A program made the translations under genes and the position numbers. A DNA stretch of 64,000 nucleotides from Tomitella gaofuii (GTDB lineage: Bacteria > Actinomycetota > Actinomycetes > Mycobacteriales > Mycobacteriaceae): the NCBI RefSeq assembly GCF_014126825.1, contig NZ_CP059900.1, positions 62,001 through 126,000 of the forward strand. Reading direction: 5' to 3'. Shown one piece after another: positions 1-64,000 of the stretch (positions are counted from its first letter, which is position 1; each line of letters opens with the position of its first letter). Below the pieces are notes generated by a model. That model searched no databases, had not been told where the DNA came from, and saw nothing but the letters and a program-made list of their open reading frames with translations.

Positions 1-612
1 GTTCATGTACTGCGTGGCGGTGACGCCCTCGAAGACGTTCTTGAAGTACGTGGGGAGCGAGAAGTGGATGTAGAAGAAGTGGGCGAAGTCGACGACGTTA
101 TCGACGATCTCGCGGCAGTTGGTGTCGATGGTGATCGTCTTCCACTGCCACTCGGTCCACTCGTCGTCGCCGGTGCGGATGACGGGGATGTACTCCTCCG
201 GCGTGCCGCCCTCCGGGTCGTTCCACACGAACAGCAGGTCGTCCTGTTCCATGGTGGGCCAGGCCTGGGTGCGGGCGCGCATGGGCACGCGCTTGGCATA
301 GGGGATCTCCTTGCACTTGCCGTCGCCGCCCCAGCGCCAGTCGTGGAAAGGACACGCGATCTCGTCGCCCTTGATCGTGCCCTGCGACAGGTCGCCCCCC
401 ATGTGCCGACAGTACGAGTCCAGCACGTTGAGCTCGCCCTGGGTGTCCTGCCAGACGACGAGCTTGCCGCCGAAGGCCTCGATCGAATGGGGCTTGCCGT
501 CGCGGAAGTCCTTGGCCAGGCCCAGGCAGTGCCAGCCGCGGGCGAACCGCTCGGGGGCGGCAGCGTTGTCGATGAGGCGGGCGGAGTCGGCGCTGTCGGA
601 GATTACACTCAT
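1..612 (-). CDS. kshA: 3-ketosteroid 9-alpha-monooxygenase oxygenase subunit KshA (C-terminus off left edge)
   Basis: This is the terminal oxygenase that hydroxylates C9 of 3-ketosteroids and so opens ring B in sterol and bile-acid breakdown; it is cytoplasmic and needs the reductase KshB. The 204 visible residues hold a complete Rieske [2Fe-2S] site: CRH at 68-70, followed by MGGDLSQG, and CPFH at 87-90, followed by DWRWGG. After it come NCREIIDNVVDFAHFFYIH, the start of the mononuclear iron site, and the family sequence FKNVFEG. The C-terminal part of the catalytic domain lies outside the window. The ATG at 612 has GGAAGG just upstream. No other steroid gene is visible here, as usual when kshA copies are scattered. 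Confidence 0.93.
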   Translation of the reverse strand, partial: MSVISDSADSARLIDNAAAPERFARGWHCLGLAKDFRDGKPHSIEAFGGKLVVWQDTQGELNVLDSYCRHMGGDLSQGTIKGDEIACPFHDWRWGGDGKCKEIPYAKRVPMRARTQAWPTMEQDDLLFVWNDPEGGTPEEYIPVIRTGDDEWTEWQWKTITIDTNCREIVDNVVDFAHFFYIHFSLPTYFKNVFEGVTATQYMN

Positions 613-1156
613 AGGGATCGTCCTTCCCGGCGAGGGTGATCGTGCGTCCCCTGCCGAATCTAAAACCGGTGTCGTAGAGACGCAATGAACGTTCTCAGGC
701 ACCAGGACGGGCCTGTCCCAGAAGGCCTGCTGCGTCATGGCCTGTCGGCTGCTGTGCATGTCCACGTGGCCGCCGTTGGCGCGGAGTGGCCCGTGCCAGG
801 CTGGGCCGGCGCCGAGCCGCAGCACCGCACCGCATAGAACACAGATCGGCCAGTCGCGGTTGCCCACCGCCATCGGCTGCGGGCGGCGATGACCTCGACA
901 GCCGCAGCGGCCGTGCGGAAGCGCCACAGCCACGCCCGCCCAGGACAGGCCAGGCCAGCGACGCCAGGGAATCGGGACCGAAAAGCGCCGTCATCGATTG
1001 GCAACGTTAATCTCGGTCCGCCGTGGCCATGACACCCCAGCCTGTACCGGAGCTGGCAGCGCGCATACGTGTACGGCGGCGTGGTAGACCGTCATGTCGG
1101 CGCGCAGCGCCCCCCTTTGACGCCGCCGCGGCGGCCTTCGAGAGAGGAAACACACT
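613..1156. other. Intergenic region, no gene recognised
   Basis: About 540 bases lie between the divergent kshA and DUF4193 genes. The open frames here are arginine/proline-rich shadows with no recognisable domain. The region presumably holds both promoters, but no convincing -35/-10 pair or hairpin was found. Confidence 0.4.
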
Positions 1157-1465
1157 ATGCCCACCGACTATGATGCGCCGCGACGCAGCGAGGAAGGCGC
1201 CGGTGGCGAAGGTGCTGGCGAGGATGTCGGCGGGCCGCTTGCCCGCCGGCCGCAGTCGTCGTCTGGGGACCTCGACGACGGGACCATGGTCGAATCGTAC
1301 GAGTTGCCCGGCGCGGACCTGTCGGGCGAGGAGTTCTCGGCCACGGTCGTCCCCCGGCAGGACGGCGAGTTCGTCTGTGTGGGCTGTTTTCTCGTGCAGC
1401 ACCGGTCCCGGGCCGGGCAGGTCAACGACGATGGCACAATGCTGTGCACCGACTGCGCCGGATAA
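1157..1465 (+). CDS. DUF4193 family protein with C-terminal Cys4 site
   Basis: This 102-residue actinobacterial protein has the hallmarks of DUF4193: an N-terminal MPTDYDAPR, an acidic variable middle, the block ESYELPGADLSGEEFS at about 46-61, and a C-terminal CVGC...CTDC (about 74-77 and 97-100) that could bind zinc. Its length matches the family. The ATG at 1157 follows the purine-rich stretch GAGAGAGGAAA. Function is unknown; relatives are conserved in mycolic-acid bacteria, often near housekeeping genes. It stands alone here. Confidence 0.85.
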   Translation: MPTDYDAPRRSEEGAGGEGAGEDVGGPLARRPQSSSGDLDDGTMVESYELPGADLSGEEFSATVVPRQDGEFVCVGCFLVQHRSRAGQVNDDGTMLCTDCAG

Positions 1466-1625
1466 GCCAGCCCCGCGGCGGGGTGCCCCGCGGCCCGTCG
1501 GGCCCGACAGAATGGCAGTGATACGACATCCCCGCAGGCCACCCGGGTCCTGCGCATCCGCGCCGCCATCACCTGTGTGCCCGGCATCGCTCGGGGCATG
1601 CACTTGACGTTGGAGTGGAATAGCA

Positions 1626-2000
1626 ATGACACCTACGCGCACCGTGAAGGCGATCGCGCTGCTGGCCCGCCGTCCGGAGTGGACGCGGGACCAGTTCATC
1701 GTGCACTACGAGAATGTGCACGTGCCGTTGGTGCGCCGCGCGTTCCCGCAGATCCGCCGGTACCGCCGCAACTTCGTCGACTCGGGCACAATGTTGCCCC
1801 CGGGAGGGCAGGGGCCGGGTTTCGATGTGCTCACCGAGATGTGGTTCGACTCGCGCGCCGACTATGACGCGATGCTCGCCGCCCATGCCGACCCGGCGGT
1901 GGGCGGCCCGGTAGCCGAGGACGCGGTCCGGTTCATCGACATGGACAAGACCATCCAGTTCCTCGTCGACCTCCGCGGCGATACCGATACCCCCGTGTGA
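1626..2000 (+). CDS. EthD-like (dimeric alpha-beta barrel) protein
   Basis: This 124-residue protein has the EthD/ferredoxin-like fold pattern: an opening strand (VKAIALLARRPEWTRDQF), the helix HYENVHVPLVR with the conserved His before a Pro, then LTEMWFDSRADYDAML and the closing FIDMDKTIQFLVD. EthD proteins accompany P450 or dioxygenase systems and some act as small isomerases or decarboxylases. No partner oxygenase adjoins it, so a substrate cannot be named. An AGTGGAATAGCA stretch precedes the ATG at 1626. Confidence 0.75.
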   Translation: MTPTRTVKAIALLARRPEWTRDQFIVHYENVHVPLVRRAFPQIRRYRRNFVDSGTMLPPGGQGPGFDVLTEMWFDSRADYDAMLAAHADPAVGGPVAEDAVRFIDMDKTIQFLVDLRGDTDTPV

Positions 2001-2777
2001 ATCGTCACGCGTGTGCTGCCGGGCAGGGCCACGCGCTCTGAAACCGGATGCACTGGGGAAACCGTGTCGCCGACCGTGTCCAGGGGGAACATCACAGCGG
2101 CACCACGGCGCGGACACTGGGCGGCCGACGCAGGAGGTCGATCCTGCGGCAGGCCGCCTCGGCGACCGTGTCACGGTGCCGCTGTGACCCGTCGCCGCGC
2201 GTGCCACGACCGGCCTCACCGCTTCCGGCTGCGGCCGGTACCGTCACTACCGTGGGGGTCGGGCCGCCCCATTCGGCCCGACCCCCACCCGCCACCGCTG
2301 GGCAGGGGCGGGCCTTGTCACCGGCGTCGTCGCGAATGCGGGTGTAGTAGCGCACCGCTTCGTAGCGGGCATCGGTCAGATAGGGCGGACACGGTCGGTT
2401 GCCGCGTTCGTACAGGCCCCAGACGTGAGCTGGATGCCGCGGCCCGATCGCACTCGATTCCAGCGATGCGCCCGTGCGCATCGGCTGATTCGCAGACCCG
2501 ACAGGAGAGGCCCGGCGGTGCAGGCGCGGCGGTCGGCGCGGATGCCGGCACCGTCGATGTCGGTGCCCTCGCGGCGTGCTGCCCTACTGCGATCCGGCGG
2601 CGCAGCCAGGCGAGGGTGTCAGGCTGGCCGATCGCCAGTCTCCGGCCGACGACGGGCGATGTCGGGCCGAATCCTGTGGTGTTGCCCGGAATGCCGTGGT
2701 CGATAGGGTGCGGACATAGGATGCGGTGACGTCCTTTTCCGGCGATCGGCGCCGGTACAGGGGTAAGGAGAGTGGTT
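2001..2777. other. Long intergenic region with one strong hairpin
   Basis: About 780 bases without a gene I can support. A minus-strand frame (2092-2481) has a few protein-like residues but no recognisable domain or ribosome site. A perfect 15-bp hairpin sits at 2252-2288 (listed separately). The rest is GC-rich with no clear signal. Confidence 0.4.
2252..2288. terminator. Perfect 15-bp stem hairpin
   Basis: The arms 2252-2266 and 2274-2288 are fully complementary with a 7-base loop. There is no T-tract on either side, so it resembles the U-less hairpins often proposed as actinobacterial terminators. It lies about 250 bp beyond the EthD-like gene; which transcript it ends is not clear. Confidence 0.55.
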
Positions 2778-2939
2778 ATGGGTTCGATCGGTGACTACAT
2801 CGTCGATATCAATAAGGTGCTGTTCGGCTCGATCCAGGGGTCGCTCGGTGCGGCCGGGTCGGACGAGCTGGGAGCATCGATTTATAAGGCCGCCCAGGAC
2901 TTCTACCATGGGATCGGGCTCGACAGCCTGCGCGGCTAA
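2778..2939 (+). CDS. Small hypothetical protein (53 aa)
   Basis: A short frame starting at the ATG at 2778 encodes 53 residues beginning MGSIGDYIVDINKVLFGS and ending GIGLDSLRG. GGTAAGGAGAG at about 2762-2772 is a good ribosome site, and a perfect hairpin follows 15 bases after the stop, so a real transcription unit is likely. Composition is amphipathic with no signal peptide, membrane span or known domain. A 37-aa gene near 8.5 kb also begins MGS and is similarly small and Gly/Ser/Leu-rich, but I see no clear homology. Confidence 0.55.
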   Translation: MGSIGDYIVDINKVLFGSIQGSLGAAGSDELGASIYKAAQDFYHGIGLDSLRG

Positions 2940-2953
2940 GCATTGCCCGACGG

Positions 2954-2993
2954 CGGAGAGGGGCCGGCACATCGGGGTGCCTGCCCCTCTCCG
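2954..2993. terminator. Rho-independent-like hairpin after small ORF
   Basis: An 11-bp perfect stem (2954-2964 with 2983-2993, sequence CGGAGAGGGGC) encloses an 18-base loop and starts 15 bases after the stop of the 53-aa ORF. There is no T-run. Confidence 0.65.
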
Positions 2994-3098
2994 CGTCCTC
3001 CGGGGGGGGTGGCCACGGGGGCGGCCACGGCGGATCGCACGGGTGGGCGTTCGAGCCGGGGTTGTCGATGCCGCCGGGGACAGTCCCATCCGCTGCGT

Positions 3099-3422
3099 GT
3101 GTACGGCCTGTGCGGCAAAAGGATCGACGTCGCCGTGGGCGACGCGGCCGACGACGACTTCTGGGCGCGGCTGGTGCGTTCGGACACGGTGCGCATCGTG
3201 GTGTTGGCCATGCGCGCCCGGCACACCGACATCGACGCGTTGGACAGTTTGCGCAGCGCTGGCTACGGGGATGTGACGGTCGCCGCGGTGGCCTCGTATC
3301 GGGCGAACGTCGAGGAACTCGGAGCACTCGGGTTCGACAGGGTCGTCCGCCTGTATGACGGCGCCGGCGAGACCCTCGCCGGCCAGGCCGTAATCGCCGT
3401 ACGTCCGGGGGAGCCCGTCTGA
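3099..3422 (+). pseudogene. Truncated TrkA-N (RCK) NAD-binding domain
   Basis: The readable protein (about 107 aa from the GTG at 3099) matches the second half of a TrkA-N/KefB-type Rossmann domain: VAVGDAADDDFWARL (the acidic strand after beta-4), IVVLAM, then the switch-like VAAVASYRANVEELGALGFDRVVRLYDGAGE. The first half with GxGxxG, and any membrane or RCK-C part, is missing; upstream residues in the frame are low-complexity. It is therefore probably the 3' remnant of an ion-channel or antiporter regulatory protein. A short stand-alone domain is possible but less likely. Confidence 0.5.
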
Positions 3423-3495
3423 ACACCAGCGTTGCGGTGCCGCACAGGTACGTGGGGGGTTCCCGGGCCGCGGGACTCGGCGCTTGCGTGGCTGG

Positions 3496-4263
3496 TCAGC
3501 CGGGGGCTTGTGGCCGGTGCACGTCGCGTTGGTATCCGCCCGGGGTCTGTCCGACGAGCGTGGTAAACGCGGCGATGAACACGCTCGGACTCGACCAGCC
3601 GCAGCGGAACGCCACATCGAGCACCGGGGTTCCTTCCGCGAGCATCACCAGCGCGTGGTGGATGCGCAGCTGCGTGCGCCACTGGCGATAGCCCATGCCG
3701 GTCTCCGCGTGGAACAACCGGCTGAGCGTGCGTGCCGACGCGCCGACCCGGCGCCCCACCTCGTCGAGTCCGACCGGTGCTGACAAGTCGTCTTCGACGA
3801 TGCGGGCTGCCGCCCGCAACCTGTCGTCGCGCGGTTCGGGCAGGTGCAATGGCTGTTCCGGCGCGGCGAGGGCGTCTTCGACGATCACGGCGCGCAGCAG
3901 CGTCCGCATCGACGCCGCCCGGTCGCTGCCGTCGGTGAGCGCGAGCAACGCCTCCCGTACCAGCGGCGTGACGACCAGCACCTTCGGCTGCGGCGCCAAC
4001 GAGGACGCCGCCTGCCCGGTGAGGAACACGATCCGCATGTCGGTCGCCCCGTGCGCACGGTGCTCGTGGTCGTAACCGGCCGGGATCCACACCGCACGGT
4101 TCGGCGGCGCGATCCACAGGCCCGCCGCGGTGACCAGCGACAGCACCCCCGACGCCGGATACACCACGTGCCCGTGGCGGTGGCGGTGTGCAGGGGTGCG
4201 TTCGTCGTGGCCGAGCAGATGGTTCTGCTCCGGCCGCAACACGTCGTGGCGGGAAATCATCAT
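3496..4263 (-). CDS. AraC family transcriptional regulator (NimR-like)
   Basis: This 255-residue regulator has an N-terminal cupin-type effector domain (about 15-100, with AHRHRHGHVVYPASG and IPAGYDHEHRAHG) and a C-terminal AraC double HTH (about 150-245, ending GWSSPSVFIAAFTTLVGQTPGGYQ). It is divergent from an MFS exporter starting about 90 bp away, the same arrangement as Escherichia coli NimR/NimT (2-nitroimidazole efflux). It probably controls that transporter from the shared promoter region. The inducer is not knowable from sequence. Confidence 0.85.
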   Translation of the reverse strand: MMISRHDVLRPEQNHLLGHDERTPAHRHRHGHVVYPASGVLSLVTAAGLWIAPPNRAVWIPAGYDHEHRAHGATDMRIVFLTGQAASSLAPQPKVLVVTPLVREALLALTDGSDRAASMRTLLRAVIVEDALAAPEQPLHLPEPRDDRLRAAARIVEDDLSAPVGLDEVGRRVGASARTLSRLFHAETGMGYRQWRTQLRIHHALVMLAEGTPVLDVAFRCGWSSPSVFIAAFTTLVGQTPGGYQRDVHRPQAPG

Positions 4264-4349
4264 CGAGTGTCACTATAACGGTCGAATGCCGACCGGGATG
4301 CTGCCTACCGTCGTCGTGTACCCACTGGCCGCACCCCTGTGAGGAGCGC

Positions 4350-5672
4350 ATGTCCACCACCGAGCAGATCGACATTCCCGGCACCGACCCCGCCATGCTG
4401 CGGCCGGGCGGCGGTGGGCCGGCCGGCGTACGCGGTTCCCGCCGGCGGGCCGGCGCGGCAGTGCGCCGCCCGGCCGCCGCCGCGGTCCTCGGTACCGGGT
4501 TGATCCTGATCGGCCTGAACCTGCGCATCGGTGTCGCGGCGGTCGGCCCCGTGCTCGCCGACATCCGCGCGAGCCTGGGCCTGTCGGCGAGCGTGGCCAG
4601 CCTGCTCACGACCATCCCGGTCGTCGCGTTCGGCGTCTTCGCCTTCGGCACCCCGGGCCTGTCGCGGCGGATCGGGATGCACCGGCTGCTGGGGCTGACG
4701 ATGCTCGCCCTGGCTGCGGGGATCGTGCTGCGCCTGCATTCGAGCCTGGCGGCCCTGTTCGCCGGCACGATCCTCATCGGCGCGGCGATCGCCATCGGCA
4801 ACGTGCTCATGCCGGCCGCGATCAAACAGGACTTCGCCCACCGCACCGGGCTGATGATGGGCCTGTACTCGACCGCGCTGTTCGTCGGCGCCGCCCTCGC
4901 CTCCGGGCTGACCGCGCCGATCCTGCCCGCCGTCGGCGGCCAGTGGCGGGCCGCGCTCGCGGTATGGGCGATCCCTGCGGTACTGGCGCTGCTGGTCTGG
5001 ATCCCGCAGCTGCGCCGCACACCCGAACGCGCACGCACCACCCCGACCCTCGCCGACGGCCCGGACGCGCCCGGCGAACCGCCGATGCGGGCGCTGCTCA
5101 CCGACCCCACCGCGATCGCGGTCACCGCGCTGATGGGACTGCAGTCGATGGGCTACTACGCCATGCTCACCTGGGTGCCGTCGATCCTGCAGGATGACGG
5201 CATGGACGCGACCAGCGCGGGCTGGATGCTGTCGTATTCGGCGTTCCCCGGCATCGCCGCCGCACTGTTCACCCCGGCCCTGGCCCGGCGCATGCGCCCG
5301 GCCTGGCTGCCGGTGCTGGCGTCGGTGGTGCTGACCGCGCTGGCCTACACGGGCCTGGCCTGCGCCCCGGCCACCGGCACCTACGTGTGGATGACGCTGC
5401 TCGGCCTCGGTCAGGGCGCCGCGATCAGCCTGTCGCTGACTTACATCGTGTGGCGCTCCCCGGACACCCACCACACCGGGCACGTGTCCACGATGGCCCA
5501 GGGCTTCGGCTACCTGTTCGCCGGCGCCGGCCCGCTCGCGATGGGCGCCGTGCACACGGCCACCGGCGGATGGGCCGTCCCCTTGCTCGTGCTCGGACTC
5601 CTGCTCGCCTTGCAGCTCGCGGCCGGCGCCATCGCCAGCCGCGACGTCCACGTGCGCGCACGGAGCCGGTAA
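4350..5672 (+). CDS. MFS transporter, CynX/NimT family
   Basis: This 440-residue membrane protein has about 12 hydrophobic segments after a 45-residue Ala/Arg-rich cytoplasmic leader. The segment GTGLILIGLNLRIGVAAVGP near 50-70 and repeated Gly/Ala-rich helices match the CynX/NimT branch, which exports small planar or anionic compounds. The ATG at 4350 was chosen because GAGGAG lies 4-9 bases upstream; the open frame extends further but without a ribosome site. It is divergent from the AraC regulator, which likely controls it. Confidence 0.85.
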   Translation: MSTTEQIDIPGTDPAMLRPGGGGPAGVRGSRRRAGAAVRRPAAAAVLGTGLILIGLNLRIGVAAVGPVLADIRASLGLSASVASLLTTIPVVAFGVFAFGTPGLSRRIGMHRLLGLTMLALAAGIVLRLHSSLAALFAGTILIGAAIAIGNVLMPAAIKQDFAHRTGLMMGLYSTALFVGAALASGLTAPILPAVGGQWRAALAVWAIPAVLALLVWIPQLRRTPERARTTPTLADGPDAPGEPPMRALLTDPTAIAVTALMGLQSMGYYAMLTWVPSILQDDGMDATSAGWMLSYSAFPGIAAALFTPALARRMRPAWLPVLASVVLTALAYTGLACAPATGTYVWMTLLGLGQGAAISLSLTYIVWRSPDTHHTGHVSTMAQGFGYLFAGAGPLAMGAVHTATGGWAVPLLVLGLLLALQLAAGAIASRDVHVRARSR

Positions 5673-5974
5673 ACCGACACGCCGGCCCCGGCCGACGCGA
5701 GATGGATGCTGGACGCCCAGCCGGTCGCCGAATCGAAAAAAGGGGGTGTGGGGAACCTCGAGGTGGTGCGGCGCCCACGTGTGGGCAGTTCAGGAGGACT
5801 CGGGGAACGCCGACCAGGCATTTGTTGGGGGGCGAGGATGCAGGTGGCCGGCATCGATCGGGCACGGGGTGTGGCCACGGTCCCACAGAGTGGCACCTGC
5901 CCATGCCGTGTAGGCATGGGCAGGTGCGGTTTCGAGGCCTACTGGTGGCGCGCACTCCCTCGCATGGTGGTGCC
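5673..5974. other. Intergenic region with terminator hairpin
   Basis: About 300 bases between the MFS and YeiH-type genes. It contains the 15-bp perfect hairpin at 5893-5927 and otherwise nothing I can identify. Confidence 0.5.
5893..5927. terminator. Intrinsic terminator-like hairpin
   Basis: A perfect 15-bp stem (5893-5907 with 5913-5927) with a 5-base loop GTGTA is followed on the plus strand by GGTTTC. It lies between the MFS transporter and the YeiH-type gene and probably ends the former transcript. Confidence 0.75.
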
Positions 5975-7090
5975 ATGAGGAGAAGTGATGTGGAGGCCGA
6001 CCCCGATCGGTATGCGCGAGACGTTCGCGATTCGGTGGCGGGCGGGCACGGCGCGGCCGATCGTGGTGTGGCCGTGTTCGGGCGGCGCGCCGCCGCCGCC
6101 GGCGCCGCGGTGGTCCCGGGGCTGGCGGTTGTGGCGGCCGCGACCGGGGTCGCGATGCTGATCGGCAGGTTCATCCCGACCGTGAGCCCGCTGTTGATCG
6201 CGATCGTGCTCGGGGCGATAGGCGCGAATGTGGTGTCGTTGCCGCGCCGGATCGAACCGGGCTTGACGTTCTCGGCCAAACGGCTGCTGCGTGTCGGTGT
6301 CGCGCTGCTCGGTCTGCAGCTGGTGGTCGGCGACGTCCTGGCACTCGGGTGGGGCGTGATCGCGGTGATCGTCGCGGTCGTGGCCCTGGGCATCGTCGCC
6401 ACGATGTGGGTCGGCGCGCTGCTCGGGCTCACCTGGACGCAGCGGCTGCTGATCGCGTGCGGGTTCTCGATCTGTGGGGCCGCCGCGGTCGCGGCGGTGG
6501 ACGGTGTGGTCGATTCCTCTGAGGAGGAGACGATCACCGCGATCGCGTTGGTCGTGATCTTCGGGACCGTGATGATCCTGGCGATCCCGCTGCTCACCGA
6601 CCTGTTCGGCTTGTCCGATGAGCAGGGCGGGCTGTGGGCGGGCGCGTCGATCCACGAGGTCGCGCAGGTTGTCGCCGCCGGCGGGGCGGTCGGCGGTGGG
6701 GCGCTGGTGATTGCGACGGTCGTCAAGCTCGGGCGGGTGTTGATGCTCGCGCCGGTGCTGACGGTGCTGGGCCTGGTCCAGCGCCGCCGCATGGCCGCCG
6801 GGCGGGCGGCCGGCGCCGCGGGGGCCAAGCGTCCGGCTCTGGTGCCGTTGTTCGTGGCCGTGTTCATCGCGTTCGTGGCGCTCCGTTCGACCGGGATAGT
6901 CCCGGAGTCCGCGCTAGCGGTGGCGGAGGTGTGCGAGACCGTGTTGTTGACCGCGGCGATGTTCGCGTTGGGCACCGGGGTGCGGATCGCGACGATGAAG
7001 AAGGTGGGGCCGAAGCCGTTCGTGTTGGCGTTGGCGTCCACCGTCTGGGTGGCGGCGATCGGGTACGTCGGCGTCCTGCTGGTCAACTAA
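5975..7090 (+). CDS. YeiH-type putative sulfate exporter family protein (UPF0324)
   Basis: An integral membrane protein of about 371 residues with about 10 hydrophobic segments. Family features include LLIAIVLGAIGANV near 75-90, AKRLLRVGVALLGLQL near 105, the conserved CGFSICGAAAVAA near 165, and GASIHEVAQVVAAG near 230. YeiH relatives are annotated as putative sulfate exporters but are poorly characterised. The ATG at 5975 gives 371 aa; a GTG at 5990 has GAGGAGAA at good spacing and may be the true start. No LysR partner is adjacent. Confidence 0.85.
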   Translation: MRRSDVEADPDRYARDVRDSVAGGHGAADRGVAVFGRRAAAAGAAVVPGLAVVAAATGVAMLIGRFIPTVSPLLIAIVLGAIGANVVSLPRRIEPGLTFSAKRLLRVGVALLGLQLVVGDVLALGWGVIAVIVAVVALGIVATMWVGALLGLTWTQRLLIACGFSICGAAAVAAVDGVVDSSEEETITAIALVVIFGTVMILAIPLLTDLFGLSDEQGGLWAGASIHEVAQVVAAGGAVGGGALVIATVVKLGRVLMLAPVLTVLGLVQRRRMAAGRAAGAAGAKRPALVPLFVAVFIAFVALRSTGIVPESALAVAEVCETVLLTAAMFALGTGVRIATMKKVGPKPFVLALASTVWVAAIGYVGVLLVN

Positions 7091-7391
7091 GACGCGGGAC
7101 ACCTGCGGGCGGGTGCGGTGGTCCCACGTGTCGCCGGCCTGCTGCGCGAGCATGCGCCGCCGCACGAGCCCCCGGCCGTGCTTTTCGGGGCCGGGGCCGC
7201 CGATCGTTGTCGATCGCGGGTATTCAGTACGCTTCATAAATGTCGTACCCCCTGGGTACAGTGCTTCACGCCACGAGTTGCGGACTCCGCGACCGGGCGA
7301 GGGCCGCCGCTCGTGGGCGTCACGACACATCCGGCGCTGCGCGTGCAAGGCGCGCAGCGCATTTGTTCCACAGAAAGAGGTTGTACCGCGT
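7091..7391. other. Promoter region of exported protein
   Basis: About 300 bases without a gene. A 6-bp inverted repeat, GTACCC-CCT-GGGTAC, at 7245-7259 could be a regulator site for the exported protein starting at 7392. Nothing else stands out. Confidence 0.35.
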
Positions 7392-7985
7392 ATGCGTACC
7401 TTCCGTACTTCCCTGCTCGCCGGCGCCGGCGCCGGCGCCGGCGCCGTGGCACTGGCCGGGGGCATCATCGCCCCGGGGATCGCCTCGGCCGCCGACGGCG
7501 GGACGACCGACTCGATCAGCCCGGACAGCCGGGTGACTGTGTCCGCGACCGGCAACGACGACTGCACGGTCGACTTCACGCTGAAAGCCACCGATAGCGA
7601 CACCGCGAACTGGGTGGCCGATTACCGCGTCGACGGGGAAGACCCCACGATCGAGAGCACCGGCGACGCGTTCTTCAACGTCTACCACCCGGTGGTCACC
7701 AACCAGAAAGACGCGGCCGAGGCGCTCAACGGCCTCGAAGACCACGACTACAACGTCGGCGTGAACACCCAGCAGGTAGATCTGAGCAGCTACGGCCCGG
7801 GGGAGCACACGGTCACGTTCAAGCTCTACCGCGGCCCGAGCGCCGGCAACTGGGGCGACGAGGAGAAGCAGACCGGTGAGATCACGGTCACCTGCGCGGA
7901 CGACCAGGAGGACGGCACCGGCAGCCTCGGATCGCTCGACGTGTTCGGCAGCCTCGGCAGCATCGCGGGCATCTTCGAGTCCTGA
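7392..7985 (+). CDS. Exported hypothetical protein with SLGSL tail
   Basis: 197 residues with a Sec signal peptide (MRTFRTSLLAG then a Gly/Ala-rich core, cleavage near GIASA-AD at about 34-36). The mature part reads as a beta-rich domain with two Cys (DDCTVDF and VTCADD), suggesting one disulfide. The C-terminus is a low-complexity tail, GSLGSLDVFGSLGS. AAAGAGG precedes the ATG at 7392 and a hairpin follows at 8061-8099. A second exported protein at 17.1 kb ends in a similar tail. Function is unknown; a cell-envelope role is inferred. Confidence 0.75.
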   Translation: MRTFRTSLLAGAGAGAGAVALAGGIIAPGIASAADGGTTDSISPDSRVTVSATGNDDCTVDFTLKATDSDTANWVADYRVDGEDPTIESTGDAFFNVYHPVVTNQKDAAEALNGLEDHDYNVGVNTQQVDLSSYGPGEHTVTFKLYRGPSAGNWGDEEKQTGEITVTCADDQEDGTGSLGSLDVFGSLGSIAGIFES

Positions 7986-8060
7986 TCTGATCGAGAGCGC
8001 CGTGCCCCGTCGCCGCTGGCGGCTACAGGAGACAAGCACGCGGCGCCACCGCGCCGTCAC

Positions 8061-8099
8061 GGCCCGCCCGCCCACGTTATGCACGTGAGCGGGCGGGCC
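8061..8099. terminator. GC-rich terminator hairpin
   Basis: An 11-bp perfect stem (8061-8071 with 8089-8099, GGCCCGCCCGC) lies 76 bases after the exported-protein stop. There is no clear T-tract. Confidence 0.6.
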
Positions 8100-8498
8100 G
8101 TCGCTTGTGCCCCGGGACGAAGGCTCTGTGGATGATGTCGTGACCGGTCGACCCGTCCGCCATTTCAGTATCGGCGAAAGCCGGTCGTTCGGCCGGGCAG
8201 GCGGATGCGAACCACGCCGAGAAGCTCGGCGTGCCGTAGCAGCGGCGCGAGATCGGGCAACGTCGTGACGACGAACGCGTCAAACACGCACGTGGGCTAC
8301 CCGGCCATCACCCCGAGACAACTCGCCACGTCGCCGCTTGACGGCAATACGAGCATCCACCCTGCCGGACTCAACGTTGACCCGTCGGCCGACGGGTCAA
8401 CTCCGAGTTCCGCTCGGTGCCGACAAGGCGAAAGAACGCAGTATCGACAGTTGCGGCACTCAGGGGCTCCGACGCCGCGGGCGGGGTTGTTCTGCTGG

Positions 8499-8612
8499 TC
8501 AGCTGCCGCCGAACAGCAGATCGCCCAGCGGGGCGAGGACAGCGTTGATGATGTTGATGCTCGTATCGGAGAGGCTGGTGGCAGCAGTGGGATCGTTTTG
8601 CAGTGAGCCCAT
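8499..8612 (-). CDS. Very small hypothetical protein (37 aa)
   Basis: The peptide begins MGSLQNDPTAATSL and ends LLFGGS. An excellent ribosome site, GGAAGGAGCTCGTCC, directly precedes the ATG at 8612, which is the main reason to believe it. It has a moderately hydrophobic centre (INIINAVLAPLGDLLF) that could form an amphipathic or membrane-associated helix. No domain is recognised and neighbours give no hint of function. Confidence 0.5.
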   Translation of the reverse strand: MGSLQNDPTAATSLSDTSINIINAVLAPLGDLLFGGS

Positions 8613-9076
8613 GGACGAGCTCCTTCCTCGATGCGGTGCGCCAGTGCCGAGCAGCGGGCGCTGACAGCGACGATACGGGGACGGGGCTCTGCTGGCTGCC
8701 TGTCTCCGGTTGGCGGTATCCCGCGAGGTGGCGGAGTGCGGGACGAGCGCCTGCAGGGGCGTCACCGGCAGTCGGCCCGGGTATGCCGCGCTGGTATCGG
8801 CCTGGTCGAACGCGATGCGGATGCGCCGTTGCAGCTCGCGCTCGGCGGCTCATTGCATATTCGCACGCGTGACCACGCTGATACGCAACGTCCAGGAGTT
8901 CGCGTCGAGCGCGTTGACGCCGTGCGGTTCCGGGGCGGAGCAGGCCGGATTTGGTTGGCTCTTCGGTTGCGGCCTTGTGGCGGTCTCCAGCGCGACGCGG
9001 CTGTATGGCCAGGGCGGCCGGCTCGGTTTACCCTGATGCGCATGTCGTGTGCTGTGTGCTGCGGAAAGCCGGTCTG
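8613..9076. other. Intergenic region, no gene recognised
   Basis: About 460 bases between the 37-aa minus-strand ORF and the universal stress protein. Frames here lack domains and ribosome sites. Confidence 0.35.
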
Positions 9077-9952
9077 GTGAGTGCCGTGTGGCCCGTGGTG
9101 GTCGGTATCGATGGTGCGCACCAGGCTGATCATGCCGTCCGGTGGGCGGTGCGATATTCGGCGCGCCGCGGCGTACCGGTACGGATCGTGGTGGCGGCGC
9201 CGCCGCGACCGGCCGCACGGGTCATGGACCGGCTCCCGGGACGGCTTTTTCGCCGACTCAACGTCGACGGCGACGCAGTCGCCGCCCGCGCGCTGCGTAT
9301 CGCCGCCGAAGCCGCACCGACGGCGCCGGTGACTGCCGAGGTGGCCGCCGGGACGGTCGTGAAGACGCTGGTCGAAGTGTCGAAGTCGGCGCACACGCTC
9401 GTGCTCGACGGGCAGGGCCGCGGACGCATGGGACGCGCCGTGGTCGGCTCGCTCGGCACGACGATCGCCCGGCTGGCCGATTGCCCGGTCGCGGTCGTGC
9501 GGACACCCGGCGGCGAGCCCGGCGCTGGGGCAGCGGCCGGCCCGGTGGTCGTCGGGGTCGATGGCACCGCGTCGGGAATACCGGCGCTCGATACCGGGTT
9601 CGCCGAGGCCGCCGCGACCGGGGCGCATCTGGTCGCCGTGCACACCTGGGGCCATGCGGGGGCGACCTACTTTTCGGCGCGGGATGCGGCGCGGTGGCAG
9701 GGTGAAGCCAGCGCCGAACAGGCGGTGTTGTCCGAGCGGCTCGCCGGATACAGCGCCGACTTCCCGGATGTCGTGGTGCAGAAGGTGGTCACCACCGGGC
9801 GGGCGGCCGAGACGTTGGCCGCGTGGGCGCCGACCGCCCAGTTGGTCGTCCTCGGCTCGCGCCGCGGCGGTGGCCGCACCGGCATGGCGTCGGGGTCCAC
9901 GGTGGTCGCCGTGTTGCGCGCGGCCCGGTGCCCGGTGATGATCGCCCGCTGA
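9077..9952 (+). CDS. Tandem-domain universal stress protein
   Basis: 291 residues forming two UspA domains (about 5-145 and 153-291). Each begins with the strand VVVGIDG or VVVGVDG. The second ends with GSRRGGGRTGMASGST, matching the ATP-binding G-2x-G-9x-G(S/T) motif; the first (GQGRGRMGRAVVGSLG) is close but degenerate. Tandem Usp proteins in mycobacteria are linked to hypoxia and stress survival. The GTG at 9077 fits the N-terminal edge of the first domain; upstream residues in the same frame look non-coding. The gene faces the convergent YihY-type gene. Confidence 0.9.
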   Translation: MSAVWPVVVGIDGAHQADHAVRWAVRYSARRGVPVRIVVAAPPRPAARVMDRLPGRLFRRLNVDGDAVAARALRIAAEAAPTAPVTAEVAAGTVVKTLVEVSKSAHTLVLDGQGRGRMGRAVVGSLGTTIARLADCPVAVVRTPGGEPGAGAAAGPVVVGVDGTASGIPALDTGFAEAAATGAHLVAVHTWGHAGATYFSARDAARWQGEASAEQAVLSERLAGYSADFPDVVVQKVVTTGRAAETLAAWAPTAQLVVLGSRRGGGRTGMASGSTVVAVLRAARCPVMIAR

Positions 9953-9986
9953 CGACCTGCCCGGCCGCAGCAGCCGGCCTGAGGTT

Positions 9987-11228
9987 CTAACGGTCGCCGT
10001 CCCGGGCGTCATCGGGCGGCGGCGAGGTGCGCGTCCTGGGCCGGTGCAGCGGCGCCGTCGGGGTCTCGACGGCACCGCGCGCATCCGCGGCCTCGCTGCT
10101 GCCTGTGTCTTCAGCATCCGTGCAGGTCGCCGAAACTTCGGCGCCGCTGTCCGCGCGGGTATCACTTCCAGCGGGTGCGTCGGGGGGCGTGTCTTGCCGA
10201 GTATCAGTTGTGGTTGTGGTGGTGTCCGGTCGCGGCTCGGGGCTGTCCGCCTCGTCCGGGGCAGTCAGCCGCGTAGTGACCTCCACGTTGTGGGCCTGGG
10301 TTTCGCGGCGCGTGTAGGCGCTGTAGGCGCGTACGTCGGCGCGGGTGGTGGCCTGGGCGGACAGGCTCGACAGGCCCCGCGGCCAGAGCCGGTCGCTGCG
10401 GACGACGTTGATCTCCGCGCAGACCATGGTGATCTGGGCGAGCAGGTAGAACCAGAACAAGAGCCCGATCACCACGGCGAACGTGCCGTAGGTGCCGGTG
10501 GCGCCTTGGACTTTGTGGTTGACCAGGCTGGTGCCGATCTTCTGCAGCGCGAACCACGCCAGTGCCGCCGCCGCCGCCCCGGGGGCGGCGTCCCGGAAAC
10601 CGACCGGGGCGACGGTGAGCCGCCGGAACAGGTAGGTGAACACGGTGAAGTTCATCGCCAGCCCGAGTGCCGCGGCGAGCGTGGCGCCGGCGGCGCCGAT
10701 ACGGAGCCCGTACGATGCGGTGCCCGAGACCACGCCCTGTAAAAAGGTGGTGGCGATCAGTCCGCCGCCGCCCACGGCGACCAGTTCGATGCTGCGCACG
10801 ATGCGCGGGACGAAGCCCGGCCAGGAGGTGCGCGGCACCGCGTAGATGGTGTTGAACGCCGTCTGCGCGGTCTGCGCGACCCCGAGTCCCGACCAGAGCG
10901 CAAGCGCCAGGCCGGTGATCAGTGCCAGCGGGTTGCCGGTCAGCGGGCGTACCGCGCTGTGTTCGCCGAGGAGCGGGAACTCGCCGAGCGCCGAGGAGAA
11001 CACCGTGTCCTGCAATTCCGGCGAGCCCGCGAGCACGTAGCCGAGGATCGTGGTCAACGCCAGCAGCAGCGGAAAGATCGAGAAGAACGCGTAGTAGGCG
11101 GTCAATGCGGCGAGGTTTCCGGCCTGGTCGTCGCCGAATTTCTTGATGACCGCGAAGCTGAACCCCGCCCACGGGTGCGCCCGCTGAAAGCGGTCGACCC
11201 GGTCGATCAGCCGGGTACGTGCGCTCAC
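9987..11228 (-). CDS. YihY/virulence factor BrkB family membrane protein
   Basis: 413 residues with six predicted membrane spans in the first 300 (start near AALTAYYAFFSIFPLLLAL at about 40-58) and the family's closing block FAVVIGLLFWFYLLAQITM near 255. The last 100 residues are a hydrophilic Thr/Asp/Ala-rich tail, probably cytoplasmic and disordered. YihY proteins are inner-membrane proteins of uncertain role, once misnamed RNase BN. The GTG at 11228 starts the conserved region; the frame stays open upstream without a better start. It sits beside a stress cluster. Confidence 0.88.
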   Translation of the reverse strand: MSARTRLIDRVDRFQRAHPWAGFSFAVIKKFGDDQAGNLAALTAYYAFFSIFPLLLALTTILGYVLAGSPELQDTVFSSALGEFPLLGEHSAVRPLTGNPLALITGLALALWSGLGVAQTAQTAFNTIYAVPRTSWPGFVPRIVRSIELVAVGGGGLIATTFLQGVVSGTASYGLRIGAAGATLAAALGLAMNFTVFTYLFRRLTVAPVGFRDAAPGAAAAALAWFALQKIGTSLVNHKVQGATGTYGTFAVVIGLLFWFYLLAQITMVCAEINVVRSDRLWPRGLSSLSAQATTRADVRAYSAYTRRETQAHNVEVTTRLTAPDEADSPEPRPDTTTTTTDTRQDTPPDAPAGSDTRADSGAEVSATCTDAEDTGSSEAADARGAVETPTAPLHRPRTRTSPPPDDARDGDR

Positions 11229-11677
11229 CGGGGGCCACCCGCCGCCGCGGTGTGGTGCGGCCCAGCGGCCACGGCGCCGCCGCCGCCGGGCGATACACCG
11301 GATGCTGCCCTCATGTGCGCGGCCCCTTCGTGTGACCCGGACGGACACTGCTGTTACCGGTGAGACTGTCACCAGGCGGCGGGCCGGGCAATGCGGACAC
11401 GCCGGATGCGGGCACCGACCACGCGACTGTGCGCTGCGTGAACCGCAGATCAGCGCCGGCCCGCGAGCACCCGAGTCTGGCGTGTTGCTCGGTGGAGCCG
11501 CCGGGAGTGTGCCAGTGTCGACACGCAAGGATCTGTGCCCGCGGACGACGACGGTCCATGGCGCGTGGGACGTGTAGAAAGGCGGCTGCCGTGCCCCGCC
11601 CTGGACACAGTGCCCGCGGCGGAGACGGTCCCGGATCGGCCGGGCGACACCATCACACACGATCGGAGATACTCGAA
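11229..11677. other. Intergenic region, no gene recognised
   Basis: About 450 bases between divergent genes (YihY-type on minus, 74-aa ORF on plus). It presumably holds both promoters; no clear motif was found. Confidence 0.35.
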
Positions 11678-11902
11678 ATGAACTCCTCGGCTCAGCACAA
11701 GGCGCAGGACCTCAAAGACAGCGCACTCGAGCAGGCCCACGCGGCGCAGGACACCGCAGGGCATCTCGCCGCCCGTGCCCGTGACGCCGCCACCGACGAG
11801 CACGGCACACTCAAATCCGCTGTCCCCTCCGGCGGCGTGCTGATCGTGGTCCTCGCGGCGTTGTGCGCTGTGGCGGTCGTCCTGCGGGCGCGGCGGCGCT
11901 GA
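11678..11902 (+). CDS. Small membrane-anchored protein (74 aa)
   Basis: The first 48 residues are hydrophilic and helical (KAQDLKDSALEQAHAAQDTA, a heptad-like pattern seen in LEA-like and DUF3618-like proteins). A single membrane span follows at about 52-68 (GGVLIVVLAALCAVAVVL), with an RARRR stop-transfer tail. CGGAGAT lies 8 bases before the ATG at 11678. The N-terminal part is probably cytoplasmic. Its position next to the Asp23/CsbD cluster suggests an envelope-stress role; this is inference. Confidence 0.65.
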   Translation: MNSSAQHKAQDLKDSALEQAHAAQDTAGHLAARARDAATDEHGTLKSAVPSGGVLIVVLAALCAVAVVLRARRR

Positions 11903-12222
11903 CCAGCGCCGGTCCGGGCAGTGGCGACGGGTGGGTGGCCGGCCGTAATCGCCGGGGCGATCGTCGGCGGCCTGGCCGCGCATGTCATCGTCACGAGAAT
12001 CCGACGAAGCCGCCCCCGTCCACGACATGCCAATGCCCCTGTGATCGCCGGCTGACGGGGGCTCTTGTCCCGCGCCACGTCCGTGACGGTCGGTGTCGTG
12101 CTCAGTCAGCGACGCTGCCGGTCACGGGGCCGGGGACTATGTTCGCAGCGGCGGCCGTGGTCGTCGGCGCGGGATGGTTGTCATGCCACGACCGGGCCGA
12201 AGTGGGTGGGCACGTCGTTTCG
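11903..12222. other. Intergenic region, no gene recognised
   Basis: About 320 bases between convergent genes, with no supportable ORF. No strong hairpin was found. Confidence 0.35.
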
Positions 12223-12375
12223 TTACTGGGACGTCCGCAGCGGAATGTCCTTGCTGACAGCGGCCGGCGGGTCGCCGTCCTCGGCGGGGCCGGCAAACAT
12301 GGTGGCGAGGTGCTGCTTGATCTGCGCGGTGCTCAGGTGCGCGCCGGTTCGTGACGGGGTGTGTTGAGTGGCCAT
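12223..12375 (-). CDS. Small hypothetical protein (50 aa), last gene of stress cluster
   Basis: The frame from the ATG at 12375 encodes 50 residues (MATQHTPSRTGAHLSTAQIK...KDIPLRTSQ) and ends at a TAA. Upstream CGAAAGGCAGCC resembles the site used by the next gene upstream (CGAAAGGACACC), which supports expression from the same operon. The middle (LSTAQIKQHLATMF) could form one helix. No known domain. Confidence 0.5.
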   Translation of the reverse strand: MATQHTPSRTGAHLSTAQIKQHLATMFAGPAEDGDPPAAVSKDIPLRTSQ

Positions 12376-12407
12376 GGGCTGCCTTTCGTTGCTGTCCGGG
12401 GGCGGGT

Positions 12408-12692
12408 TTACACGGGGGTGGGGTCGTCGTTGTCGTCGTGGCGGCGTCGGCGGCGCCGGTATACGGCGGCTTCCTCGTCGGTGGTCTCGGGTTCGAGTGG
12501 GTCGTTGTGCCACCGGTAGCGGATCGCGACCATCAGTGCGCCGCCGGCGGCCAGGCCCACGATGGCCGCGGTACCCCACGGCCATGCGGCGGCGCCGTCG
12601 GGCCGGCCGAGCATCACCAGCCATACCCCGCCGGCGGCGATGCCCAGCAGGAGCAGCGTCCAGGCGGCGAGTCCGGGGAAGTTCTGGCGCAC
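12408..12692 (-). CDS. Small two-span membrane protein (94 aa)
   Basis: 94 residues from the GTG at 12692 (GAAAGG about 10 bases upstream). Two hydrophobic segments, about 6-28 (LAAWTLLLLGIAAGGVWLVML) and 39-57 (GTAAIVGLAAGGALMVAI), are followed by a charged cytoplasmic tail rich in Arg, His and Asp. It fits the small membrane proteins that accompany Asp23-type clusters. The same frame stays open far upstream through other genes, but that extension is shadow sequence. Confidence 0.65.
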   Translation of the reverse strand: MRQNFPGLAAWTLLLLGIAAGGVWLVMLGRPDGAAAWPWGTAAIVGLAAGGALMVAIRYRWHNDPLEPETTDEEAAVYRRRRRRHDDNDDPTPV

Positions 12693-12754
12693 GTGCGGTG
12701 TCCTTTCGTTGTGGTGTCCCGTCAGGTTAGCCGGGGACCGTGCGGCCTGGCGGT

Positions 12755-13336
12755 CTAGCGGACCGGGCGGGTCTGGCCGCGGCGGCGGCCGGTGTGCAGG
12801 TGGATGCGGGTCGGCGGCGCAGTGTCGCCGAACATGTCGGCCAGTTCCGCACGGGTGCGGGCAGCGGCGCGGGCTGCTGCGGGCAGATCCGCCGGCGCGG
12901 CGAGGTGTGCGGCGATATCGATGGTGAGCGTGCCGCGGTCCCGGCGGATCCGGGCGTGGGCGGCGCCGATGGCGGGGTCGGCTGCCAGGGCGGCGGCGGC
13001 GCCGTCGGCAAGGATGCGCACGCTTGCAGTCAACCGGCCCTCCGGCCCGGTGCCGGGCAGCCGGACCGTCGTCCGGCGGGGTACGGGGATGTGGCCGAGC
13101 AGCCAGCGCAGCGCGAGCAGGCCGATCAGCACCCCGCCGATACCCGCGGCCCACGGCCACCACGACCGCCCGGTGACATCGGTGATGGCGTCGATCGAAA
13201 CGCGGTCGGGCAGCCAATCGGTCCACCGGGGCGGCCAGCGCGTCGCCCAGCCGATGAGCACGAGCCCCCCGGCGATCGCGCCGAGCCCGACGACCGCGGT
13301 GGCGATGCGGTCCCATGCCGCCATCAGCCTGCTCAT
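12755..13336 (-). CDS. AmaP-like alkaline-shock membrane anchor protein
   Basis: 193 residues. Two membrane spans at the N-terminus (about 13-32, VVGLGAIAGGLVLIGWA, and 63-81, AAGIGGVLIGLLALRWLLG) are followed by a cytoplasmic domain of about 110 aa with the pattern LTASVRILADGAAAALA and IDIAAHLAAPADLP. This resembles AmaP/DUF6286 proteins that anchor Asp23 to the membrane in Firmicutes; the actinobacterial version is less studied. Its ATG at 13336 overlaps the stop of the upstream DUF6286 frame (ATGA), so the two are likely translationally coupled. Confidence 0.65.
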   Translation of the reverse strand: MSRLMAAWDRIATAVVGLGAIAGGLVLIGWATRWPPRWTDWLPDRVSIDAITDVTGRSWWPWAAGIGGVLIGLLALRWLLGHIPVPRRTTVRLPGTGPEGRLTASVRILADGAAAALAADPAIGAAHARIRRDRGTLTIDIAAHLAAPADLPAAARAAARTRAELADMFGDTAPPTRIHLHTGRRRGQTRPVR

Positions 13337-13996
13337 CGGTGCACCTTGTCGGGGTGCACGGCGGCGTCGATACGGACCTGGCCTGCGATCGGGGCGAGCC
13401 GGTCGGTGAGGGCGTCGGTGATCTGCGTGCGCACGGCGGCGGTGTCGGCGTCGACGGTCCGCGCGGTGACTGTGATCTTCTTGCGCGTCGCAGTCGCAGC
13501 GGCGCCGGTGACCGCGGGCACTGCGCGGGCGATGTCGCCGGCCAGCCGGGCGGCGTCGACGGGCCGCAACCACACGCGGCGGCCGTTGCGCGGCTGGCAG
13601 TATCGACACCGGCGTCGGTGTCGTCACTGCCGACGCGGTCGGTGTCGGGTTCGGCGCGGGTGTCGGCGCACGTGTATACGGCGATGGCGGTACGGCGGCG
13701 GGGTTTGACCGCGATGACGAGCAGCCACACCCCGCACGCTGCGGCGGCGGCGCCGACGACGCCCCACCACGGCTGCGGGCGGGCGCCGTCGGCGGCATCG
13801 GCGAGCGTGCCGAGCCAGGACGGTGGCGGACGCCCACCCGGCGTGCACGATCGCGTTCTTTGTACCGCGGCGATGGCGGCGGCGAGCACGAGCAGTGCCC
13901 CGATGATCCGGCGGGGGCGGCCGCCGCGGCGGCCACGGGGGGCCGCGGCGGCGTGCCGCGGGCGCGGCCGTGGTCGGAGGCGGGGGACGCGGTCAT
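13333..13996 (-). pseudogene. DUF6286-type membrane protein gene with several frame breaks
   Basis: A DUF6286-like protein can be pieced together only by changing frame. It starts at the ATG at 13996 (AGGAGG six bases upstream) with MTASPASDHGRARG, then IIGALLVLAAAIAAV, then AIVHAGWASAT, then SWLGTLADAADGARPQPWW and a second span ending VIAVKPRRRTAIAV, and finally VWLRPVDAARLAGDIARAV to the stop at 13333. At least four changes of frame are needed, near 13905, 13860, 13820 and 13590. The stop overlaps the next gene as ATGA, so the end is intact. It is either a decayed gene or a run of indel errors in GC-rich sequence. Confidence 0.6.
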
Positions 13997-14384
13997 GACA
14001 CCTCCTCGTGTCGGCGCCGCCGGCGGGCAGTATCTGCGCTATGGCGATGTCGACGCCGTCGACGGCGAGTCCGGTGAGCGTCGTCAGATCGCGGGCGACG
14101 GCGTCGCGTACCGCGGCAGCCGCCGGCCCGGCGGGGGTGGGCCAGGTCAGCGCGATGCGCACATCGGCGTGCACGTGCCCGGCCACGATGGTCGCATCGA
14201 TGCGCGGCAGCCCGCGGCCGGTGAATCGTCCGGCCGTGCTCGCGTGCGGGAGGACCCCGTCGACGCCGGTGGCGGCGCGGGCGGCGATCACGGCGACGAC
14301 CTTGTCGCGGATCTCCAGGCTGCCGCGCTCGCCGGCACTTGTTGCGGCGAGCGGGACAGGGCCGGGCGGGCCGTGCTCAGCCAC
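13993..14384 (-). CDS. Asp23/Gls24 family protein (second copy), 3' end frame-disrupted
   Basis: From the GTG at 14384 the frame gives an Asp23-type domain: GSLEIRDKVVAVIAARAATGVDGV near the start, LPRIDATIVAGHVHADVRIAL, VRDAVARDLTTLTGLAVDGVDIAIAQ. These small proteins form membrane-proximal envelope-stress complexes. The GTG overlaps the stop of the upstream 59-aa gene. The frame does not stop at the expected place but runs into the next gene; a TGA overlapping its ATG (13993-13995, an ATGA junction) is reached if one base shifts near 14010. This suggests a 3' frameshift. Confidence 0.65.
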
Positions 14385-14556
14385 GGCCCCGACCACGGGT
14401 GAGGGCGCTCAGGTCCAAGTCACCGTCGAAGTGTGCGCCGATGATCCCGCCGAGTGCGCCGAGGACGATAGCGAGCAGAAATGCCCACCACCCGCCGGTG
14501 GCGGCGGCGATCGCTAAGAGCAGGCCTGCGATCAGGCCGATGGTCGACAGTTTCAT
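14377..14556 (-). CDS. Small membrane protein of Asp23 cluster (DUF2273-like, 59 aa)
   Basis: The frame from the ATG at 14556 gives 59 residues: MKLSTIGLIAGLLLAIAA, GGWWAFLLAIVLGALGGIIGAH, then DGDLDLSALTRGRGRG. Two membrane spans with a short basic tail match the small DUF2273-like proteins that accompany Asp23 genes in Gram-positive bacteria. CAGGAGGACACC directly precedes the ATG. Its stop overlaps the GTG of the following Asp23 gene, so translation is probably coupled. Confidence 0.7.
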   Translation of the reverse strand: MKLSTIGLIAGLLLAIAAATGGWWAFLLAIVLGALGGIIGAHFDGDLDLSALTRGRGRG

Positions 14557-14617
14557 GGTGTCCTCCTGATGGCGCCCCGGCCGGTGGGCGGCCGGGACTT
14601 ACAACTGCGCGAAGCGC

Positions 14618-14899
14618 CTACTGCCGGGCCAACCGCGGGGCAGTCGCGCCCGCCCTGTGCGGATGCCGCGGCGCACCCGGGCCGTAGCGGCAGTGCGCCG
14701 CCGGTGCGCCGCCGCGGCCCGGGGACGTGTGGCGGCCGCCGGGGCGGGGACACCGTAGGCGGCACCGCGTGGTGGGGCCGTGGTCGGCGGCCATGGCCGC
14801 CGCGAACGCGTCGGCGTCGCCGCCGTGGTCGGGGTGCAGCGCGCGGGCGAGGCGCCGGCGTTCGGCGCGCCGGGCGCGGGCCTGGTCGTCATCTCGCAT
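14618..14899 (-). CDS. Small J-domain-like protein (93 aa)
   Basis: The N-terminus, RRAERRRLARALHPDHGGDADAF, carries the helix II / HPD-loop pattern of J-domains (HPDHGGD), a form common in short actinobacterial proteins within Asp23 clusters. The rest of the frame (to 93 aa) is Pro/Arg/Gly-rich and less convincing, so the true C-terminus may lie in another frame. GGAAGG lies about 17 bases before the ATG at 14899. If real, it might recruit DnaK to envelope-stress targets; this is inference. Confidence 0.5.
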   Translation of the reverse strand: MRDDDQARARRAERRRLARALHPDHGGDADAFAAAMAADHGPTTRCRLRCPRPGGRHTSPGRGGAPAAHCRYGPGAPRHPHRAGATAPRLARQ

Positions 14900-14946
14900 G
14901 GTCCCATTGTTCCGCCTTCCGCCACGGTGGCGCGCGGTATCGCCGG

Positions 14947-15255
14947 CTAGGGCATGTCGGTGGGCGCTTCGAGGTCCTCGACGATCACGTCGACAGGGGC
15001 GGCCGCCAGCGGTGTCACCGCGTCGCGTACCGCGTCGGCCACCGCGCACACGTCGCTGTAATAGGCGGCGATGATGTGGACCTCGACCCGTCCCTCGTCG
15101 TCGAGGCGCACCCCGGGGACGCGCCGGCCCGGAAGATAGGTGGCGACCTCGTTGAAAGCGCCGCCGTCGAGTCCGACCACCCCGGGCACCGCGTGGGCCG
15201 CAGCGGCGATCCGGTCGGCCAGCTCCCCGGTGACCTCGGTCATCGCGGGCCTCAT
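14947..15255 (-). CDS. Small Asp23-like envelope-stress protein (102 aa)
   Basis: 102 residues with an Asp23-like pattern: ELADRIAAAAHAVPGVVGLDGG, then VPGVRLDDEGRVEVHIIAAY, then VADAVRDAVTPLAAAPVDVIVED. It looks like a shortened Asp23 domain. Its ATG at 15255 overlaps the TGA of the preceding full-length Asp23 gene (ATGA), so the two are probably made together. No membrane span; cytoplasmic and membrane-associated through partners by analogy. Confidence 0.7.
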   Translation of the reverse strand: MRPAMTEVTGELADRIAAAAHAVPGVVGLDGGAFNEVATYLPGRRVPGVRLDDEGRVEVHIIAAYYSDVCAVADAVRDAVTPLAAAPVDVIVEDLEAPTDMP

Positions 15256-15755
15256 TCGACCCGGGTCGACTGCTCGCCGTCGCCGTCGTCCCCGTCGTCC
15301 TCGTCGAGGTGTACGTCGTGCACGGTGATGTTGACTTCCGTGACCTCGAGGCCGGTCATGCGTTCCACCGAGGCGATGACGTTGCGGCGCACACCGGACG
15401 CGAGATCGGCGATCGCCACGCCGTATTCGACGACGAGGTCGATATCGATGGCGGTCTGGCGTTCCCCGACCTCCACCGAGACGCCCTGGGACAGGCTGGC
15501 GCGCCCGCCCGGGATGCGCTGCCGCAATTGGCCCACCGCCCGCGACGCGCCGCCGCCGAGGTCGTAGACGCCCGACACCTCGCGGGTGGCGGTGCCGGCG
15601 ATCTTCGAGACCACCACGTCGGCGATCGAGGTGCGCCCGTGCTCGCTGGCCAGCGCGGAGTCCGCGGTACGCGTCACCGCGCCGCCCACACGCCCGCCGT
15701 CGCCACCGGGCCGAGTCCCGGCTGCCGATGTTGTGGTTTCTTCCTTCTCACTCAT
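15252..15755 (-). CDS. Asp23/Gls24 family envelope stress response protein
   Basis: 167 residues: a disordered Thr/Gly-rich N-terminus (about 1-40), the Asp23 domain at about 41-150 (TSIADVVVSKIAGTATREV, GVSVEVGERQTAIDIDLVVEYG, VRRNVIASVERMTGLEVTEVNI), and an acidic tail of Asp/Glu repeats. Asp23 proteins form abundant membrane-proximal networks needed for cell-wall stress tolerance in Staphylococcus; actinobacterial roles are inferred. AGGAAGGG lies about 8 bases before the ATG at 15755. It is the first Asp23 gene of the minus-strand cluster downstream of csbD-like. Confidence 0.88.
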   Translation of the reverse strand: MSEKEETTTSAAGTRPGGDGGRVGGAVTRTADSALASEHGRTSIADVVVSKIAGTATREVSGVYDLGGGASRAVGQLRQRIPGGRASLSQGVSVEVGERQTAIDIDLVVEYGVAIADLASGVRRNVIASVERMTGLEVTEVNITVHDVHLDEDDGDDGDGEQSTRVE

Positions 15756-15891
15756 CGCAGGGCCCTTCCTGTGTGTCGGTCGGCCGGCCGGGCAAGGAAC
15801 CCGTTCCGGCCGTGGTCAGCCTGTGCGCCGGCCGTGGCACGTGCGAATGCCGGTGGGTTCCCCGGCGCCGCGGAAACGAAACACATGGTGT

Positions 15892-16092
15892 TCAGTGTTC
15901 GCCGGTGATCTTGTCGGCGATCTCGTTGGCCTTGTCCTTGGCCTTCTCGACGCCTTTCTTCACCCCCGAGGACGCCTGGTCGCCCTTGCCTTCGTTTTTG
16001 AGGTCGTCATCGCCGGTGGCGGCGCCGGCCGCTTCCTTGCCGCGGCCCTTGAGCTCTTCGGCCTTGTTGGTGAACTTGTCCTGCACTCCCAT
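15892..16092 (-). CDS. CsbD family stress protein (copy 1)
   Basis: 66 residues of charged, glycine-containing helix: MGVQDKFTNKAEELKGRGKE, AAGAATGDDDLKNEGKGDQ, then Lys-rich repeats ending ADKITGEH. This is the CsbD family, made under general stress in Bacillus under sigma-B; function is unknown. CAGGAGGAAACC precedes the ATG at 16092. It is divergent from the response regulator at 16261, and the same pair occurs inverted at 26-27.5 kb. Confidence 0.92.
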   Translation of the reverse strand: MGVQDKFTNKAEELKGRGKEAAGAATGDDDLKNEGKGDQASSGVKKGVEKAKDKANEIADKITGEH

Positions 16093-16219
16093 GGTTTCCT
16101 CCTGATTGATGACGTGGATGCTGCGGGGCGTAGACGGCTCGCCGTCGGCCTCGTCGTGGGCCGTGGCGCGTCCCGCGGGCCATGAGAACGACGCTACGCG
16201 CCTATTCGTGGGTATCGCT

Positions 16220-16235
16220 TCACCCCTAGGGGTGA
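16220..16235. promoter_or_regulatory. 16-bp perfect palindrome upstream of response regulator
   Basis: TCACCCCTAGGGGTGA is a perfect inverted repeat, 25 bases before the GTG of the response regulator and between it and the divergent CsbD gene. A near-identical site (one mismatch in the inner 14 bp) lies at 26751-26764 before the second regulator copy. It is probably an operator, perhaps for the regulator itself. Confidence 0.6.
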
Positions 16236-16260
16236 TTTGTGTGGGGGTAGTGTGGTCGGT

Positions 16261-16923
16261 GTGAGTGGTATTCGGGTGGCGTTGGTCGATGATTACGAGG
16301 TCGTGGTCCGCGGGCTGGCGGTGATGCTGCGGACCTACCGGGACCGGGTGGAGATCGTCGAGTTAGACGCGAACACCCGTGTCGGCGGCCGTGTGGACAT
16401 CGCCTTGTACGACTCGTTCGCCAACCCGCAGGGCGACCGCAGCCAGGTGCGCGCGCTGGCGGCCAATCCGCTGGTGGGCAAGGTGGCGGTGTATTCGTGG
16501 AATCTCGATGCGCTGCTTGTCGAGTCGGCGTTCGCGAACGGGGCCAGCGGATATCTGGCCAAGTCCCTTCCCGCACGGCAGTTGGTCGCCGCCCTCGAGG
16601 AGGTCCACCGGGGTGTGCGGCAGGTTCATGCCGGTGTGCCGGGCACGAAGGTGGTCGTCGGCGACTGGCCGGGCCGCGAGGAAGGGCTGACGCAACGCGA
16701 AGCCGAGGTCCTCGCGCTGATCACCCAGGGGCTGAGCAATAGTGCGATCGCCGAGTGTGCGCACCTGTCGATCAACTCGGTCAAGACCTATATCCGCAAC
16801 TGTTACCGGCGGATTGGGGTGACCAGCCGTGCGCAGGCCGTGCTCTGGGGCGTCGAGCACGGCTTCCGCCCCGACCGCGCGCGCGTTGCCCACCCGCCGC
16901 AAGGCCCCGGCGCGCAGCAGTAG
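16261..16923 (+). CDS. LuxR/NarL-type response regulator (copy 1)
   Basis: 220 residues. The receiver domain (about 3-118) has the acidic pair in VALVDDYE, a candidate phospho-Asp in DIALYDSF and the Lys in GYLAKSLP; the switch Thr is Ser (VAVYSWN). The C-terminal LuxR HTH (about 145-205) reads LTQREAEVLALITQGLSNSAIA...INSVKTYIRNCYRRIGV. No histidine kinase is nearby. The GTG at 16261 aligns with the start of the copy at 26725. It is divergent from CsbD and likely regulates envelope-stress genes. Copies 1 and 2 are almost identical until the last ~15 residues. Confidence 0.9.
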   Translation: MSGIRVALVDDYEVVVRGLAVMLRTYRDRVEIVELDANTRVGGRVDIALYDSFANPQGDRSQVRALAANPLVGKVAVYSWNLDALLVESAFANGASGYLAKSLPARQLVAALEEVHRGVRQVHAGVPGTKVVVGDWPGREEGLTQREAEVLALITQGLSNSAIAECAHLSINSVKTYIRNCYRRIGVTSRAQAVLWGVEHGFRPDRARVAHPPQGPGAQQ

Positions 16924-17137
16924 GTCTGGCTTCGGTGCCTCCTTCCGGCCGCGCCGGCCGGGCCGTCGCACTCGAGTGGCCGTCACGGTCGGACTTGCGC
17001 ATTTCTCACGCATAAAGAGGGCATTTGACCGGTATGTTTCAGTCGGTTTAGATAGACGGACCGGCGAGTCGTCGATTGCGGACGGGCCGCCGGGGTCGGG
17101 AGGTTCTGTCTATGCCGCAACGTGGAAACGAGAAGTG

Positions 17138-17953
17138 ATGGATCTGAAGAAAATCGCCGCAGCAAGCTTCGCCGGCCTGGCCTCGGTGACCCTGGCGGTC
17201 GGCGCCGTGGGCACCGCCGGCGCAGCCGGTAGCCTGGCGGGCCTGGGCAGCTCGGGCGCTTTGGGCAGTGCAGGTGCGCCGGGCACGAGCTGCGGCACCA
17301 CCGTGGTCACCCCCGACACCCCGGGCCTGTGGTCGACTCCGGGCGACGAACACGGACCCGGATTCGCCGAGGTCGAGGGCGCGCCGCTGGGCACGGGCGC
17401 GCTGACCCTGGAGAACAACGCGCAGGGCACGTCGTTCTACCGGACGGTCGGGACGCCGCTGGCGGACCTCGTCGACGATTCCGGGACGCTGACGGACATT
17501 GCCTACGACTACACCGCGACGAACGAGGCCACACCGGCCGCGTCCAACACCCCGGCGCTGCAGCTGCGGGTCACCGGTGCCAGCACGGTGGACGAATCCG
17601 GCGTGCATTTCGCCACGATCGTGTGGACCCCCGAACCGTCCGAGGGGGAGTGGACGACCGCTACCCCCGGAGATAGCGATCAGTTCTGGGTCACCCGCGA
17701 CATCGTCGACGATGCGGGAGAGGTGGTGCTCGCACGCGGCGCGAAGACGACCCTGGCACAGATCGTCGAGCTGAACCCCGACGCCACCCTCGAGCAGATT
17801 GGGATCCAGCAGACCAAGGAAAACCAGTCCACGGATGTGGCGGTCGACAACTTCGTCTTCGGCTGCGAGGTCACCGACTTCGAGCCGACCGGCGCAGACG
17901 CCGGCGGATCGCTGGCCGGATTGTTCGGCAGCCTCGGCTCGCTCGGCGACTGA
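17138..17953 (+). CDS. Exported hypothetical protein with SLAGLFGSLGS tail
   Basis: 271 residues with a Sec signal peptide (MDLKKIAAASFAGLASVTLA, cleavage near AGAAG at about 28-31). The mature protein starts with a Gly/Ser/Leu-rich stretch (SLAGLGSSGALGSAG), has a beta-rich globular region with two Cys (TSCGTT and FGCEVTD) bracketing it, and ends GGSLAGLFGSLGSLGD. Tail and general plan match the exported protein at 7392-7985. AGAAG precedes the ATG at 17138. Function is unknown; secretion to the envelope is the only firm inference. Confidence 0.75.
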   Translation: MDLKKIAAASFAGLASVTLAVGAVGTAGAAGSLAGLGSSGALGSAGAPGTSCGTTVVTPDTPGLWSTPGDEHGPGFAEVEGAPLGTGALTLENNAQGTSFYRTVGTPLADLVDDSGTLTDIAYDYTATNEATPAASNTPALQLRVTGASTVDESGVHFATIVWTPEPSEGEWTTATPGDSDQFWVTRDIVDDAGEVVLARGAKTTLAQIVELNPDATLEQIGIQQTKENQSTDVAVDNFVFGCEVTDFEPTGADAGGSLAGLFGSLGSLGD

Positions 17954-17986
17954 CACCCGGTAGTTCGCCTTTTTGGACACGGCGTT

Positions 17987-18025
17987 CGATCGGCTCCCGG
18001 CACACTGATTCGTAGGGGCCGATCG
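17987..18025. terminator. Hairpin after exported protein
   Basis: Arms 17987-17997 and 18015-18025 (CGATCGGCTCC) pair over 11 positions with one G-T pair. The hairpin lies 34 bases past the stop, between convergent genes, so it may act in both directions. Confidence 0.55.
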
Positions 18026-18138
18026 AGCACGGCCACCCGCATGCGTATGCGTGGACACGCCGGCCGGCACCGCCCAGCGTGTCGGCGGCGTCGGCGCACT
18101 GGTGGCCGGGGCGATACAGCAACAGGTCAGGTCGGGTG

Positions 18139-20139
18139 TCAGGGGGATGCGGCGGTGTCTCCGAGCCTGTCCACGCCCCAGCTGCGGTGGATATAGCCGG
18201 TCACCGTGTCGATTTCGGCGCGGGTCACCGACGCGGGCTCGCCTTGCTCGAGAACGTCGAAATGGTAGATGTAGAGCCGCGAGGCGAACTGTTCGAAGCT
18301 CAATGAGCCCTCGCCGAAGCGTTCTCCGTGTCCGGCGGTGCTGACCACGACGCCGTCGCCCCAGTCTTGGCCGCTGTCGTTGTTGGGGTTGTAGAAATAC
18401 ACGCGCATCACCGCGTCCGGGTCGAGCGCGACGCGCAGGATGGTGATCGCGTGCCAGCCGATGAAGCGGGCGGCGCTGTCGGTGACCGCGACGCCCGCCG
18501 GTTGCGGGTGGATCACCGGCTGGTTGCCGTTGTGCAGTGGGTGGTAGCTGCCGTAGAAGTGCCGGAGAAAATCTTCCAGGCCGGTGATCCGGCCTGTCGG
18601 CACGTCGACGTTGATGCGGAAGCCGCGCCCGGACCACCAGCCGTGGAACTCGGGGTTGACCCACCGGTGCGGATCGCCGCCGCGATCCGCGCACCGGCGG
18701 ATCATCTCCGCGTAGATGCGGTCGAGGTGCGGCACCACCAGCAGTGACACCGCGTCGAGGTCCACGGGGAGCGCGGCCGCGACCCCGGCGGCGCTGTCCT
18801 GTGAGGATAGCGGCCGTCCTTCGAAGTGCATGACGATCTCGTCGTCGCGGGCTGCCCAGGTGATGGTTTGCAGCAGGTAGTCCGGGTCGTTGTACGCCCA
18901 CATCGACAGCGCGCGCGCCGATTGGCAGGTGGGGTTGTCGCCCTGGCCGATTCCCAGGGGTTGGCCGAGTACCGACAGCGTCCCTGCGAGCAGCCGTGTG
19001 CCCGCGTCGAGCCCGGTGCCGTAGGCGGCTTCGAGTCGGGCGCGTGCCTGGGGACACAGGGTGAGGGAAAGCTGCCGCCACAGCGCCGGGGCGACCGGCG
19101 ACTGGAACAGGATGCCCCGTTCGAGCAGGAGCGCCAGGCCGTAGAGGCATTGGGCGGTCTCCGGGTGTACGGCCGCGTCGATCAGGGCGCCGACCAGTTC
19201 GTGGTAGCACAGCAGGCTTTCGCGTCCCGTGCTCGACAGGCCCAGCGCGTCGCCGAGCAGCAGCCGGCCATTGTCACGGATGAACCGGACCAGCACCGCG
19301 TGATAGGGCGAGACCAGCCCGGTGTCGTGCATCGAGCGGGCGAATCCGCTTGCCTCGAACGCGAGCGCTCCGTCGTCCATCGACGCGAGACGCTGGCGGT
19401 ACACGGCGACGCCCGGATCTTCACGGCAGGCGTCGGTGGTGCCGTACAGGCTGCTGATCAGCCGGTCCGCCCCGATGCCGCCGCTGCCCAGGTCGATCTG
19501 CGGGTCGGCGCGCGCCGCGGCGATCTCGGTGATGGTCGCGGTGACGTGTTCGACCTGGATGGGGCGTTGACGCAGGATCCGCCAGATCTCCTCGACCAGC
19601 TCGTCGAGCACGCCGGCGTAGCCGATCTCGCCGGCGATGTGCCGCAACACGCTGCGCGTGACCTGTGCGAGTGTGCCCTGGCGGGCGCGCTGCGCCTCGG
19701 TGGGTGCGGTGAATAGCAGCGACGAGTTCACCGCGAGGACCTGCGCAAGATGTTGGTGTGCCTGCGCGGCGGTCACCGCCGGATGCGTATAGGTGCCTGC
19801 GGCCACTGCGGCCAGGCGAAGGTCGCTGGTCAGCTCCAACACCACGATGTCGCTGTTCGCATCGCGCAGCGAGCCGCGGCTCAGCGCGGGTAGGAGCTGG
19901 TGCGGCTGGTCCCAGTCGGTGCCGGCGAAGATGCCCGACGCGTCGATCTCGGCGGCGCGGGCCTGGATCTGGGCCGGCCCGCCCTCCTCGCGTAGCGCCA
20001 GGCGCAGCCCGTCGAGGACGCGGCGCGTTTGGGTGGTGGTGGCCAGGCCGCCGGCGCGCGTGAGCTGCTCGGTGGCGGAGGAAAGTCCGGCAAGCCGCTT
20101 GCCCAGCATGGTGGCCTGCGGGCGGTCGTCACTGTCCAC
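18139..20139 (-). CDS. Unrecognised 666-aa protein with papain-like Cys/His/Asn pattern
   Basis: I do not recognise a named family. The first ~390 residues are mostly alpha-helical. The C-terminal ~270 residues carry features of a papain-fold or transglutaminase-like site: GDNPTCQSARALSMWA with Cys405 at a helix start, GWHAITILRVALD with His563 at a strand, and YFYNPNNDSG with Asn584/585, in the order Cys-His-Asn. There is no signal peptide or membrane span. AGGACGGGG lies about 8 bases before the GTG at 20139. The ATP-grasp gene sits 80 bases upstream on the same strand, so a joint role in making or cutting a peptide or isopeptide bond is possible. This is inference from spacing and motif order. 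Confidence 0.6.
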   Translation of the reverse strand: MDSDDRPQATMLGKRLAGLSSATEQLTRAGGLATTTQTRRVLDGLRLALREEGGPAQIQARAAEIDASGIFAGTDWDQPHQLLPALSRGSLRDANSDIVVLELTSDLRLAAVAAGTYTHPAVTAAQAHQHLAQVLAVNSSLLFTAPTEAQRARQGTLAQVTRSVLRHIAGEIGYAGVLDELVEEIWRILRQRPIQVEHVTATITEIAAARADPQIDLGSGGIGADRLISSLYGTTDACREDPGVAVYRQRLASMDDGALAFEASGFARSMHDTGLVSPYHAVLVRFIRDNGRLLLGDALGLSSTGRESLLCYHELVGALIDAAVHPETAQCLYGLALLLERGILFQSPVAPALWRQLSLTLCPQARARLEAAYGTGLDAGTRLLAGTLSVLGQPLGIGQGDNPTCQSARALSMWAYNDPDYLLQTITWAARDDEIVMHFEGRPLSSQDSAAGVAAALPVDLDAVSLLVVPHLDRIYAEMIRRCADRGGDPHRWVNPEFHGWWSGRGFRINVDVPTGRITGLEDFLRHFYGSYHPLHNGNQPVIHPQPAGVAVTDSAARFIGWHAITILRVALDPDAVMRVYFYNPNNDSGQDWGDGVVVSTAGHGERFGEGSLSFEQFASRLYIYHFDVLEQGEPASVTRAEIDTVTGYIHRSWGVDRLGDTAASP

Positions 20140-20219
20140 CGGTGCCCCGTCCTGTCGTTATCGAATGCCGTGTGCGCGACCGGCCCCGCCGTGCGTGCCG
20201 CGGCGGATGGTGCGTGCTG

Positions 20220-21539
20220 CTAGATGTAGAAGTCGAGGTCTTCTTGCTGCCGCAGCACCTCGCGCATCGTGTACGGGTCGTCACCGAAGAAGTACACCAG
20301 ACCCCAATGCGTGCCGAACGCGGTGCGCTTGGTGACCGTCTCCGCGAGCGGGGCTGTGAGCTCGTGCGATTCGAAGTACGCATGGTCCTCGGTGTCCTCG
20401 GGCAGCTGCAGACGGCTGACCACCCGCAGCCGCGGGTACACGCCGAAGCACCCGGCATACCCGTTGGCGTCGACGATCTCGCGGGGGAAGAATCCGGCGA
20501 TCTCGTCGGCGGTGGTCTTCGGGTCGAACGCCATAACGAGCGCCTGGTATCCGTTGAAGCCGTAGACGCGCTCGAGGAGCTCGAACACCTTGAACCCGGG
20601 CGGCCGGTAGGCCACCTCCCCGAAATACATCTCGCCGTCGCTGGTCACGAAGTATTCGGGGTGCACGAAGCCGAAATCGATGTCGAAGGTCTTGATGAGC
20701 TTCTCGACCTGCGCGGTGATCTGGGGCCGGTACCGCTCAAGATCCGGGGAGGCGGGCACGAACACCGAGTACCCCAGGGTCACGTATTCGGAGATGTTGA
20801 GGAAGGCGATCTTGCCGTCGTGGATCCATGCCTCGACGGCGAACTCCCAGCCGTCGAGGTGCGATTCCATGAGCACGGGGAATTCTTCGTCGGGGATCGT
20901 GTCCACCTCGTCGGGGGTGCGGATCACGCGGTGTCCCAGGCAGCCGGCCTTGTCGAACGCTTTCAGATGGATCGGGTCGCTGGGGTCGCCGTCGAGTTTG
21001 AGCAGCGTCTGGTTCACCCTCTTGAGGAAGCGGACGACGTCGTCGCGTTCGTGGGCTTCTTCGAAGATGCCGACCCGGATGCCGCCGAGTTGCGCGCGGC
21101 GCTTCATCAGCGCCTTATCGCGCAGCAGCAACGCCTGGCCGAACAGGCGTGGTTTGTCCATGAGCACGGCGTTGATCGCGCCGGCCCACTCGACGGTCTC
21201 CTCGAACAACGGGATCGCCACGTCCACGCCCAGGTCCTCGAGGGTGTGGGCGATCTCCATGGAGCGGTCGTTGAGCCGTTCGAAGTTCCATGGCACGTAC
21301 GGGATGCCGTGCTCTGCGCAATAGTCCTGCGCCCACTCGGGTGCGACGATCACGTAGCGCCGGTCGAATCGGTCGACCGCTTCGACGGCGCCGGGCGCCC
21401 ATCCGAGCAGCGCCACATAGCCCTTGTCCGGGTTCCGGCGCTCCGGATGCGGGTCGACAGCGGTGTGCGCGGGCCGGCTGCGGGCCGGCGCCGGGTCGGC
21501 GGACGATTCGGGGTGGGTCTGTGTCGTGGGATTGTGCAT
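20220..21539 (-). CDS. ATP-grasp domain protein (carboxylate-amine ligase type)
   Basis: 439 residues. After a disordered N-terminus (about 1-40) come a pre-ATP-grasp region (GYVALLGWAPGAVEAVDRF) and the ATP-grasp core: HLKAFDKAGCLGHRV with the nucleotide-binding Lys, FPVLMESHLDGWEFAVEAW, and the metal-site strand GEMYFGEVAYRPPGF, matching the E-x-x-xRP-G pattern. Such enzymes join a carboxylate to an amine or thiol through an acyl-phosphate. The ATG at 21539 was chosen because GGAGGTGGCGG lies about 9 bases upstream. It is the first gene of a two-gene unit with the Cys/His/Asn protein. Confidence 0.82.
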   Translation of the reverse strand: MHNPTTQTHPESSADPAPARSRPAHTAVDPHPERRNPDKGYVALLGWAPGAVEAVDRFDRRYVIVAPEWAQDYCAEHGIPYVPWNFERLNDRSMEIAHTLEDLGVDVAIPLFEETVEWAGAINAVLMDKPRLFGQALLLRDKALMKRRAQLGGIRVGIFEEAHERDDVVRFLKRVNQTLLKLDGDPSDPIHLKAFDKAGCLGHRVIRTPDEVDTIPDEEFPVLMESHLDGWEFAVEAWIHDGKIAFLNISEYVTLGYSVFVPASPDLERYRPQITAQVEKLIKTFDIDFGFVHPEYFVTSDGEMYFGEVAYRPPGFKVFELLERVYGFNGYQALVMAFDPKTTADEIAGFFPREIVDANGYAGCFGVYPRLRVVSRLQLPEDTEDHAYFESHELTAPLAETVTKRTAFGTHWGLVYFFGDDPYTMREVLRQQEDLDFYI

Positions 21540-21785
21540 GCGCCGCCACCTCCGAGTGTGCTGGGAAACGATCATGCACCGGGCGGGGGCCGGCACGTCT
21601 TTCACGGTACGCACGCTTGGCCGCCCGCCGGGGCGCTCCGGTCCCCGCCGCTTCGCGCAGAGGCGCCGCGTCCGCGTGCAAGCCGATTCGCTGTCGGCCC
21701 ATCCACGGCGCGCGCCGCTGCGAATGCCTCGTATACGGCCGGGCGGGAAGACGTCTCGCCGCGCCGCCCTAGGAGGTTAATTCCG

Positions 21786-22580
21786 ATGCGTACCACCACA
21801 GCCGCACTGGGCCTGCTCGCCCCCGCCGCCGCACTCGCACTGCCTTTGACCGTGGGCATGGCGGCGACGGCGTCGGCCGACACGCCCACCATGTACCAGG
21901 CGATCCTCAATCCCCTCAACGACTCCGGGGCGGCCGGACAGTTCATGATGAAAGTCGACGGGGACCAGGCGCAGATCTCCGAGCACGTGTGGGGCCTGGC
22001 GCCCACCTTCCAAGGCGGCGCTTACCCGCACGTGCAGCACATCCACATCGGCGGGCAGGGCACCTGCCCGGCCCCGAGCGCCGACGCCAACGGCGACGGG
22101 ATCGTCGACACCGCCGAAGGCAAAGACGCCTACGGCGCGGTGAACACGACGCTGAGCACCACCGGCGACACCAGCGCGAAGGCGGCGACCGACGTCACGA
22201 CCGCCCCGGGCGGCGGCGAGTTCGAGTACTCGCGCACGATCACCTTGTCCCCGGAGACGTTGAGCGCACTGCAGGACGGCACCGCGGTCGTGGTCGTCCA
22301 CGGCCTCGACCCGGCGGGCCTGTCCGAGCAGGCCGCAAACGCGAAGTCCAATCTTGCACCGGAGCTGCCGCTGGCCGCGACCGCCCCGGCCGTGTGCGGG
22401 GCGGTCACCGCCTCGCAGATGAGCGCGATGCCCTCCGGCGGCGTCGACACCGGCGGCGGGGCGAGCGCCGGCATCGAGGATGCGTGGGTGTTCGGGATCG
22501 GCGGCGCATCCCTGCTGGCCGCCGGCGGAGCACTGGCGGTGACCAGGCGCCGCGGCGCCGCGGACGCGCCGCGGAAGTAG
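21786..22580 (+). CDS. CHRD-like exported surface protein with sortase-type C-terminus
   Basis: 264 residues: signal peptide (cleavage near ATASA-DT at 27-32), a CHRD-like beta domain (GQFMMKVDGDQAQISEHVWG, HVQHIHIGG, and ALQDGTAVVVVHGLD), then a Ser/Gly linker with MPSGGVDTGGG at 215-225, a membrane span at about 234-253 and the basic tail TRRRG. That is the layout of a cell-wall sorting signal, though the motif is not classical LPXTG. The next gene is a class F sortase 7 bases away, its likely processing enzyme. AGGAGG precedes the ATG at 21786. Confidence 0.78.
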   Translation: MRTTTAALGLLAPAAALALPLTVGMAATASADTPTMYQAILNPLNDSGAAGQFMMKVDGDQAQISEHVWGLAPTFQGGAYPHVQHIHIGGQGTCPAPSADANGDGIVDTAEGKDAYGAVNTTLSTTGDTSAKAATDVTTAPGGGEFEYSRTITLSPETLSALQDGTAVVVVHGLDPAGLSEQAANAKSNLAPELPLAATAPAVCGAVTASQMSAMPSGGVDTGGGASAGIEDAWVFGIGGASLLAAGGALAVTRRRGAADAPRK

Positions 22581-22587
22581 CCCCGCC

Positions 22588-23294
22588 ATGCGCCACGTCA
22601 CGCAGTCCCAGGCCGGCCGCCGCCGGCGCGTGTGCGCGCTGGTGGCCGCTGTCGTGCTCGCCGTAGGCGGGATCGCGGCGATCGTCATCGGGCTGCGGCT
22701 GCAACAGTCGCCGCCGCAGCCCCCGCGGCCGCGGCGGCGGCGCAGCCGGCGCCACCGCCGGGGCCCTCGGCGGACGGCGCGGGAGCCGGTCCGGCACCTG
22801 CTGCCGGGCCGGTGCTGCCGCATTCCGTACCGACCCGGATCGATATCCCGGCGATCGACGTGCACCACACGCTGATCACACTCGGTCAGAACCCCGACGG
22901 CTCCGTGCAGGTGCCCTCACTCGACGACGTGGCCGTGCCCGGCTGGGCCCGGTTCTCCCCGACTCCCGGCGAGCAGGGCCCGGCGGTGATCGTCGGGCAC
23001 GTCGACTCGGCCGAACAGGGCAAAGGCGTGTTCTTCCGCCTCGGCGACCTGCGCCCCGGTGACATGTTCACTGTCGGCCGCGCCGACGGCACGGTCGCCG
23101 AGTTCACGATCACCGGGGTCGACCGGTATGCCAAGGACGCGTTCCCCACCCTTGCGGTCTACGGCAACACCCGCCGGGCCGAGGCACGTTTGATCACCTG
23201 CGGCGGCAGCTTCGACCCCGACACCGGCAACTACACCGACAACATCGTCGCCTACGCGCGGCTGACCGGATCGCACCCAGTACCGGCGCCGTGA
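22588..23294 (+). CDS. Class F sortase, with apparent frameshift after the membrane anchor
   Basis: The N-terminus (MRHVTQSQAGRRRR then a membrane span VCALVAAVVLAVGGIAAIVIG) is in the frame of the ATG at 22588. The sortase domain is in another frame from about 22720 on: IDIPAIDVHHTL, VIVGHVDSAEQGKGVFF with the catalytic His, LITCGGSFDPDTG with the catalytic Cys, and NIVAYARL with the Arg. The frames cross in a GC-only Pro/Ala linker around 22715-22760. This is either a single indel error or a recent mutation; all catalytic residues are intact. The upstream neighbour carries a matching sorting signal. Confidence 0.78.
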
Positions 23295-23596
23295 CGGCGT
23301 GTCGGCGCGCCGTGCGCTGGTCCAGCGCCGATAACACATAACACACGGTGGTCCTGTGAGCGTCTGCCGTGCGGCGACCTCATTGATGTGGACGCCGGTG
23401 CCGCACATGGATCGGCAGTTTCCGGGATAGCCGCGCCGGCCGCGCCCTATACTCGCCGGTGCCGGGGTGAGTGCAAGCCCCCTGCCGGCGCCCGCTGCGG
23501 TGGGAGGCCCGCGCCGGTGACAGCGCCAGCAGTACACACACGCAGCGGGACGTAGCAACACGGTGGCCCTGCACCAGGCGCCGGGATCGGAGCGGC
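23295..23596. other. Intergenic region upstream of catalase copy 1
   Basis: About 300 bases without a gene. It should hold the catalase promoter; the sequence differs from the region upstream of the second copy, so the two are probably regulated differently. Confidence 0.4.
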
Positions 23597-25069
23597 ATGA
23601 AAATCGACAAGACCGGTCACGATATCGAACCCACCACCACCGACGCCGGGATACCGGTGGAAAGCGACGAGCATTCCCTGACCGTGGGGCCGGACGGCCC
23701 CATCGTCGTGCACGACGCCTACCTGATCGAGCAGATGGCGCAGTTCAACCGCGAGCGGGTGCCGGAGAGGCAGCCGCATGCCAAGGGCGGCGGGGCGTTC
23801 GGGCATTTCCAGGTGACCGAGGACGTCTCCGCCTACACCAAGGCGGACGTCTTCCAGCCGGGCCGGCGCACCGAGATGCTGGCGCGGTTCTCCACCGTGG
23901 CCGGCGAGCGAGGAAGCCCGGACACGTGGCGGGATCCGCGCGGGTTCGCCCTCAAGTTCTACACCGAGCAGGGCAACTACGACATGGTCGGCAACAACAC
24001 GCCCGTGTTCTTCATGCGCGACCCGATGAAGTTCCAGCACTTCATCCGCTCGCAGAAGCGTCGGGCGGACACGAACCTGCGCGACCACGACATGCAGTGG
24101 GACTTCTGGACGCTCTCGCCGGAGTCGGCCCACCAGGTCACCTGGCTGATGGGCGACCGGGGCATCCCGAAGACGTGGCGGCACATGAACGGCTATTCCA
24201 GCCACACGTACATGTGGGTCAACGCGGACGGCGAGCGGTTCTGGGTCAAGTACCACTTCAAGACCGACCAGGGCATCGAGTGCCTCACGCAGGAGGAGGC
24301 GGACAGGCTCGCCGGCGCCGACGGCGACTTCCACACGCGCGATCTGTACCGCGCGATCGAGCGCGGCGAGCACCCCAGCTGGACGCTGTACATGCAGATC
24401 ATGCCGTTCGGCGACGCCGCCGGTTACCGGTTCAACCCGTTCGACCTGACCAAGGTGTGGCCGCACAGCGACTATCCGCTGGTCAAGGTGGGCACGATGA
24501 CCCTGGACGAGAACCCGGCGGACTACCACGCGCAGATCGAGCAGGCGGCATTCGAGCCGAACAACATGGTGCCGGGCATCGGCCCCAGCCCCGACCGGAT
24601 GCTGCTCGGCAGGGTGTTCGCCTACGCCGACGCGCACCGCGCCCGCATCGGGGCCAACTATCGGCAGCTGCCGGTGAACCACCCGAAGAACGCGCCCGTG
24701 CACTCGTACTCCAAGGACGGCGCGATGCGCTACTACAACGCGTCCGACCCGGTGTACGCGCCGAACTCCAAGGGCGGTCCCGCTGCGGACACGGCGCGCT
24801 TCGGCGAGCCTGCAGCGTGGCCCGCCGACGGTGAGCTGACCCGCACGGCGGCGTCCCTGCACGCCGAGGACGACGACTTCGGCCAGGCGGGCACGCTCGT
24901 CCGCGAGGTGATGGACGACGCCGCCCGCGAGCGGCTGGTGTCGAACATCGCGGGGCATCTGCTCGACGACGTCTCGGAGCCGGTGCTGCAGAGGGCGTTC
25001 GAGTACTGGCGCAATGTGGACGCCGGCCTGGGCGAGCGCGTGGAGGCGGCGGTGCGCGGCGGGCGCTGA
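23597..25069 (+). CDS. katA: Monofunctional heme catalase (copy 1)
   Basis: 490 residues, the size of small-subunit clade 3 catalases. It has the distal His region ([15 protein letters not shown]), the distal Asn region ([12 protein letters not shown]), and the heme-ligand block [23 protein letters not shown] with the proximal Tyr. It degrades hydrogen peroxide in the cytoplasm. GGAGCGGC precedes the ATG at 23597. From base 23630 to the stop it is almost identical to the copy at 42409-43863; the N-terminal ~11 codons and upstream DNA differ. I saw three base differences and one amino-acid change (Val/Leu). Confidence 0.95.
23630..25069 (+). repeat. 1440-bp direct repeat, unit 1 (catalase)
   Basis: This stretch recurs in the same orientation at 42424-43863 with three substitutions noticed, all within the first ~85 bases. 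Homology begins at CCCACCACCACC and ends at the catalase stop codon, so the coding region alone was duplicated or converted. Confidence 0.9.
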
Positions 25070-25286
25070 TCGGCCGGGATTGCTCCCGGCTGATCCGGTG
25101 CACGGCCATTGAGCGTCGGACCGGCGTGTGGAGGCGGGCCGACGCATGCGCGGCGTTGTCGAAGGGCGCGAGGTGGGCGAGTCTGTGGTGCGCTGTGCGG
25201 CCGGGCGCGAACCGCGGCGCGCATGTAGCCGGTCCCCGGCCGTATGCGGCGCGGCCCGTCGGGCGAAACCTGTGCGCGGTAACCGG

Positions 25287-25943
25287 TCAGTCGCCGGTGC
25301 TGCGGACCGTGCCGTCGCGGGCGTCGATCTGGACCTCCCAGTCGCCGGATCCGCCGGGTTTGGTGATGTCGAACTCGTACTGCGGGCCGCTGGATTTGCC
25401 TTCCAGTTTCCATTTGTTGATCGGCCCCGCGTGCACGTCGCGGGCGGTGTCCATCGCCTGTTGCAAGGGGATGACCTGCTCGAGGCCGATCGCGTTTTTG
25501 CGCCGCTCGCTGCCGACCTTGTCCTGGTCGAAGTCGTCGGTTTTGCTGCTCAGCTCGGCGCCGGTCTCGGCGTCGAGCTCGATCGTCTGCTTCTGCGTAT
25601 CCGAGAGGATCTCGACCTTGTATCCGTAGCGGCCCGCATCGCTGGGCTCCAACTCGATCTTGCTGACGTCCCCGGCGTACTTGTCTCGCGCGGCCGCGAC
25701 GGCGTCTTGCCAGCTGACAGGGAAGGTCTGCGTATAGAGATCGACCGTGCCGGCCTGGCCGGCGCCGTCGGTGGTGGTGCCGGCCGCCGCGCTAGTAGCG
25801 GACGGCGCCGACGCGGCGCCGGTGGTGTCGCTGGCGGCCGGTTCCGCGGGGTCGTTGCCGCATGCCGCCAGCACGCACACGGCGCCGAGCGCCGCGATCA
25901 ACGGAGTTCTGCCTGCCATGGAGCGCTTCGTGCTGGGCTGCAT
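25287..25943 (-). CDS. PepSY-domain lipoprotein
   Basis: 218 residues with a lipoprotein signal peptide (LIAALGAVCVLAACG, lipobox Cys at about 28), a Thr/Ala-rich linker, then two PepSY-like repeats: SWQDAVAAARDKYAGDVSKIELEP...KVEILSDTQKQTIELDAETG and IPLQQAMDTARDVHAG...YEFDITKPGGSGDWEVQIDARDGTV. PepSY domains are thought to inhibit proteases or sense the periplasm. Starts at 25943 or 25919 are both possible, with weak ribosome sites. The gene ends facing catalase copy 1. Confidence 0.85.
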   Translation of the reverse strand: MQPSTKRSMAGRTPLIAALGAVCVLAACGNDPAEPAASDTTGAASAPSATSAAAGTTTDGAGQAGTVDLYTQTFPVSWQDAVAAARDKYAGDVSKIELEPSDAGRYGYKVEILSDTQKQTIELDAETGAELSSKTDDFDQDKVGSERRKNAIGLEQVIPLQQAMDTARDVHAGPINKWKLEGKSSGPQYEFDITKPGGSGDWEVQIDARDGTVRSTGD

Positions 25944-26059
25944 GACGAGAGGCTACCCGCCAGACCGGGCCGTATGCCCGGTCTGGCGGTGCGCATCTGG
26001 GGCGCGGCGACGCCCGTCCCCCGTGCGGGCCAGTGGACGTTCGCCAGGATGCGGGTGTT

Positions 26060-26725
26060 TCAGGGGCCGGCGGTCGCGTCGCGGCTGCCGGGCGCAGCGC
26101 TGCGCGCGCGGTCGGGGCGGAAGCCGTGTTCGACGCCCCAGAGCACGGCCTGCGCACGGCTGGTCACCCCGATCCGCCGGTAACAGTTGCGGATGTAGGT
26201 CTTGACCGAGTTGATCGACAGGTGCGCACACTCGGCGATCGCACTATTGCTCAGCCCCTGGGTGATCAGCGCGAGGACCTCGGCTTCGCGTTGCGTGAGC
26301 CCTTCCTCGCGGCCCGGCCAGTCTCCGACGACCACCTTCGTGCCCGGCACACCGGCATGAACCTGCCGCACACCCCGGTGGACCTCCTCGAGGGCGGCGA
26401 CCAACTGCCGTGCGGGAAGGGACTTGGCCAGATATCCGCTGGCCCCGTTCGCGAACGCCGACTCGACAAGCAGCGCATCGAGATTCCACGAATACACCGC
26501 CACCTTGTCCACCAGCGGATTGGCCGCCAGCGCGCGCACCTGGCTGCGGTCGCCCTGCGGGTTGGCGAACGAGTCGTACAAGGCGATGTCCACACGGCCG
26601 CCGACACGGGTGTTCGCGTCCAACTCGACGATCTCCACCCGGTCCCGGTAGGTCCGCAGCATCACCGCCAGCCCGCGCACCACGACCTCGTAGTCGTCGA
26701 TCAACGCCACCCGCATGATGCCCAC
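26060..26725 (-). CDS. LuxR/NarL-type response regulator (copy 2)
   Basis: 221 residues, nearly identical to the regulator at 16261-16923 through the whole receiver and HTH, with scattered changes (Gly to Asp in NPLVDKVAVYSWN) and a different last ~15 residues. It has the same acidic pair VALIDDYE, candidate phospho-Asp in LYDSF, Lys in YLAKSLP and LuxR HTH. The GTG at 26725 matches the start of copy 1. It is divergent from two small membrane-protein genes and a second CsbD gene, mirroring the first locus in inverted orientation. Confidence 0.9.
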   Translation of the reverse strand: MGIMRVALIDDYEVVVRGLAVMLRTYRDRVEIVELDANTRVGGRVDIALYDSFANPQGDRSQVRALAANPLVDKVAVYSWNLDALLVESAFANGASGYLAKSLPARQLVAALEEVHRGVRQVHAGVPGTKVVVGDWPGREEGLTQREAEVLALITQGLSNSAIAECAHLSINSVKTYIRNCYRRIGVTSRAQAVLWGVEHGFRPDRARSAAPGSRDATAGP

Positions 26726-26750
26726 ACCACTACTGTACGAGTATTGAATA

Positions 26751-26764
26751 CACCCCTAAGGGTG
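26751..26764. promoter_or_regulatory. Near-palindrome CACCCCTAAGGGTG upstream of regulator copy 2
   Basis: A 14-bp site with one mismatch to perfect symmetry, 25 bases before the regulator start and nearly identical in sequence and spacing to the palindrome at 16220-16235. A shared operator is likely. Confidence 0.55.
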
Positions 26765-26834
26765 AGCTGCCGGGCGGCGTGGGGGCGTAGATTCAGATCA
26801 CACCAGGTTTCCCACCGGAGGCAGGGAGGTCGAC

Positions 26835-27002
26835 ATGCTCGCAGTCGTGGGACTTCTTCTGGTCGTGTGGATCGTTTTCATTGTGCTCGGCGCGCTTGTT
26901 CACGGCCTCTTGTGGCTGTTGATCGTCGGCATCGTGCTGATGATCGTCACCGGCGCCGTTGGATACCTCAAACGCGGCGACCTCGGCGGCCCGCGACGAT
27001 AG
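26835..27002 (+). CDS. Small hydrophobic membrane protein (55 aa)
   Basis: 55 residues that are almost all membrane sequence: MLAVVGLLLVVWIVFIVLGA and LLWLLIVGIVLMIVTGAVGY, with the basic tail LKRGDLGGPRR. CAGGGAGGTCGAC precedes the ATG at 26835. It resembles the short two-span proteins common beside stress genes in actinobacteria. It is first in a plus-strand run with the DUF6131-like and CsbD genes. Confidence 0.65.
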   Translation: MLAVVGLLLVVWIVFIVLGALVHGLLWLLIVGIVLMIVTGAVGYLKRGDLGGPRR

Positions 27003-27018
27003 AACAAGGAGCATCCGC

Positions 27019-27174
27019 GTGATTACTCTTGGCGTTATTCTGCTGATCATCGGACTGGTGATCAAGATCCCCATTCTGTGGAGCATCGGTATCGCAGCAT
27101 TGGTGATCGGCCTGATACTCGTGTTGGCCGGCGCGGTGGGACACGCCGTCGGCGGCCGCCGACACTGGTACTGA
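27019..27174 (+). CDS. DUF6131-like small membrane protein (51 aa)
   Basis: 51 residues: ITLGVILLIIGLVIKIPILW and IGIAALVIGLILVLAGAVGH form two spans, followed by AVGGRRHWY, the conserved C-terminal signature of DUF6131. ACAAGGAGCATCC lies before the GTG at 27019. Function is unknown. Its place between the response regulator and CsbD suggests membrane-stress expression. Confidence 0.75.
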   Translation: MITLGVILLIIGLVIKIPILWSIGIAALVIGLILVLAGAVGHAVGGRRHWY

Positions 27175-27340
27175 CCGTGACCGGGCCGCCGTGGGCGGCC
27201 TGCCGCCGGCTGTGCGCAGCGGGGGCGACCTCGTCGATGTCATGGCCGGTCACGCACGGCCCGGGAGACAGACGGCGCAGCGCTCGCGCAGCGCCGAGGT
27301 TGCCGTAAAGACCATCGAAGGACACGTAGGAGGAAGCACA

Positions 27341-27541
27341 ATGGGCGTACACGACAAGTTCGAGAACAAAGCCGAGGAACTCAAGGGCCGCGCCAAGGAA
27401 TCCGCCGGCGCCGCGACCGGCGACGAGGACCTCAAAAACGAGGGCCAGGCCGATCAGGGCTCTTCTGCGATGAAAAAGGGCGCCGAGAAGATCAAGGACA
27501 CTGCCAACAAGGCAGCCGACAAGATCACCGGGAAAGACTGA
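27341..27541 (+). CDS. CsbD family stress protein (copy 2)
   Basis: 66 residues, MGVHDKFENKAEELKGRAKE... ending AADKITGKD, the same length as and clearly paralogous to the copy at 15892-16092. GTAGGAGGAAGCACA precedes the ATG at 27341. It belongs to the plus-strand group divergent from regulator copy 2. Confidence 0.92.
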   Translation: MGVHDKFENKAEELKGRAKESAGAATGDEDLKNEGQADQGSSAMKKGAEKIKDTANKAADKITGKD

Positions 27542-27671
27542 TCCCACGGGGCGCAGGAGATGTCCTGGTCATGCGACGAGGGCGTCTGCCGCGCCAGGCC
27601 TGCGCTGCGGGCAGACGACGCGCCATGACCGCGCTGCCCCGGCTCGGTCGACCTGCCGGAAGGAGAAGATC

Positions 27672-28010
27672 ATGTTCACGATCGCAGTGCACAGCACCCG
27701 GACACCGGTCCTCGTCGTCGTCGGCGGCGACCTCGATGCGCAGACCGCGTGTGCACTGCGCCGTCGACTACAGACGCTTCCCGCCCGCGACACGGTCGTC
27801 GACCTTTCCGCCCTGGGGTTCTGCGGCGCCGCCGGCATCGAGGTGCTGCGTGATCACGGCGCACGACTCGGCGGCAACGGCGTCGCGCTGGAGCTGACAG
27901 GCACCTCACCGGCGCTGCGGGGAATTCTGCACCGGCTGGGTCTCGACGAGACGCTGCCCTGCGCGCACGCCGCGGAGGCGCTCGTGGGACCCGCGATGCC
28001 ATCACACTGA
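27672..28010 (+). CDS. STAS-domain protein lacking the usual phospho-Ser
   Basis: 112 residues covering one STAS domain (VLVVVGGDLDAQTACALRRRL, TVVDLSALGFCGAAGIEVL). STAS proteins of the anti-sigma antagonist type bind anti-sigma kinases and are switched by Ser phosphorylation in a D-S-S-G loop; here the loop is CGAAG, without a Ser/Thr at that place. It might be constitutively active, or act in another complex. GGAAGGAGAAGATC precedes the ATG at 27672. No sigma or anti-sigma gene is adjacent. Confidence 0.8.
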   Translation: MFTIAVHSTRTPVLVVVGGDLDAQTACALRRRLQTLPARDTVVDLSALGFCGAAGIEVLRDHGARLGGNGVALELTGTSPALRGILHRLGLDETLPCAHAAEALVGPAMPSH

Positions 28011-28231
28011 CACGACACCCGCCGACACAAACAATGACGGCGCAGACCCGACGGTTCTGGGCTCGGCCTATCGGACCGCGGACGGATGCAGACGGGGCGG
28101 GGAATGCCCCGCGCGAGCGGGCGCGGGAAACGCCGTGCCCTGCGGGCCGGCGTCCGCACGAGCATCGTATGCCGGAATGTCAGCGCCGAGCACAGCCCAG
28201 ACTCGCGGCCGTGCCGATTCGGGGGAGAGCC

Positions 28232-28269
28232 GGCCCCGGCCCCGGCCCCGGGCCTGGGCCTGGGCCTGG
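28232..28269 (+). repeat. Short tandem repeats GGCCCC and GGGCCT
   Basis: Three GGCCCC-type units are followed by three GGGCCT-type units. With G-T pairs the two halves can fold into one hairpin near the 3' end of the disrupted lipoprotein gene, so it may have been its terminator. Confidence 0.5.
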
Positions 28270-29167
28270 TCGGAGTGTGGGGCACCGCGTGCTATTGGTA
28301 GCTGATCATCAGCGGCTGCGGCCGGTGGGCCATGGTCTGTTCCGCGGTGAGCACCGGCGTGTCGATGTGCAGGAAGTTCTTCCACCCCATGGGCATGGCC
28401 TCGGGCACCGCTCCGACGATCGCGTGCCACGTGTCCTCTTTGACGCCGGGCGGGCCTTGGCCGTCCATGTGCACGAGGGTCTGCACGTGCGGCCACGACA
28501 CCCGGAGCGTGTCTTCGCCGCGGACCATCTGTGTCTGGAACTGGTGGACCACCAGCAGCGTCTGCGGCTCGTTATCGCCGGTGAGCCCGTCGAGCCAGGC
28601 GCCGACCGCGTTGATCTCGGCTGATGTGACGTGGCCGATCTGCTGGAGCGGCGCCTGGCCGGGCTGCAGTTTCCATTCGGGGTCGATCGCCAGGCCCACG
28701 TTCGGCGCGCGCAGCAGCTCGGCGTACCGGCGGGCCTGATCGAGCAGATCGGCCCGCCCGGGCTGCAGATCGAGCACCACGTACACGCCCGCGGCGCGGG
28801 CCTTGTCGACCCACTCGTGCAGCTGCTGCGGATCCATCGGGGCGCTGAAATCGCCGTCCGGCCCGGGTGCGTCTTGGGCGAGTGTGGCGATGATTTCCAG
28901 TGCCGGTACCACCGGGACGTCGCTGAGCGGCGCGTACCGGGCTGCCAGGTCCTGGACCCGGGCGATCGACGCGTCCGGGCCCTGCTCGCCGAGCGCGCCG
29001 AGGCTCGGGGCGCCCGGATGCCCGTACAGGGCGACCAGTCGGCGTCCCGGGAAAAACTGTGTGCCGCCGCCGGGCAGCTCCGGTGCGGCCGTGGGCCTGC
29101 CCGGCGGATCGGCGGCGACCGGCGGGGCCTGCGGCGCAGCCGCGGAGCCGGGGGTTCGAGCGGGCCC

Positions 29168-29175
29168 GGTATTCC
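29168..29175. repeat. ISL3 target-site duplication, left copy
   Basis: GGTATTCC, identical to 30629-30636 on the other side; 8 bp is the duplication length typical of ISL3 elements. Confidence 0.88.
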
Positions 29176-30628
29176 GGCTCTTCAACTTTTAGAGTGCGTT
29201 GATGCGTTCTGCGAGTTGGCCGGAGTGCAGCAGTGACCGCAAGATGTAGTGGTCGAGGTTGCGGAAGCCCTGGGCGATGCCGCGGAGATGTTCCAGGCGG
29301 CCGTTGACGGCCTCGACGGGCCCGTTGGAGACGCCGGTGTCGAAATACGCCAGGATCTCCTTGCGGCGGGCCCACAGGCTGCGGCCGAGCTGGGCGAGCT
29401 CGTCCAGACCCGGGGGCAGGCCCTTGTGGATGCGTTTGAGGACCATGAACATCAGTATCTTGCCGTCGCGGCGTTGCGGATGCTCGTAGGCGGCGATCAT
29501 CTGCTGATACACCTGGTGGGTGATCTCGACCGCGACATGGTCGTCATGGCTGGTCAGCGACTCGGCCAGCAGGTCCTTCTGCGTGTCGGTGAGCAGCTCG
29601 ACGCGGGTGTGCAGGATCCGGCGGATCTTATAGAGAGGATCGTCTTTGCGGCCGCGGTGCCCGCACGTGGCCTGCTGGATGCGGGTACGGCATCGATCGA
29701 GCTTCTCGCCAGCCAACTGCACGACGTGGAACGGGTCCATCACGATCCGCGCCCGCGGCAGTTCCTCGCCGGTGGCGGTGCGGTAGCCGGCGAACCCGTC
29801 CATCGCCACCACCGTGATCCTGTCACGAAACGCCTGGCCGCGGCTGATCATCCAGTCTTGAAGTACTTTCTTGGACCGGCCGGCGATCATGTCCAGCAGC
29901 CGTGCCGGTCCGGTGCCGTCCACGGCCGGAGTCAGATCGATCAGGACCGTCACCCAACTCGAATCACCCTGCCCGCGCACATGTTTCCATTTGTGCTCGT
30001 CGACGCCGAGGTGCCGTACGCCGTCGAGATGGCCGCCGTCGTAGACCATGGTCCGGGCGGCGTCGACGGCGATCTGGTTGACGGTCTTCCAGGCGATGCC
30101 CAGGTTGGCGGCGACCGCGGCGACGCTCATCTTGTCGATCGCGATGCGCTGCAGGATCCACCGCTCGGTCCGGGTCGTGACCACCGACCGCGGCGACGCG
30201 ATACCGGTGATGTCCGCACGGAAGATCGACCGCGGGCACCCCGCGGTCAGGCACACGAAGCGCGGCACGGCGACGTGCAGCTCGACCGGATGCCCGGCAG
30301 CCGGGGTGTCGGTGAGGACCCTTTCGGCATGATCGCGTAGTTGACCTGGGATTCGGCACTCGGGGCACCGCGGGTCGGGGCCGATGACGCTGCACCAGAT
30401 GTGCGTGCGGTCCTCGCTGTCGGCGGCTGCTCCGGTGATCGTGACGCCGAGTTCGACGGTTCGGCAGATCGTGTCGGCGACGGTGTCAGTACAGTGCAAG
30501 GCGGGTCCTGTGGTGGTCGATGGGGAGCTTCGCAACTCTCATCTTCACACCGCAGGACCCGCCTACATGTTGTGGTCCCCACTCACCTCACTGGACACCC
30601 GTCCACGCACTCTGCATTCCGTAGAGCC
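29176..30628 (-). mobile_element. ISL3-family insertion sequence (1453 bp)
   Basis: A complete element: ends begin GGCTCTTC (29176) and, read inward from the other side, GGCTCTACGG, with shared AGAGTGCG further in, giving an imperfect inverted repeat of about 25 bp. It is bounded by an identical 8-bp duplication and contains one transposase gene. It interrupts a lipoprotein gene. The clean duplication suggests a fairly recent insertion. Confidence 0.9.
29189..30535 (-). CDS. ISL3 family transposase
   Basis: 448 residues. The N-terminal zinc-finger region has CPEC...C...C (RCPECRIP, FVCLTAGCP). A helix-turn-helix follows (MSVAAVAANLGIAWKTVNQI). The DDE catalytic core has Asp in HLGVDEHKWKH, Asp in VVAMDGFAGYR and Glu in VEAVNGRLEHLRG. 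Length and order match ISL3 transposases. The predicted TTG start at 30535 is uncertain; homologues usually begin near DTICRTVELG, about 20 residues in. It appears intact and probably active. Confidence 0.92.
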   Translation of the reverse strand: MRSSPSTTTGPALHCTDTVADTICRTVELGVTITGAAADSEDRTHIWCSVIGPDPRCPECRIPGQLRDHAERVLTDTPAAGHPVELHVAVPRFVCLTAGCPRSIFRADITGIASPRSVVTTRTERWILQRIAIDKMSVAAVAANLGIAWKTVNQIAVDAARTMVYDGGHLDGVRHLGVDEHKWKHVRGQGDSSWVTVLIDLTPAVDGTGPARLLDMIAGRSKKVLQDWMISRGQAFRDRITVVAMDGFAGYRTATGEELPRARIVMDPFHVVQLAGEKLDRCRTRIQQATCGHRGRKDDPLYKIRRILHTRVELLTDTQKDLLAESLTSHDDHVAVEITHQVYQQMIAAYEHPQRRDGKILMFMVLKRIHKGLPPGLDELAQLGRSLWARRKEILAYFDTGVSNGPVEAVNGRLEHLRGIAQGFRNLDHYILRSLLHSGQLAERINAL

Positions 30629-30636
30629 GGTATTCC
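30629..30636. repeat. ISL3 target-site duplication, right copy
   Basis: GGTATTCC, matching 29168-29175. Confidence 0.88.
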
Positions 30637-30721
30637 CGGCGCCGGTCTCGCCTGCTGGGGCGCAGCCCGCCGCGAACACGAGGGCGAGCAGCACGAGTAC
30701 GACTACGGCGGGTACGGGCAT

Positions 30722-31118
30722 GCGCGACGACGCGGCGTGTTGACGGGTACGCACACTGGTGCGGCCGGCATGGGGGCGTCGCGGGCCCTCAGCGCTGTCC
30801 ACCGGGCCAGCGTACCGACCGAATGGGCGGCCTCCGCCGACACGCCGCGGCAGCGTCTGGCCGATTTGGCCTGCGGCGCCGGGTTGGGCCCCTGGCCTCC
30901 GTACGGGGCGGGCCCAAAAGAGTGCTAGCTCATCTGCAGCACGTCGTTCAGTAGTGCGCTGCCCGCACCGCGGCGCGTACGCCCGGCCGACAAATGAATC
31001 GGTTGTGCGGGGCACAGCCGACGCGGGCCCGCCTGATGGTGAGGGAGCAATCCACGCGTGCGGCAGCCGCGCTTGCTGCTGCCATCGTTTCCATCGATAT
31101 GCGGGCCAGGCCGAGCGG
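30722..31118. other. Accessory intergenic region
   Basis: About 400 bases between the split lipoprotein gene and a DUF2795 remnant. A minus-strand frame crosses it but looks like arginine-rich shadow sequence. It probably contains the lipoprotein promoter. Confidence 0.3.
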
Positions 31119-31235
31119 TCAGCGTGCGGTGCCGCCGGGTTGGTCGGTGCCTTCAGGCTGTTGAGGTACGGCGTCCACGAGGTCGTCATGCGTAGCGAAT
31201 GTGCGATCGGGCAGCGCTTCCAAGGCCTCAAGGGT
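31119..31235 (-). pseudogene. DUF2795 gene fragment truncated by IS3
   Basis: The last ~38 codons of a DUF2795-type protein survive: TLEALEALPDRTFATHDD followed by LVDAVPQQPEG and a stop at 31119. The pattern LEALPDR...LVDAV is typical of the domain's C-terminal helix. The frame is cut at the left end of the IS3 element, and the missing 5' part is not found beyond its right end near 35969. Confidence 0.55.
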
Positions 31236-31276
31236 TGTCAAGTCCCGAGTTTGGTGGAGGCTGATCGGTTGTTCAG

Positions 31277-31786
31277 TTAGGTTGTCGCCGCGGCGGGTTG
31301 CGTCGTGTTCTCGCGCTTCCAGTAGGCGGCTTCGTACTCGGCCGGCGGGACGTAGCCGAGCTCGCTGTGCAGGCGATCGTTGTTGTACCAGGACACCCAT
31401 TCGGCGGTGGCGTACTCGACGTCCTCGGCGCATTGCCAGCGGTATCGGTGGATCAGTTCGTGCTTGTACAGCGAGTTCAGCGCTTCGGCCATCGCGTTGT
31501 CGTACGCATCCCCGCGGGAACCCACGGAAGTCACCGCACGGGCTTCGGCGAGGTGCTCGGTGTAGCGGATAGCCCGGTACTGCACTCCGCGGTCCGAGTG
31601 ATGGACGAGACCAACGACGCTGTGCCCGTATCGTTTCCGGTTCCATAGTGCCATCGCGAGCGCATCGATCGCGAGGTCGGCGAACATGCGCGTCGAGGAC
31701 TGCCAGCCGACGATCATGCGCGAGAACACGTCCAGGACGAACGCGACGTACACCCAGCCGGCCGCGGTGCGGACGTAGGTGATGTC
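31277..31786 (-). pseudogene. IS3 transposase orfB, 3' part (after RIT insertion)
   Basis: This part begins with the DI codons of the catalytic ADIT motif (GACATC, 31786-31781), then TYVRTAAGWVYVAFVLDVFSR. It carries the second Asp (LVHHSDRGVQY) and the Glu (NAMAEALNSLYKHELI) of the DDE triad and the closing WVSWYNNDRLHSELGYVPP. It joins in frame with the 5' part at 35598-35182 when the RIT element is removed. Inactive as it stands. Confidence 0.85.
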
Positions 31787-31871
31787 CTATGCCGACCTCG
31801 GGACTATGCCGATCATCCGGGTGAGGGGGCAGGTCAGCCGGATGCTGGGAGTTGAAAGGTCGGCATAGTCA
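31781..31871 (+). repeat. RIT element left terminal inverted repeat (91 bp)
   Basis: It begins at the core GATGTC and runs inward to GGTCGGCATAGTCA. Compared with the reverse complement of 35071-35161 I count two mismatches. It contains short internal repeats of the type CTATGCCGA/TCGGCATAG that may be recombinase-binding sites. Confidence 0.88.
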
Positions 31872-31919
31872 GGTCGTCGGGGCGACGCTTCAGGCACAGG
31901 TTGCCTGGAGGTGAGGTCA

Positions 31920-33158
31920 ATGACGCAGAGATCTGCGACGGCGCGGCCGTATGCGGACCGGGTTCCGCGGATACCGGTGGGGCCCTTGGCATCGACAGTG
32001 CTGGAGGAGTGCCGACGGTGGCTGGTGGCACAGGGGTATTCGCCGGGCTCATCGACCCCGGTGGTGAACCTGCTGGCACGCCTGAGCGTGTGGATGCAGG
32101 AGGTCGGTGCCGGGATCGACGACATCGACGAGGAGCTGCTGGACCGGTTCGTCGTCCGGGAACGATCTCGGGTGGTCGTGTGCACCACGGTGAAGTGCTC
32201 CTGGAACACGATGCGCAAGTTCTTGACCGCTGCCGGGTACCTGGCCCCGGCCCCGGGCGAGGTTGACCCGGTCACGCCGGCGCAGGTCGCGGTCACGACA
32301 TGGTGCTCGTGGATGCGGTACGAGTGCGAGCTGAGCGAGCAGACCATCAATGCTCGTCGCCGTTACGCTGGCGGGCTGCTGGAGGCGATCACCGGAGCCG
32401 ACGGCAGCCTGGACTGGGACAGGCTCGACACCGACGTGGTCAATGATTACGTCGCCGGGCGTGGTCGCCCCTACGGTCAGGCGGCGCGTGTTCATATCGT
32501 CGGCGCGGTCCGCAGCCTGCTGCGTTGGGCGTTGAGCACCGGCCGTCTCGATCGGGATATCAACGCCGGGATCCTGCAGCCTGCCTCGACCGGGCGCGGG
32601 TTGCCGAAAGGAGTGAGCAGCGAGCAGGTCGGTGCCCTGCTGGCCGTGTGCGATCCTGCCACGCCGATCGGGGCCAGGGACCGCGCGGTCATCACCGTCC
32701 TGGTCCGCCTGGGCCTGCGCGCCGGTGAAGTCGCCCGCCTGCGGCTGGAGGATATCGACTGGGCCAACGGGACACTGAAGGTCACCGGTAAGGGCCGTGA
32801 GCACGCGCTGCCGATCCCTTGCGACGTCGGTCAGGCGCTGACGGTCTGGCTTCGGGTGCGCCCGGCCGCCCTGGACCGGGCGGTGTTCGTGCGGATGCGG
32901 GCACCACGGAAGATGATGACGACCCAGGGGCTCTCCGGGATCGTCGCCCGGCTGTCCGGCCTGGCGGGGATCGACCCCATCTACGCTCATCGGCTGCGGC
33001 ACACCGCGGCGATGGACGTCCTGGCCGCCGGCGGGACCCTGACCGAGGCCAGGGAACTCCTCGGCCACGCCTACACGGTCACCACGATGTCCTACGCGAA
33101 GGTCGACCTGGTCTCGCTGCGCGAGCTGGCCGTCCCGTTCGGGCAGGTGCCCCGATGA
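31920..33158 (+). CDS. ritA: RIT tyrosine recombinase A
   Basis: 412 residues. The N-terminal SAM-like core-binding domains (about 20-210) lead to the catalytic domain: first Arg in LGLRAGEVARL, HRLRH box, the His in LLGHAYTVTT and the nucleophile Tyr in MSYAKVD. CTGGAGGTGAGG before the ATG at 31920 decided the start over a GTG nine bases upstream. It is longer than RitB and RitC, as in known trios. The stop overlaps the next ATG, so the three proteins are probably produced together. Confidence 0.9.
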   Translation: MTQRSATARPYADRVPRIPVGPLASTVLEECRRWLVAQGYSPGSSTPVVNLLARLSVWMQEVGAGIDDIDEELLDRFVVRERSRVVVCTTVKCSWNTMRKFLTAAGYLAPAPGEVDPVTPAQVAVTTWCSWMRYECELSEQTINARRRYAGGLLEAITGADGSLDWDRLDTDVVNDYVAGRGRPYGQAARVHIVGAVRSLLRWALSTGRLDRDINAGILQPASTGRGLPKGVSSEQVGALLAVCDPATPIGARDRAVITVLVRLGLRAGEVARLRLEDIDWANGTLKVTGKGREHALPIPCDVGQALTVWLRVRPAALDRAVFVRMRAPRKMMTTQGLSGIVARLSGLAGIDPIYAHRLRHTAAMDVLAAGGTLTEARELLGHAYTVTTMSYAKVDLVSLRELAVPFGQVPR

Positions 33159-34087
33159 CGACTCTTCGCCAGCACCTGGGCCGGTACCTGGCGCTGCGCC
33201 GCGATCTGGGCTTCCAGCTCGACGACGTCGAACGTCAGGTCGGACTGTTCTGCACCTGGCTCGAAGCTCGTGGCCAGGTGGACACCTTCACCATCGAGGA
33301 CGCGGTGACCTGGGCCCGGGCCAACCCCGAAGCGCATCCGTCGTGGTGGGCCACCCAGCTGTCGCTGGTGCGCCGCTTCGCGGCCCACCTGCACGCCAAC
33401 GGTGTCGACGTGCCGGTCATCCCCTCCGGGCTGCTGCCGGCCCGCAAGCCGCGGGCGGTGCCCTTCATCTACAGCCAGGACGACGTCGACGCCCTCCTTG
33501 TCGCCTGCGAGGCCGAGTTCACCGACGAACGGATCGCGGCCACCGTGCGCACCGTCATCGGGCTGCTGGCGTGCACAGGCCTGCGGATCGGCGAGGCGCT
33601 GGCCCTGGGCGTCGACGACGTCGACCTCGACAACCACGTCCTGGTCGTCCAGGCCGGCAAGTCTGCCCAGCGGCTCGTGCCCGTGCACCCCTCGACCATC
33701 ACAGCGTTAGAGGACTACCTGGCCCTGCCGGCCCGGGTGGCCACGAATCCCGACCCCCACGGCCCGGTCTTCGTGACCGCCAAGGGCACCGGGTACGTCT
33801 ACGTTTCCTTTTACGCCCTGTTCAAACGAGCCCGCGAGGCTGCCGGCCTCCTCCCACGCGGCAGGGCCCGCCCCCGCCTGCACGACCTGAGGCACACCTT
33901 CGCCACGGCCCACATGACCGCGGCCTACGCCCACGGCCACGATCCCGAGCGGGTCCTGTCCCTGCTGGCGACCTGGCTCGGGCACTCCGACGCCGCGCAC
34001 ACCTACTGGTACCTGACCTCGACGGCGGACCTGATGGCCCTGGCCGCCGGCCGACTCGAACCCGCCGACGAGAGCGAAACCTCATGA
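33155..34087 (+). CDS. ritB: RIT tyrosine recombinase B
   Basis: 310 residues. It has the N-terminal arm and core-binding region (LALRRDLGFQLDDVERQVG), then the catalytic domain with Arg in TGLRIGEALAL, HDLRH, His in WLGHSDAAHTY and Tyr in YWYLTS. The ATG overlaps the ritA TGA and its own TGA overlaps the ritC ATG. All catalytic residues are present, so it should be active. RIT recombinases are thought to act together at one site. Confidence 0.9.
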   Translation: MTTLRQHLGRYLALRRDLGFQLDDVERQVGLFCTWLEARGQVDTFTIEDAVTWARANPEAHPSWWATQLSLVRRFAAHLHANGVDVPVIPSGLLPARKPRAVPFIYSQDDVDALLVACEAEFTDERIAATVRTVIGLLACTGLRIGEALALGVDDVDLDNHVLVVQAGKSAQRLVPVHPSTITALEDYLALPARVATNPDPHGPVFVTAKGTGYVYVSFYALFKRAREAAGLLPRGRARPRLHDLRHTFATAHMTAAYAHGHDPERVLSLLATWLGHSDAAHTYWYLTSTADLMALAAGRLEPADESETS

Positions 34088-35073
34088 CCGCCCTGGCTAC
34101 CAGCCTGCAGACCTACTTCACCACCTTCGCCCGCACCCAGCGTGACCTGTCGGCGAACACGATCAGCTCCTACCGCGACACCTGGCGGATGCTGCTAAAG
34201 CACCTGAGTACCACGCTAGGAACCCCGGTCGACGCCCTCGACCTGGAGGACCTGACCGCGGCCAACGTCACCGCCTTCCTGGAGCACCTGCAGCACGAGC
34301 GCGGCAACAACGCAAAGACCCGTAACACCCGTCTGACCGCGATCCGCTCGGTCCTGGCCCGTGCCCTGCCCGACCATCCCGAGCACGCCGCGACCATCAC
34401 CCAGGTGCTTGCAATCCCACCACGGCGCACCACCAGGCCCGTCATCGAGTTCCTCACCCCCGCCGAGACCCAGGCCCTGCTCAACGCGCCCGACCAGCAG
34501 ACCTGGACCGGGCATCGCGACCACGCGCTGCTCCTCATGGCTGTGCAGACCGGACTTCGCGTCAGCGAGATCACCTCGCTGACCTACGACGACATCCACC
34601 TCGGCTCCGGACCCCACATCGCCTGCACCGGCAAGGGACGACGCCAGCGCATCACTCCGCTGACGAAGACGACAGTGACCACGATGACGAACTACCTCAC
34701 CGAGCGCAGGTCCCGACTCGGGAACGCGCTGTTCTGCGGACCGCACGGACAACAACTGTCCCGCGACGCCCTCGAGCGCCGCCTGGCCCGACACGTCAGC
34801 ACCGCCACGACCACCTGCCCCAGCATCGGCGCCAAGCACGTCACCATGCACACCCTGCGACACACCGCAGCGATGAACCTCCTCGCCGCAGGCGTCGACG
34901 TCTCCGTCATCGCGCTCTGGCTCGGCCACGCCGACACCCACAGCACCGCCGCCTACCTGCACGCCGACATGGCCACCAAACAAGCCGCCCTCGACCGGAC
35001 CCGACCACCAGACGTCACCCCCGGCACCTACCAGCCCGCCCCCGACCTCCTGGCCTGGCTCACCGCCCTATGA
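34084..35073 (+). CDS. ritC: RIT tyrosine recombinase C
   Basis: 329 residues. N-terminal core-binding domain (TFARTQRDLSANTISSYRDT), then Arg in TGLRVSEITSL, HTLRH, His in WLGHADTHST and nucleophile Tyr in AAYLHAD. The start overlaps ritB by ATGA. Its TGA (35071-35073) is the first three bases of the right inverted repeat, so coding sequence runs exactly to the element end. Confidence 0.9.
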   Translation: MTALATSLQTYFTTFARTQRDLSANTISSYRDTWRMLLKHLSTTLGTPVDALDLEDLTAANVTAFLEHLQHERGNNAKTRNTRLTAIRSVLARALPDHPEHAATITQVLAIPPRRTTRPVIEFLTPAETQALLNAPDQQTWTGHRDHALLLMAVQTGLRVSEITSLTYDDIHLGSGPHIACTGKGRRQRITPLTKTTVTTMTNYLTERRSRLGNALFCGPHGQQLSRDALERRLARHVSTATTTCPSIGAKHVTMHTLRHTAAMNLLAAGVDVSVIALWLGHADTHSTAAYLHADMATKQAALDRTRPPDVTPGTYQPAPDLLAWLTAL

Positions 35074-35161
35074 CTATGCCGACCTTTCAACTCCCAGCGT
35101 CCGGCTGGCCTGCCCCCTCACCCGGATGATCGGCATAGTCCCGAGGTCGGCATAGGACATC
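35071..35161 (-). repeat. RIT element right terminal inverted repeat (91 bp)
   Basis: Reverse complement of 31781-31871 with two mismatches. It starts at the ritC stop codon and ends with the core hexamer GACATC. Confidence 0.88.
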
Positions 35162-35187
35162 TAATGCCGACGTCGGCATTAGATGTC
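35156..35187. repeat. 32-bp perfect palindrome at RIT right end
   Basis: A perfect inverted repeat whose left arm is GACATCTAATGCCGAC. It lies between the right inverted repeat and the resumption of IS3 sequence. The left junction has only a single GATGTC. The extra 26 bases may have been carried from an earlier insertion site. Confidence 0.8.
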
Positions 35188-35598
35188 GGCGACCCACAGC
35201 TCGTTCAGACCGTCTGCGGTGAACTCGCGCTCGACTCGGTCGTCGGGGCGGTCGGTCTCCGGCGCGAGGCGTGGCCTGTGCGGGAACTTGCCGCGCACGA
35301 CACCGCGTATCCCGAGGTCGCGGCAGAGCCGTTCCACGGTGCACTGGGCGACTTTGGTGCCGCGTCGGCGCAGTTCGGCGTGGATCTTGCGGATGCCGTA
35401 CACCTGCTTGGAGTCGTTGTAGATCTCCATGATCAGCTCTGTGAGCTCGCCGTCCCGTACGGCGCGGGCCGAGGGCGTGCGCTGCTTGGCGGCGTAGTAG
35501 GTCGAGGGGGCGATCGGGCAGCCGTGCTCGGTGAGCACTCTGCAGATCGGCTCGATTCCCCACTCGTGCTTGTGGTCGTCGATGAACGCGACGATCAC
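35182..35598 (-). pseudogene. IS3 transposase orfB, 5' part
   Basis: About 139 codons from the GTG at 35598: IVAFIDDHKHEWGIEPICRV, the HTH-21 region KQVYGIRKIHAELRRRG and GLNELWVADI, which holds the first catalytic Asp. It then hits a TAA within the RIT end palindrome. The GTG overlaps the orfA stop (TGA), so the full transposase is probably made by frameshifting or coupling. Continues in frame at 31786. Confidence 0.85.
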
Positions 35599-35915
35599 CG
35601 ATGTGGGCGGTCGAGCTCCGCCGCGAAGAAAGCCGATGCGGACTTCAGGATGTCGTTGGCGCGGCGCAACTCCCGGTTCTCCTGCTCGAGTTGGCGGATC
35701 CGTTCCAGGTCGGACACCGTGGCCAGGCCGGGAAGGTCGGCCTGGCCGGACTCGACTTGTTTGACCCAGTTGCGCAGGGCTTCAGGATGCACGCCGAGTT
35801 GTTCGGCGATCCGCCGGATCGCGCCGGTGCGCGTCTCGGGGTCCTTGCGGGCCTCGACGGTCATGCGGGTGGCGCGGTCGCGGAGCTCGGCGGGGTACTT
35901 CGATGGGCGGGGCAT
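35595..35915 (-). CDS. IS3 family transposase orfA
   Basis: 106 residues: MPRPSKYPAELRDRATRMT, HTH region IRRIAEQLGVHPEALRNWVKQ, then the leucine-zipper helix RIRQLEQENRELRRANDILK. This is the standard IS3 OrfA (DNA binding and dimerisation). It precedes the split orfB. Confidence 0.9.
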   Translation of the reverse strand: MPRPSKYPAELRDRATRMTVEARKDPETRTGAIRRIAEQLGVHPEALRNWVKQVESGQADLPGLATVSDLERIRQLEQENRELRRANDILKSASAFFAAELDRPHR

Positions 35916-36128
35916 GGAGGAGCGGTCCTTCCGTGTTAACTACCCTCCATCAAACCCGAGACGGTTCATGCTGTCCGATCTGTGCGGGGTTGGTCACGCT
36001 AATCGGCATTAGCGCACACACCCTCGCAACCCCGCCGGTGAGCACGGTTTCCGCCCGCGACGGCGGTACGGGCCGGCCTCATCGGGGCAACGCCGCAGCG
36101 TCACGTGACGTTGCAGGACTGGCGGGGG

Positions 36129-36956
36129 TCAGTGCGCACGGAGGCGTAGTCGGGTGACCGCGCGTTGAAAGGCGGCCGCGTGCCGGCCGATCGCGTTCTG
36201 CTCGGTGCGGCGCGGGTCTATGTCATCACCGGTGCCGTCATCGCGGCGCCGCAGCCACATCGCGTAGTTCTCGATGTCGCGGCCGAACTTGGACGGGTAC
36301 ACGATGCCGTGGGCAAGCGACCCGTCGTCGAGCACCTGGCCGCGCAGCCACCCGGCGACGGTCGTGGTGAGCAGGCGGGCCGCGGCACCATCGGCGGTCA
36401 GGTGCGACAGCTGGAGCTCGTCGATCCCGTGCTCGTCGGCCAGGGTGCTGCGCAGCTGCTTGTCGAGAACGCCGATACTGTCCGACGCGGTGACGTCGAC
36501 GAACCAGCCGACGGTAGGCAGCTCGAACTCGTAGATGGCGCGGATCTCCCGCCAGTGCTTCGACACCGAGCGTGCCGCCATACCGCCATGCGCGGGCAGC
36601 TCGTTGGCGATCTGTTCGTGCAGGAACAGATCGTCGTCGGCGGTGACGTCGTCGAAGACGTCGGACATCGTGATCGGGGACGTCTGATCCGGTTCGATGT
36701 AGGAGAGGACCTCGAGCAGAGCGCCCTGCCCGGTGCTGCCCGCGTAGATGGTGCGTCCGAGGGTGTCCCAGCGGCTCCACTCATCCCGGGGGACCGCTGT
36801 AGTTGCCCGCTCCGGTATCGGCCGCAGTGGCGGGTCGAACGGTCCGCGCCCCGTCCTGGCGACGCGGTACACGGTCCGGCCAGCGCTGGCCGCCAGTACG
36901 AGGCCTGTCCGGGCGCAGATGCGCGGCGCTGTCGGCGCCGGATCGGGGGTGGGCAC
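36129..36956 (-). CDS. RES-domain toxin (long form)
   Basis: 275 residues, longer than the usual 150-220. It has the RES signature: Arg31 in VYRVAR, Tyr71 and Glu82 in YAGSTGQGALLEVL, and Ser222 in GIVYPSKFG. RES toxins (MbcT, ParT and relatives) degrade or modify NAD+ or ADP-ribosylate targets. The paired antitoxin gene lies 71 bases upstream on the same strand, the usual antitoxin-first order. A ~100-residue insertion between the Tyr/Glu and Ser motifs is unusual. Confidence 0.82.
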   Translation of the reverse strand: MPTPDPAPTAPRICARTGLVLAASAGRTVYRVARTGRGPFDPPLRPIPERATTAVPRDEWSRWDTLGRTIYAGSTGQGALLEVLSYIEPDQTSPITMSDVFDDVTADDDLFLHEQIANELPAHGGMAARSVSKHWREIRAIYEFELPTVGWFVDVTASDSIGVLDKQLRSTLADEHGIDELQLSHLTADGAAARLLTTTVAGWLRGQVLDDGSLAHGIVYPSKFGRDIENYAMWLRRRDDGTGDDIDPRRTEQNAIGRHAAAFQRAVTRLRLRAH

Positions 36957-37027
36957 GTGCGCGCGGCCTCCTCCTACTCGCTACATGCGGACGAATAGGA
37001 GTATAGGAATCCCGCGCTTGCAGCGTG

Positions 37028-37417
37028 TCAGGCGTAGTAGTCGTCGTTGACGAACGCGCCCGCTGCTGCGTACACGGATTTGGCGTCGTTGCTGCGGATG
37101 AGGTCCGCCGGGGTGGCCCCGTCGAAGCGCGGGTTCGCCGAGATCAGCCAGGATCGGGCGACGTACTCGTCGTCGGCGTCGGCGATCGCAGTGAACACGG
37201 TGTGCGCCAGCTTAATGCGCTGCACCTTGGCGTCGGCGGGTTCCGCATGCCCCCGCTCGGTGGGAGGCGTGGCCCACTTCCGCGGCATCGACCGGCTCCG
37301 CGAACCGGCCATGTAGGCGACCAGCGTCGGCCCCAGGCGGTCGAGGAGGTACTGGACGACCTCGTGGATCGGCATCCTGGTCGTATCGGTGTGGTGACGG
37401 GTCAGGGTGTCTGTCAT
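37028..37417 (-). CDS. Xre/MbcA/ParS-type antitoxin (partner of RES toxin)
   Basis: 129 residues: an N-terminal DNA-binding helical region (PIHEVVQYLLDRLGPTLVAY), a middle helix block, and the C-terminal toxin-binding domain ending ANPRFDGATPADLIRSND followed by a short helix and DDYYA, matching the DUF2384/MbcA pattern (NP.LdG.tPadll). AGGAGG lies about 9 bases before the ATG at 37417. It likely neutralises the RES toxin and represses the operon. Confidence 0.8.
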   Translation of the reverse strand: MTDTLTRHHTDTTRMPIHEVVQYLLDRLGPTLVAYMAGSRSRSMPRKWATPPTERGHAEPADAKVQRIKLAHTVFTAIADADDEYVARSWLISANPRFDGATPADLIRSNDAKSVYAAAGAFVNDDYYA

Positions 37418-37499
37418 CGCCGTTACCTCCTGTTCCGGTCGTCAACAGCAGCGCGTCACCTGGGATTACGCACTGCGTGTGCCGAATAGTGCACTTATT

Positions 37500-37540
37500 A
37501 TGTACGTCCGAATGTACGCCAGAATGCACGAGTATGCAGT
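37500..37540. promoter_or_regulatory. Helically phased ATGTACG/ATGCACG repeats (putative antitoxin operator)
   Basis: Four related heptamers, ATGTACG (37500), ATGTACG (37512), ATGCACG (37524) and ATGCAGT (37534), are spaced 10-12 bp, about one helical turn, in a relatively AT-rich patch upstream of the antitoxin gene. This fits an operator bound by several antitoxin units. Confidence 0.5.
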
Positions 37541-37691
37541 GGTGACGGTCACTTTCCGCGCGCCCCGTCGGGTGTCCCCGCCTGCGGCGCCCGCAGGGGC
37601 GGGCCGGGCCCGGCGTCGGCCCCCCGCTGGGCAGCCGAATGCGATGGCCATGGAACGTAGCGCTCAAGCGCGCTCAGACGTGGCTGCGGGC

Positions 37692-38090
37692 TCATCCGTT
37701 CGCGGCGAAGGTGCGTGCGGCGGCGAGGATGCGCTGACCTGTTTCCTGGGAGTCGTCGGCACGCAGCAACAGCGCGGGGGATTGATCGTCGAGGAGCGGG
37801 TTCAGTCCTTGCATCCACGCTTGGGCGATGGCCGGGGACTCGGCGTCGGCGATCATGGCTGCAACTTGGTAGGCCAGACGCAGCCGGGGCAGCACAACCG
37901 GGTTACGGATCTCGCGGCTTCCCTCGGCCCACTCGTGGACCGCCCGCGTCTCACGGACGCCGGCGATCACGGCGACGAGCCGCACCCCGAGCAGGCCTCG
38001 TAGTTGGGCGACCAACACCGACGGCTCGGCGCGGACAGCGTCATCGTACGCGCGCTGGTCAGGGCGGGCTGGTGCTTGGGGTGTCATCAT
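37692..38090 (-). CDS. Second MbcA/ParS-like antitoxin homologue
   Basis: 132 residues from the ATG at 38090 (GTTGGAGGCAGC just upstream). The order is the same as in the antitoxin at 37028: an N-terminal helical part (LVAQLRGLLGVRLVAVIAG), ETRAVHEWAEG, and the closing NPLLDDQSPALLLRADD, then a helix. No RES toxin follows it directly; the next gene downstream is the first antitoxin. It may be an orphan, an auxiliary regulator, or a remnant of a duplicated system. Confidence 0.65.
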   Translation of the reverse strand: MMTPQAPARPDQRAYDDAVRAEPSVLVAQLRGLLGVRLVAVIAGVRETRAVHEWAEGSREIRNPVVLPRLRLAYQVAAMIADAESPAIAQAWMQGLNPLLDDQSPALLLRADDSQETGQRILAAARTFAANG

Positions 38091-38406
38091 GCTGCCTCCA
38101 ACACCCAGTATCCCCCGCATGATTGCACATAGCAATCACAACGCAATCCCGTGCCTCTGTCATGGTTGTCGACATTCATCACCGCACCGAGAACCTCCTA
38201 TGCGCTGGAAGAGAGTGGCGCAACTCGACAGAGCGCCGCACTGCCGCCCGGGCCTCCGCAAAAGGGATCGATGCTGACGTAGACGGATTGACTGCGTCGG
38301 TGTGCGTGGGACTGTATCGCCACAGGTGGATCGTGGTTCGGGTTCGTCTGCGGTGCCTGCCCGGCCGGGTCCGGTTATCGCCGGACCCTGTTGAGTAGGG
38401 TCCGGC
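38091..38406. other. Intergenic region, no gene recognised
   Basis: About 315 bases between the second antitoxin and the sortase remnant. Open frames are shadows. Confidence 0.3.
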
Positions 38407-38605
38407 GGTGATTGCCGCGCATGTTGCCTCTGCCGAACGCGGTGCGGGGGTGTGCTTCCGCCTCGAGGACCTATCGCCGAGTACGCGATCGCCGGAGTCA
38501 ACTGGTACGCCAAAAACGCGTTCCCTGCCCTCGCGGTCTGCAGCAACACCCGCCGGGCCGAGGCGCGTTCGATCACCTGCGGCGGCAGCCTCAACTCGGG
38601 CGGTG
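38407..38605 (+). pseudogene. Decayed class F sortase fragment
   Basis: Two frames together match the intact sortase at 22588-23294: VIAAHVASAERGAG with CFRLEDLSP (compare VIVGHVDSAEQGKG and FFRLGDLRP), then AEYAIAGVNWYAKNAFPALA with SNTRRAEARSITCGGSL (compare AEFTITGVDRYAKDAFPTLA and LITCGGS). A deletion/frameshift separates them, and the N-terminus and final Arg region are missing. A remnant of a second copy. Confidence 0.75.
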
Positions 38606-38615
38606 ACAGACGGGC

Positions 38616-40118
38616 TCATTCGTCCGGAGGTTCGGTCTCGGTGACACCGGTCCCCGGGGCGTCCGGGTCTTCGATGGTGCCGACCTTGGCCACATAGCGG
38701 GCCTCCTTCTCGGTGGCGACGGTGGGGGTCGCACCCGGAAGGCGCCGATTCGCCGATTCCGGCGTGAAGTACACGGACACGGCGCCCACGATTCCTGCTG
38801 CGATGAGGATGTACGCGGGTACCAGAGTGTTCCCCGTCAATGAGATGAGACCGGACGCGATGAGCGGGGTCGTGCCGCCGAAGGCCGACACGGAGATGTT
38901 GTAGGCGATCGCGAGTGCCCCGTAGCGCACGCTCGTCGGGAACAGTGCGGGCAGGACGGACGGCTCGGTGCTGTTGAGGCAGAGCAACATCAACCCGACC
39001 AGCAGGACACCGACGAATACGATGAAGTAGCCGGCGTCCGCGCCCATCAGCGCCACCGCCGGCACCGACACGACGATGAGCAGGCCGCAGCCTGTCCACA
39101 TGATCGGCTTCCGGCCGAATCTGTCGGACAAGCGGGCGACGAACACCACGACCAGTGCGAGGATCAACAGCACGACGGTGACGATGACCAACGCGTCCGT
39201 CTGCGGCACGCCGACGATGTCGCTGAGGTAGGTGGGCAGGTACCCGCTGAGCATGTAGTTGGTGACGTTGAACGTCAGCACCAGGCCGATGCACACCAGA
39301 ACCTGCGGCCATTGGTCGATGATGGTTCTGCGCAGTTGGTGCGCTGCGCCCTTCTCGCTGACGCGCTCATCGGCCTTGAGACCCTCGTAGGCGGGCGTCT
39401 CTTCCAAGCGCAGCCGCATGTAGAGCGCGATGAGCCCCATCGGTGCGCCGATCAGGAACGGGATCCGCCAACCCCAGGACTGCATGGCGCTGTCGGAGAG
39501 TCCGGCTGTCAATCCGGTGACCAGCACGGCACCGACGACATAGCCGGTCAGCGTGCCCGTAGGGAGGAACCCGCCCATCATGCCGCGCTTGCGGTCAGGC
39601 GCGTGCTCGTCCACGTAGGTCATCGCGCCGACGTACTCGCCGCCGGTGGAGAACCCCTGCAGCAGACGGGTGATCAGCAGCAGGATCACCGCCCAGACGC
39701 CGACGCCGCCCCAGAACCCATGATCGGAGTAGCCGGGCAGCAGTCCGGTTGTGGTCGTGGCGATGGCCATGATCGTGATCGTCAGTGTGAGCACGCGTTT
39801 GCGGCCGATTCGATCACCGAGCGGCCCCAACACGGCTCCGCCCAGCGGACGCACCACGAACGATGCCGCCAGAATTCCGAAGGTGCCGACGATGTTCGCC
39901 GCGCCGGAGCCATTGCCGGGAAAGAATACGGTGGCGATGACAGTCGCAAGGTACGCGTAGACGCCGAAGTCGTACCACTCCATGAAGTTGCCGACTGCCG
40001 TGCCGGTGATGGATCGGCGCATATTGCGCGGAGCGCTGACCGTGATCTGGGATAGCCGCCACCTGCGGCGGCGTCTGCGGGGCGGCGCGTCGCGGGACTT
40101 ATCGCCCCTGTCGGCCAT
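38616..40118 (-). CDS. MHS-family MFS transporter (ProP-like)
   Basis: 500 residues with 12 predicted spans and the signature of the metabolite:H+ symporter family: ITGTAVGNFMEWYDFGVYAY near 37-56, GDRIGRKRVL near 103, RLLQGFSTGGEYVGAMTYV near 150, and SDRFGRKPIMW in the second half. Relatives carry proline/betaine, citrate or other carboxylates. An Arg-rich cytoplasmic N-terminus and acidic C-terminus are extras. Substrate cannot be assigned. Confidence 0.88.
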   Translation of the reverse strand: MADRGDKSRDAPPRRRRRRWRLSQITVSAPRNMRRSITGTAVGNFMEWYDFGVYAYLATVIATVFFPGNGSGAANIVGTFGILAASFVVRPLGGAVLGPLGDRIGRKRVLTLTITIMAIATTTTGLLPGYSDHGFWGGVGVWAVILLLITRLLQGFSTGGEYVGAMTYVDEHAPDRKRGMMGGFLPTGTLTGYVVGAVLVTGLTAGLSDSAMQSWGWRIPFLIGAPMGLIALYMRLRLEETPAYEGLKADERVSEKGAAHQLRRTIIDQWPQVLVCIGLVLTFNVTNYMLSGYLPTYLSDIVGVPQTDALVIVTVVLLILALVVVFVARLSDRFGRKPIMWTGCGLLIVVSVPAVALMGADAGYFIVFVGVLLVGLMLLCLNSTEPSVLPALFPTSVRYGALAIAYNISVSAFGGTTPLIASGLISLTGNTLVPAYILIAAGIVGAVSVYFTPESANRRLPGATPTVATEKEARYVAKVGTIEDPDAPGTGVTETEPPDE

Positions 40119-40168
40119 TCTTTCAGCCTACTCCGGGAACGCACGCCTCCTGGGGCAGTGTTGAGCAT

Positions 40169-40570
40169 GTGGCCGACGATCTGCTCGCCAGTCGCGCCAC
40201 GCCGGCGCAGGCGCGCGAGCGCCTGAAGGCGATCGACACGTCGGATGCGGACCGCACCATCGAGGGCCCCGAGTACTGGGCGTGCTTCCACGGTGTGGAG
40301 GACGACCATCCCGCACGCTTCTCGCCGAACTCCGGCGCCCGCCTGGCCCGGGTCGTCGGCGAGTTCGGCGTGGACGTGTATCGCGATCTGCTCCACTGCG
40401 CGTTCGGCGGGTCCAAGCACCGAGCCGATCGCGAGCGGGCGCGGGGACGCGCCGCGCAGGAGATGCGGATGATCGCGGAGCTCAAGCTCTTGCCGGATGA
40501 TGTCGTCTGCCGGCCTGTAGAGCCGGCGTCCGACGAACAGATCGAGGCGTGGTTCGGCTGGCCACAGTAG
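40169..40570 (+). CDS. Hypothetical protein (133 aa)
   Basis: 133 residues: ATPAQARERLKAIDTSDADR, GPEYWACFHGVEDDHPARF, ARVVGEFGVDVYRDLLHCAF, MRMIAELKLLPDDVV, EQIEAWFGWPQ. Composition and codon use look genuinely coding. No domain is recognised. The GTG at 40169 is a tentative start; it is divergent from the MHS transporter about 50 bp away. Confidence 0.6.
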   Translation: MADDLLASRATPAQARERLKAIDTSDADRTIEGPEYWACFHGVEDDHPARFSPNSGARLARVVGEFGVDVYRDLLHCAFGGSKHRADRERARGRAAQEMRMIAELKLLPDDVVCRPVEPASDEQIEAWFGWPQ

Positions 40571-41005
40571 AAGGTGCCGATGCCGTGGAGACGACCGGCG
40601 CAACGACGACGCGGGTGCAAGCGCTCGTCGCCGATCTCACCGAGGATCTGCTCTTCGCCGTGTCACGCGGGAGCAAGGAGTTGGTCCACAGCGACCTGCT
40701 GGCGTGGTTCGCGGCCCATCGGCGCGGGTCGGCGTCGGCCGATGCGGCGAGGACAGGTTTGATGCCCGGCAGTAGCCGGGCCGGGTGGTGGTCGTCGAGT
40801 GGGGTTTCGTCGATGCCTTCCGCGGCGAGCTGCGCGGTGACTATGTCGGCGAGTGCGCGGGGCATCGCCGCAGCGTTCCGGGTCAATGAGGCCAAGTCCA
40901 TGGTGATGCTCGGCGCGCCACTGAACGCGTTCTGGGCCGGGGCGTCACCAGGGTGCCCACCACTGTTCGCCGCCAGGTCACCCGCGCCCGGAACAGTGTG
41001 CGGTC
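40571..41005. other. Region of gene fragments
   Basis: About 430 bases holding two apparently broken pieces: a plus-strand PD-(D/E)XK-like start (listed separately) and a minus-strand frame from 40901 beginning MDLASLTRNAAAMPRALADI, which I cannot place. They meet near 40735, suggesting an old recombination junction. Confidence 0.35.
40585..40740 (+). pseudogene. Possible PD-(D/E)XK nuclease N-terminal fragment
   Basis: From the GTG at 40585 the frame reads TTRVQALVADLTEDLLF then AVSRGSKELVHSDLLAWF, which resembles the opening of PD-(D/E)XK nuclease superfamily proteins (…skELfHSnlLaWl…). Protein-like sequence ends after about 50 residues; no catalytic motif follows. Confidence 0.35.
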
Positions 41006-42208
41006 GTGACCGATTCCGTGACCTCGTCTCTCATGACCTCCCTCTTCGCGACCGCTGTCCGCCCTCCGCGCCGCCGCGATGCCCGCCGTTCTCTGGGCGC
41101 CGCCGCCCTGATCACGAGCGCGCTCATCGCCCTCACCGGGTGCAGCGCCACCGGGGCCGCAGAACCCGCTGACCCCTCGTCGTCCCCCGCGTCCAGTCCG
41201 GCGGCGGCGCTCATCGACACCTACGACCTTTCCGGCGCGCAGTTCTCGCCCGCGGTCGCCCGGGCGCTGCCGGACGGCACCCCGTTCGGCGGCATCTCCG
41301 GTCTCGAACCCCTCGGCGATGACCGCTACCTGGGGATCTCCGACGACCGCGCCGACAAGGGTCCGGCCCGCGTCTACCGATTGGCCCTGCCGCGTACGCC
41401 CGATGGCGGCACGGGCCTCGCGCAGGTCACCGGCATGATCCTGCTCACCGACGAGCACGGGCGCGGTTTCGCGCCGGGTTCGGTGGACCCGGAGTCGATC
41501 CGGGCGATGCCCGACGGGACCCTCCTGTGGACGTCGGAGGGCGACGCCGAGGCGGGGATCGCACCGGAGATCACCGTCGCCGCCGAAGACGGCAGGGCGC
41601 TGCGCCGTTTCGCCATTCCGGGGTACCAGCGCCCGGCCGACGACGGCGCCCGCGGGGTGCGCCCCAACAAGGCCTACGAGGGGCTCACCCTCTTCGACGG
41701 CGGGGCCCGCGCGGCCGTGCTAGCCGAGGGCCCGCTGGCGCAGGATCCGAACGCGCCCGGCGCGTCGCGCACCCGGCTGACCGTCTACGACGTGGCGTCG
41801 GGTGCCGCGGCCGCCGAGTACGCCTACCCCCTCGATGCCCCGCCGGACGGCACCGACGAGCGCGGCGCCACCGAGATCCTCGCCACCGGCGACGGTCGTT
41901 TCCTCGTGCTGGAGCGCAGCTGGATCAAGGGGCAGGGCACGGTCGGAAAGCTGTACCTGGTCGACACTGCCGGCGCCGATGACGTGCTGGGCGCCGCGGT
42001 CCTCACCGGGAGCGAGACTCCCGTCCACAAGACGCTCCTGCTGGACTTCTCGCCGAACGGCGAGAACGTCGACAACATCGAATCGCTGGCGTGGGCGCCG
42101 GACCAGGCGGACGGCCGGCAAACGCTGCTGGTGGGGTCCGACGACAACTTCAACACCGGCGAACAGCGCAGCCTCATCCACACCGTCGTCGTCGCGTTGC
42201 CCGAGTAG
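41006..42208 (+). CDS. Phytase-like (esterase-like activity of phytase) lipoprotein
   Basis: 400 residues: N-terminal lipoprotein signal (LGAAALITSALIALTGC, lipobox Cys at about 46), Ser/Pro linker, then a beta-propeller-like domain of the phytase-like family (PFGGISGLEPLGDDRYLGISDDR, VDPESIRAMPDGTLLWTSEGD, NKAYEGLTLFDGG, ILATGDGRFLVLERSW, NIESLAWAPDQADGRQTLL). It is probably anchored outside the membrane and may hydrolyse phosphate esters, though members are poorly tested. GTG start at 41006; upstream DNA is fragmentary. Confidence 0.85.
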   Translation: MTDSVTSSLMTSLFATAVRPPRRRDARRSLGAAALITSALIALTGCSATGAAEPADPSSSPASSPAAALIDTYDLSGAQFSPAVARALPDGTPFGGISGLEPLGDDRYLGISDDRADKGPARVYRLALPRTPDGGTGLAQVTGMILLTDEHGRGFAPGSVDPESIRAMPDGTLLWTSEGDAEAGIAPEITVAAEDGRALRRFAIPGYQRPADDGARGVRPNKAYEGLTLFDGGARAAVLAEGPLAQDPNAPGASRTRLTVYDVASGAAAAEYAYPLDAPPDGTDERGATEILATGDGRFLVLERSWIKGQGTVGKLYLVDTAGADDVLGAAVLTGSETPVHKTLLLDFSPNGENVDNIESLAWAPDQADGRQTLLVGSDDNFNTGEQRSLIHTVVVALPE

Positions 42209-42408
42209 CGGTCGCCGCAATCTCGTCGGCCCCGGCGCGAATTCGGGGTGCCGAGGTTGACCTGGGTGCAAACCAGGGCAAGCATGGAGACTGTGCAGCG
42301 GGATGGACGGCCCGCGGGCGGGGCCTTCCGGTACCACTGCCGAACTCGGACGACCAGCGGCCGTCGACAGCCGAGCGCGGACGGCCGGCATGACCGGGAG
42401 GAGCCGCG

Positions 42409-43863
42409 ATGAGTTCCGACAAGCCCACCACCACCGACGCCGGGATACCGGTGGAAAGCGACGAGCATTCCTTGACTGTGGGGCCGGACGGCCCCATCGT
42501 CCTGCACGACGCCTACCTGATCGAGCAGATGGCGCAGTTCAACCGCGAGCGGGTGCCGGAGAGGCAGCCGCATGCCAAGGGCGGCGGGGCGTTCGGGCAT
42601 TTCCAGGTGACCGAGGACGTCTCCGCCTACACCAAGGCGGACGTCTTCCAGCCGGGCCGGCGCACCGAGATGCTGGCGCGGTTCTCCACCGTGGCCGGCG
42701 AGCGAGGAAGCCCGGACACGTGGCGGGATCCGCGCGGGTTCGCCCTCAAGTTCTACACCGAGCAGGGCAACTACGACATGGTCGGCAACAACACGCCCGT
42801 GTTCTTCATGCGCGACCCGATGAAGTTCCAGCACTTCATCCGCTCGCAGAAGCGTCGGGCGGACACGAACCTGCGCGACCACGACATGCAGTGGGACTTC
42901 TGGACGCTCTCGCCGGAGTCGGCCCACCAGGTCACCTGGCTGATGGGCGACCGGGGCATCCCGAAGACGTGGCGGCACATGAACGGCTATTCCAGCCACA
43001 CGTACATGTGGGTCAACGCGGACGGCGAGCGGTTCTGGGTCAAGTACCACTTCAAGACCGACCAGGGCATCGAGTGCCTCACGCAGGAGGAGGCGGACAG
43101 GCTCGCCGGCGCCGACGGCGACTTCCACACGCGCGATCTGTACCGCGCGATCGAGCGCGGCGAGCACCCCAGCTGGACGCTGTACATGCAGATCATGCCG
43201 TTCGGCGACGCCGCCGGTTACCGGTTCAACCCGTTCGACCTGACCAAGGTGTGGCCGCACAGCGACTATCCGCTGGTCAAGGTGGGCACGATGACCCTGG
43301 ACGAGAACCCGGCGGACTACCACGCGCAGATCGAGCAGGCGGCATTCGAGCCGAACAACATGGTGCCGGGCATCGGCCCCAGCCCCGACCGGATGCTGCT
43401 CGGCAGGGTGTTCGCCTACGCCGACGCGCACCGCGCCCGCATCGGGGCCAACTATCGGCAGCTGCCGGTGAACCACCCGAAGAACGCGCCCGTGCACTCG
43501 TACTCCAAGGACGGCGCGATGCGCTACTACAACGCGTCCGACCCGGTGTACGCGCCGAACTCCAAGGGCGGTCCCGCTGCGGACACGGCGCGCTTCGGCG
43601 AGCCTGCAGCGTGGCCCGCCGACGGTGAGCTGACCCGCACGGCGGCGTCCCTGCACGCCGAGGACGACGACTTCGGCCAGGCGGGCACGCTCGTCCGCGA
43701 GGTGATGGACGACGCCGCCCGCGAGCGGCTGGTGTCGAACATCGCGGGGCATCTGCTCGACGACGTCTCGGAGCCGGTGCTGCAGAGGGCGTTCGAGTAC
43801 TGGCGCAATGTGGACGCCGGCCTGGGCGAGCGCGTGGAGGCGGCGGTGCGCGGCGGGCGCTGA
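42409..43863 (+). CDS. katA: Monofunctional heme catalase (copy 2)
   Basis: 484 residues, almost identical to copy 1 from residue 6 on, with the same distal His, distal Asn and proximal Tyr blocks ([23 protein letters not shown]). The N-terminus ([12 protein letters not shown]) and the promoter differ. A strong ribosome site, CGGGAGGAGCCGCG, precedes the ATG at 42409. Both copies look functional; dosage or separate regulation are possible benefits. It ends close to the convergent M20 gene. Confidence 0.95.
42424..43863 (+). repeat. 1440-bp direct repeat, unit 2 (catalase)
   Basis: Same orientation as and nearly identical to 23630-25069. The 17.4 kb between the repeats contains all the mobile elements in the window. 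Confidence 0.9.
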
Positions 43864-43884
43864 CGAGGGACGGACGCCGGCCGG

Positions 43885-45090
43885 TCAGGCCCGGCGCGTC
43901 CGCGCGCGGTGCCGATCGACGTACCGTGCGCGCGCCTCGGCGTCGAGCGCCACGTCGATGCCGGTGAACGCCATCGCCAGGGCCCCGTCCACGGCGGTGT
44001 CGTCCGCGGCGGGCGACACCGCATCGTCGGCGAACCCCGCCGTGTGCGGATGGCTTGCGGCGCCGCGGATCGCGATCATCGGGTGGATGCCGGGGAGAGC
44101 GCGGGTGACGTCGCCCATGTCGGTGGATCCGACGGTGCGGGTGCCGCGTGCGCCGGGCACACGGCCGAGGGCGGCGGCGTTGGCCGCGTAGTACCCGGCG
44201 AGCGTGGGGTCGGGCTCGAGCGCGGCGTAGGGCGGTTGCGTCTGCTCGATGGCGACCTGCGCGCCGGTCGCGAGGGCACCGGCCTCGAAGCATGCGGTGA
44301 CGCGGCGGCGGAGCTCGCCGAGGGTGTCCGTCGTCGCGGCGCGCACCTCGCATTCGACGACGGTGTGCGCCGGGATGATGTTGGTGGCCTCGCCGCCGTC
44401 GCGCACGTACAGCCCGACCCGGCAGTCCGCGGTGAGCTGCTGGCGCAGCAGTCCGACGGCCACCTGGGCGACCACGGCGGCATCGGCGGCGTTGACCGCC
44501 TCGTGGGGTGCGGCGGACGCGTGCGCCGGCCTGCCGGTGTAGGTGACGGCGAAGCGGGCGACGGCGGGGGTCGCGACGTCGGCCGGGTGCACCTCGAACG
44601 CCTCCGGATGCACCATCATCGCCACTGACACCCTGTCGAACACGCCGCGTTCGAGCAGCCGGATCTTGCCTCCGCCCTGTTCCTCGGCCGGAGTGCCGAT
44701 GACGACGACGCGGACACCCGCCTCGTCGGCGACGGCGGCGAGCCCCAGCGCGGCGCCGACTGATGCGGCGGCGATGAGGTTGTGCCCGCAGGCATGGCCC
44801 AGCCCCGGTAGCGCGTCGTACTCGGCGCACAGGCCTACGGCGAGGTCGCCGTCGCCGTAGGTCGCGACGAACGCCGTGTCGAGGCCGCCGGCGCCGCGCT
44901 CGACGGCGAAACCTTCGGCTTCCAGCAGTTCCGTGGTGAGCTCCGACGCCGTGTGCTCTTCGAAAGCGAGCTCCGGGGCGGCGTGGATCGCGCGGCTCAG
45001 TGCGATGAGGCGGCCGCGCGCTGCGTCGATGCGGTCCCGTGCGCGGGCCGTGAGGGCGGCCTGGTCTTGGGTCGATGTCACGGGCGCCAT
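43885..45090 (-). CDS. M20 family amidohydrolase
   Basis: 401 residues of the M20D aminoacylase/amidohydrolase type (AbgA/AbgB, HipO relatives): IHAAPELAFEEHTAS at about 35, GLCAEYDALPGLGHACGHN at 85-103 with the metal-binding residues, GTPAEEQGGGK near 130, and the dimerisation domain YTGRPAHASAAPHEAVNAADA near 180. It should hydrolyse N-acyl or amide bonds of small substrates in the cytoplasm. GGGGAGACA precedes the ATG at 45090. It follows the YhgE-like gene by 27 bases on the same strand. Confidence 0.9.
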   Translation of the reverse strand: MAPVTSTQDQAALTARARDRIDAARGRLIALSRAIHAAPELAFEEHTASELTTELLEAEGFAVERGAGGLDTAFVATYGDGDLAVGLCAEYDALPGLGHACGHNLIAAASVGAALGLAAVADEAGVRVVVIGTPAEEQGGGKIRLLERGVFDRVSVAMMVHPEAFEVHPADVATPAVARFAVTYTGRPAHASAAPHEAVNAADAAVVAQVAVGLLRQQLTADCRVGLYVRDGGEATNIIPAHTVVECEVRAATTDTLGELRRRVTACFEAGALATGAQVAIEQTQPPYAALEPDPTLAGYYAANAAALGRVPGARGTRTVGSTDMGDVTRALPGIHPMIAIRGAASHPHTAGFADDAVSPAADDTAVDGALAMAFTGIDVALDAEARARYVDRHRARTRRA

Positions 45091-45117
45091 TGTCTCCCCT
45101 TTCCCGCCGCCGCTCCG

Positions 45118-46092
45118 TCAGCCGCCGTGGCGGGGCGCCGGGTGTGGTGTGACGGCGGCGCGGACACCGGGCGCCGCGATGAGCAGGGCGCCGAGGGCGA
45201 TGAGCGCATACGGCCACCACGCGCGCTCGTCGACGGTGGGCGCGGCGGATGCCGGGGCGGCGGACGTCGACGTGGAGGCCGCGGAGGACAGCGCCCCCGT
45301 CGCGGCCTTGACGTTGTCGGAGATACCGCTGACCATGTTGCCCACCGGCTTGACGCCCTCGGTGAGCTGTCCGGTCCCGGCGATCAGCGCCTGCCCGCCG
45401 TCGTCGAGCAGCACCAGACCGTCGTACAACTGCTGCGCGCCGCCGGAGGCCTGGGCCATGCCGGCCACGAACTGGGCGTTCGGATCGTTGAGTTCATAGG
45501 CGAGCTGCCGCGCCCCGTCCTGCAACTGGTCGAGCCGTGCCATCGTCTGGGGTCCCAGGCCCTCCTCGTTCACCGTGTCTACGAGGGCGCGCAAGTCGCC
45601 GGCGGCGCCCTGGGTCACCGGTCCGGGTTGCGCTCCGAGGGTGTCGGCCAGTGTCGAGAGCCGCGCGGTGATCGTGCCCTGCATGCCGGCGAACGTGGTG
45701 AGGCGCTCGACCACCTCGTCCACGCCGCCGCTGATCTGCGCGGCACCGTCACCGAGTTGGTCGACCCCGCCGTCGAGCTGCTCCAGCCCCGCCGACAGCT
45801 GACCGCCGCCCTCGCGGGCCTGGGTCAGCCCGTCGGCCAGCTGGTGGGCGCCGTCGTCGAGCTGCCGGCTGCCGTCGGTGAGCTGCTCCACCCCGTTGTC
45901 GAGGAACGACAACGGCAGGTTGGCCTGCCGCAGGCTGCTGCGCGCATCGCCGACCCCGCCCGGCGGCTGCGGCTGCTGCTGCGGGGCGCTTGCGTGCACC
46001 ACGGGATCCTCGTTGTAGGCGACGGCAGCCCCGGTGCCGACGCAGACGAGCCCGGCGAGCAGCACCGCGGAGGGGATCAAGTGGAAACGCAT
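45118..46092 (-). CDS. Membrane-anchored YhgE/Pip-like repeat protein
   Basis: 324 residues: N-terminal span (MRFHLIPSAVLLAGLVCVG) followed by a Gln/Pro linker, then heptad-like repeats with D/G spacing (GVEQLTDGSRQLDDGAHQLA, LSAGLEQLDGGVDQLGDG, DDGGQALIAGTGQLTEGV) and a C-terminal span (WWPYALIALGALLIAA). The repeats match the extracellular stalk of YhgE/Pip-type proteins. It is probably an envelope protein with a rod-like external domain. The open frame extends past 46092, but this ATG starts the membrane segment. Confidence 0.7.
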   Translation of the reverse strand: MRFHLIPSAVLLAGLVCVGTGAAVAYNEDPVVHASAPQQQPQPPGGVGDARSSLRQANLPLSFLDNGVEQLTDGSRQLDDGAHQLADGLTQAREGGGQLSAGLEQLDGGVDQLGDGAAQISGGVDEVVERLTTFAGMQGTITARLSTLADTLGAQPGPVTQGAAGDLRALVDTVNEEGLGPQTMARLDQLQDGARQLAYELNDPNAQFVAGMAQASGGAQQLYDGLVLLDDGGQALIAGTGQLTEGVKPVGNMVSGISDNVKAATGALSSAASTSTSAAPASAAPTVDERAWWPYALIALGALLIAAPGVRAAVTPHPAPRHGG

Positions 46093-46326
46093 GACGACGA
46101 AGATACGCACCCAGGGTGAAAACAACCTGAGTGACTGCTGTCGCACGGCGGTGGCGGCGGGTGGGAGTCGCGCTTGCTCGGCTCGGGTGAGCTTGATCAT
46201 CGGCGTGCCGGTGGCCGGGGGTGTGGCCGGTCTTCGTCACGTACCGTTGCGCTCCGGACAGTGACGACCGGGCCTGCGTCGAGCACCGTTCATCCGGACG
46301 CCGACAGCGAGGTGCAGGAAGTGCCG

Positions 46327-47964
46327 ATGCCCGAATCCCCGTATCCACGCATCACCCGCAGGAGCCTTCTCCGCGGGGCCGGCGGGCTCGTGGGCATCGC
46401 CGCCGTCGGCTCGGTGCTCGCCGGCTGTGGGCAGGAGTCTTCGCCCGTCGCAGGGGAAGGCGCCGGGGGAGGCGATGGCGGCGGAGGCAGGGGTGGCGAT
46501 GCGCGACGTGCCCTGCCGGTTCCGCCGCTGCTGGATCCGCGCATCGTCGACGGAGTCTCCGTCTTCTCCCTCGTGGCGATGGCCGGGTCCAGCGAGATCC
46601 GTCCCGGCGTGCCGACGCCGACGTGGGGCTACAACGGGTCGATGCTGGGCCCGACCCTCCGGGCGCGCCGCGGTGACCGCGTGCGGGTGGAGGTGCGCAA
46701 CAGCCTGCCGGAGATGACGACGACGCACTGGCACGGCATGCATCTGCCCGCGAAGATGGACGGCGGCCCGCACCAGCCGATCGCCCCCGGTGGCACGTGG
46801 AGCCCGGAGTGGCGGGTCGATCAGCAGGCGGCGACGCTCTGGTACCACCCGCACCCGCACGGGGTCACCGGAAAGCATGTGTATCGCGGGCTCGCCGGTC
46901 TGTTCCTCGTCGACGACGCCGACGCCGACGCCCTGGACCTGCCCCGGGACTACGGCGTCGACGACATACCGCTGATCGTGCAGGACCGCAGGTTCCACGA
47001 CGACGGCACGCTCGACGAGACCGACCTGCCGGACATGGGGCTGCTCGGTGATACGCCCGTCGTCAACGGCATCACAGACGCGCACTTCGCCGCGACGACG
47101 AGGCGGGTCCGGTTCCGCATCCTCAACGGCGCGACGATGCGCGTTTTCAATCTGTGTTTGTCCGACGGGCGCCCCTTCGCGATCATCGGCTCCGACGGCG
47201 GCCTGCTCGACACGCCCAGGACCGTCGAGAACGTCTACGTCAGCCCCGGCGAACGCGTCGAGATCGTCGTCGACCTGGCCGCAGACGACGAGGTCACGCT
47301 GCGGAACGAGCGCTTCGCCGACAACTTGGAGGTGGATGACAGCGACGCGCCGGACTTCGGGCTGGACGACGAGTTCGATCTGCTCACGATCTCCGGTCCC
47401 GGCGCGGGCGAGGCCCCCGGCGCGCTGCCGGCCGAACTCGGCACCACGCTCGGCGCGTTTCCGGACACCCGCGGCGCGCGCCGGCGGAGCTTCGATATGG
47501 AGTGGTTCCAGATCAACGGCAAACGCATGGACATCAGCCGGGTCGACGAGGTGATCGACCACCCCGGCTGGGAGGTGTGGACGGTGTCCAACAAGGACAA
47601 CTGGATCCACAACTTCCACGTCCACGACACCCGGTTCCGGGTGCTGTCCCTGGACAGGACGTCGACCACGCCGATGACCGACGGGTGGAAGGACACCATC
47701 CTGCTGGCGCCCGGGGCGGTGGCCACGCTGGCCGTCCGGTTCACCGACCACACGTCCGCCCGCTGGCCGTACATGTATCACTGCCACATGCTGTTTCACG
47801 AGGACCAGGGCATGATGGGGCAGTTCGTCGTCGTCGAGCCGGGCGGGACGCCCGACCCGGCGATTGGCAGCGGCCTCGAGCATGGGGGCGAGCACACCGC
47901 GACGACGCAGGACGACGGCGGCCACGGGGATCGCGGCGGGCACGGGGAGCACGGAGGACACTGA
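46327..47964 (+). CDS. Multicopper oxidase (CueO-like), Tat lipoprotein
   Basis: 545 residues. A Tat-type signal with lipobox (TRRSLLRGAGGLVG...SVLAGCG) is followed by a Gly-rich linker and three cupredoxin domains. Copper motifs: HWHGMH, WYHPHPHG, HNFHVHD and HCHMLFHEDQGMMG; the last contains the type 1 Cys and Met. The C-terminus is His-rich (GHGDRGGHGEHGGH) and may bind extra copper. It probably oxidises Cu(I) or phenolics outside the membrane. AGGAAGTGCCG precedes the ATG at 46327. No copper regulator or exporter adjoins it. Confidence 0.92.
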   Translation: MPESPYPRITRRSLLRGAGGLVGIAAVGSVLAGCGQESSPVAGEGAGGGDGGGGRGGDARRALPVPPLLDPRIVDGVSVFSLVAMAGSSEIRPGVPTPTWGYNGSMLGPTLRARRGDRVRVEVRNSLPEMTTTHWHGMHLPAKMDGGPHQPIAPGGTWSPEWRVDQQAATLWYHPHPHGVTGKHVYRGLAGLFLVDDADADALDLPRDYGVDDIPLIVQDRRFHDDGTLDETDLPDMGLLGDTPVVNGITDAHFAATTRRVRFRILNGATMRVFNLCLSDGRPFAIIGSDGGLLDTPRTVENVYVSPGERVEIVVDLAADDEVTLRNERFADNLEVDDSDAPDFGLDDEFDLLTISGPGAGEAPGALPAELGTTLGAFPDTRGARRRSFDMEWFQINGKRMDISRVDEVIDHPGWEVWTVSNKDNWIHNFHVHDTRFRVLSLDRTSTTPMTDGWKDTILLAPGAVATLAVRFTDHTSARWPYMYHCHMLFHEDQGMMGQFVVVEPGGTPDPAIGSGLEHGGEHTATTQDDGGHGDRGGHGEHGGH

Positions 47965-48010
47965 GCCGGACGGGGCGGCCCGGGACGTAGCGCCGGCGAT
48001 ACGGCTGCCT

Positions 48011-49607
48011 TCACCCGATCGCGCGAGCCGCACCCTCCCAGTAGGGTCGTCGGAGCTCACGCTTGAGCACCTTGCCGCTGGGATTGCGCGGGAGGGCGTC
48101 GAGGAAATCGACCGAGGTGGGGCACTTGTAATGCGCAAGCCGGTCGCGGCAGAAGGCGATCAGGTCGTCGGCGGCGATCGGAGTGTCTCCCGTCCGCACG
48201 GCCACCGCCTTGACCGTCTCGCCCCATCGGTCGTCCGGCACCCCGATGACGGCGACGTCGTTGATGGCGGAGTGCTCCATCAGCACGTTCTCCACCTCGA
48301 CCGGATAGATGTTCTCGCCGCCCGAGACGATCATGTCCTTCGCCCGGTCGCACAGGAACAGGTAGCCGTCGGCGTCGAGGTATCCGATGTCGCCGGTGCG
48401 GAACCAGCCGTCGGGACGGAGCACGGCGGCGAGCTCGCCGGGGCGGTTCCGGTATCCGCTGAGCAGCATCCGGCTGCGCGTCCACACCTCGCCGACGCCG
48501 CCGGTGGGCAACTCCTCGCCGGTCACAGGGTCGAACACGCCCATCCGGACCACCGGTGTGGCGCGGCCCGCGGAACCGAGGCGCAGACCGCCGCGCCGGT
48601 GATCTGCGGCGTCGAGGAAGGTGATCGGCCCGCACGTTTCGGTCATCCCGTAGGACTGCACGAGATCGCAGTCGAACACCTCCTGGGCGTCGGCGACGAT
48701 CGTGGGCGACATGGGCGATCCGCCGTAGATGAGCGTGCGCAGCCCGGGATACGCGCGCTCGCGCGCGGACGGATGCTGGACCAAGGCCTGGACCACGGCG
48801 GGGACGGTGAGTGCGTGGTCGACGGCCCCGCTGGCGAACGTCTCCAACACGCGGCCGGGATCGATGTCGAGCACGTGGTGGGACCCCGCGCCCACGGCGA
48901 GGCAGTAGAACACCCATCCGGTCCCGGACAGGTGGAAGTTCGGTGCGGGGATCATGACGACGTCGCCCGGCACGATGTCCCACGGCTGCGGCGCCGCGAG
49001 ATTGACGCTGATCGCGCGGTTCGACAGTTCCACGCCTTTCGGCCGCCCCGATGTGCCGGAGGTGTAGATCATCAAGGCGATGTCCTCGGGGTCCGGCTCG
49101 GGGAAGGTGTGCAGCGGGGTGAGACCGGCCAGCCAGCGTTCGTAGTCATACGGGTCCTCGCCGGGCACCACCAGGCGGGGGCGGCCGTCGACCGGTGCGG
49201 GGTGGCCGAGCAGCGGCAGGAAATCGGCCTCCGCCACGATGGCGTGCACCCCGGAGTCGTCGACGATCTCCCGCCGCCTCACGACGGCTGAGCCGCCAGT
49301 TCAATGGCACGGCGCAGGCGCGGATCAGCGACGCGGCCGTCATCACCTCGCCCCAGAGGACGGTGTTCCTGCCGACGAAGCCGAAGACCGGCTGCGGCGC
49401 GGGGGCATCGGTGTCCGGCCCGATCAACTCGCGGAATCCGGCGGCCAGTGCGCTGCTGCGCCGCAGCCACTGAGCGAAGGTGCGCGAGCAGACGCCCTCG
49501 ACGGCAATGCCGGGGGAGTCGGGTAGCTCGGTGGCCCAATGCTGCAGCATCGCTCCCAACGAACGCTGGTGGGCGGGGCCGTACGGATGCGTGGGCGGGT
49601 GTTCCAT
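48011..49607 (-). CDS. Acyl-CoA ligase (AMP-forming), frameshifted near 49280
   Basis: The first ~108 residues (MEHPPTHPYGPAHQRSLGAM...AVPLNWRLSRRE) are in the frame of the ATG at 49607. The rest, from REIVDDSGVHAIVAE, is in the frame ending at 48011. In relatives this joins as NWRL..RE..EIVDDSG, so one base is lost or gained in GCGGCGGGAG near 49280. All later motifs are intact: YTSGTSGRPKG, GWFRTGD and NPSGKVLK with the catalytic Lys. It is either a sequencing indel or a fresh mutation. It is last in the catabolic operon and activates a carboxylate with ATP and CoA. Confidence 0.82.
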
Positions 49608-49647
49608 GAATGCTCCTGTCGCGCGGAACGAGATGGGGTGGAGAACG

Positions 49648-51183
49648 TCAAATCTGCTCGCGAAGAGCAGATTTGACGACCTTGCCCAGCGTGTTGCGGG
49701 GCAGCGCTTCGACCGGCACGAATGTGCGGGGGCACTTGAAGCCGGCGAGCCGCTCGCGGCAATGCCGCGTGAGGTCGGCGGTGCTCGGAGCCGTGCCGGC
49801 GGGGACGAAGAAGGCGACGGGCGTCTCGCCCCAGCGCGGGTGCGGCGCGCCCACGACGGCGGCCTCGGCGACAGCGGGGTGGGCGAGCAGCACGCGTTCG
49901 ATCTCGGCGGGGTAGATGTTCTCTCCGCCGCTGACGATCATGTCTTTGACCCGGCCGACGATGTGCACGAAGCCGTCGGCGTCGATCGAGGCGAGGTCGC
50001 CGGTGCGGTACCAGCCGTCGGCGGTGAACGCGGCGGCCGTCTCCTCGGGGGAACGCCAGTATCCGTCGATGAGGCATTCGCCGCGAGCCTGCAGTTCGCC
50101 GTTGCACCCCGGCGGCAGGGCCGTGCCCAGCGGGTCGACCACACGGACATCCCACCCCGGCGACGGCCGCCCGGCCGAGGAGATCCGGCCGCTCGCGGGC
50201 ACATGGTCCTCCGGGCGCAGCGTGGTGAGGAACCCCTGCAGCTCGGTGCTGCCGTAGATCTGCCGGAATCGGCTGCACAGCACCCGCAGAGCCCGTTCGA
50301 GCAGGGACGAGTCGATGGGCGCCGAGCCGTATTGGACCTCGCGCAGGCTGGACAGGTCGGCGCCGGCGCGCGGGCCCTCCATCGCCCCGGTGAGCGCGTC
50401 GATGAGGGCCGGTGCCGCGGTGAAGAACTCGATCCTGTCGCGCTCGATCGCGTCGATGGCGCCGTCGACGTCGAAGCCGTCGTGGATGTACAGGGTGCCG
50501 CCGGTGAGGAAGCACTGCATCGCCTGGGCGAATCCGGCCAGGTGGAACAGCGGCATCATCACCAGATGGCGGCTGCCGCGCTGTTGGTCGCCGATGTCGA
50601 GGGCGAACGCCGCGAGGCTGCGGATCAGCGAGCCGTGGTCCAGTGGGATGAGCTTGGGATGACCCGTCGTGCCGCTGGTGTGCATGAGAAAGGCGGTCCG
50701 ATCGGAGCGCAGTGCTCCCGTGCCGTAGGGGTCGGTGTCGAACGAGCCCGGCATCGCTGCGGCCGGCGCGGTCGGCACTGTGTGCGCAGCCCATCCGGGG
50801 GCGGTGGCCCCGGACAGAACGCGCACGCGCGCCGGGCGGTCGGCCACGAGGTGCAGGCACCGGTCGTCGGTGAAGATGCCGACCGACTGCGCCGCGTCCA
50901 GCAGTTCGTTCACCTCGCGGGCGGTCAGCCGCCAGTTGAGCAGTAACGGGAGCGCGCCGATGCGCGCGAGGCCCAGCGTCTGCACCAGGTGATCGGCGCT
51001 GTTGTGTGCGAGGATCGCCACGACATCACCGTCGCGGACGCCGCGGGTGTGCCACGCGGCGGCCGCCGCGTCGATGCGGCCGCGCAGTGCGCGGTAGTCC
51101 AGTCGGGTGCGCCCGTCGTCGAGGGCCAGGGCGTCGCCGTCGGATCCGGCGCGCCAGTCGATGATGTGCAGCCAGGTGTGCAT
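49648..51183 (-). CDS. Acyl-CoA ligase (AMP-forming)
   Basis: 511 residues of the ANL superfamily: N-terminal domain with HTSGTTGHPKLI (P-loop-like A3 motif) near 170, QIYGSTELQGF (A5) near 315, GWYRTGD (A7) near 390, and C-terminal domain with NTLGKVVK and the catalytic Lys near 500. It makes an acyl-adenylate and then an acyl-CoA. Starts 7 bases after the LeuC-type gene; one of three ligases in the operon. Substrate is not predictable. Confidence 0.9.
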   Translation of the reverse strand: MHTWLHIIDWRAGSDGDALALDDGRTRLDYRALRGRIDAAAAAWHTRGVRDGDVVAILAHNSADHLVQTLGLARIGALPLLLNWRLTAREVNELLDAAQSVGIFTDDRCLHLVADRPARVRVLSGATAPGWAAHTVPTAPAAAMPGSFDTDPYGTGALRSDRTAFLMHTSGTTGHPKLIPLDHGSLIRSLAAFALDIGDQQRGSRHLVMMPLFHLAGFAQAMQCFLTGGTLYIHDGFDVDGAIDAIERDRIEFFTAAPALIDALTGAMEGPRAGADLSSLREVQYGSAPIDSSLLERALRVLCSRFRQIYGSTELQGFLTTLRPEDHVPASGRISSAGRPSPGWDVRVVDPLGTALPPGCNGELQARGECLIDGYWRSPEETAAAFTADGWYRTGDLASIDADGFVHIVGRVKDMIVSGGENIYPAEIERVLLAHPAVAEAAVVGAPHPRWGETPVAFFVPAGTAPSTADLTRHCRERLAGFKCPRTFVPVEALPRNTLGKVVKSALREQI

Positions 51184-51190
51184 GGTCTCC

Positions 51191-52624
<1,434 letters not shown>

Positions 52625-52627
52625 CGG

Positions 52628-54220
52628 TCAGGCCATCGCCGTGGGACGCAGTGTGGCGTCCGTGTGGTCGAGCTGGGCCTGCATCAGCGTCTGCAGCATC
52701 CGCGTCTTCAGTCCGGCATACCCGGGATCATGCCAGCGGTTGTGCATCTCATCGGGGTCCTCGGCGTGGTCGTAGAGTTCCCCGTCGTCGCTGCCGTGCA
52801 GGACGGTGATCCGGGCGTCGTCGGAGATCGCCGTGCGCATCTGCATGGGGCGTCCGACCCGGAAGACGTCGAACATCTGGTCTTCTTCGATGTACACCGC
52901 GTCGCGCACTGTCGCTCGGGGGTCGGCGAACAGCGTCGTGAGCGGTGTTCCCTGCATGCCCTGGAACAGGGGGGTCCCGGCGAGCTCGAGCACCGTCGGA
53001 CCCAGGTCCAGCGAGGAGACGAGCGAGCCGCTCGCTCCCGCGGCTATACCGGGCCCCGCGAACACCATCGGCACCCGCACGCATCCCTCGTAGTGCATTC
53101 CGAGCTTGAGCATGAGTCCGTGGTCGCCGAACATGTCGCCGTGGTCGCTGGTGACCACGATGACGGTGTTCTCCAGCACGCCGGCGTCCTCCAGCGATCG
53201 CACGATGGCGCCCACCGCGTCGTCGATGAAGCTGATCGCCCCGTACTCGCGTGCGGCGGCCTCGCGGAACTGCTCCGCGGTGGGCGCGAACGGGGCCATG
53301 ACGCTGCCGCGCTGCTCGCCGCGGTGCGCGACGAGGTTGCGCAGCCGCTTCCATGAATGCTCGTGCGTGTCGTGGAAGGTCGCGGGCAGCGGGATGTCCG
53401 CGGGGTCGTACATGTCGTAGTAGCGCCCAGGAGGGGAGAACGGGTGGTGCGGGTCGGGGAACGAGCATTGGATGAAGAACGGCGCATCGTCTGCGGCGGC
53501 CTCGGAGATCATCTCCGCGCTGCGTGAGCCCACCCACGCGGTGGGATAGCAGTCCTCGGGCATGTCCGGCTGATACACCTGGTCCCAGCCCGCGTACGCC
53601 TGCTTCGCGTGCTCCACGCCGCGACGTGCGGGGTCGACGCCGCGCTCACGCAGCCAGTGCTCGTAGTGGCCGCCGGCATAGTCTGCATGGTCGATGGCCA
53701 GCTCGACCCGGTCGAACCCGTAGAAATCCGGCGGGATGTCCACCCACTGTTCACGGTGCAGGTCGATGTCCTCCCACCGGTCCCAGCCGGGCTCGCGGCG
53801 GCGGTCCGCCCCGGGGGAGGCCGGATCGTCGGCGGTGATCCGCGCGGCGAACTCCCGGTTGTTGCCGATGTTCTGGAAGTGCGCCTTGCCCACGAGCATC
53901 GTCCGGTAGCCGTCGCCGCGCAGTGCGCGGACGAAGGTGTTGGCGTCGGGATCGAGGGAGATGCCGTTGAACCGGGTGCCGTGCGCCGAGGGCACCCGGG
54001 ACGTGAGCAGGCTCGCGCGGTTCGGCATGCACACGGGATTGGCCACGTGAGCCCGGTCGAAGCGGGTCCCCCTGGAGGCGATCGCATCGAGGTGCGGGGT
54101 GCGCACCACCGCGTTGCCGCCGAAGCCGAGGTGGTCGGCGCGCAGCTGGTCGGCCATGATGAGCACGACGTTGGGGCGGCGCGCGCCCTCGCTTCCTGCG
54201 TTCGTGTTGCCGGTGCTCAT
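52628..54220 (-). CDS. Sulfatase (formylglycine type)
   Basis: 530 residues of the alkaline-phosphatase-like sulfatase family: PNVVLIMADQLRADHLGFGG with the first metal Asp, the activation motif NPVCMPNRAS in which Cys64 of C-x-P-x-R is converted to formylglycine, GKAHFQNIG, and VIVVTSDHGDMFGDHG with the metal-site Asp/His. No signal peptide, so cytoplasmic, fitting uptake of an intact sulfate ester by the ABC system. Start ATG at 54220 overlaps the upstream ligase stop (ATGA). No formylglycine-generating enzyme is in the window. Confidence 0.9.
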   Translation of the reverse strand: MSTGNTNAGSEGARRPNVVLIMADQLRADHLGFGGNAVVRTPHLDAIASRGTRFDRAHVANPVCMPNRASLLTSRVPSAHGTRFNGISLDPDANTFVRALRGDGYRTMLVGKAHFQNIGNNREFAARITADDPASPGADRRREPGWDRWEDIDLHREQWVDIPPDFYGFDRVELAIDHADYAGGHYEHWLRERGVDPARRGVEHAKQAYAGWDQVYQPDMPEDCYPTAWVGSRSAEMISEAAADDAPFFIQCSFPDPHHPFSPPGRYYDMYDPADIPLPATFHDTHEHSWKRLRNLVAHRGEQRGSVMAPFAPTAEQFREAAAREYGAISFIDDAVGAIVRSLEDAGVLENTVIVVTSDHGDMFGDHGLMLKLGMHYEGCVRVPMVFAGPGIAAGASGSLVSSLDLGPTVLELAGTPLFQGMQGTPLTTLFADPRATVRDAVYIEEDQMFDVFRVGRPMQMRTAISDDARITVLHGSDDGELYDHAEDPDEMHNRWHDPGYAGLKTRMLQTLMQAQLDHTDATLRPTAMA

Positions 54221-55779
54221 GCCACGCCCCGTTCGTTTCCGGCCCAGTGTTTGTCGCGCAGCGTGCGTTTGAGGATCTTTCCGGTGGCGTTGCGGGGCAA
54301 GGTGTCGAGGAACTCGACCGACGCGGGGCACTTGAACCCGGCGAGACGCTCGCGGCACCAGGCCCGCACCGCGTCCTCGTCCTGCGACAGCCCCGGCTCG
54401 AGCACGAGCACCGCGTGCACCGCCTCGCCCCACCGCTCATGGGGGACGCCGATCACCGACACCTCGCGCAGTCCCGGGTACCGGGCCAGCACCGATTCGA
54501 CCTCGGCGGGGTAGACGTTCTCGCCGCCGCTGACGATCATGTCCTTCTTGCGGTCGACGATGGTGAAATAGCCGTCCGCGCTGCGGATCGCGACGTCGCC
54601 GATGCGCCAGTAGCCGTCGGGCGTCATCGCGTCGGCAGTGGCCTCCGGGTTGTTCCAATAGCCGTCGATGGGGTCGGAGCCGCGCACGATGATCTCGCCC
54701 GGCTCCCCGTCGGGCACGTCGTCGCCGACGTCGTCGACCAGCCGCACATCCCAGCTCAGCGCGGCACGGCCTGCCGTGTTCAGGTGCGGCGAATCGGGAT
54801 GGTGGTCCGCAGGCTCCAGTGTGGTCACGGGGAAACCCCCCGTCTCGGTGCAGCCGTAGTGCTGCCGGAACCGGCAATCCAACGTCTCGATCGCCGCGCG
54901 CAGCGCCTCCGGGTCGATGGGGGACGCGCCATAGCAGATCTCGGTGAGCGCGGACAGGTCGACGGGCGTGGTGCGACCGCGGACCTCCTCGACGGCCATG
55001 GTGATCGCGCTGGGCACCAGGTTGGTGAAGTTGATCCGCTCGCCGGCGAGCGCGTCGACGAAGTCGGCGGCGCGGAACGACGATTGGATGCGGCAGGTGC
55101 CGCCGGTGAACAGCGGGAAGGTGATGTTCGCCAGCCCGGCCATGTGGAACATCGGCATGGCGCGCAGGTGCCTGGCCCCCTCGCCGGCCTCGGGGATGAC
55201 CAGCTTGAGGTACGCGGCGGATGAGACGAGCCGTCCATGCGTGATGGTGATGAGCTTGGGCACCGCACTGGTGGTGCCGCTGGTGTGCAGCAGCACGCAC
55301 GGCGACGACGAGCGCAGGTGGTCGGCGGGCCATGCCGGTGCGGGGCCGTGGAAGTCGTCGGATGCGCGCCCGGCGATCGTTCCGTCCGGGCCGGGCGCGC
55401 GCAGGACGACGCGCTCGAGGTCCGGCGCGGCCTCGGTGAGCAATTCCAGCTCCGCCTCGTCGACGACGGCGGCGCGCGGTCGCATCACGTCCAGCAGCGT
55501 CCGCAGCTCGGGGGCGGCGAGCCGCCAGTTGACGGCGGCGGGCACCGCGCCGACGCGGGCGAGCGCGAACATGTGCGTGATCCAGTCCACCCGGTTGCGC
55601 GCGATGATCGGCACCAGGTCGCCGGGGCGCACGCCGAGTCCGGCCCAGCCGCCCGCGAGCCGTTCGACCTCGTCGGCGAGCTCGCCGTAGGTCAGCGACT
55701 GGCCGTGGTCGTCGGCGAGGGCGAGCAGGTCGGGGTGGCGCTGGGCGCGCCACTGGAGAATGTGGATCCACGAGATCAC
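54217..55779 (-). CDS. Acyl-CoA ligase (AMP-forming)
   Basis: 520 residues, ANL superfamily: HTSGTTSAVPKLI near 180, HYGCTETGGF near 310, GYWRIGD near 395, and NATGKILKRTL with the catalytic Lys near 500. The GTG at 55779 was chosen because AAAAGGACGATCACC precedes it and the protein then begins ISWIHILQWRAQRHP, as in its paralogue. It sits between the ABC transporter genes and the sulfatase and is translationally coupled to the latter. Possibly the first CoA-activating step after uptake. Confidence 0.9.
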   Translation of the reverse strand: MISWIHILQWRAQRHPDLLALADDHGQSLTYGELADEVERLAGGWAGLGVRPGDLVPIIARNRVDWITHMFALARVGAVPAAVNWRLAAPELRTLLDVMRPRAAVVDEAELELLTEAAPDLERVVLRAPGPDGTIAGRASDDFHGPAPAWPADHLRSSSPCVLLHTSGTTSAVPKLITITHGRLVSSAAYLKLVIPEAGEGARHLRAMPMFHMAGLANITFPLFTGGTCRIQSSFRAADFVDALAGERINFTNLVPSAITMAVEEVRGRTTPVDLSALTEICYGASPIDPEALRAAIETLDCRFRQHYGCTETGGFPVTTLEPADHHPDSPHLNTAGRAALSWDVRLVDDVGDDVPDGEPGEIIVRGSDPIDGYWNNPEATADAMTPDGYWRIGDVAIRSADGYFTIVDRKKDMIVSGGENVYPAEVESVLARYPGLREVSVIGVPHERWGEAVHAVLVLEPGLSQDEDAVRAWCRERLAGFKCPASVEFLDTLPRNATGKILKRTLRDKHWAGNERGVA

Positions 55780-55820
55780 GGTGATCGTCCTTTTCCTCTG
55801 GATTTGCGGTGCGCGTGGGG

Positions 55821-56654
55821 TCAGGCGGCAGTGGTGGAGGCGCGGCGAAGCTCCCGCTTGCGGCGTTGCTCGGTCGGGTCGAACCCCGGCGCCGCATCCA
55901 GCAGCATCCGCGTGTAGTCCTCGCGCGGGTCGCGGTAGACGTCCTCGGCGGGGCCCTCCTCGACGAGCTTCCCGTGGTACATCACCGCGAGCCGGTCGCT
56001 CATGTGCCGCATCAGGCCCAGGTCGTGGCCGATGAACAGGTAGGCGACGCCGGTGTCGCGCTGCACCTGGTTGAGCAGGTTGACGATGGTGCTCTGGGTG
56101 GAGACGTCGAGGGCGCTCACCGGCTCGTCGCACACGATGAGGTCCGGCTGCGTCGCCAGCGCGCGGGCGATGCCGATGCGCTGACGCTGGCCGCCGGAGA
56201 ACGCGGCGGGCCGTTGATGGTCCAGCGCCGGATCCAGGCCCACCTGATCAAGCAGCGTCGCCACGCGCCCGACGATCGCGCTCCCGCGCAGGTCCGTGTG
56301 CACCCGCAGCGGTTCGGCGACGATGTCGCGCACCGACCACGAGGGGTTGAGGCTGGCGGTGGGGTCTTGGAAGATCGCTTGCACCCGGCGGCGATACCAA
56401 CGTGGGACCCGGCCGAACTCCGTGACTTCGGTGCCGTCGAACCGGATGCTGCCGGAGGCGGCCCGGACCAGGCGCAGCACCGCCCGGGCGGCGGTGGTCT
56501 TACCGCTGCCGGATTCGCCCACCAGGCCCAGCGTCTGCCCGCGGCCGATCGACAGGCTCACGTCGTCGACCGCGACGAACGGGTCCTTGCGGCGCAGAAA
56601 TCCCGGACTGCGGTACTCCACCCGCAGGTTCTCGATCTCGAGGAGTGCGGACAT
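55821..56654 (-). CDS. Oligopeptide-type ABC transporter ATP-binding protein (DppF-like)
   Basis: 277 residues: Walker A GESGSGKTT near 48, Q-loop FQDP, signature SGGQRQRIGIARAL, Walker B LIVCDEP, H-loop FIGHDLGLM. The start overlaps the previous gene's stop as TGATG. C-terminus has the family's extra PxxxYTRMLL region. It pairs with the ATPase part of the fused upstream protein to drive uptake of the ligand bound by the 59857 binding protein. Confidence 0.92.
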   Translation of the reverse strand: MSALLEIENLRVEYRSPGFLRRKDPFVAVDDVSLSIGRGQTLGLVGESGSGKTTAARAVLRLVRAASGSIRFDGTEVTEFGRVPRWYRRRVQAIFQDPTASLNPSWSVRDIVAEPLRVHTDLRGSAIVGRVATLLDQVGLDPALDHQRPAAFSGGQRQRIGIARALATQPDLIVCDEPVSALDVSTQSTIVNLLNQVQRDTGVAYLFIGHDLGLMRHMSDRLAVMYHGKLVEEGPAEDVYRDPREDYTRMLLDAAPGFDPTEQRRKRELRRASTTAA

Positions 56655-58864
56655 CAGACCATCTCCAATCCGTCTGCCGCCGGAACGGCTGCGGGGTGGG
56701 GCAACGGAACCGCGTGCCCGGACCGAGGGTGGATGCAACGAACGGCGGAGTCGCCGTCGACGGTGAGCGCCGGCGCGGCGGCGGTGCAGTCCGCGGTGGC
56801 GAAGGCGCAGCGCGGGGCGAAGCGGCAGCCGGTGGGCCGGTTGCCGGGAGAGGGCACGCTGCCGGGGATCGTGCCCAGCTCGGTGCCGCGGGGCGTGCCC
56901 TGGGCGCTCGATTCGAGCAGGGCCGCGGTGTAGGGGTGGCGGGGTGCGGCCATGAGCTCGTCGATCGCCCGCTCCTCGACCACCTCGCCCGCGTACATCA
57001 CCGCCACCCTGTCGGCGACCTCGGCGACCATGCCCAGCTCGTGGGTGACGAACACCATCGACATCCCGCTCTCTTGCTGGATGTCCTTGAGCAGGTCGGC
57101 CACCTGGATCTTCAGCGTGACGTCGAGGGCGGTCGTCGGTTCGTCGGCGATGAGCAGCGCGGGGTCGCAGCTGATGGCGAGCGCGATCATGACGCGCTGC
57201 GCCATGCCGCCGGACAGCTCGTGGGGGTAGCTGCGCATCCGCCGCCGTGGCTCGCGGATGCCCACCCGCTCGAGCAGGTGCTCGGCCTTCTCGCGGGCAT
57301 CGGCCTTGCTCAGGCCCTTGTGGTGACGCAGCACCTCGATGATCTGGTTGCCGATGGTGAACGCCGGGTCCAGCGCCGAACCCGGCTCCTGGAAGATCAT
57401 CGCCATCCGGCTGCCCCGCACATCCCGCAGCTGCGCGCCGGACATCGCCGCCAGGTCGGCGCCGTCGAGCCAGATGCCGCCGCGGGTGCGGCGCGCGTTC
57501 TGCGGCAGCAGGCCCATGACGGCCAGCGCGGTCATGGTCTTGCCGCTGCCGGACTCGCCGACCAGACCGAGCGTCTCGCCGGGGTGCACATCCAGCGACA
57601 CGTCGTCGATCACGGGGATCACCGAGGATGCGCGGGCGGCGAGCACGTCCATCCCGCGCACGCTCAGCGTGGCGTGGGGATCCGGGGCGCCGGTGTCCGG
57701 CGACTGCGTCCGAGGCGCCCCGGTGGTGGATGCGGGGGTCGTGGATGTGCGGGTCGTGGCTGCGCGGGTGGCGGAAGTCCTGGACGGAGTCGCTGCGGTG
57801 GCACTCTCCCCGGGCGTGGCGACCGGGGTCAACGCCGCACGGTGCTTGCGCCAGCGGGTGCGCACCGGCTCGTCGCGCAGCGCGCCGAGCACGGTGTCGG
57901 CCAGCACGTTCAGGCTCAGTACGGTCAGGCCGATGGCGATGCCGGGCGGGAAGATGAGGAACGGATCCTGCGCGAGCATCGTGCCGGCCTCGGAGATCAT
58001 CACGCCCCAGCTGGCGTCCGGGGGCTGCGCGCCCAGCCCGAGGAAACTCAGCGCGGCCTCCACCAGCAAGGCGGCGGCGAGGGTGAGGGAAACCTGCACC
58101 GCGATGGGGCCGACCACGTTCGGCAGGATGTGGCGCACCATGATCGCGGGCGAGCGCGTGCCGATCACTTCGGCGGCCTCGACGTACTGCTGACGCCGCG
58201 CGGAGAGCACCTCGCCGCGTGTCACCCGCACGAATGTGGTGGAGAAGACGAGGCCGACGGCGAGCATCGCGTTGTGGATGCCGGGGCCCATCGCGGCGAT
58301 GACGGCGATGGCCACGATCAGGCCCGGCAGCGAGGTGAACCCGTCGACGATGCGCATGACGATGTTGTCGAGCCGACCGCCCACGAAGCCGACGATCAAG
58401 CCCACGGGGATGCCGATGAGCATGGCGATCCCCGCGGCCTCGGCGGCGGCGAGCACCGCGATGCGGCTGGCGAACACCAGGCGCGAGAACACGTCCCGGC
58501 CCAGGTTGTCGGTGCCCAGCCAGTGCGCCCCGGAGGGTCCTTGAAGCGCGTCGGGCAGGTTGGTCGCGATGGGATCGTGCGTGGCGATGACGCCCGGGAT
58601 GAGCGCGCACACCACGACGATGACCAGCACGACGAGCGCCGCCATGGCGACCGGATCGTGCAGCACCCGCCGGCGGATCTTGCCCCATCGGGTGCGGGGC
58701 GGTTCCCCGGGAAGACGTCGACGACGCTGCGGTGCTTCGCTCTCGGCGGTGGTTCCTCCGCCCGCCCCGTCCGGGATGATTCCGGTCGTGTCGTCCATCG
58801 TGCTCACCTCGTCGGATTGCTGGGGTTCGCGTCGGCTGCTGCGATCGGCCGTTGTCGCGGTCAT
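56654..58864 (-). CDS. Fused ABC permease and ATPase (DppC-DppD type)
   Basis: 736 residues in two parts. Residues ~70-330 form a DppC-type permease (VLHDPVAMAALVVLVIVVV, LGTDNLGRDVFSRLVFASRI, EAAEVIGTRSPAIMVRHILP). A Thr/Ala linker (~350-390) leads to a DppD-type ATPase (~405-730): GESGSGKTM, FQEPGSALDP, LSGGMAQRVMIALA, LLIADEPTTALDV, FVTHELGMV, with a C-terminal Cys cluster (CRFAPRCAFATADC) that fits the iron-sulfur or zinc site seen in DppD. ATGA overlap with the upstream permease. Confidence 0.9.
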   Translation of the reverse strand: MTATTADRSSRREPQQSDEVSTMDDTTGIIPDGAGGGTTAESEAPQRRRRLPGEPPRTRWGKIRRRVLHDPVAMAALVVLVIVVVCALIPGVIATHDPIATNLPDALQGPSGAHWLGTDNLGRDVFSRLVFASRIAVLAAAEAAGIAMLIGIPVGLIVGFVGGRLDNIVMRIVDGFTSLPGLIVAIAVIAAMGPGIHNAMLAVGLVFSTTFVRVTRGEVLSARRQQYVEAAEVIGTRSPAIMVRHILPNVVGPIAVQVSLTLAAALLVEAALSFLGLGAQPPDASWGVMISEAGTMLAQDPFLIFPPGIAIGLTVLSLNVLADTVLGALRDEPVRTRWRKHRAALTPVATPGESATAATPSRTSATRAATTRTSTTPASTTGAPRTQSPDTGAPDPHATLSVRGMDVLAARASSVIPVIDDVSLDVHPGETLGLVGESGSGKTMTALAVMGLLPQNARRTRGGIWLDGADLAAMSGAQLRDVRGSRMAMIFQEPGSALDPAFTIGNQIIEVLRHHKGLSKADAREKAEHLLERVGIREPRRRMRSYPHELSGGMAQRVMIALAISCDPALLIADEPTTALDVTLKIQVADLLKDIQQESGMSMVFVTHELGMVAEVADRVAVMYAGEVVEERAIDELMAAPRHPYTAALLESSAQGTPRGTELGTIPGSVPSPGNRPTGCRFAPRCAFATADCTAAAPALTVDGDSAVRCIHPRSGHAVPLPHPAAVPAADGLEMV

Positions 58865-59805
58865 GACACCCGCACCTTCGGGTTGAGGTAGCCGTACGCG
58901 ACGTCCACCGCGAGTTGTGCGAGGGCCACGCAGATGCCGGTGGTGACGATGACGGCCTGGATGATGGGGATGTCGCTGTTGATCACCGCGTTGAGGGCCA
59001 GATCGCCCATGCCCGGGATGCCGAACACCTTCTCGATCACGACTGCGCCGCCGAGCAGGTAGGCGAATTGGAAGCCCATCGTCGTGACCACCGGGCTCAG
59101 TGAACTCTTCAGCGCGTGCTTGCCGATCACCGCGCGGGCGGGCAGCCCCATCGCCCGGGCGGTGCGGATGTGCGGCATCTGCAGGACCTCGATCATCGAG
59201 GCGCGGGCGTGCCGGGCGAGCATCGCGGTGACGATCAGGCCCAGGGCGAACCCGGGCAGGATCACCGACCGGAACCAGGCGGCGGGGTTCTGTGTCAGGG
59301 GCACGTACCCCGTCGCCGGGAGCCAGCCCAGCTTGAGCGCGAACACCGAGACCAGGATCAGGCCGATCCAGAATGCCGGCATCGCCAGCGCGACCGACGC
59401 GAGCACCGTGATGGCGCGGTCGATGAGAGACCCCGAACGCAGTGCCGCGAGGGTTCCCGCCGTCACGCCGAGCACGATGCCGATGATCGCGGCGACCACG
59501 GCCAGCGACAGCGTCACGGAGAGCCGGTCGACGACCAGCGTGAGGACATTGCTGCCGTCGATGAGCGACTGGCCGAAGTCGCCGCGCACCGCCCCGGTGA
59601 GCCAGTTCCAGTACTGCTCGTACCAGGGCTGGTCCAGCCCCAGACTCGACTGGATCTGGGCGATCTGCTCGGGAGTCGCGGCCTCGCCGGCGATCCTCTC
59701 GGCCGCGTTGCTGGGCAGCAGTGCGGTGAGGCCGACGCTGACGATGCTGATCACCAGCAGCACCGGTACGAGTGCCAGGATCCGGTACCCGACGAGTTTG
59801 AGCAT
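58861..59805 (-). CDS. Oligopeptide-type ABC permease (DppB-like)
   Basis: 314 residues, about six spans: N-terminal LVGYRILALVPVLLVISIVS, external loop with LGLDQPWYEQYWNWLTGAVR, and the EAA-type loop ARAMGLPARAVIGKHALKSS. It forms the membrane channel with the fused permease encoded next. The stop overlaps the next start (ATGA). About 50 bases separate it from the binding-protein gene upstream. Confidence 0.93.
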   Translation of the reverse strand: MLKLVGYRILALVPVLLVISIVSVGLTALLPSNAAERIAGEAATPEQIAQIQSSLGLDQPWYEQYWNWLTGAVRGDFGQSLIDGSNVLTLVVDRLSVTLSLAVVAAIIGIVLGVTAGTLAALRSGSLIDRAITVLASVALAMPAFWIGLILVSVFALKLGWLPATGYVPLTQNPAAWFRSVILPGFALGLIVTAMLARHARASMIEVLQMPHIRTARAMGLPARAVIGKHALKSSLSPVVTTMGFQFAYLLGGAVVIEKVFGIPGMGDLALNAVINSDIPIIQAVIVTTGICVALAQLAVDVAYGYLNPKVRVS

Positions 59806-59856
59806 GGCGGGCTCCTCAGGAGGTGTGCGGTTGCGTTGTGGTCACGGCGGAGACGG

Positions 59857-61380
59857 TCAGCCGACGGTGACGCCGCGGAAGGACGGGCCCATCGGCCAGC
59901 CGACGGTGTTCTGCACGCCGTGCACGGCCTTGGAGTTCCAGCCGACGACCGACTGGTCCTGGAACAGTCCGCACCAGAGCGCGTCGTCGGCCACCGCCGT
60001 CTGCATGTCCGCGTAGGCGGCGACCCGCCCGTCTTCGTCCGTGGCCTGCAGCGCCGCCTCGTGGGCCGCGTCGACCTCGGGGTGGTTCACCTTGAACGGG
60101 TTCTGCGGCCCGTCCGCGGCGAGGCGGTCGACGAAGAGCTGCTCGGGGTGCACCTGCTTGATCGGTGTGATGATGGCGGGGAAGTTGGTCTGGCGGTTCT
60201 CCTTGTCCAGCGTGCCGGGCTGCACCAGGGTGATCTGCATGTCGATGCCGACATCGCGCAGGTTGCCCTGGATGGCCTCGTCGATCGGCTTGATCGGGCC
60301 GAACGCGGGCACCGAGAAGCTCGCATCGGTCACGCCCGACTCGGCGAGCAGCCGGCGGGCCTGATCCTGGTTGTACGCGTAGATGTCGTCGAGCGCGTCG
60401 ACGTGGAACCGGTTGCCCTGCGGGAACACCTGACTCTGCGCGGTGCCGTGGCCGAAGAAGGTCGTCTGGACCACCTGGTCGGCGTTGATCGCGGTGCACA
60501 CGGCCTGCCGGAACTTCTTGTTCTTCAGCGCGGGTGCCACGGTGCCGTCGAGATCGGTGAACTGCAGCATCCAGTAGTTGCCGGGGAAGGTGCCGATCTC
60601 GATGCCCGACGACTTCGCCGCTTCCACCTGGCTGCGGGCGATCTGCGCCAGATCCACCTGGCCGGAGCGCAGCGCCGAGGCGCGGGCCGCATCGTCGGTG
60701 AGCACGCGGATCTCGATGCGGTCGAGGGTCTGCTGACTCTTGTCGGTGAACTTGTCGTTGGGCGTGTAGACGTACTTCACGCCCTTCTTGGAGGCGGTGG
60801 CGTCGAGCACGTACGGGCCGGATCCGACGGGGTTGGTGCCCAGGTCGGGGGCGTCGAGCGCGTTCGGCGCCACCAGAACGCCGGCCACGTCGGTGAGCGC
60901 GATGGGGAGAGCGGGCGACGGCGCCGACAACTCCAGCGAGACCTCGGTGGGGGAGACGACGGTGACGTCCGCGACGTTCTCGAACGCACCCGATGCGGGG
61001 CCGGCCGAGGCCTTGCGGCTGACGATGTTGGCCTTGACGGCCTCCGCGTCGAGCGGTTCGCCGTCGCTGAACACGCGGCCCTGCTCGAGCGTGAGGTCCA
61101 GGCTCTGCGGCGTGAGCTCGAACGCGGTGGCCACGCCGGGCACGACGTTGCCCTTCGGGTCGGTACGCAGCAGCGTGTCGTACACGGGGTCGAGGAACAC
61201 CCGCTGCCCCTGGCCGGGATTGACCGCCGGGTCGAAGCTCTGCACGTCGACGAGTGTCGCGACGGTGAGCTGACCGGGCGTCGCGGAACTCGCGGCCCCG
61301 CCGCAGGCGGCGAGGGTGCCCGCCGCGATCATCGCGGCTGCCGAGGCCGCGAGGGTTCTGAGGGTCTTCTTGCGCGTCAT
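59857..61380 (-). CDS. ABC transporter substrate-binding lipoprotein (SBP_bac_5)
   Basis: 507 residues: lipoprotein signal (AAMIAAGTLAACGG, Cys at about 26), then a periplasmic-binding fold of the peptide/nickel type (DVQSFDPAVNPGQ, VYDTLLRTDPKGNVVPGVAT, GRVFSDGEPLDAEAVKANI, NPVGSGPYVLDA, FRQAVCTAINADQVV). Ligands in this family extend beyond peptides to opines and sugars. The ATG at 61380 is preferred; a GTG 12 bases upstream is possible. A clear -35/-10 pair lies upstream, so it heads the operon to 48011. Confidence 0.92.
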   Translation of the reverse strand: MTRKKTLRTLAASAAAMIAAGTLAACGGAASSATPGQLTVATLVDVQSFDPAVNPGQGQRVFLDPVYDTLLRTDPKGNVVPGVATAFELTPQSLDLTLEQGRVFSDGEPLDAEAVKANIVSRKASAGPASGAFENVADVTVVSPTEVSLELSAPSPALPIALTDVAGVLVAPNALDAPDLGTNPVGSGPYVLDATASKKGVKYVYTPNDKFTDKSQQTLDRIEIRVLTDDAARASALRSGQVDLAQIARSQVEAAKSSGIEIGTFPGNYWMLQFTDLDGTVAPALKNKKFRQAVCTAINADQVVQTTFFGHGTAQSQVFPQGNRFHVDALDDIYAYNQDQARRLLAESGVTDASFSVPAFGPIKPIDEAIQGNLRDVGIDMQITLVQPGTLDKENRQTNFPAIITPIKQVHPEQLFVDRLAADGPQNPFKVNHPEVDAAHEAALQATDEDGRVAAYADMQTAVADDALWCGLFQDQSVVGWNSKAVHGVQNTVGWPMGPSFRGVTVG

Positions 61381-61422
61381 GTCTGGGTCCACCCGCCTGT
61401 GACTGAAGGCCTGCCGGATTAC

Positions 61423-61440
61423 AAATCTGACTTCAGATTT
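61423..61440. promoter_or_regulatory. 18-bp palindrome, probable TetR operator
   Basis: AAATCTGACTTCAGATTT is a perfect inverted repeat just downstream of the -10 box of the ABC/ligase operon promoter, a position where a bound repressor would block transcription. Related AAATCT sites occur at 61510 and 62893. Confidence 0.7.
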
Positions 61441-61441
61441 A

Positions 61442-61471
61442 GTTATAGAGTGTGACGCAGGTCGCTGTCAA
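61442..61471 (-). promoter_or_regulatory. Sigma-70-type promoter of the catabolic operon
   Basis: On the minus strand TTGACA (61471-61466) and TATAAC (61447-61442) are 18 bp apart. It lies about 60-90 bases before the binding-protein start, next to the palindrome at 61423-61440. Confidence 0.65.
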
Positions 61472-61509
61472 CCACCGAATGTGACCCGGGATGCTCCGCT
61501 CTCTAGCGC

Positions 61510-61529
61510 AAATCTAAATCTGATGTTAG
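61510..61529. promoter_or_regulatory. Second AAATCT operator-like site
   Basis: AAATCTAAATCTGATGTTAG repeats the AAATCT and TCTGA elements of the 61423 palindrome, about 50 bases before the VOC gene start. Confidence 0.5.
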
Positions 61530-61577
61530 CGTCAGTTGTGTTGGACGACACACCCCGCGATGCAGAGGAGAGAACCG

Positions 61578-62150
61578 ATGGCAGGGACGAACGAGCAGTT
61601 CGAGATGCGCGGCTTCAGCCACGTCGCACTCGTCTGCGCCGACATGCAGCGGACGGTCGACTTCTACACCCAGGTCCTGGGAATGCCGCTGATCAAGACG
61701 GTGGAACTGCCGGACGGCAGCGGACAGCACTTCTTCTTCGACGCCGGCAACGGCAACTCACTGGCGTTCTTCTGGTTCCCGGATTCGCAGGATGCCGTTC
61801 CGGGTGTTTCGGCTCCTGTGACGCTGCCCGGGTTCGGGGAGTGGATCAGCGCGGTCTCGTCGCTCAATCACGTCGCGTTCGACGTGCCGGCCGACAAGTT
61901 CATCGAGTACCGGGCCAAGCTCAAGGCCAACGGCGTGCGGGTGGGGCCCATCGTCAACCACGACAACTCGCCGTCCCAGGTGGCGATGGAGATGAACGAC
62001 GACGTCTACGTCCGCTCGTTCTACTTCCAGGATCCCGACGGCATCCTGCTGGAGTTCGCCTGCTGGATGCGCGAGTTCACCCCGGACGATGTGGGCCACA
62101 CGCCCAAGACTGCGGCCGATCGGACCGGTGCCCCGCTCGTGGAGGCGTGA
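61578..62150 (+). CDS. VOC family protein (glyoxalase/extradiol dioxygenase-like)
   Basis: 190 residues with the two half-domains of the vicinal-oxygen-chelate fold: FSHVALVCADMQRTVDFYTQ (metal His) and LNHVAFDVPADKFIEYR (second His), ending SFYFQDPDGILLEFACW (metal Glu). Possible roles include ring-cleaving dioxygenase, isomerase or lyase. AGGAGAGAACCG before the ATG at 61578 fixes the start. Divergent from the ABC operon and followed by the TetR gene. Confidence 0.88.
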   Translation: MAGTNEQFEMRGFSHVALVCADMQRTVDFYTQVLGMPLIKTVELPDGSGQHFFFDAGNGNSLAFFWFPDSQDAVPGVSAPVTLPGFGEWISAVSSLNHVAFDVPADKFIEYRAKLKANGVRVGPIVNHDNSPSQVAMEMNDDVYVRSFYFQDPDGILLEFACWMREFTPDDVGHTPKTAADRTGAPLVEA

Positions 62151-62242
62151 GCGCGACACCCGCCGGGATCGCCGGTCTCCTGACCGCGGCGCCGGGTTCG
62201 GGTAGAACTACTCGTGAACGCACCCGGGAAGGAACGGACACC

Positions 62243-62848
62243 GTGACGGAGCAGGCGGTCAAGCCGACGAGGCGCGGGCGCGCCACGCAGGAGGCCATCG
62301 ACGCGGCCGCCCGCAAGGTGATCGCCGAGAAGGGCTTCCTCAAGATGACGGTGTCCGACATCGTCAAGGAGGCGGGCAAGTCGCCGGCGTCGTTCTACAA
62401 CTATTACGACTCCAAGGAGGCGCTCCTCGAGTCGTGGGCGCGTCAGTTCCAGGAGGAGGCGCGCCGCCGGGTCAGCGAGGGCGAGCGCGGCGGTGATACC
62501 CGGGAGCGGGTGCACGCTGCCGCGCGCGGACACTGGGAGACCTACCGTGAGCACCTCGCGGAGATGGTCGGGGTGTTTCAGCTCGCGATGATCAACGACG
62601 ACTTCGCCCGGGTGTGGGACGAGCTCAGCCGCGAGGCCGTCGACGGCATCGTGCACGGCGTCTCGCGCGCGCAGGAGAAGGGGTACTGCCCCGGCCAGGA
62701 CCCGCGGCTGGTGGCGCGGGCGATCGTGAGCATGCTGCACCAGTTCTGCTACGAGAACCTGGCCAACGGCCGCGCCGCCGACGCGGACGACGAGGCGTGC
62801 ATCGCCACGCTGACCGAAATCTGGTACCGCGCCGTCTACTGGCGCTGA
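62243..62848 (+). CDS. TetR family transcriptional regulator
   Basis: 201 residues. The N-terminal HTH is typical: QEAIDAAARKVIAEKGFLKM, TVSDIVKEAGKSPASFYNYY with DSKEALLESW. The C-terminal helical domain (WETYREHLAEMVGVFQLAM, ARAIVSMLHQFCYENL) binds an effector. GGGAAGGAACGGAC precedes the GTG at 62243. It lies inside the cluster it probably represses, downstream of the VOC gene; shared operator-like sites flank both divergent units. Confidence 0.88.
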   Translation: MTEQAVKPTRRGRATQEAIDAAARKVIAEKGFLKMTVSDIVKEAGKSPASFYNYYDSKEALLESWARQFQEEARRRVSEGERGGDTRERVHAAARGHWETYREHLAEMVGVFQLAMINDDFARVWDELSREAVDGIVHGVSRAQEKGYCPGQDPRLVARAIVSMLHQFCYENLANGRAADADDEACIATLTEIWYRAVYWR

Positions 62849-62891
62849 CACCATGCCGTGCGCGCCGAGCGGCGACGCACGCGATCAAAAA

Positions 62892-62909
62892 TAAATCTAG
62901 CGTCATATT
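62892..62909. promoter_or_regulatory. Third AAATCT operator-like site
   Basis: TAAATCTAGCGTCATATT, about 15 bases before the hydrolase start and partly like the other two sites. Weaker match; possible TetR site or promoter element. Confidence 0.35.
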
Positions 62910-62924
62910 CATATAGGAGCGACC

Positions 62925-64000
62925 ATGGCCATCGAACGCGAATTCATCGGTCTTCCCAGCGTCAACCTGCCCCGGTTCGGCGCGGGCGGACACCCCTGCC
63001 AGGGCCTTTACCACCGCCCGGCCGGCAAGAACCCGAAGATCGCCGTGATCGCCACCCACTACCAGATCGACTTCTCCGAGCACTACATGGCGGAGTACCT
63101 GGCCGAGCGCGGGTACGGATTCCTCGGCTGGAACACCCGCTTCCGCGGGGACGAGTCGCACTTCATCCTCGACTTCGCCCTGAGCGACATCGGTGTGGGC
63201 GTGCGCTGGCTGCGCGAGCAGGCCGGGGTGGAGACCGTCGTCCTGCTGGGAAACTCCGGCGGCGGCTCCCTCATGGCGGCGTACCAATCGCAGGCGGTGG
63301 CGCCGTCGGTCACCCCGCTGCCCGGCATGCGGCCGTGCCCCGGCGTCGAGGAGCTCCCCGCGGGCGACGCGTACATCTCCTCCGCCGCGCACCTGGGCCG
63401 TCCGGACGTGCTCACCCACTGGATGGACGGCTCCGTCACCGACGAGAACGATCCCGTGGCCACCGACCTGTCGCTCGACCTGTTCAACCCCGACAACGGC
63501 CCCGCCTACGGCGAGGAGTTCCTCGGCCGCTACCGGGCCGCCCAGGTGGAGCGCAATCATCGCATCACCCGCTGGGCCAAGGCGGAGCTCGAGCGGCTTG
63601 CCGCCGCCGGCTACCACGACCGCCCCTTCTCGGTGGCGCGCACGTGGGCCGATCCGCGCATGGTCGACCCGACGATCGAACCGACTCAGCGTGAGCCCAA
63701 CAGCTGCTACGCGGGCGTGCCGCAGCGGGCGAACCGCTCCGTGTTCGGCATCGCGGCCGCGACCACGCTCCGCTCGTGGCTTTCGCTGTGGAGCCTGGAG
63801 GACTCGCAGACGCGGGCGCATGCGCACCTGCCGAACATCACGGTCCCCGCCCTGGTGATCAACGGCAACCGCGACACGGGCGTGTTCCCCAGTGACGCCG
63901 CGGCCATCCGGGACCAGCTCGGCGCGGACGACAAGGAGAACCACGAGCTCGACGCCGACCACTACTTCTTGCGTCCCGGCGCGCGTGACGAGCAGGCCGA
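62925..64000 (+). CDS. Alpha/beta hydrolase (C-terminus off right edge)
   Basis: At least 358 residues with no stop before the window end. Core features: IAVIATHYQIDFSEHYMAEY near 38, GFLGWNTRFRGDES, the nucleophile elbow VVLLGNSGGGSLMAAY with Ser in GNSGG, TVPALVINGNRDTGVFPSDA with a candidate acid Asp, and ELDADHYFL with the likely catalytic His. TATAGGAGCGACC precedes the ATG at 62925. It may cleave an ester or C-C bond within the pathway of this locus. Confidence 0.85.
   Translation, partial: MAIEREFIGLPSVNLPRFGAGGHPCQGLYHRPAGKNPKIAVIATHYQIDFSEHYMAEYLAERGYGFLGWNTRFRGDESHFILDFALSDIGVGVRWLREQAGVETVVLLGNSGGGSLMAAYQSQAVAPSVTPLPGMRPCPGVEELPAGDAYISSAAHLGRPDVLTHWMDGSVTDENDPVATDLSLDLFNPDNGPAYGEEFLGRYRAAQVERNHRITRWAKAELERLAAAGYHDRPFSVARTWADPRMVDPTIEPTQREPNSCYAGVPQRANRSVFGIAAATTLRSWLSLWSLEDSQTRAHAHLPNITVPALVINGNRDTGVFPSDAAAIRDQLGADDKENHELDADHYFLRPGARDEQA

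Follow-up and report, generated by a model that had tools for sequence, protein, structure and literature searches.

The window, the whole stretch of 64,000 nt analysed here (Tomitella gaofuii, GCF_014126825.1, contig NZ_CP059900.1, 62,001 to 126,000 of the forward strand), contains an IS3-family insertion sequence interrupted by an element with three tyrosine recombinase genes. The features, in window coordinates, are:

31236..35968, minus strand: IS3-family insertion sequence, about 1.33 kb once the insert is subtracted (extent set by aligning the two genomic copies; transpos_IS3; exact 3' end placed by eye)
31277..31786, minus strand: C-terminal part of IS3 orfB, from D-I-T-Y-V onward (transpos_IS3 positions 233-369 of 369, at 31277-31753; rve in the joined protein)
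31781..31786, plus strand: outer core at the non-spacer end, GATGTC, which reads GACATC in the coding direction of the IS
31787..31871, plus strand: left inverted end, starting CTATGCCGACC (inverted-repeat comparison)
31911..33158, plus strand: ritA, tyrosine recombinase, 415 aa (PF00589, E 5.6e-28; XerD-like over residues 137-406)
33155..34087, plus strand: ritB, tyrosine recombinase, 310 aa (PF00589, E 9.5e-21; XerA/XerD-like)
34084..35073, plus strand: ritC, tyrosine recombinase, 329 aa (PF00589, E 4.8e-34; XerD-like, 3.1e-21)
35071..35155, plus strand: right inverted end, ending GGTCGGCATAG (inverted-repeat comparison)
35156..35161, plus strand: inner core GACATC, mirror of the outer cores and proposed record of an earlier insertion
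35162..35181, no strand: 20-bp palindromic spacer TAATGCCGACGTCGGCATTA between two cores, in the same place in relatives with callable ends
35182..35187, plus strand: outer core at the spacer end, GATGTC
35182..35598, minus strand: N-terminal part of IS3 orfB, ending ELWVA-D-I at the core (transpos_IS3 positions 91-223 of 369)
35595..35915, minus strand: IS3 orfA (PF01527 HTH_Tnp_1, 3.5e-12)

Neighbouring rit genes overlap by 4 nt (ATGA at 33155-33158 and 34084-34087), and all three products matched PF00589 (Phage_integrase). By eye, the translations of RitA, RitB and RitC contain the Arg/His boxes HRLRHTAAM, HDLRHTFAT and HTLRHTAAM, respectively, followed by a Tyr, and RitC was also aligned with XerD; as judged from these translations, the catalytic residues are kept in all three recombinases. 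The inverted arms (31781-31871 and 35071-35161) are 91 nt each, 98% complementary and span 3.38 kb, and a perfect 16+16 palindrome occupies 35156-35187. The ritA/ritB/ritC trio between 91-bp inverted ends given in the preliminary description was present and complete, with the inverted terminal repeats and total length of about 3.5 kb of a RIT (recombinase in trio) element. The inner core, spacer and outer core at the right end are an addition to the earlier anatomy of the element. RIT elements have been described as three overlapping tyrosine recombinase genes, A-B-C, in about 3,500 bp, with insertions reported in IS66 tnpA, a Tn6049-related transposase and radC, and with ends, termed variable, in which ritA and ritC are flanked by a '28-9 bp' inverted repeat and an overlapping palindrome (PMC3414803, 2012; PMC2864759, 2010, the C. 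metallidurans CH34 genome). The same trio is found here, and the element is of this known kind; its target rule, double core, polarity and attachment site anatomy were not found in the literature searched, which included the available parts of these two papers.

Both half-ORFs flanking the element fit one NCBIfam model (transpos_IS3) and meet at the insertion point, and the host of the insertion has the orfA/orfB arrangement of IS3-family elements, with HTH and rve domains. When the flanks were joined over one GACATC, they gave a single open frame of 367 codons, in both genomic copies. The joined flanks confirmed two earlier claims, that removal of the RIT joins orfB in frame and that the insertion lies in the Asp-Ile codons of orfB; we take this Asp to be the first of the DDE triad.

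A search for other copies in the genome, put forward in the preliminary description as a check, revealed a second element and IS copy at G000:C1:1734875-1738799, where the element interrupts this further IS copy at the same codons. The rit genes are inverted in copy 2 relative to copy 1, and in each of them the spacer is on the side of orfA. Between the two RIT copies there are one substitution and 17 inserted or deleted bases, whereas over 1330 aligned bases their host IS copies show 8 substitutions, of which one falls at or immediately beyond the IS end; had the RIT changed as fast as the IS, 12.7-20.3 substitutions would be expected in it (P of at most one, 4e-5 to 3e-8). The exact 14-mer GACATCACCTACGT occurred three times in the 4.35-Mb genome; two of the three sites are the occupied IS copies, and the third is empty, which counts against the model proposed below. 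In the relative G341, occupied and uninterrupted copies of one IS3 were found: the occupied copy (the first of two in L035) and the uninterrupted IS (L161) have flanks identical over 806 bp and 526 bp. The uninterrupted IS has the core GACATC, and the occupied copy has GACTTT at the spacer end and GACATC at the other end; it is from this one site that we infer which end keeps the target's own core. Empty sites, also named earlier as a check, were thus found as uninterrupted, in-frame IS3 copies with the same site, in G341 (L161) and in Streptomyces plasmid IS3 genes (L151 and L152). The near-identical second copy and the uninterrupted IS copies in a relative would be compatible with mobility of the element.

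The two genomic copies might instead descend from one insertion, if an IS::RIT composite had been duplicated and its body inverted via the 91-bp repeats or the two inverted cores. The IS type and site are the same in both copies, such an inversion would leave the spacer exactly in place, and in G341 two IS::RIT copies, separated by 4.9 kb, have near flanks that are identical. Independent insertion could be mimicked by gene conversion or by inversion in situ, the host IS being the same for both genomic copies. However, divergence is greater between the host IS copies than between the RIT copies, an outcome that gene conversion could also produce, and across the relatives unrelated IS elements were hit at the same motif. 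We therefore consider that site choice does not rest on the two genomic copies, for which descent from one insertion is a doubtful explanation.

The close relatives use the same IS3 motif in different IS3 transposases, with one exception. In L037 (G341) the RIT lies in a gene without a Pfam match, apparently encoding a host secreted protein as read by eye, at a GGC-GAC-NNN-ACCTAC site like those in IS3; targeting thus seems to follow DNA sequence rather than IS identity. Within this clade the GAC of the core is kept (a remnant, L150, has GAT), the next three bases vary (ATC, TTC, TTT, ATG, GAC), and the two ends of one element may carry different cores. The GATGTC/GACATC core named earlier as the target did recur at the IS3 motif, but these 6 bp make up just a part of the target, and the last three bases of the core are variable. 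In two further close relatives, L054 and L056, the sequence ends at the element, so that the target is unreadable.

We consider it likely that this RIT transposable element has a specific insertion site, the first catalytic Asp codons of IS3-type transposases, and inserts by a mechanism based on a junction palindrome. The attachment site would be a palindrome of two inverted 6-bp cores around the 20-bp spacer, and the target motif would be of the GACNNNAC type. In this proposal RitA, RitB and RitC would excise or copy the element as a circle, the circle itself, the role of each recombinase and the choice between copying and cutting all being parts of the proposal. The circle junction would be the palindrome IR-R / core' / 20-bp spacer / core / IR-L, forming two inverted Xer-like sites, each a 6-bp overlap between GTCGGCAT-type arms, and one junction core would recombine with a 6-bp target core. 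The symmetry of the junction would allow the gene body to land either way, and the polarity of the core would place the spacer always on one side of the motif hit. The inner core would be a record of an earlier insertion, unlike carried and target cores would leave the two ends unlike, and the recurring target would be codons of conserved, often catalytic motifs common to many transposases. The anatomy, the repeated sites, the fixed spacer side with free body orientation, the occupied and uninterrupted copies and the differing cores are seen directly in the sequences compared.

Relatives were sampled with a RitC alignment of the window's clade, which favours near relatives (154 stretches matched, 114 relatives, 80 kept). 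We scanned 125 trio-like matches in L034-L149 and obtained 50 calls including the window copy; the anatomy is to some extent selected by the end-caller, which required the spacer to be palindromic. One of these spacer calls, L090, was spurious on inspection; it is excluded from the 49 mapped elements, which include both L035 copies, and is still in the 45-element core counts and the similarity test. Within a target class the spacer was always on one side of the motif (36/36 elements from 11 target classes of at least two members each; L090 dropped, both L035 copies counted), and the rit genes pointed both ways in 9 of the 11 classes. The spacer was beside ritA in 25 elements and beside ritC in 24, a count that includes L090. 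Outer cores were identical in 23 of 45 elements, the inner core being equal to both in 16 of those 23, and differed in the other 22 (21/44 without L090), among which the inner core was equal to the mirrored core of the non-spacer end in 9, to that of the spacer end in 4 and to neither outer core in 9. The excess among those 22 is not predicted by the model and hints that the target's own core may sit spacer-side in some lineages. Inner and outer cores agreed at 5.47 of 6 positions versus 2.04 when shuffled (maximum 2.77 in 2000; n=43, the 45 minus two same-genome IS1634 repeats).

An alternative reading is that the 20-bp palindrome folds into a single-strand hairpin and determines strand choice, like integron attC, instead of spacing two duplex sites. 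All 10 of 10 pairs are palindromic in the spacer of 28/49 elements (L090 counted), and strand-biased circles have been reported for SE elements (PMC10214605). Both half-sites, however, resemble normal inverted recombinase sites with a central 6-bp overlap; in addition, three spacer-less elements have the flanks expected if the inner core is itself active: L055 has IS3 C-halves on both sides, L090 IS256 N-halves and L086 IstB N-halves (left sides of L090 and L086 read by eye). We regard the hairpin as unlikely and favour a spacer between two duplex sites; the same target half would occur on both sides of these elements because the inner core recombines with a second target, a fit to the model that was seen after the fact. 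L128 falls outside this no-spacer rule, with an IS256 N-half on the left and no IS match on the right, and its lone spacer at 10369 could not be fitted to the model. At 17 loci there was an inverted repeat but no spacer called (several at contig ends), and 6 of 11 plasmid RIT regions gave no end call (L140, L142, L145-L148), including all three betaproteobacterial ones. Spacers without an element, sought in G000, G341 and G281 with up to 2 mismatches, gave 3, 5 and 5 positions, of which 2, 5 and 4 were at mapped RIT loci; the leftover positions, one in G000 and one in G281, are 2-mismatch matches. A RitC alignment search of viral contigs gave 5 matches at 23-35% identity, with no RIT ends called among them.

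IS genes were the target in 32/49 mapped elements versus 2/20 neighbouring ORFs (Fisher p 3.5e-5), a control smaller than the target set and scored by Pfam alone. The target reading frame was chosen by third-codon-position bias and motif reading, the longest-ORF choice having failed in high-GC genomes and been dropped. Alignment of related sites, as suggested beforehand, bore out a shared IS3 motif among close relatives; in other clades of RITs different motifs are hit, most of them in genes of mobile elements and some in SRAP and HEPN genes. We take the motifs hit to be the first Asp of IS3 and IS1634, Walker B of IstB, RC..H of IS256, YADD of reverse transcriptases, HExxH of ArdC and the tyrosine recombinase boxes. 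Ends were called but no target was assigned in L054, L070, L096 and L132; the right flank of L070 resembles an IS3 C-terminus by eye, and the family search gave no match. Placed by hand outside the 49 were L053, L055 (outer and inner), L057, L058, L060, L061, L068, L076, L085, L086, L090, L097, L128, L150 and L042, of which L085 had no family match, L042 was outside the family search, and L068 and inner L055 were placed by eye only. The same data bear on whether there is target choice at all, as RITs might insert widely and survive only in dispensable multi-copy genes such as IS. IS genes do tolerate disruption, and RIT neighbourhoods do contain some IS, as the 2 of 20 control ORFs show. Yet the difference between targets and neighbours, the recurrence of the same codons and spacer side in different IS3 transposases and 11 target classes, and the apparent host-gene insertion L037 at the same DNA motif make survival without target choice very improbable. 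The earlier suggestion that the family targets IS elements and spares host genes is largely right but not absolute: the hits in L037 and in SRAP and HEPN genes make it a tendency, not a law. For the family as a whole, we lean toward the view that RITs are site-specific parasites of other mobile elements, each clade reading a 6-bp core and flanks in conserved, often catalytic codons of one gene family, with the spacer side set, the body orientation left free and an earlier core retained through a symmetric att palindrome of two cores.

Strand-biased circularizing integrative elements (SEs) and Tn554-type elements are similar in having more than one tyrosine recombinase and a junction with a 6-bp spacer; in SEs one end receives the 6 bp of the target and the opposite end the 6 bp that the element carried, which is also the pattern of the single G341 site (PMC10214605, 2023). 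Unlike RITs, SEs have the gene order intA-tfp-intB-srap and 13-19 bp imperfect repeats and, according to that paper, generate no empty site; a double core was not found in the available parts of that paper, a table of which calls RIT target specificity "not formally tested" (PMC10214605). The fourth gene of SE, GInt and Tn554 elements (srap, ginD or tnpC) is absent here; the 3' end of ritC lies inside the right inverted arm, so there is no gene downstream of ritC, the last gene, within the element. Tn916-type conjugative transposons likewise use a 6-bp overlap that needs no match and carry donor coupling sequences; unlike RITs, they have little target specificity, one recombinase and a conjugation module. 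By analogy only, inteins and homing introns likewise occupy those active-site motifs of widespread genes that are most conserved, but they splice out and spare the host gene, whereas RITs work through recombinases instead of homing endonucleases and leave the gene disrupted.

The name RIT was in use by 2010, and the literature searched left open how the ends of these elements are built and how their targets are chosen. The pattern described here is a concrete rule for RIT ends, target and polarity, and it offers a reason for the repeated finds of RITs in transposase genes. RIT insertion is a natural disabling of insertion sequences at a motif that is hard for them to change, and the retained inner core, if it is truly such a record, would let the earlier target be read from the element sequence.

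The element at 31781..35187 is a RIT, a known kind of element, and the coordinates and 91-bp inverted ends that had been ascribed to it were borne out by ORF reading, an inverted-repeat search and profile matches. The 91-bp inverted arms enclose three tyrosine recombinase genes (ritA, ritB and ritC), successive genes overlapping by 4 bases. At the terminus of the right arm lie an inverted 6-bp core (the inner core), a 20-bp palindrome (the spacer) and then the outer core, an order that makes 35156-35187 a perfect 32-bp palindrome. The gene broken by the RIT is an IS3 orfB, the halves of which match one NCBIfam IS3 model at positions 91-223 and 233-369 of 369; as claimed in the preliminary description, it is in frame once the RIT is removed, giving a single open frame of 367 codons. 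The insertion point is GACATC, encoding Asp-Ile, where the rve domain begins, and this Asp is presumably the first residue of the DDE catalytic triad. Other features observed nearby were:

29189-30535, ISL3-family transposase near the interrupted IS3 (PF01610, 2.3e-53)
35997-36014, inverted repeat CGCTAAT-CGGC-ATTAGCG just beyond the IS3 end, resembling half a RIT spacer
36129-37417, Xre/MbcA/ParS-type antitoxin gene, adjoining a putative RES-domain partner ORF (read by eye; no Pfam match); the RITs at loci L141 and L145 likewise have annotated RES pairs nearby

A search for other copies in the 4.35-Mb genome found one more RIT, in another copy of the same IS and at the same codons; its rit genes are reversed relative to the IS, yet its spacer is on the orfA side as in the window copy. 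This second copy (G000:C1:1734901-1738288) differs from the first almost only by indels (1 substitution and 17 inserted or deleted bases), which break the rit frames and are perhaps assembly or sequencing errors in the repeat. Between the two host IS copies, 1330 aligned bases contain 8 substitutions and no indels; four of the substitutions fall within five bases, and another lies at the 3' end or immediately beyond it. Had the RIT changed at the rate of the IS, it should show 12.7 to 20.3 substitutions rather than the single one observed, and because the RIT copies have so many fewer than predicted, the RIT is younger than the IS at both places, through its own movement or gene conversion. 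A search of this genome with a 511-bp C-terminal stretch of the IS detected no uninterrupted copy, only the two occupied copies and one partial match of 67%.

An uninterrupted, in-frame IS3 site was present in G341, the genome of a relative in the same family. Five RIT copies were read there, with RitC 79% identical to that of the window; four interrupt IS3 transposases at the first-Asp motif, and the fifth (L037) is in a gene that matched no Pfam family. Two of the four IS3 insertions have identical near flanks and one has flanks from two different IS3. The former pair (L035:2444-10734; G341:C1:2800943-2809233) lies about 4.9 kb apart, as if an IS3::RIT composite had been duplicated in tandem; at the latter (L036; G341:C1:4023500-4032500) each flank reads as half of a different IS3 transposase, a mixture that may stem from RIT copies, or att cores, recombining with one another. 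The uninterrupted IS is the same as that of the first occupied copy, identical over 806 bp left and 526 bp right of the core. Its site is GACATC, and the occupied copies have GACTTT at the spacer end and GACATC at the opposite end; since the GACATC of the empty site persists only at the non-spacer end, the element would at this site have delivered its own core to the spacer side.

Further relatives with RitC at least 73% identical were L054-L060, L068 and L097, of which L054 and L056 have no flanking sequence beyond the element. IS3 first-Asp codons are occupied in L055, L057, L058, L059, L068 and L097, and the flanks were as follows:

L055, rve on both sides
L097, rve
L058, IS3 model positions 99-223
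L057, HTH_21 match only
L059 and L068, IS3 assigned by eye
L060, IS481-like gene (35.8 bits, under that model's cut-off)

A RIT remnant in an Arthrobacter plasmid (L150) occupies the same codons with core GATATA, and empty-site IS3 genes are annotated in both Streptomyces plasmids examined. At L055:1338-8072 one RIT is nested in another, the inner element lying, as read by eye, near the HDLRHT catalytic box of the outer ritB.

For the wider survey we scanned 80 loci from genome contigs, 20 G-genome stretches (one of them the window's own), 5 viral loci and 11 plasmid regions, the last drawn among the matches listed (60 of 517 plasmid records with a match); two contigs were present twice (L038/L060 and L052/L064). 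Of the 125 trio-like hits obtained, 102 have the full set of three genes. Ends with a spacer, requiring at least 7 of 10 palindromic pairs, were called in 50 elements including the window copy, or 49 after removal of one spurious call (L090), and the spacers have 8-10 of 10 pairs. Seventeen loci, several of them contig ends, have an inverted repeat but no called spacer, and spacer ends were uncalled in 6 of the 11 plasmid regions, including all 3 from betaproteobacteria, the lineage where RITs were first described. The two-core att anatomy is therefore shown for the elements with called ends, which do not include these 17 loci and 6 plasmid regions.

Forty-five cases are complete, and in 23 of them the two outer cores are identical; the inner core is the mirror image of that shared sequence in 16 of the 23. 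In the remaining 22, whose outer cores differ, the inner core matches the non-spacer core in 9, that of the spacer side in 4 and neither of them in 9; the two outer cores differ from each other at position 1 in 2 of the 22, at position 2 in 3 and at position 6 in 15. In 43 of the 45 elements, two same-genome repeats being omitted, inner and outer cores agree at 5.47 of 6 positions; shuffling gives 2.04, with a maximum of 2.77 in 2000 shuffles. Twenty-five elements have the spacer on the ritA side and 24 on the ritC side (counting spurious L090, and L035 once), and rit genes point both ways in 9 of 11 target classes. Nevertheless, the spacer side of the target motif was constant in 36 of 36 elements in the 11 classes with at least two members (L090 excluded, L035 counted twice), for which 2^-25 is not a true probability because the elements are related.

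The best reading of these sequences, which we consider probable, is that the element would form a circle carrying a two-core palindromic att site and integrate through one of the two cores. Our confidence is lowered by the 9-to-4 excess of inner cores matching the non-spacer core, which suggests that core placement may differ in other RIT lineages. If the inner core is active, a second recombination there would swap the spacer and flank for the opposite half of another target, and would therefore leave the same target half on both sides. Such a pattern, spotted after the data were in view, occurs at L055 (IS3 C-halves), L090 (IS256 N-halves) and L086 (IstB N-halves), the right flanks of the last two being assigned by Pfam and the left by eye; at L128, by contrast, the left flank is an IS256 N-half and the right flank has no IS match. 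No reciprocal product was found. A lone 20-bp spacer palindrome, with no RIT attached, lies at L128:10369 beside sequence that by eye is IS256-like, and could be a footprint or a rearrangement product.

Targets were assigned in 45 of the 49 elements. IS genes account for 32: IS256 (10), IS1634 (7), IS3 (6), IstB (2), ISL3 (2), and one each of IS5, IS701, IS481, another rve gene and IstA. The others are tyrosine recombinase, group II intron RT, HEPN and SRAP genes (two each) and an AAA ATPase, TrbI, an ArdC-type zincin, DUF7220 and the L037 gene (one each). Thirty junction proteins were searched against Pfam and ten against NCBIfam, and ten further stretches against each. Among the 30, Pfam gave no match for L060, L065, L037, L144 and the L085 fragments, matches below the curated cut-off for L049, L062, L063 and L078, and only generic HTH families for L141, assigned to IstA from record annotation and weak matches. 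L049, L062, L065 and L069 passed the NCBIfam IS1634 cut-off, L144 matched SRAP among the further stretches, and L085 had no family match in any Pfam or NCBIfam search. Three of the 10 IS256 assignments (L071, L087, L095) are by-eye readings of a short C-side motif, and the remaining targets were assigned by motif signatures composed after the junctions were read. L144, by Pfam, and L094, by motif, indicate a RIT clade that inserts into SRAP genes at their N-terminal Cys codons. The control scan covered 20 of 50 candidate ORFs located 3 kb beyond element ends and gave 2 transposases, one weak MULE match and 5 without a match. IS genes were enriched among targets (Fisher p 3.5e-5, or 1.7e-4 counting the MULE match), a rough comparison because the control was scored by Pfam alone with ORFs unchecked as genes.

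PMC3414803 and PMC2864759 describe RITs in transposase genes and radC, together with a palindrome left unexplained, and PMC8138268 notes additional features in RitA and RitC; RITs go unmentioned in PMC6210171. PMC10214605 lists RIT target specificity as not tested, names a Srap protein as a component of SE elements (strand-biased circularizing integrative elements), and reports for these the same core placement as at one G341 RIT site. No statement of a target rule was found in the literature searched; Ricker 2013, Van Houdt 2009 and Nielsen 2017, outside its scope, may state one. Within the literature checked, both the target rule and the att site with its two cores seem to be new. The insertion at the IS3 catalytic Asp codon is real, and the central idea of the preliminary description, that such elements target IS elements, survives in an altered form: judging from the junctions, RIT targeting appears to be decided, clade by clade, by the DNA sequence at motif codons, mostly, though not exclusively, in genes of mobile elements.
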